From positions 1-20,217 of IMG/VR virus record IMGVR_UViG_3300023481_000126: a stretch of DNA of 20,217 nucleotides; one strand, 5' to 3'. The notes below the pieces were generated by a model. The model was not told where the DNA came from, made no database searches, and saw only the letters and a program-made list of their open reading frames with translations. The translations under genes were made by a program, and so were the position numbers. Shown here piece after piece: positions 1-20,217 of the stretch. Numbering within the stretch: position 1 is the first letter of the stretch; each line of letters opens with the position of its first letter. The stretch is from a virus.

Positions 1-2
1 GT

Positions 3-731
3 ATGTCAGGAGCCCTCAAGGGGGAGGTCGAGTCAGGAGCTACCGCAACCGCCGTTTCTGAGGCCGTAGACGCCGGTCAGGCCCGTGCTTCATGGCCCCG
101 GAACAAATTCGTAACGTTTGCCGAGTCAATACTTCGAGACGTAGCGTGGTTCGGATATCACACCGATCAGATCGTAGAACCACTAGGAGAAGAGGCCTCA
201 GACCTCATCCGTAGCGACGACCCGACACAGCTCCCTGAGGGCACAGACGCATGGTTCTTCGGCGGTACATTCGAAGAGGGGTCCGGGGCTACATTCGATG
301 ACCTCGAGCTCGTCATTGACCTCTACTCCATGGTCAGGACGTCTGAGGCTACTCAGCGACGCAAGGCGGAGCTGGTCCTACAGCTGCTTCAGATCCTCCC
401 GCCCATGATGGTCCAGTTCCCCTTCGTCAAGTGGCAGCAGATCGTGGACATGCTGGGAGACATGGAGAACATCCCCGAGATGTCCGAGGCTTTCGACTGG
501 AAGGTCCTCGAGCAGATGTCAGGAGTCCCGATGCAGGCTCCTACTACCCCCATGACGGCAACCAACGCCGGCAAGATCGGGGTCCAGGCGTCAGGCTTCA
601 AGGGACAGGTGCCCAACGTAGAACGCGCCCAGGCGGCCTTACAGGGGCTCATGCCGTCATCCAACGGCCAGGCGCCACCGGGGAAGAACATGAACGGACA
701 GACCCTAGCGGCCCTACCGGGAGGTAATTGA
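3..731 (+). CDS. Portal protein, C-terminal part (5' truncated by window edge)
   Basis: Probable C-terminal half of the portal (head-tail connector), the dodecameric ring through which DNA enters and leaves the capsid. The reading frame is open to the first base of the window, so the Met at base 3 is probably internal. The visible 242 residues are shorter than a whole portal (T7 gp8 is about 536). Near the start, the segment GATATAVSEAVDAGQARASW resembles the 'TATEV...ANAR' helix of podoviral portals, and is followed by an amphipathic helical stretch and a Met/Pro-rich middle (ILPPMMVQFPFVKW). The tail is Gly/Pro/Gln-rich and likely disordered. It sits first in a portal-scaffold-capsid order, which supports the call. 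The last codons contain GGGAGG, the ribosome site of the next gene. The family call rests on motif resemblance plus synteny, not on a search. Confidence 0.72.
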   Translation: MSGALKGEVESGATATAVSEAVDAGQARASWPRNKFVTFAESILRDVAWFGYHTDQIVEPLGEEASDLIRSDDPTQLPEGTDAWFFGGTFEEGSGATFDDLELVIDLYSMVRTSEATQRRKAELVLQLLQILPPMMVQFPFVKWQQIVDMLGDMENIPEMSEAFDWKVLEQMSGVPMQAPTTPMTATNAGKIGVQASGFKGQVPNVERAQAALQGLMPSSNGQAPPGKNMNGQTLAALPGGN

Positions 732-732
732 G

Positions 733-1164
733 ATGGCTCCTGAATACGTCTTCCAGGCCGATGACGGCTCTGAGACCACCAAGTTCTACGAATACGCCCG
801 GGCCCCCCGGGTCGGGAAGGTCATCCACCACAGAGGCAAGAGGTACAAGCGGATCCTCTCCGTGCTGGCCTCAAGCTCCCACGTCACCATGGGCGTGGCA
901 CCCGAATACTCCTTCGTGTCCCACCAGGTTGACCCGGACCTAGCCCCGTATGTGGACCCGAAAACGGGCTCTGGGGCCTTCAGGTCCAAGGCTGAGGTCA
1001 AGAAGTGGTGTGACCAGTCCCAGCACATCGCCGACCGCGGTGGCCTCTCCTGGAACATCCAGGGACGTCAGACCCGCGAAGATCGGCAGAAACAGGTCAA
1101 GGAACAGCGGCAAGCCAAACGCTTCCGCCATGAAATGAAACAGCTCCTCAAGGGGGAAATCTGA
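733..1164 (+). CDS. Small protein with FmdB-like N-terminal pattern, cysteines lost
   Basis: Function unknown; 143 residues. The ATG lies one base after the portal stop, with GGGAGGT about seven bases upstream, so the start is well supported. The N-terminus (PEYVFQADDG, then a GKRYKRI turn at 35-41) follows the pattern of FmdB-type zinc-ribbon proteins often found in phage head operons, but the paired CxxC cysteines are absent; the only Cys is residue 93. Residues 83-95 (FRSKAEVKKWCDQ) resemble the 'RS..EV..YC' helix that follows such domains in phage homologues. The C-terminal 35 residues are very basic and charged (RQTREDRQKQVKEQRQAKR) and probably form one long helix, which could bind DNA, RNA or the acidic scaffold. 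Its place between portal and scaffold suggests a head-assembly role. The FmdB link is tentative. Confidence 0.6.
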   Translation: MAPEYVFQADDGSETTKFYEYARAPRVGKVIHHRGKRYKRILSVLASSSHVTMGVAPEYSFVSHQVDPDLAPYVDPKTGSGAFRSKAEVKKWCDQSQHIADRGGLSWNIQGRQTREDRQKQVKEQRQAKRFRHEMKQLLKGEI

Positions 1165-1165
1165 T

Positions 1166-2161
1166 ATGGCTGACGAAACGACCGAGGTTGATACGACGAC
1201 ACTGGCCCCGACCACCGTGGAAGAGGGTTTCGAGGCATTCAGTGCCGGAATGAAGGAGGCCGGCTTCACGGAAGCCCCGGCAGACCCGGCCATGGAGGCT
1301 CTGGGCCTCAAGGACGAGGATCCTGAGATCGTGGCCCCTGGTGACGACACGGCATCCACCTCCGAGTCCACCGAGGCGTCCACCGAGGCGTCCACCGAGG
1401 CCGAGGCGGACAGCGAAGAGGTAGACGACCCCTTTGCTGACCTCTCAGCAGTCGAGCGGATAGACCACAGGGACGCCTTCTCCCTTCTCCGGACAGCCGG
1501 GTTCTCTGTCGATCAGCTCACAGGCATGACTCCGCGGACCATGATCCAGGTTGCGGATGGCCTCAGAGGCCGCCAGACGGCCCAGGACAGCGGCAAGGCG
1601 GTGAAGACGGCTCTGGAGGCACCGGCACCCGAGGCCCCGGCATTCGACATCTCAGCCATGCTGACGCCGGTCAAGGAGGAGTTCGGGGCATCAGGGGCCA
1701 AGGTCTTCCAGGAGGCATTCCAGGCGATCATGGCCCAGGTCCAGAGTTCCGTGGCTGACGGATCCCGCAAGGCCGCCGAACATGCTGACGGCCTACGGCT
1801 CATCAACGACCAGCGAGCTCGGTTCGAGACAGCGAATCCTGGCCTGAGTGACCGCCCGAGCACATGGGAGGGTGTGGTCGAGACGGCCGACGCCCTCGCC
1901 AGGACCGGACGCTACGGGAACGACATCGGAGCCCTGTTCGATGTGGCCGCGAAGGCCATGGGTCTGGACACCCAGGGGGCAGCAAAGCCCAAGGCGTCCA
2001 CGGCCGACATCCTCAAGAGCCAGCCTCGTCGCAAGCTCTCACTTCCCAAGGAGCCGACCCGGACCCCTGAGGCCTGGGACTTCGACCTCTTTGCCCTCCA
2101 GATGAGTGGCCTCTCGAACGAGGCTGCCGTCAAGAAACTCGGAACGCGTCCGCCTGGATAG
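1166..2161 (+). CDS. Capsid scaffold-like protein
   Basis: Likely internal scaffold that templates procapsid assembly and is removed before DNA fills the head. Position immediately before the major capsid gene, 331-residue length, and strongly acidic, Ala/Glu-rich, low-complexity N-terminal third (residues 1-90) fit the scaffold proteins of T7-like phages (T7 gp9 is about 307). A central helical region (about 95-250) is followed by a basic stretch (SQPRRKLSLPKEPTRTP) and a C-terminal segment around WDFDLFALQM, where scaffolds usually contact the coat protein. An ATG one base after the previous stop is preceded by AAGGGGGAA. Residues 68-79 are three STEA repeats encoded by a 12-base tandem repeat. 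No catalytic motif is seen. The call is based on context and composition; scaffolds diverge too fast for motif recognition. Confidence 0.7.
   Translation: MADETTEVDTTTLAPTTVEEGFEAFSAGMKEAGFTEAPADPAMEALGLKDEDPEIVAPGDDTASTSESTEASTEASTEAEADSEEVDDPFADLSAVERIDHRDAFSLLRTAGFSVDQLTGMTPRTMIQVADGLRGRQTAQDSGKAVKTALEAPAPEAPAFDISAMLTPVKEEFGASGAKVFQEAFQAIMAQVQSSVADGSRKAAEHADGLRLINDQRARFETANPGLSDRPSTWEGVVETADALARTGRYGNDIGALFDVAAKAMGLDTQGAAKPKASTADILKSQPRRKLSLPKEPTRTPEAWDFDLFALQMSGLSNEAAVKKLGTRPPG
1367..1402 (+). repeat. 12-base tandem repeat, three copies
   Basis: The unit TCCACCGAGGCG occurs twice exactly and a third time with one final-base change. It encodes Ser-Thr-Glu-Ala three times in the acidic N-terminal region of the scaffold-like protein. 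It keeps the frame, so copy-number change would alter length without breaking the gene. Confidence 0.9.
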
Positions 2162-2201
2162 GAAGACGCAACACCTTTCCCCTCCCCGTCACTAACCCTT
2201 C

Positions 2202-2206
2202 AGGAG
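2202..2206 (+). promoter_or_regulatory. Shine-Dalgarno site selecting the GTG start of the capsid gene
   Basis: AGGAG seven bases upstream of GTG at 2214. This is a near-consensus site and spacing. It supports a GTG start for the gene expected to be the most highly expressed of the window; no upstream in-frame ATG is available with a comparable site. Confidence 0.7.
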
Positions 2207-2213
2207 TATCACA

Positions 2214-3578
2214 GTGGCAACATCTATCAGCGAGATTTTCGCTGACGTCTTCCTTACGACCGGTCCCTTGGTGGCGACCGACAAGGGGAAGGTCATCAAC
2301 GAAATCACCCGCCGAACATATTTCACGAACTTCGTGATGAAGGGGTTCCCGAACTCGGGGGGCTCCATGATGGATATGTTCAACGGCGGCGAAAAGATCC
2401 AGGACACTGTTCTCCTGGACGAGTTCAACACCTTCGAGCGATACGACCCGGACGACGAGTTCACCTACCCCTCGGGTGAGGTGCTCACGAACTGGGAGAT
2501 CCCGTACCGCTACGCGAAAGCTCACCTCAAGTTCACGAAGCATGAGGCGAAGCACAACCAAGGCGGAGGCGGGATGAAGTCCCGGTTCCACCAGTTCAAG
2601 AAGCTATTCACGACCAAGGAACAAAACTTCTGGACCAACGTCTGCAACAGCCTCGAGGACGAATGGTTCAACATCCCGACGAATGCCGAGATGGAGGGCC
2701 AGGCTGGGAAGTTCCCGTACAGCCTTCCTTGTTTCGTCAACGAGTACGTCGCCGGTTCGGTTGCTGGAGAGCAAACGAACGGCATCACGACGAACACGTT
2801 GCCGAATGGATTCACCACGATCCAGCAGATCAACCCGGCCACGAAGACGAAGTGGCGCTGCCAGCAAGCCTTCTACGATGACGTCCCGACGGGGCGTGAC
2901 TGGAGTGGCTGGCCTGCCCTCTCTCGCCTCTGGAAGCGTCTGCAGTACAACAGGCTCCCGAAGCGGGAGGAGCTGGGCGAGGGCATGACCATGCCCGCAG
3001 CCCTCTTCACGTCGGAAGAGGGGTCTACGTACTACGAGCAGGCGCTCGTCCAGACGAACGACCCTCTCTCCTCGGCGTCCACGAGCAAAGGCGCAGGCTC
3101 CATCCAGGGCCCGCTGATGTACCGGACAGCCCCGGTTGAGTTCCTCGAGTCGATGTCTTCAGGCGTCTTCTACCGTGACGCTGTCGCGGTGGGCGCTGTC
3201 GGCGGCGGCCTGAACAAGGGAACCGGCGGCGGCGGCGGCGCTGGAAGTGGCGCTGGCGTTTCCACGTATATCCCCGAGTTCACGGACTCCGTGGACTTCG
3301 ACGACACGGACCTGGTGGGGCAGACAAAGTCGGTCGGGAACACGAACTACACGATCGGGACTCCGAACAACCGGACCGGCCCGAGGTTCGTCCTTCTGGA
3401 CAACCGCTACATTCGGACGTTCTTCCCTGAGGGGGAGATGTTCGAGACGGTGAAGGTCAAGCCTTCGCGTCAGCCCCATTCCACTGTCCTCGTGACGGAC
3501 ATCTGGAACAACAACTTCGTCCGTTCCCCGCGTCGGCTCGGCTACCTGATCCCGGGTACCAACCTCCAGCGCGTCTAA
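2214..3578 (+). CDS. Major capsid protein
   Basis: Probable coat protein forming the icosahedral shell, 454 residues, directly after the scaffold-like gene and before a decoration-like gene. It starts with GTG behind a good AGGAG. The protein is mixed alpha/beta with an N-terminal arm rich in aromatic and acidic residues (ITRRTYFTNFV, DEFNTFERYDPDDEF), followed by YAKAHLKFTKHEAKHN, compatible with a HK97-type coat protein. Residues about 324-350 are an unusual Gly-rich linker that includes five consecutive Gly codons (all GGC), followed by about 100 residues ending in a beta-rich segment (KPSRQPHSTVLVTDIWNNNF). Codon use is more uniform than in the neighbours, with many C-ending codons, as expected for a highly expressed gene. 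I do not recognise the exact capsid family; synteny and size carry most of the weight. Confidence 0.82.
   Translation: MATSISEIFADVFLTTGPLVATDKGKVINEITRRTYFTNFVMKGFPNSGGSMMDMFNGGEKIQDTVLLDEFNTFERYDPDDEFTYPSGEVLTNWEIPYRYAKAHLKFTKHEAKHNQGGGGMKSRFHQFKKLFTTKEQNFWTNVCNSLEDEWFNIPTNAEMEGQAGKFPYSLPCFVNEYVAGSVAGEQTNGITTNTLPNGFTTIQQINPATKTKWRCQQAFYDDVPTGRDWSGWPALSRLWKRLQYNRLPKREELGEGMTMPAALFTSEEGSTYYEQALVQTNDPLSSASTSKGAGSIQGPLMYRTAPVEFLESMSSGVFYRDAVAVGAVGGGLNKGTGGGGGAGSGAGVSTYIPEFTDSVDFDDTDLVGQTKSVGNTNYTIGTPNNRTGPRFVLLDNRYIRTFFPEGEMFETVKVKPSRQPHSTVLVTDIWNNNFVRSPRRLGYLIPGTNLQRV
3225..3239 (+). repeat. (GGC)5 run in the capsid gene
   Basis: Five consecutive GGC codons, in frame, encode Gly 338-342 within the longer Gly/Ala/Ser linker of the major capsid protein. 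The repeat is a candidate for in-frame slippage. Confidence 0.9.
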
Positions 3579-3606
3579 CCTCAAGCAAACAGAAAGGAGA
3601 AATACA

Positions 3607-4095
3607 ATGGCTTCAATGTCAACAAGCGCAAAGCGTGGATACGACATCACTCCGAATGAGCGCGTGGTTGCGAACTACACCACCGCGGCGTTGGTTCGCG
3701 GGGATGTGGTCCAATTCGACATCCAACAAACCCACGCATCGACGACGAATAGCAACAAGGCTCGAGACAACTCGAGCAAGGTAAACGTCGTCTTCCCCGA
3801 AACCGCTGTTCTGAAGCATGCGGTTTTTGCTGTTTGCCTCGAGTCCATCTCGGCCACGCTGGGAACCGAAGGTAAGGTTGCCGTTCAGGGCGATCACCTT
3901 CCGATCAAGGTGGACGGCGCCGCAGCGGCTGGAGCTGCCCTCATCCCCGTCAACGGGGCCGCAGCGGCAACGGATACAGCAGGGGCGATCGGTGAAAAGA
4001 TCATCGGCCGTCTCGACGATGCCCTTGCGGGCGCCGGCGTGGGAACATGCGACTTCGACGGCCTGGATGGGCTTGGCAGCAGTGCCGTCTCGTAG
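3607..4095 (+). CDS. Probable capsid decoration protein (DUF2190-like pattern)
   Basis: Small protein of 162 residues right after the capsid gene, with a strong ribosome site (AAAGGAG, seven bases before ATG). The pattern is that of phage head-decoration/stabilising proteins of the DUF2190 type: an early 'aa.vrGDVVqfd' segment (residues about 27-40), a VFAVCLESISA strand followed by GKVAVQG and KVDGAAAAGAAL turns, and a C-terminal GEKIIGRLDDALAGAG strand ending in a short 'DGLDGLG' tail. Such proteins bind the outside of the mature shell and stabilise it. The Ala/Gly-rich middle (AAAAGAALIPVNGAAAATDT) is typical of them. Cysteines at about residues 78 and 150 are not paired in any obvious motif. 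Confidence comes from pattern plus position next to the coat gene; a search would be needed to fix the family. Confidence 0.62.
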   Translation: MASMSTSAKRGYDITPNERVVANYTTAALVRGDVVQFDIQQTHASTTNSNKARDNSSKVNVVFPETAVLKHAVFAVCLESISATLGTEGKVAVQGDHLPIKVDGAAAAGAALIPVNGAAAATDTAGAIGEKIIGRLDDALAGAGVGTCDFDGLDGLGSSAVS

Positions 4096-4127
4096 GTAGA
4101 CTCCAACTCGGTTTTTCCCAAACCCCC

Positions 4128-4172
4128 GGGGAGCCTTCCGTAGACCCCTACCCTCCCATCGGGAGGCTCCCC
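4128..4172 (+). other. Intergenic stem-loop between decoration gene and next gene
   Basis: GGGGAGCC at 4128-4135 pairs perfectly with GGCTCCCC at 4165-4172. Within the loop, CCTCCC (4152-4157) can pair with GGGAGG (4161-4166), which competes for two bases of the outer stem, so two folds are possible. A short GGTTT/AAACC stem lies just before (4110-4124). No T-run follows, so this is not a standard intrinsic terminator. A weak terminator, an RNase-processing site, or an attenuator that lowers expression after the capsid genes are the reasonable readings. This is the largest gap in the window (4096-4197), and I see no confident promoter in it. Confidence 0.5.
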
Positions 4173-4197
4173 ACCTTCCACTCCTCAGAGACTCACA

Positions 4198-4653
4198 ATG
4201 GCATGGACATCAATAAGCGTCGGAAATGGCGTCTTCGTCATCTCTGAGGAGACTGTCGGGGATGTGAAAACTCTCAATCTCGACAACTCAATCGAAGCTG
4301 GCTTGGTTACGGCTGGACTCCGCGGCAAGGTCTTCGAGATCGTCAATATCCGCATGGAGTACACCGCGACTGCAACCGTGACGAACAGGACGGTCTCTAT
4401 CGAGCTCCAGGATCCTGCTGATTCTGACGTTCTGAGCCTCACTGAGATGCAGACGGCTGTGGCCCCGAGCGCAACAGAGCTCTTCAACTGGGCACCCCGA
4501 AGCCTCTCTCAGGTGGCGTCTGCTGCCCAGGACATCGAACGTATTCCGGTCCTGTACATCGGCCCAGGCATCAAAACGGTCATCGGCGCCGTGACGTCCA
4601 TAGATGCGGCAGACACGTGCATCGTCCACATTATGCTCCGCCAGATTGAGTAG
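4198..4653 (+). CDS. Small beta-rich virion protein, function unknown
   Basis: 151 residues with no family I can name. It alternates short hydrophobic and polar stretches with many Thr/Val/Ile residues (YTATATVTNRTVSIELQD; RIPVLYIGPGIKTVIGAV), which suggests a beta-sandwich. The last segment (SIDAADTCIVHIMLRQIE) resembles the end of small structural proteins found near the head-tail joint or capsid of podoviruses, where 'IDAADT' style turns precede a last strand. The ATG follows only a weak CAGAG, unlike the strong sites of the capsid genes, so lower expression is likely. It lies after the stem-loop and two bases ahead of the next gene. A decoration, spike or connector role would fit, but this is inference from position. 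Confidence 0.55.
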   Translation: MAWTSISVGNGVFVISEETVGDVKTLNLDNSIEAGLVTAGLRGKVFEIVNIRMEYTATATVTNRTVSIELQDPADSDVLSLTEMQTAVAPSATELFNWAPRSLSQVASAAQDIERIPVLYIGPGIKTVIGAVTSIDAADTCIVHIMLRQIE

Positions 4654-4655
4654 CT

Positions 4656-4904
4656 ATGCGGATAGACCCTCATTTCCTGACCGAGGTAGGAGCCCGCAGC
4701 AAGGCTCCGATGGACTGCTACATCACCCGATGCCTGGTTGCTGTGAGGGCCTGGGAGAAGTGCATGGCGAGGCTCACGGACGAGCAGCAGCAGGGCCAGG
4801 AATTCGATGTCAGGCTCCTCTGTGGGGATAGGACGGCTCACATCCTGTACCGCTGGAACCCAGGCTTTCAGCGGGGGGTACCAGGAGAACTCAGATGGTC
4901 CTGA
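4656..4904 (+). CDS. Small protein of unknown function (82 aa)
   Basis: Not recognised. The ATG lies two bases after the preceding stop without a clear ribosome site, so translation is probably coupled to the upstream gene. The gene overlaps the next by ten bases (ATGGTCCTGA holds both the next start and this stop). The sequence has a helical, charged middle (VRAWEKCMARLTDEQQQGQE) and a C-terminal segment with aromatic residues (HILYRWNPGFQRG). Four cysteines (21, 26, 36, 56) are spread out and do not make a clear metal site. Its fixed place immediately before the tail-adaptor gene suggests a small virion-assembly protein. Confidence 0.5.
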   Translation: MRIDPHFLTEVGARSKAPMDCYITRCLVAVRAWEKCMARLTDEQQQGQEFDVRLLCGDRTAHILYRWNPGFQRGVPGELRWS

Positions 4905-6448
4905 CCGTTTCCAAGCTCGAGAAGTTCATCAAGCACGCCCTGGACGGCTCCCAGGCGGCTCCTATCTCGTCCCGTGAGCTGGTCAACCAGGTAGGAGAGT
5001 GGTTCTGCTCTCAACAATCCTGGAGGTTCAACAAGCGCCGGGCGAGGCTGAAGGTCCGCCAGTCCAGGACGCTATCGACGAGCACGTACAACGCCGAGGC
5101 CCTGACCATCAAGCAGGTCGGCCTATTCGCTGATTACACCCACACGCCGGGGGATATCATAGAATCCGAGGCCTTGGCGACCCTGCCGAACACGACTCCT
5201 GGTGAGCATCTCATCAAGCGCAAGCTGGATGCCGACACGATCGAGCTCGAGTCCCCTCTCCACAGGAACATGATCGAGTGGACCGAGGTCTTCGCCGACG
5301 GCCTCAATTCGTCCTACTGGACCGAGGTCAATGCTCCCATCTCGTACGTCTCGAACACCACAGGGACCACGGACCCTCTGGGTGGCAACACGGCTGACGA
5401 GATCAGCGATGACAATGCCAGCCTGACGGCCTCCATCCGTAGGGACTTCACTACCACGAGTACCCCGGAGAAGCTCACGAATGGGAAGTCGTATTGCTTC
5501 TCGGTGCATACAAAGCAGATACTGGGTGACACCCAGGGAATGATCCTGACGCTGTCCCATATCGGTGGCACGAAGGCCATCAACCTGACGTTCAACACGA
5601 CCAGCGGGACGGCGAATGCCCCTGTTGTGGGTGGATCAGCGGTCACTGGTGCCGGCTTCGAGACCCTCACAGGTGGCTGGTATCGCCCCTGGGTGACCAT
5701 GAAGTTCGATTCCCAGGACTCGTTGACCATCGGGGCCTCGATCACTCCGAGGAGTTCAGCTGGAGGTACGGGAGCTCACTACTTCTGGGGCACCCAGTTC
5801 GAAGAGGTGGCTGACGGGTCCACAGGCCCATCGAAGTATGAGCGCAGGGACGACGACACGGGGGTCTGGACTCCTGCCACGTTCACGGGCCTGCTGCCGA
5901 ACAACGTCATACCTCTCCCGGGCAACGTTGCCGCTGTCCTCGCTGTGGCCACGAACACTGAGACCCTGGACGGTTTCAGGTGGACAGACCAGGAGAGCAT
6001 GGCCTACGACCGCATAGGCCGCCGCCTGTTCGACAATTACGGTCTCCGCGGTGCTGTGGTCTCATACGCCCCATCGGGCGGTGGAGCCACGCAGTACCGT
6101 CTGGAGCTCGATCCGAACCAGAACTCGACAGACGAGCTCGAGGTTCGCTACATCTCAGGGTGGAACCCAGTTTCCACGGATACAGAGGATCTACCCATAC
6201 CGGCCGATGGGTGGCTCGACGGACTCTTCACGCAGGCTGTGATTGCTTGGGCTCAAGGCCTGGACGCAGAGGATGAGGCATCCCTGTATGTCCGGCTTGA
6301 TACCTTGGCGCAGAGCTCCATGTGGAATACCCACGTGGGCAGAGATGCCGGAGTCCAATCCGACATGGGGCCGACACGCGGGTCAGACATCAATCGCCGC
6401 TACGACGGCGGCAGGAGCCGGTTCCATGATATATCAACATCCGCCTGA
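4895..6448 (+). CDS. Tail adaptor protein (T7 gp11 / tail tubular A-like) with inserted carbohydrate-binding jelly-roll
   Basis: Likely ring protein joining the portal to the tail nozzle. Residues 1-125 (SSRELVNQVGEWFCSQQSWRF, then a short strand-rich part) and residues 320-517 (LPGNVAAVLAVA; DRIGRRLFDNYGLRGAVVSY; YRLELDPNQNSTDELEVRY; ADGWLDGLFTQAVIAWAQGL) follow the pattern of gp11-like adaptors: a helical N-terminus, 'LP..' segment, a 'Y.l.l.P......l.v.Y' strand pair and a long C-terminal helix. Between them, about residues 127-317 form a separate domain: EWTEVFADGLNSSYWTE at its start, SYCFSVHTKQ, GGWYRPWVTM and YFWGTQFEEV near the end. This is the signature of the jelly-roll carbohydrate-binding domains found in many phage tail proteins. 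T7 gp11 is about 196 residues, so the insert explains most of the extra length. GGAG lies eight bases before the ATG. The jelly-roll call is strong; the adaptor call rests on pattern and order. Confidence 0.72.
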   Translation: MVLTVSKLEKFIKHALDGSQAAPISSRELVNQVGEWFCSQQSWRFNKRRARLKVRQSRTLSTSTYNAEALTIKQVGLFADYTHTPGDIIESEALATLPNTTPGEHLIKRKLDADTIELESPLHRNMIEWTEVFADGLNSSYWTEVNAPISYVSNTTGTTDPLGGNTADEISDDNASLTASIRRDFTTTSTPEKLTNGKSYCFSVHTKQILGDTQGMILTLSHIGGTKAINLTFNTTSGTANAPVVGGSAVTGAGFETLTGGWYRPWVTMKFDSQDSLTIGASITPRSSAGGTGAHYFWGTQFEEVADGSTGPSKYERRDDDTGVWTPATFTGLLPNNVIPLPGNVAAVLAVATNTETLDGFRWTDQESMAYDRIGRRLFDNYGLRGAVVSYAPSGGGATQYRLELDPNQNSTDELEVRYISGWNPVSTDTEDLPIPADGWLDGLFTQAVIAWAQGLDAEDEASLYVRLDTLAQSSMWNTHVGRDAGVQSDMGPTRGSDINRRYDGGRSRFHDISTSA

Positions 6449-6466
6449 CCCCTCAGTGGGTGTCCG

Positions 6467-6739
6467 GTGACCCACACCAAGCGCAACTGGGCCCTTCTCC
6501 GTATAGGCCTCGAGGGAGGCGATATCGTCTCTGTGTTCGTGAAGCCTGAGCGGGCCAAGATCCTGCTCGACAAGTGGATGGACAACGAGGACCAGGGGGC
6601 CATGTGGTTTTCAGGGACGATCAACGACAACGTGGACGAGGAGCCGGAGCTCTACACCATCCGGCTCTCCCTGATCCGCTGGATGAGGGTCAGGTTGCCT
6701 CAGACGCCGGCGACTCAGATGGAGGACAGGGATGCCTAG
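6467..6739 (+). CDS. Small protein of unknown function (90 aa, GTG start)
   Basis: Not recognised. The only good start is GTG, 18 bases after the adaptor stop and in the same reading frame, with just a weak GTGGG upstream. This suggests translation by reinitiation after the upstream gene, or low-level read-through of its TGA. The protein is compact, with alternating strands and charged turns (LLRIGLEGGDIVSVFVKPE; DEEPELYTIRLSLIRWMRVRLP), looking like a small alpha/beta fold. It overlaps the nozzle gene by eight bases, whose ribosome site (GGAGG) lies in its last codons. The position between the two tail-tube genes suggests a tail assembly or structural role. Confidence 0.55.
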   Translation: MTHTKRNWALLRIGLEGGDIVSVFVKPERAKILLDKWMDNEDQGAMWFSGTINDNVDEEPELYTIRLSLIRWMRVRLPQTPATQMEDRDA

Positions 6740-9700
6740 CAACAAACTCCCCCTCATATTCCCGTTTGGCGGCCGCTCCGATTCCTCAGCGTTCCACGAC
6801 CAGAGCCCGCTGACGACCCGTGAGGCGACGAACGTCCGCGTCAAGGATCCCAGGACGGGACGGATGCGTGGTGCCCAGAGAAGCGGTCTGACGCAGGTTG
6901 TAGCGCCAACCAGCACCAAGATCAGAGAGATGTGTTCTCTGAAATACGCTCTGAACGAGGGAGTGGATTATGCCTATGCGTTCAACATCTTGCAGAACGG
7001 GGGGGATTTCACGGCAACTGAGTGGGCGGTCGTCAATGGCTGTGTGGTAACGGCTAGCGTAACGGCAGACCCATTCGGCGGGAATAACGGGACGCGGCTA
7101 GATGATACCGACGGCGTTGCTGAGTCCTATCTCGAGTATACTTTGGCTCAGGCTGATTTCCCGAACGGACCTGCTGGGGCGCCTCTCTTCTATCGGTTCT
7201 CGGGCTTCATCAAACAGGATACAGCCCTCAACACGGCGATTGAATACCGCCAGGTTGCGCCGGCGGACAACGTCCAGCGAGCGTCATTCCTGTGGGCTTC
7301 TGAGACCCTGACGCTGACCGACGCAGGGGGTATCGCGCCGGGCACCACAGGGGCTATCACTCAGATTTCAGGGGGATGGTGGAGGATTGACATCACGTTC
7401 CCCCATGTTGATGGCTCTACAGGACATCTCATCCGGCTCATACCGGACTCCACATCAGCCGCATCGACGGGTGAGTCATTCTTCTACGGAGGTATGCTCT
7501 CTCGCGGAACAACGCTGCCAAAGTATACGGCCGACGTCGTTATTCCATGGTCTGACGAGGTAGGCAAGAATGCGGTCCATGTTGATGTGGACCGCCAGGG
7601 GAACGTGTTCTTCCTGTTCTCTCCTGGGACGCTCATCAAGTACAACCCAGACGGGGTGCGGTTGGCTGAATTCTCCGCCGTACCGGATGACCCGGCGCAC
7701 ACATGCAGGGCCTTGTATGTGGACCCGGTACTGAACTGCATCTTCCTTGGGGTAAGCAGCGGAGGTGACGTTGAGACTGCCAAGTTCTGGTTCATCCTGT
7801 CGGATGAGGATGGGAACCTGTCAGCCCCTCACTCCACGACCCCGGGGTATTTCATCGAGGAAATCAGGGTTGTCAGGGACAAGCTCTATGTGGCTGGGAA
7901 CAATCCAACAACTGCGCAGGCCGTGGTCCTGGTCTATGAGGGAATCACAGCGAATGCGCCTCCGGTTCTGGTGGCGACGCATCCGGCTCCGTTCCCGATC
8001 AACGGTCTAGATATCGACAACGAAGGCGAGATGTTCGTTGCGTCAGGGACAGACACGACACACCTCACGGCATCGGGGTCGCCGCCCCAGTACATTAAAT
8101 TCAGGGGGATCCACCCAGCGGAGCCAAACTTCCGACCCGTAATGATCGGAGATTGGACTCCGGTGGATCTCGATAACGCTGAGAGCCGCATATGGTTCTG
8201 GTGGAGAGCTCGAGATATCACGACTGCTGACACCGCAGGATCGGCGGCTGTCACTCCTGGCGTTGAGGTTGTCACGATGCGGGACAGGTCGGGCCAAAAT
8301 AGACATATGACTGCCGCTACCCCTCCGGGCGGTTCCGCGGACCTTGGCGCCACCTACCGTGAACAGGGCGGGATTCCCTCACTGCAATTCACTGGCATCG
8401 AGGGATACCGAAGTGGTCTGAACACCACGACAACAAACGCAGCTGGTGGTTCTCAGAACACCATGCTGCCGGCGTATGCTGGGGTTGACCTGCCCCTAAC
8501 GACGGGCGGGGTTTTTGCTCTATTTATTACGTGTCGGCCGACCGAATCTCTATCCCGCAAGGCTCTGTTTTATCAGCCCTCAGATACCAGTCCTTCGACG
8601 GAAGGGCATATGCTATTCGTTAACCGCCAGTGCGGTGAGATTATATCCACACCTACGATTGGCTACCTATCGTACTTTGCGCAGACCGGAGGTGTTGCGG
8701 GCGTTGATGTGGGAGCCTGCGGTGCAGGGCCCTTTCACCTCTACACTGGCATTTTCCCAACCGACCTATCATGGACAGCTGAATCAGAGGGGACTGACGC
8801 CGTTATCATAACTGTGGTGTGGGATGGAGGAACTAGCGAGGCAACCGCAGGCCCAGCCACAGGCAAAACCAGGTCACTGGTACGGCTTAATGGCAGGCCC
8901 CTTGACCGTGCCCTTGGCAAGCAACTCCTCACATCTGGTTCTAGTAGAACCGAGTTTGGATTTTACACTGGGTCAGGATCTTCTGCGGCAACGAACTACA
9001 TCGGAGAGGTCTATGAGGTTCTGGTTTTGGACCGAAAAACCCGAGGCATGTCCGAGGCTACGGACGATGGAACCAACCTCATCTTGACCCACCAGGCGCA
9101 CCCCGATATTGCCACTGGTGCTCAAACTGTTAACGAGATGACTCAGATTGAGGGATACATGGCCCATGGCGTTGGGCTTGGGCATCTTCTCGACAACGAG
9201 ACAGAAACCTATCCCCATCCGTATGGCCTCAAGGCTTCCTCAACGAACGGTGCCTCCTCAATTATGGGACCGCCCAACGAGGCTGAAACCGGAGCTGAGG
9301 CTCTGGCCGCGTTAAACATCCCGTCCACCACAAAGATCAAGTCCACTGGCAAGAAGGCTTGGACCTACAACAACGAGACGGAAACAGAAGGGGTCCTGGC
9401 AAACGAGGGCGGCGCGGGTCATGCGGTCCGAGTGAAAGACGGTGATGTGTATTCCTTGGGTCCGCAAGCGGATGAGATGCGAACCGTCTCAGATCAGAAG
9501 GCCTACGCCAGGAAGATCATCGACAAGGGGGATACATTCTCCGATTCCAGCGCGGATGGCGCATGGTCCAGGGGCGGCGGATTCACTCTCGATTTTGCCA
9601 CACAGAAGGCTCGCATCGACGTGGACAAGTTCGGGACGGTGTATATACCTGTGGCGCAAAACACAGCGTCATCCCTGCTCGATGTGCTCGACTCCACCGG

Positions 9701-11219
9701 GGCCGAGATATTGCGACTGATCCCTGGCACAACGCAGATTTATATGACGTGTGCTCATCACGACTCCAGGATCCCCGACTATGGGACTGACGTGATAGGT
9801 CTAGCGAGATCGATGTATGCAGGGTTTGCCGACCTCACCGCGGGGAACACCCTCAAGGAGGCTCGCAAGTTTTTCCTGGTGGATGCCACCGTGACGGATC
9901 AGGCCCAGACCAGGACTGTGAACCTGTATGCCCAGGGCCAGGATCTCCGCACATTTACGATCGGCGGGTCCACGACGCTCGTCTCGGCAGGCCTCTTCAA
10001 CGCCGCTGGGTCTGTCTTCTGTGTCCCGACGCGGAACGAGGTCGTCCTCATCGACGGCTCGACTTACCAGGTGTACAGCGGGCCAGATGCCACGGTCTCT
10101 GTCCTGACGTCAACATCCCCTGGGGATATCCCTCTGAATGCCCGGTTCGGGGTGTTCTGGCGCTCGAGGCTACTGCTGGCCGGGTTCCCTGACGTGGGGG
10201 CCAAGCTGGTCGGCTCAGCCATCGGTGATATCCGCAACTGGGATATCGCTCCGCCTCGGGAGGAGCTGGGCTCAGCCTTCCTGCTTTCCCTGAACGAGGT
10301 CGATGAGGCGCCGCCTGACGTCATCACAGGGCTCATCGATGCCAGGGACGATCTTCTCATCGTCGGTGGCTCCAGGACGATGACGAGGCTCACAGGGGAT
10401 CCGCTGTCAGGTGGCCAGTTCCACAACCTCTCGACAGAGATTGGGATGGCCTGGGGGAATGCGTGGACGAAGGATCCGCAGGGGCGGATCTACTTTTTCG
10501 GCACGAATCCTCCGGGGCTGTATGGTGTAGGAGAGGGCGGGGGGATAGCCCCGCTCACGCAGGGGACTCTTGAGGACTCGGAGTTCCAGGCGATCGACTT
10601 CTCGACTGTCCGCATCAAACTCCTATGGAACCCACGAGATGAAGGAATCCACATCTTCCAATTCCCCTTCGGTGCCGGGGGATCCATTCGCCGCGCGTGG
10701 TTCTGGGAGTACAAGACGCACGATCTCGTCCAGCGGCCTCCCATCTGGCCTGACGTCTTTGGAGTGTCCGGGGTGCAACCGACGGCGGGTGTTGTACTCG
10801 AGGGGCTGGTCCAGAACGAGAGACGGCTCATGCTTGGATGTGAGGACGGCGGATTGCGCGTGTGGGATGCAGCTGCAAGTTCGGACGACGGCAACGCCAT
10901 TGACTCGAACGTCCTCTTCCCTCCGGTCACGAAGCAGTCCATTCCCAGATCACTGGCCCTGCGAGGGCTGAAGGTGTTCCTGGGGACGGATAACGACGGG
11001 TGTCTGGTTCAGTACTACGGTGCCAACGAGGCCGACCGGTTGGGCCGGGAGGTCCAGGAGTTCCAGGCTCACTCAAGCGAAAACCCCACATTCAGGCGAC
11101 GTGTGCGGGGGAACAACATCTTCGTGCGGTTCCGGAATGCCAGGAACAACGAATTCTGGGCGTATGAGAATTCCTATCTGAAGCTGGCGAGAAGCCAGAA
11201 ACCGAGGAGTGGGAGATGA
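6732..11219 (+). CDS. Tail nozzle protein (T7 gp12 / tail tubular B-like) with jelly-roll and LamG-like inserts
   Basis: Likely nozzle that closes the short tail and opens for DNA ejection; 1495 residues against about 794 for T7 gp12. The start (PLIFPFGGRSDSSAFHDQSP, then TNVRVKDPRTGRMRGAQRSG) is typical of gp12-like proteins. Residues about 83-270 are a jelly-roll insert of the same class as in the adaptor (TATEWAVVNG; GGWWRIDITF; SFFYGGMLSRGTTLPKY). Propeller-like repeats follow (VHVDVDRQGNVFFLF; INGLDIDNEGEMFVAS). Residues about 487-775 are a concanavalin/LamG-like insert: WFWWRARDI, then MRDRSGQNRHMTA, GIPSLQFTG, and YIGEVYEVLVLDRKTRGM at its end. Propeller sequence resumes (ARIDVDKFGTVYIPV) and the C-terminal 400 residues hold the conserved nozzle part (RFGVFWRSRLLLAGFP; ITGLIDARDDLLIVGG). 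Hand-counted GC is 92/180 in the LamG segment 8521-8700 against 120/180 at 10141-10320, suggesting recent acquisition. GGAGG lies eight bases before ATG. Confidence 0.78.
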   Translation: MPSNKLPLIFPFGGRSDSSAFHDQSPLTTREATNVRVKDPRTGRMRGAQRSGLTQVVAPTSTKIREMCSLKYALNEGVDYAYAFNILQNGGDFTATEWAVVNGCVVTASVTADPFGGNNGTRLDDTDGVAESYLEYTLAQADFPNGPAGAPLFYRFSGFIKQDTALNTAIEYRQVAPADNVQRASFLWASETLTLTDAGGIAPGTTGAITQISGGWWRIDITFPHVDGSTGHLIRLIPDSTSAASTGESFFYGGMLSRGTTLPKYTADVVIPWSDEVGKNAVHVDVDRQGNVFFLFSPGTLIKYNPDGVRLAEFSAVPDDPAHTCRALYVDPVLNCIFLGVSSGGDVETAKFWFILSDEDGNLSAPHSTTPGYFIEEIRVVRDKLYVAGNNPTTAQAVVLVYEGITANAPPVLVATHPAPFPINGLDIDNEGEMFVASGTDTTHLTASGSPPQYIKFRGIHPAEPNFRPVMIGDWTPVDLDNAESRIWFWWRARDITTADTAGSAAVTPGVEVVTMRDRSGQNRHMTAATPPGGSADLGATYREQGGIPSLQFTGIEGYRSGLNTTTTNAAGGSQNTMLPAYAGVDLPLTTGGVFALFITCRPTESLSRKALFYQPSDTSPSTEGHMLFVNRQCGEIISTPTIGYLSYFAQTGGVAGVDVGACGAGPFHLYTGIFPTDLSWTAESEGTDAVIITVVWDGGTSEATAGPATGKTRSLVRLNGRPLDRALGKQLLTSGSSRTEFGFYTGSGSSAATNYIGEVYEVLVLDRKTRGMSEATDDGTNLILTHQAHPDIATGAQTVNEMTQIEGYMAHGVGLGHLLDNETETYPHPYGLKASSTNGASSIMGPPNEAETGAEALAALNIPSTTKIKSTGKKAWTYNNETETEGVLANEGGAGHAVRVKDGDVYSLGPQADEMRTVSDQKAYARKIIDKGDTFSDSSADGAWSRGGGFTLDFATQKARIDVDKFGTVYIPVAQNTASSLLDVLDSTGAEILRLIPGTTQIYMTCAHHDSRIPDYGTDVIGLARSMYAGFADLTAGNTLKEARKFFLVDATVTDQAQTRTVNLYAQGQDLRTFTIGGSTTLVSAGLFNAAGSVFCVPTRNEVVLIDGSTYQVYSGPDATVSVLTSTSPGDIPLNARFGVFWRSRLLLAGFPDVGAKLVGSAIGDIRNWDIAPPREELGSAFLLSLNEVDEAPPDVITGLIDARDDLLIVGGSRTMTRLTGDPLSGGQFHNLSTEIGMAWGNAWTKDPQGRIYFFGTNPPGLYGVGEGGGIAPLTQGTLEDSEFQAIDFSTVRIKLLWNPRDEGIHIFQFPFGAGGSIRRAWFWEYKTHDLVQRPPIWPDVFGVSGVQPTAGVVLEGLVQNERRLMLGCEDGGLRVWDAAASSDDGNAIDSNVLFPPVTKQSIPRSLALRGLKVFLGTDNDGCLVQYYGANEADRLGREVQEFQAHSSENPTFRRRVRGNNIFVRFRNARNNEFWAYENSYLKLARSQKPRSGR

Positions 11220-11401
11220 AAAGCATCCAATCCGCCGTTGTGTCGATGTTCCAGCGAATGGCGTATGAGGGTGCGTCATATTCCCGATACCGCCAGGCCG
11301 CGCAGATTGTGCGCACTCAAGGTATTACCGCTCCTTATTCGCATCCGGTGTATCCGTCTGACTTCATGCTCCCGGTTGACGGAGAGGACTTCGAGGAGTA
11401 A
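11216..11401 (+). CDS. Small protein of unknown function (61 aa)
   Basis: Not recognised. The ATG overlaps the nozzle stop (ATGA) and is preceded by GAGGAGTGGGAG, so it is translated in step with the nozzle gene. The N-terminal half is probably helical (SIQSAVVSMFQRMAYEGASY), and the C-terminus is acidic (DGEDFEE). It lacks a signal peptide or membrane segment. The next gene starts at its last stop base. In T7 this slot, between gp12 and gp14, holds gp13, a small internal protein, but no sequence likeness supports equating them. Confidence 0.5.
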   Translation: MKSIQSAVVSMFQRMAYEGASYSRYRQAAQIVRTQGITAPYSHPVYPSDFMLPVDGEDFEE

Positions 11402-11658
11402 TGGGACTTCGTAGAAACAGAGCCAGGAACACAGCACGAGGCATATCGCCGTCCCTTCAGGGGTCTGGTGGTGATCCTCGAGCGAGGACTGTGGCTCAGG
11501 GGCAACTGACCGACCACGACCTGGATGGGAAAACGATCGAACTTCGGAACGGTCGCCTTAGAATCATGGCCGCTGACGGGATCGCAGAGCCCACGGCGGA
11601 CGTCGAGAGTCTGCGGATAGCCGTCTGCAAGCTCCTTCTTCAACTTAGAGGTGGATGA
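11401..11658 (+). CDS. Small basic protein of unknown function (85 aa)
   Basis: Not recognised. It shares one base with the preceding stop (TAATG) and has GAGGAG just upstream. The N-terminal 30 residues are basic and Gly/Ser-rich (RRNRARNTARG), probably disordered and perhaps nucleic-acid binding. Residues about 38-57 form short strands (DGKTIELRNGRLRIMAADG), and the end is a helix (VESLRIAVCKLLLQLRGG). It overlaps the gp14-like gene by a few bases. Its position suggests an inner-virion or assembly protein. Confidence 0.5.
   Translation: MGLRRNRARNTARGISPSLQGSGGDPRARTVAQGQLTDHDLDGKTIELRNGRLRIMAADGIAEPTADVESLRIAVCKLLLQLRGG
11647..11651 (+). promoter_or_regulatory. Shine-Dalgarno site deciding the start of the gp14-like gene
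   Basis: AGAGG lies nine bases before ATG at 11661 but only three before ATG at 11655, favouring the second Met as the true start. Confidence 0.55.
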
Positions 11659-11660
11659 CA

Positions 11661-12254
11661 ATGGCCCTACAAGCAATCGCAGGTCTAGCTGGCCTTGGAG
11701 TCAACATTTTCGGCCAGATGGAGGCCAACAGGCGCCGGAAGCGCCTTCAGGCTCAGGGCCTTGGCATCCTGGACCGCCAGCTTGCGGAAGAGTCCCAGTT
11801 CGCCGCCGGCCAGCAGCAGCAACTGACCCAGGGCATCCAGGACATCAATACGGGGTTCGACAATGCCCAGATAGCGGCAGCGAACCAAGGCCGTTCAGCG
11901 AGGCGCTCAGCCCTTGACCGCTCAGCGAGCCTTCAGTCTCGAGCCTCGTCCCAGTTGGCTGGGTCAGGCCTCCTGAATTCCTCGGTCCAGTTGAACATCG
12001 ACCAGGGAATCGGGGCTCAGACGGATCGGAGGTTGGCTGAGATCGACCAGGGGTTATCCGGCCTCTTCTCGAACCTGGCGACGCAGCGGGCCGGGGCCCT
12101 ATCTCAGGGCCGCCAGGGGCTTGCGAACTTCTTTGGCCAGCGGCAGGCGAGGCGGGCTCAGTTGAATGACACGCGGTTCGATCTGTTGAACACGCAATCC
12201 AACTTCCAGCCGGTTGACATCGGCGGCCTGGTTTCTGCTTTCGGTGGAGGGTAG
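11661..12254 (+). CDS. Internal virion protein, T7 gp14-like
   Basis: Probable inner-core protein ejected first to form a pore in the outer membrane. Length (197 residues from the chosen start, 199 from the ATG six bases upstream) matches T7 gp14 (196), as does its place after the nozzle and before two larger inner proteins. The N-terminus is hydrophobic (LQAIAGLAGLGVNIFGQ), followed by a long Gln/Ala/Arg-rich helical region (RRRKRLQAQGLGILDRQLAE; QQQQLTQGIQDINTGF). A Ser/Ala-rich centre (RSALDRSASLQSRASSQ) with a SGLLNSS motif recurs in such phage proteins. There is a Gly-rich end (DIGGLVSAFGGG). The second ATG is preferred because AGAGG sits nine bases ahead of it. The gp14 call is based on size, composition and order. 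Confidence 0.66.
   Translation: MALQAIAGLAGLGVNIFGQMEANRRRKRLQAQGLGILDRQLAEESQFAAGQQQQLTQGIQDINTGFDNAQIAAANQGRSARRSALDRSASLQSRASSQLAGSGLLNSSVQLNIDQGIGAQTDRRLAEIDQGLSGLFSNLATQRAGALSQGRQGLANFFGQRQARRAQLNDTRFDLLNTQSNFQPVDIGGLVSAFGGG
12246..12251 (+). promoter_or_regulatory. Shine-Dalgarno site deciding the start of the gp15-like gene
   Basis: GGAGGG, seven bases before ATG at 12259, supports that codon over the in-frame ATG at 12214, which lies inside the upstream gene and lacks a comparable site. Confidence 0.7.
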
Positions 12255-12258
12255 CTAT

Positions 12259-13605
12259 ATGCCCCGCATCTTCCGCGTGAACAATGACAACCCGCTGATC
12301 GCCGGCCTCGCTGGTGCCTCTCAGAGCGCCGCTACGGCCATGAAGTTCAGGTCCCAGCGGTTGGCCGAAGAAAGGGCGAACCGCGCTCAGGCGCTAAAAG
12401 AGAAGGCCCTGGATGCTCAGATAGAGCAGGCTCAGAGCGCACAGGACAGAATCAACTCGGAACGGCAGGCTGCCGGGGAGCTCAACAGTGGGCTCCTGGG
12501 GTCGATGCAGGACCGGATAGCGCCTCCCGGGTCTCTTGGTATGGATCAGCAGGGACCTCTCCCGGAGGGTGCTGACCGCATCAACGAGCAACGTATGGCC
12601 CTCGGGGATCGTTTAGGCCGTGCCAGGGAACTCTTGCCGAAGCTTTCTCCTGCCGCTCAGGACCGGTTTATGGCCCGGATATCCCAGGAGGAGAGGCAAC
12701 GGGTCATGGACGACGCCTTCCAGGAGACGGCTCAATCCCTGAAGGACGCGCTCGATGATGGCGTATTCGGTGACAACCAGGGGGCTGCCCAGGAGCTTGC
12801 GAAGCTTCTCCAGCAGGAGCAGGCCGCGGGTGGGCGTCCGGACAAGATCCACGACTTGATCGCGAAGCAAACCAAGGCTTTCGAGGAAGATGCCGTGGTC
12901 CAGGGTGAGTGGGATGACGAGATCACGAGGGCCAACAAGCTGCTCGAGGTCACCAAGGATCGGGGGATCAGGATGGATCTTCAGCGGGAGATAGTGAAAG
13001 CCAACAAAACGTCTTCTCGACGCAAGGGGGATCCGGAGCGGTTCAGGAACACGATCAACTCGATAGCCCTGGGTGACAACGCCGGATCAGCGCTGCGGAA
13101 TGAGGCGATGCGCGGCACGCAGTTCGATCAGGTGACGTTCCTAGAGAATGAACAGAAGCTTGCCGCTGAAGTCAGCAGGCGAGAGGCTCAGGACCCGAAC
13201 TTCTTCGCCAACAGCCTGCGCGATCAGGCTGCCAGCGAACAGGCCGCGCGAGGCGGTACTGCGGCTGCTCCCCCTCAGGTGGCTGCTCAGGCCCCTGGGC
13301 AGGCTGCCCCAGCGCCAGCCAGGACGGCCCGCAGAGGTGGTACCTCGAGCTTCGCGGATACCCCCAAGGCGAAGCAGACACAGCTCGTGGCAAAGATCAG
13401 GAAGCTGGTCAGCGGGAAGGCCATGAAGATGGGGAAGGGGGCATTCGGAATAGACGCTCCGTTCATCGTTCCCAACACCCGGGAAGAGCTCAAAGCCATA
13501 TTCGATGCGGCTGGCGTTGATATCGCGTCATTCCCTCCGGACATGCTCAAGGAGATCGTGGACACGGGTGGCCTGAAGAAAGAGTTCGGAGACGTCTTCA
13601 ACTAG
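12259..13605 (+). CDS. Internal virion / ejection protein, T7 gp15-like position
   Basis: Probable inner-core protein that helps form the DNA channel through the periplasm. The start at 12259 (448 residues) is chosen over an in-frame ATG 45 bases earlier because GGAGGG lies seven bases ahead of it and because it does not overlap the previous gene. The protein is almost wholly helical, rich in Gln, Ala, Arg and Glu with heptad-like stretches (RSQRLAEERANRAQALKEKA; KTSSRRKGDPERF region). An Ala/Pro-rich linker (about residues 333-358) leads to a C-terminal globular part (MGKGAFGIDAPFIV; LKAIFDAAGVDIASFPPD). T7 gp15 is longer (747). No enzymatic motif is seen. Function is assigned from the gp14-gp15-gp16 order; sequence alone would only say 'coiled-coil phage protein'. 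Confidence 0.6.
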   Translation: MPRIFRVNNDNPLIAGLAGASQSAATAMKFRSQRLAEERANRAQALKEKALDAQIEQAQSAQDRINSERQAAGELNSGLLGSMQDRIAPPGSLGMDQQGPLPEGADRINEQRMALGDRLGRARELLPKLSPAAQDRFMARISQEERQRVMDDAFQETAQSLKDALDDGVFGDNQGAAQELAKLLQQEQAAGGRPDKIHDLIAKQTKAFEEDAVVQGEWDDEITRANKLLEVTKDRGIRMDLQREIVKANKTSSRRKGDPERFRNTINSIALGDNAGSALRNEAMRGTQFDQVTFLENEQKLAAEVSRREAQDPNFFANSLRDQAASEQAARGGTAAAPPQVAAQAPGQAAPAPARTARRGGTSSFADTPKAKQTQLVAKIRKLVSGKAMKMGKGAFGIDAPFIVPNTREELKAIFDAAGVDIASFPPDMLKEIVDTGGLKKEFGDVFN

Positions 13606-13618
13606 GAATGCTGACTCT

Positions 13619-16600
13619 ATGCCTCAAGATCAACTCACAGAGGACCAGGTACTCGATGCCCTAGTAGGAGCCTCAGCAAACCGTGAGGACACGACTGCCG
13701 AGGTTGTCCAGAGGGGGATGTCTAACTTCACGGAGAACGCCGGGACGTTCGTGGCAGGGTCAGTTGACTTCCTGGGCATCATTGAGAACAAGGTCGGCAA
13801 GGCGGCTCAGGCCCTTTCGAAGAAAGCAGATGTGCTTTCGTTCCTGGACCCAGTGGGCAAGGATCTCGAGACCCGCGGCGAGATGATTCGAGCGGGAGGA
13901 CAGCTGATCTCCAAGGCCGCGACGGAACTCATCGACAACCCGATATCCAAAGCTCGAGGCGGTCTGGTGGGGTTCCTATCCCAGGACGCTGCCGGTGCGG
14001 CCGGATCTCTCATCCCGTTGGTTGCGACTGCCGGCGCCCCAGCCCTTGGGATGTTGATGGCTGCCACGGCGATGGGGGCTCAGGAGTTCGCAGACCAGGA
14101 GGCTCGGGACCCTGAGAATGAAGGCAAGCAGTGGCTCGCGATGCTCGGAGGTCTGGGGCTGGGGGCCACCGAGATGCTTCCTGTCTCGAGGATGTTGGGA
14201 CGCATCAACGCCAGGTCTGGCGGACAACTCAAGAAGCTTCTCATCGACCGCATCCTGGATTCAGGAGAAGAGGGGTTTCAGGAGGTGCTTCAGGCCCTCG
14301 GTTCGAACGCCATCGCCAAGTTCATCGGCCAGGAGGACCGGGACCTCTCTGAGGGCGTACTCCGCTCAGGGCTTGCAGGAGCCTTTGTAGCGCCCCTGGT
14401 AGGCATCGCCGGCTCTGGTGTCAATCGGAGCCTGAACGGCCCTCAGAGTTCAACCGACACCGATTTCACCACCGTTGGGACGTCTACCCCTGGTGGAATC
14501 AGGCCGAACCAGTTCAACCAGGACTTCAGTTCTGTCTCGACGTCCACCCCTGGTGGGGACTTCATGCAGAACGCCACGCCAGCCGAGCGGGCCAAGTTCT
14601 CGGATCTCAGGGCTGATCCACGGTCGGTTGAGTCTGCCCCGCCAGGAAGCCTCTCTCGGCTCCGTGAGACCGGAGGACCGACTCCCGATGCTGCTACGCC
14701 GCAGCCTCAGAGCGCAGAACAGGCCGGAGTCAAGTTTGTAGGCGATGGCGTGGACATCGACAGCCCGGAGTTCCAGGGAGAGGTCCAGCACATCCCCCCG
14801 ATGGACCTCATCGAGAAGGCTGCCGAGGACGGCAAGATCGACGATCAGGAGCAGCAGAGGCTGGGTGACGGGTTGAAGTCGAGCGACCAGCACCTTGAGC
14901 TCGATGCGAACGGAATCCCGTTCTTCGTCGAGGGAGAGGACGTCACCAAGGGCAATCAGGAGGAGTTCTTGGCAGGCCTGCGTGAGCTCGGGTTCATCCG
15001 CGACGCCACCAAGGAGCCGTTCGCTGGGGAGTTTGACACCACGGACCCCCAGAGCGGGCCGGACTCAGGTGTGAGGACCACCCCCCAGTCTCCCGGCGAG
15101 AGCAGCCTCGAGCTCGACAGGCGGGTAGCGAATCAGCCAGGGCCTCAGATGGAGTTCAACGCCTCTGACGCGCCATTCGTTGAGCAGGATATCAGTGACG
15201 GGACCGAGCTCGTGGGGCAGAAGCCAGACCCGCTAGGTCCGATCAGGGACCTTCTCCCGGCGGAACCGGCTGGGCAGAAGGTGGTAGTGGGCACAGAAGC
15301 GGACACATCGCGGTTCGGTGCTGGCGAGATGTCTCCTGCGGACGCTGAGGCCGAGGCCAGGGACCGTAAACTCCGCGTGGAGACGGCCCGCAAGCTGAGA
15401 GATCGGAACCTCACTCCCACAGAATCCTCAAACGGTGGTAGGGTTGCATCTGAGGGAACACCGGCGTCCAACCAGGGCAACGGTGGAGACGTGGTCGGTG
15501 TTTCGCTGGACGTCCCTGACACTGAAGGCGGACAAGTTCCTCAGGCGGAGGGTGCAAAGAGACAGGCGCCCTCCGCCACTTCCTCTCCGAAGCCCACCAC
15601 GGAGGGAGGCCCCGTCCCTGTCGCCGAAACGGTTGAAGGGCAGACCAGATATGAGGCGCCTGGACGATCCAAGCGGATCACGGTTGAGGCCCCTGAGGTG
15701 TCGATACCAGAGAAGGGTTCTGAAGATGCGGCATCTGGGAACCTGTCCCGAGCCGACATAGATCCAGAGTTTCTGAAGGACGCCGTTGAGACTGGGAAAG
15801 AGCTGGGCCCTGACGGAGACGAGGTGATGCTTCATGCGGGGATATTCCCTCTTGTGAAACTCCCCGGGATAGAGTCCGTCAAACGATTCTTCCGCAAGAA
15901 CCTCAGGCCTCGTGGGAACAACCCGAAGGAGATATACGACGACAAGTTGGAGTCTGAGGCTTGGTACAGCGGCCAGATGGAACAGGTCAAGATTACAGCC
16001 AGAGACTTCGATGCGGCCATGAAGCGGGTCTTCGGAAAGAACGCCCGCGACACTTCGGTCATGGAGGTCATCGACACCGCATTCAAGAACGTGGACCAGA
16101 TCGACAAGATCCCTGACGCAGAACTGCGTGGGCTTGTCCGCAAGATGCGTGACCACACGGACCTACTCTCAAGGAGAATGATAGCTGACGGGGTTGTTGA
16201 GGGCGATATGGCCTTACGGGTAGCAGAGAACATTGGGCTCTATGCAACGCGGAGCTTCCGGGTCTTCTCTGATCCTGACTGGATGAAGAAGCTCGACCCT
16301 CGAATCCGGAACAGGTTCAAGAGCCTTCTGCGATCTGAATACATCACCACACGCAGGAAGGTGGAAATACAGGAGAGATTCGACGAGGCCGCAGAGAGGT
16401 CTGTTACGAGGCAATTGCGGTCCAGCAAGGAACGGACGAAACGTATTGAGCAGTTTTCGAAGGGCGAACTTCGCCAGATTGTTGCTCGAGAAAAGAAAGA
16501 GATCGCTTCCCTGAAGAGGCTCGCGAAGAGGATATCAGAGACGGCCCCTGACGGTCGTGCAGACATCGTTGCTCAGCTCGAGAAAGAGGTGAAGAGATTC

Positions 16601-19174
16601 AAGGCCAACGCTGCCCGCGTTCGTGTGCGCCTCGAAAATAACCTTGGAGACCCCATCGTTATTGCTGGAGGAAAACAGGGTCGTGAGGCCGTCTTTTCCG
16701 CTGAGCGTAGGGCGTCGGCAGACCTGGCTAGGCTGAAGGCTGCCGACAAGGCCAGGACAGGGGTTTTGGATCGTCTTTTGGAGTTATCACAGAACCCAGG
16801 TCCTCCAATAACAAACGCCCTCCTTGCTGGGCTTGACGAGACAACGATAGGTGTTGACAAAGCAATCCAGGGTGTTGGAAGGCGGCTCAACAGTAAAATC
16901 CAGACGGAGCAGAGGAACACGCTCCGGCGCATCGAAGCCACCAGGGAACGGGCAAAGCAGAAGGCTGCTGTTCGAATCAAAAAAGAGTCACGTCCGTTCG
17001 CCGAGGGTTTGACGGATGGCGAGATCGAGGGATACATCAACTCGCTCATCGTCGAGAGGTTGCCTGGCCAGAATCCGCTGGCCGCACTATCGCAGCGCGT
17101 GGCCGGGTCCAAGGATCTGAGCATCCTGAAACGCCGCAAGGAACTCTCGCCTGAGTTCATGGCGCTCATGGGCGAGAACCGATCCGCCCAGGTGAACTAT
17201 GCGCAGTCGATAGCAAACATGGGGCAGCTGATCGCAAACCACCGCTTCCTGTCCGAGGCTAGGGTGGCTGGTGAGAAGGGTGGGTTCTTCCACAAGAAGC
17301 CGGTAGTGATCGACGGAGTCAGCTATGACACGAGGATAGCTGCCGAGGGGAGCCCTTCGCTCAAGCCCCTTGACGGGATCTACACGACGAGCGAAATCAA
17401 GGCGGCGCTGGAGGAGCAGTTCAAGGGTTCCGACCCAGGGGCCATCCTCAGGCCATTGATTCAGCTTAATGGGCTAGTGAAGCTCGGGAAGACCGTCGGC
17501 TCCCCGATGACCCACGTCCGGAACTTCTTTGGGAATGTGGGGTTTGCCCTGGCGAATGCTCACCTGACACTCAACCCTCGCTCGGTGATCCGCTCAGCGA
17601 AGGCAACTGCCCGTGCTGCTCGGCGCACCCAGCGGGCCGGGAGTGCATTCGACAGGGCTCTAGGGAAGCTGTCGGGCGAGACTCGAGAGGAGTGGGAGAC
17701 CAGGTTCGTAAGGGCAGCAGAGCTTGGCGTGGTATCCGATGGGGCGGCATCCGGGGCCGTTAAGGATCTGGTCGATGACGTCTGGGGTTCTGTCGATTAC
17801 GACCCGCTAAACGCTCACGCCAGCACGATGAAAAGGGCCCTGAAGGGAACCGCCCAGGCCGCTGCGCAGGTTTACCAGCTCTCAGACGACGCGTGGAAGC
17901 TTAATGCGTGGGAGGCTGAGATAACGAACATGCGGGAGGCCTTCCCGAACGAGACCACGGAGCAGATTGAAAAGAGGGCTGCGGACAGGGTGCTTGCTAT
18001 GTACCCGACCTACTCTCGGATTCCAACGCTGGTCAAGGAGGTTCGGAAGTTCCCGTTCACTGGTGCTTTTGTTTCATTCCCGGCTGAGATTGTGCGGATT
18101 AGCGCCAACACAGTCGACACCATCCAGTCCGATATCCGGAGTTCGAATCCCGTCCTGCGCAGGTTGGGGGCTCAGCGGCTCGCCGGCACAATCGCAGCGG
18201 CTTCCCTCCCCGCAGCGCTCGCCGCTATGTCGCGAATCTTCAACGGCATGGATTCGGAGGATGACGATAACGCTCGCCTCTTCGTCCCGCCGTGGTCAAG
18301 GAATTCCACCATAGTGTGGATCGGGAGGGATGGGCCAGAGACCATGGAGTATCTCGACCTGTCCTATGTGGATCCCTATTCCTACATCAAGGATACGGTT
18401 ATGGCCCTCCTGCGAGGTCAGGATACGGACGACGCCATCTGGGATGCGTTCTCTCAGGCTGCTTCCCCGTGGCTGGGGGAGGACATCCTGTTCAGTGCCG
18501 TCGTGGACGTATTGCGCAACACGAAGCAAACGGGCGGGCGAGTTTATGACGCTGCCGCCACGTGGGACGACAAGGCCAAGCAGGTGCTAGACCATCTCGG
18601 TAAGGCGGCAGAGCCTGGGTTTGCTTCACAGGCCCGAAGGGTCCACAAGGGATGGAATAACGAGGTGGCAACCTTCGGGAAGAAGTATGACCTCGAGACT
18701 GAACTCTGGGCCGTGTTCTCCGGGATGCGCAGAAGCCAGATCGACCTTCCCTCAGGTGTCACATGGAAGGCTGGTACATTCACGCGGATGTGGAGCAATT
18801 CCAGCCAGAGCCTCTCTCAGGGCTTGACCGCGGGCACCAGAGAGATGTCCGACGATGATATCCGATCGCTGTATGAGACCACCGAGAACCAGCGCAGGGA
18901 TGCGTTCAGGACCATCTACCGAGCAACCCAGGCGGCTCAAGCCCTTGGCATGACCGCTGAGAGGACCCTGGAGCAGCTGGGCAAGGGGATGTCGAAATCT
19001 AAGGCGAGGGACGTTATGGACGGCATCTACCGGCCATACAACCCGTCCAGGTCGTTCATGAAGACGAACATCAACAGATCAACCCTCGAGCGTGCCGCGG
19101 AGTTCCGCCGTAGGATCGAGGTTCTTGAGGAAATCGCAGCCGATGCTGAGCCGGTACGGCTACCACAGGATTAG
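13619..19174 (+). CDS. Giant ejection protein, T7 gp16-like position, with polyvalent-protein-like C-terminal regions
   Basis: Very large inner virion protein (1851 residues; T7 gp16 is 1318) expected to travel with the DNA into the host. Layout: helical N-terminus; hydrophobic segments at about 125-157 (AAGSLIPLVATAGAPALGML) and 250-269 (GLAGAFVAPLVGIAG); a long Pro/Ser/Glu-rich, probably disordered region about 275-720 with a 20-residue duplication; then folded, mostly helical parts. Motifs typical of large phage ejection/polyvalent proteins are NIGLYATRSFRVFSDPDW (about 870), KTVGSPMTHVRNFFGNVGF (about 1290), YQLSDDAWKLNAWEAE (about 1419) and FPFTGAFVSFPAEIVRISAN (about 1477), followed by a hydrophobic helix at 1521-1541. 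A basic coiled-coil lies near 938-1110. I see no lytic transglycosylase motif, unlike T7 gp16. TAGGAA lies ten bases before the ATG. Confidence 0.68.
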   Translation: MPQDQLTEDQVLDALVGASANREDTTAEVVQRGMSNFTENAGTFVAGSVDFLGIIENKVGKAAQALSKKADVLSFLDPVGKDLETRGEMIRAGGQLISKAATELIDNPISKARGGLVGFLSQDAAGAAGSLIPLVATAGAPALGMLMAATAMGAQEFADQEARDPENEGKQWLAMLGGLGLGATEMLPVSRMLGRINARSGGQLKKLLIDRILDSGEEGFQEVLQALGSNAIAKFIGQEDRDLSEGVLRSGLAGAFVAPLVGIAGSGVNRSLNGPQSSTDTDFTTVGTSTPGGIRPNQFNQDFSSVSTSTPGGDFMQNATPAERAKFSDLRADPRSVESAPPGSLSRLRETGGPTPDAATPQPQSAEQAGVKFVGDGVDIDSPEFQGEVQHIPPMDLIEKAAEDGKIDDQEQQRLGDGLKSSDQHLELDANGIPFFVEGEDVTKGNQEEFLAGLRELGFIRDATKEPFAGEFDTTDPQSGPDSGVRTTPQSPGESSLELDRRVANQPGPQMEFNASDAPFVEQDISDGTELVGQKPDPLGPIRDLLPAEPAGQKVVVGTEADTSRFGAGEMSPADAEAEARDRKLRVETARKLRDRNLTPTESSNGGRVASEGTPASNQGNGGDVVGVSLDVPDTEGGQVPQAEGAKRQAPSATSSPKPTTEGGPVPVAETVEGQTRYEAPGRSKRITVEAPEVSIPEKGSEDAASGNLSRADIDPEFLKDAVETGKELGPDGDEVMLHAGIFPLVKLPGIESVKRFFRKNLRPRGNNPKEIYDDKLESEAWYSGQMEQVKITARDFDAAMKRVFGKNARDTSVMEVIDTAFKNVDQIDKIPDAELRGLVRKMRDHTDLLSRRMIADGVVEGDMALRVAENIGLYATRSFRVFSDPDWMKKLDPRIRNRFKSLLRSEYITTRRKVEIQERFDEAAERSVTRQLRSSKERTKRIEQFSKGELRQIVAREKKEIASLKRLAKRISETAPDGRADIVAQLEKEVKRFKANAARVRVRLENNLGDPIVIAGGKQGREAVFSAERRASADLARLKAADKARTGVLDRLLELSQNPGPPITNALLAGLDETTIGVDKAIQGVGRRLNSKIQTEQRNTLRRIEATRERAKQKAAVRIKKESRPFAEGLTDGEIEGYINSLIVERLPGQNPLAALSQRVAGSKDLSILKRRKELSPEFMALMGENRSAQVNYAQSIANMGQLIANHRFLSEARVAGEKGGFFHKKPVVIDGVSYDTRIAAEGSPSLKPLDGIYTTSEIKAALEEQFKGSDPGAILRPLIQLNGLVKLGKTVGSPMTHVRNFFGNVGFALANAHLTLNPRSVIRSAKATARAARRTQRAGSAFDRALGKLSGETREEWETRFVRAAELGVVSDGAASGAVKDLVDDVWGSVDYDPLNAHASTMKRALKGTAQAAAQVYQLSDDAWKLNAWEAEITNMREAFPNETTEQIEKRAADRVLAMYPTYSRIPTLVKEVRKFPFTGAFVSFPAEIVRISANTVDTIQSDIRSSNPVLRRLGAQRLAGTIAAASLPAALAAMSRIFNGMDSEDDDNARLFVPPWSRNSTIVWIGRDGPETMEYLDLSYVDPYSYIKDTVMALLRGQDTDDAIWDAFSQAASPWLGEDILFSAVVDVLRNTKQTGGRVYDAAATWDDKAKQVLDHLGKAAEPGFASQARRVHKGWNNEVATFGKKYDLETELWAVFSGMRRSQIDLPSGVTWKAGTFTRMWSNSSQSLSQGLTAGTREMSDDDIRSLYETTENQRRDAFRTIYRATQAAQALGMTAERTLEQLGKGMSKSKARDVMDGIYRPYNPSRSFMKTNINRSTLERAAEFRRRIEVLEEIAADAEPVRLPQD
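14462..14557 (+). repeat. Direct repeat, 60-base period, in the giant ejection gene
   Basis: GACGTCTACCCCTGGTGG at 14479-14496 recurs at 14539-14556 with one change. The protein reads DFTTVGTSTPGG at residue 282 and DFSSVSTSTPGG at residue 302. It lies in the presumed disordered linker and reflects a local duplication of 20 codons that has since diverged. Confidence 0.8.
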
Positions 19175-19180
19175 GTGAAT

Positions 19181-19456
19181 ATGGGAGAAACAGACGCTAT
19201 GGATGCACTCAGGACGGTAATCGCGCGAATGATGGCGTGCCGTCCGTTCTGGGATGGACGCAAGGACAAGGTCCAGGTAACCCACCGGAGGGATGGAAAG
19301 TGGATCTGGCGCAGGTTTACGCCCGATGGCGAGCCATTCGCTGGCTCTCTCCCGGACGCTTTCATTACGCGCGAGGCGTGCGTAAAACATCTGGAACGAA
19401 GTGGCTGGATCTGGGGCGGCTACGAGCTCATCGAGAACTCGAGGAAGAAATCATGA
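19181..19456 (+). CDS. Small protein with DUF1508/UPF0339-like pattern
   Basis: 91 residues from ATG 19181; GTG at 19175, in frame, is an alternative start. AGGA at 19167-19170 is ten bases from the ATG and four from the GTG. The middle (KVQVTHRRDGKWIWRRFTPD, then GEPFAGSLPDAFITREAC) looks like the short beta-beta-alpha unit of DUF1508 (YegP-like) proteins, where 'GkW.Wrl....Ge.iA.S...y.tk..C' is the usual pattern. Those are small proteins of unclear role, occasionally found in phages. Here the gene follows the giant ejection gene and overlaps the holin candidate by ATGA, so it belongs to the lysis/late operon. No catalytic residues can be proposed. The family resemblance is moderate. Confidence 0.55.
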   Translation: MGETDAMDALRTVIARMMACRPFWDGRKDKVQVTHRRDGKWIWRRFTPDGEPFAGSLPDAFITREACVKHLERSGWIWGGYELIENSRKKS

Positions 19457-19620
19457 AAAGTGGCTACAAGACATCTGAATTCATCATGACGGCGACTTCG
19501 CTGGTGATGATCTCCTGGATGGCGTTCGCGGGGATGGACGGGATGGCCTGCATGGCTGTCGCGGTCTCCTCGGGGATGTATCAACTGCGTTCTCTCTCCA
19601 AGAAAGGTGGCTCGAAATGA
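19453..19620 (+). CDS. Holin candidate (55 aa, two membrane segments)
   Basis: A small membrane protein that would open the inner membrane at the end of infection. It starts with ATG overlapping the previous stop (ATGA), behind GAGGAAGAAA. The opening KSGYKTSEF is the signature start of a family of short phage holin-like proteins ('kpGyKTtEFwlt'). Two hydrophobic stretches follow (about 10-27 and 31-45) with a short turn (GMDGM), then a basic tail (RSLSKKGGSK), as expected for a holin with cytoplasmic ends. Eight of 55 residues are Met, mostly within the membrane part, which is unusual. It overlaps the lipoprotein gene by ATGA, making a coupled pair. A longer in-frame reading upstream exists but would overlap the previous gene and lacks this start signature. 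Confidence 0.66.
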   Translation: MKSGYKTSEFIMTATSLVMISWMAFAGMDGMACMAVAVSSGMYQLRSLSKKGGSK

Positions 19621-19838
19621 AACGGTTCCTTTTCGTGCTGGCGTTCATGCTTCCGATTGCCGGTTGCGCGGAGCTTGGCGGGTTCCTGGCATCTCCCGAG
19701 GGGGAGAGGGTCGCCAAGGCCGCTGTGGGAGCCGTGACGGGCATCATGGGCCTACCTCCCGGTGTCGGTGAGGCAATCGGCGGAACGCTGACAGCGGGAG
19801 TCCTGGCGCTCCTGGGGTCCAGGGCCAAGAAGGCGTAA
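19617..19838 (+). CDS. Small exported lipoprotein, probably lysis-related
   Basis: 73 residues. A classic lipoprotein signal is visible: basic start (MKR), hydrophobic stretch, and lipobox I-A-G-C with Cys17 as the acylation site, giving a mature peptide of 57 residues. The mature part is Gly/Ala-rich with a Pro-Pro turn and a hydrophobic helix (VGEAIGGTLTAGVLALLGSR) ending in basic residues. Such a protein would be anchored to the membrane, suggesting a Gram-negative host. Its coupling to the holin candidate (ATGA overlap) suggests a spanin-like or other lysis role, but it lacks the Pro-rich region typical of Rz1, so this is an inference. Alternatively it may protect against superinfection. 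Confidence 0.62.
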   Translation: MKRFLFVLAFMLPIAGCAELGGFLASPEGERVAKAAVGAVTGIMGLPPGVGEAIGGTLTAGVLALLGSRAKKA

Positions 19839-19841
19839 AGC

Positions 19842-19858
19842 GGGGAAAGATACTCCCC
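19842..19858 (+). other. Weak stem-loop after the lipoprotein gene
   Basis: GGGGA (19842-19846) pairs with TCCCC (19854-19858) across a seven-base loop, just after the lipoprotein stop. No T-run follows, so it is a poor terminator; it may only mark a transcript-processing point in the 52-base gap. Confidence 0.3.
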
Positions 19859-19890
19859 AAAATCCATGACAGGGTAGTAGGATCGGCGCC

Positions 19891-20070
19891 ATGGTCACCG
19901 ATCGAATGCAACCTCGTCCGCGTTGTCGTGTCTGCGGCGCCGCGAAAAACCTGTCCGATGTCCGTCTCTGCCGAATGGAGGAGAGGGATGAGTCCTTTCT
20001 CGTATGCACTGAGTGCTATCACGAGGCCCCTGAGGGGAAGCTGAAGCCTGTCCGGGAGGTGGCGTCATGA
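19891..20070 (+). CDS. Small zinc-ribbon protein (59 aa)
   Basis: Not assigned to a family, but clearly built around two CxxC pairs: Cys12/Cys15 (RCRVCG) and Cys39/Cys42 (VCTECYH), with another Cys at 27 and a His at 44. This is a treble-clef or zinc-ribbon arrangement that likely binds one zinc ion. AGGA lies eight bases before the ATG; an internal ATG at 19906 is a possible alternative. The gene ends with an ATGA overlap with the next gene, and its last codons contain GGGAGG, the ribosome site of that gene. Small zinc proteins in this position may be transcription or packaging factors, which is only inference. Confidence 0.66.
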   Translation: MVTDRMQPRPRCRVCGAAKNLSDVRLCRMEERDESFLVCTECYHEAPEGKLKPVREVAS

Positions 20071-20217
20071 GCTACGGAGAGACTGAGCGGGCTCCGCACC
20101 CCGAGAAGGCGTCTGACATCTTCATCAACGTAGTCGTGGGTAGGGCCATGGAGAATGGCTTCATGGACCGCGAGAAGGACTTTGAGCCCCAGTTGCTCGA
20201 TATGGCCAGGTCTGCCG
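20067..20217 (+). CDS. Unknown gene, 3' truncated by window edge
   Basis: The first 50 codons of a gene that runs off the window. The ATG overlaps the previous stop (ATGA) and has GGGAGG seven bases ahead, so the start is firm. The visible part starts with a charged segment (SYGETERAPHPEKASDIF), then what looks like a helix (NVVVGRAMENGFMDREKDFE). In T7 order this place would hold the small or large terminase, but too little is present to support either. Confidence 0.6.
   Translation, partial: MSYGETERAPHPEKASDIFINVVVGRAMENGFMDREKDFEPQLLDMARSA

Follow-up and report, generated by a model that had tools for sequence, protein, structure and literature searches.

Predicted jelly-roll domains of one phage family inserted in two putative tail-tube proteins of an uncultured virus

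Two proteins that probably occupy the adaptor and nozzle positions of a short phage tail each carry an inserted domain in the 20,217-nucleotide stretch of viral DNA analysed here (the window). By profile match, both domains are assigned to a single curated family, NCBIfam NF048003 (“phage head spike fiber”), the family of the capsule-binding head fibre of RcGTA. With a probability of roughly two in three, both inserts, as predicted jelly rolls of the carbohydrate-binding-module (CBM) type, would serve a polyvalent, low-affinity grip on host surface polysaccharide. Host recognition by short-tailed phages is usually sought in fibres and spikes, whereas here the candidate modules lie inside two tube-position proteins. 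The features discussed are listed in Table 1.

Table 1. Features of the window, with positions counted from its first nucleotide
Feature	Position	Strand	Evidence
Major capsid protein	2214..3578	+	NF033394 capsid_maj_Podo, E 3e-11 but under the model's cut-off
Adaptor-position (gp11-like) protein, 517 aa, carries jelly-roll copy 1	4895..6448	+	ORF
Jelly-roll domain copy 1, adaptor residues 125-316	5267..5842	+	NF048003; independent HMM; 62% identity to L002 copy
Nozzle-position (gp12-like) protein, 1495 aa, carries jelly-roll copy 2	6732..11219	+	ORF; homologues in L002, L089, L105, L094, L098
Jelly-roll domain copy 2, nozzle residues about 85-272	6984..7547	+	NF048003; independent HMM; AlphaFold; not in L002, L089
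Second nozzle insert, about residues 458-781	8103..9074	+	In L002 nozzle; not in L089, L105 nozzles
Large virion structural protein, internal-protein position, 1851 aa, last protein of the window	13619..19174	+	phrog_22602, E 2e-43

The window probably represents the virion gene block of an uncultured short-tailed virus of bacteria. All virion genes lie on one strand, beginning with a pre-capsid fragment, a scaffold-like protein and the major capsid protein. Small proteins, the 517-aa protein, a 90-aa protein and the 1495-aa protein are encoded 3' of the capsid gene and are followed by genes arranged like those of internal virion proteins. This order (capsid, tail tubular A, tail tubular B, internal proteins) is that of T7 and also of most of nine T7-type phages.

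The two host proteins are probably adaptor and nozzle by position, as suggested by gene order, by relatives and by one weak profile match. The gene at the adaptor position in two relatives, G004 and L105, belongs to the Pfam family SU10_adaptor (E 7e-14 and 3e-12, respectively). The window adaptor itself matched neither SU10_adaptor (PF24175) nor, in Pfam at E values up to 1, the T7 gp11 Tube family (PF17212), and hhalign against 10 T7-type gp11 proteins gave nothing significant. The window nozzle had no Pfam match to T7 gp12 (PF25675). Two-sequence profiles compared with T7 gp11 and gp12 likewise gave nothing significant, and a reversed nozzle outscored the real one. A weak match to T7-type nozzles (185 columns, E 0.003, probability 10%, reversed control E 0.38) was obtained with a six-sequence nozzle profile and arose only once the homologues from L089, L094, L098 and L105 had joined it; the match is collinear and falls in the propeller region, T7 residues 337-545. 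No match was found when both host proteins were compared with the PDB by phmmer, or when the two-sequence nozzle profile was compared with the PDB. T7 tails are built with 12 adaptor and 6 nozzle subunits, and if this stoichiometry applies, 12 + 6 copies of the domain would surround the tail. The adaptor of SU10 is likewise a dodecamer and its nozzle a hexamer (PMC9509320).

Membership of the two segments in one family is indicated by several comparisons. NF048003, which has a curated cut-off of 36 bits, matched residues 125-304 of the adaptor-position protein at 51.8 bits (profile positions 8-163 of 182) and residues 84-260 of the nozzle-position protein at 42.5 bits (profile positions 7-165 of 182). 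A scan of the whole window with the same profile returned exactly two matches, the gp11-like protein at 53.3 bits and the gp12-like protein at 47.6 bits. Compared directly by BLASTP, the two segments were 26% identical (E = 0.004). An HMM of outside members scored the adaptor copy at 54 bits and the nozzle copy at 27.5 bits; of 200 shuffled controls, the highest-scoring reached 5.4 bits. This HMM drew on 59 domain-bearing viral contigs and copies from two phage records, 61 in all, reduced to 39 nonredundant members; no window sequence was among the 39, which guards against circularity. The BLASTP result, the curated profile scores above cut-off and the comparison with shuffled sequences together indicate that the similarity of the two segments exceeds chance.

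A 40-sequence alignment shows that both copies cover most of the length of NF048003 and contain its GWYR and (Y/F)(W/Y)G motifs. The preliminary description of this DNA had placed the segments correctly (residues 127-317 of the adaptor-position and 83-270 of the nozzle-position protein), and the motifs that it had picked out, GGWYR/GGWWRI, F(W/Y)G and P.KY, are real family positions in this alignment. Its pairing of the opening strands, EWTEV with ATEWAVV, was wrong by one element. In the family alignment, TATEWAVV of the nozzle copy pairs with SSYWTEV of the adaptor copy (about residues 139-144), and NMIEWTEVF of the adaptor copy (residues 125-133) pairs with the preceding TNL..SE.F element of the family.

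The nozzle copy is predicted to be a CBM-type jelly roll. Its AlphaFold model, computed with 40 sequences, has twelve strands, a mean pLDDT of 88.6 and a pTM of 0.85. The closest solved structures are Pa193 gp46 (Z 20.7) and E217 gp45 (Z 18.6), to which the model fits with an rmsd of 2.3 Å across 177 residues at about 17% identity; the next matches are CBM22 and CBM16 (Z about 13), CBM4, CBM29 and phage tailspike modules (Z about 11-13). A model of the full adaptor-position protein from two sequences only reached a pLDDT of 36 and was unusable, and the jelly-roll assignment of the adaptor copy is therefore made through the family match, which points to the same class as that of the nozzle copy. 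This agrees with the original proposal of one phage jelly-roll class in both proteins, and the family is known from spike fibres, baseplates and tail proteins.

Whether the segments are inserts or part of the core of their host proteins was judged from relatives. Only one contig, L002 (46 kb), is closely related; a 13-kb contig, L001, bears the same genes. Scans of viral contigs with the adaptor, nozzle or capsid as query returned the L001 and L002 contigs only, and genome contigs gave no match. Distant relatives, among them those with the nozzle homologues of L089, L105, L094 and L098, were retrieved by tblastn with the large structural protein. The phages vB_Pun_Y3, HTVC027P and phi19:3 share that large protein and had no recognisable homologue of either host protein in the stretches examined. 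The L002 nozzle is 59% identical to the window nozzle and lacks window residues about 91-272, and the L089 nozzle also lacks the jelly-roll insert. At the adaptor position, a 337-aa homologue from the L089 contig (G003/L168) lacks the jelly roll; it aligns in a single frame to profile columns 1-112 and 326-505 and has 12 residues between the two blocks. Homologues thus align on both sides without the segments, and both segments are therefore inserts, as the preliminary description had held; a check for insert-free homologues whose core aligns with the segments found none. It is extremely improbable that both segments are instead conserved core of the adaptor and nozzle proteins. The L002 adaptor protein does retain its copy, which is as strongly conserved as the core (62.0% identity versus 61.8 and 61.7% in the flanks), but the empty sites in the G003 adaptor and in the L002 and L089 nozzles contradict this reading.

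The origin of the two copies had been described as either duplication or independent capture. A recent intragenomic duplication was rejected, because identity is 26% between the copies but 62% between the adaptor copy and its L002 orthologue; an ancient duplication and separate capture are each compatible with the tree and the long nozzle branch. One ancient duplication within the phage lineage, with later loss of the nozzle copy in the L002 lineage, would fit either of the functions considered below, but we consider it less likely than not. A 40-sequence tree does place the nozzle copy next to the adaptor copies, but the support (71/70) is not significant, and the very long nozzle branch (2.93 changes per site) resembles long-branch attraction. 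The identity gap that excludes a recent duplication also weighs against an ancient one, as does the presence of another domain at the same nozzle site in relatives, which favours repeated capture.

The nozzle insertion site varies between relatives and counts as a hot spot. About 50 conserved residues at the N terminus are followed by the jelly roll in the window, by little or nothing in L002 and L089, and by a different beta-rich domain in the L105 and G004 nozzles; the similarity between the N-terminal parts of these two nozzles (E 3e-21) takes in that domain. In G004, an NF048003 domain lies on a free-standing 462-aa protein encoded between the adaptor and nozzle genes. The second nozzle insert, with its own pattern of presence among relatives (Table 1), has a lower GC3 (54.6% versus about 71%); its sequence pattern appears to resemble that of a concanavalin A/LamG-like lectin domain, and it matched no family, the LamG model PF13385 included. 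Since copies are missing in relatives, the tail tubes of this virus group seem to gain and lose host-gripping parts. A far-reaching and rather unlikely extension is that the tail tube would be the main, quickly reshuffled host-recognition surface, with fixed adaptor and nozzle loops acting as sockets in which lectin-type domains of unrelated kinds (CBM jelly roll, LamG-like) are exchanged between lineages, replacing dedicated tail fibres or standing beside them.

In the reading as a polysaccharide grip, each jelly-roll insert would sit in a loop of its tube protein and face outward, so that a ring of lectin-type modules would form round the tail. Candidate targets would be host capsule, lipopolysaccharide or exopolysaccharide, and weak glycan contacts might keep the virion near the cell during the nozzle's search for the envelope. 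Such a ring of weak glycan grips appears most likely because of three precedents: capsule binding by the RcGTA fibre, the part of OWB tube proteins in adsorption and the lectin-type insert of DEV. RcGTA particles attach to the host capsule through their head fibre (PMC7296036), and a tagged form of the fibre protein bound cells better when capsule was present (PMC10218006). The receptor bound by TTPA and TTPB of phage OWB is a host membrane protein (PMC7241545).

The jelly rolls might instead be docking or spacer elements that provide sites for separate fibres or protein-protein interfaces within the virion, with no sugar binding, which we regard as unlikely. E217 gp45 and Pa193 gp46, the solved structures that the nozzle-copy model resembles most, belong to the baseplate triplex and hold the tail fibre (PMC10329688, PMC11042391). 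In E217, however, the part of gp45 that grips the fibre is a loop at residues 76-123 (PMC10329688), which is not within the jelly roll (family match 197-392). The adaptor of SU10 and T7 has a dock for long tail fibres (PMC9509320), the contig of a relative encodes a separate 686-aa protein that is a possible fibre or adhesin, and CBM-like phage domains can also act as structural spacers or interfaces. A dock essential for infection should be conserved, however, whereas L002, whose nozzle is 59% identical to that of the window, has no nozzle copy and G003 has no adaptor copy. A polysaccharide grip is preferred to a docking role.

The domain itself is not rare. Of 50,697 phage records, 448 match one NF048003-domain member; a phage tail fibre, gp17, is among the proteins matched by the family profile, and other members reside on tail, baseplate and fibre proteins. 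Nor are two copies remarkable per se, as 11 of 59 loci have the domain on two or more ORFs of the fetched stretch. A common phage tail domain, clustered copies and a lectin-type adaptor insert (DEV gp83) are thus already known; searches of open-access literature returned no description of a single family inserted in the adaptor-position as well as the nozzle-position protein, with an empty site for each. The clean empty counterpart sites in relatives make the effect of gaining or losing an adhesin module in the tube directly studiable. Pfam and PHROGs matched no family on either the adaptor- or the nozzle-position protein, and searches for fibres by whole-gene annotation miss such modules.

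Among known systems, the SU10 adaptor (PF24175) and the nozzles of SU10 and T7 are encoded in the same gene order as the window proteins. DEV gp83 (Schitoviridae) is a podovirus head-to-tail adaptor which, in the accessible text of its description, has an outward-facing 101-aa lectin-type insert within a helix bundle, between H2 and H3, at half the size of the window insert; that text mentions no matching insert for the rest of the DEV tail (PMC10925440). Adaptor and nozzle both take part in host recognition in Vibrio phage OWB (TTPA and TTPB), as is proposed here for the window (PMC7241545), and TTPA of KP32 is reported to have a dual function (PMC5440376); unlike the window proteins, none of these is named as carrying a CBM-type insert in the portions of the two reports that are available. 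E217 gp45 and Pa193 gp46 (PDB 8env, 9b45) have the nearest solved fold to the nozzle copy, but they are baseplate subunits of contractile tails, whereas the window host protein has a podovirus-type tube position. The RcGTA head spike fibre Rcc01080 (PDB 6tb9 chain F3) belongs to the same family, with profile matches over residues 79-273; it is a separate fibre on the head-spike base, whereas in the window the domain is inserted within two proteins at tail-tube positions.

The second large insert of the nozzle-position protein appears, by its sequence pattern, to resemble a concanavalin A/LamG-type lectin. Its GC3 (54.6%) is lower than that of its flanks, and the nozzles of two more distant relatives, L089 and L105, lack a matching insert. 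The gp12 of the close relative L002 (gene L002:8001-12230) carries an additional insert of its own at about residues 262 to 366, of a glycine/threonine-rich repeat type (VAEGSLTPHSGTAHATITV...), whereas the window nozzle has only about 12 residues at this site.

Features of the window and its relatives (L170 and L171, stretches of the L002 contig; L169, stretch of relative G004)
Feature	Location	Strand	Basis
Second large insert, nozzle-position protein	window 8103-9074		sequence pattern
686-aa beta-rich-looking protein	L170:1210-3270	-	C1q/TNF-like pattern
Sigma-70 region 2 protein	L171:2496-3200	+	PF04542, E 2e-9
Sulfatase	L171:10371-11684	-	PF00884, E 9e-29
NF048003-domain protein, 462 aa	L169:2035-3423	-	
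Adaptor-position gene	L105:21-1490		PF24175 match in two stretches

Elsewhere on the L002 contig, the sulfatase and sigma-70 region 2 genes are either phage borne or part of a piece of host DNA. The 686-aa protein, which has no Pfam match, is a candidate separate adhesin.

In G004, the NF048003 (head spike fiber) domain is borne by a free-standing protein encoded between the adaptor and nozzle genes. Judged from its sequence, the L105 adaptor-position product seems to contain an SU10-type adaptor domain duplicated in tandem within one chain.
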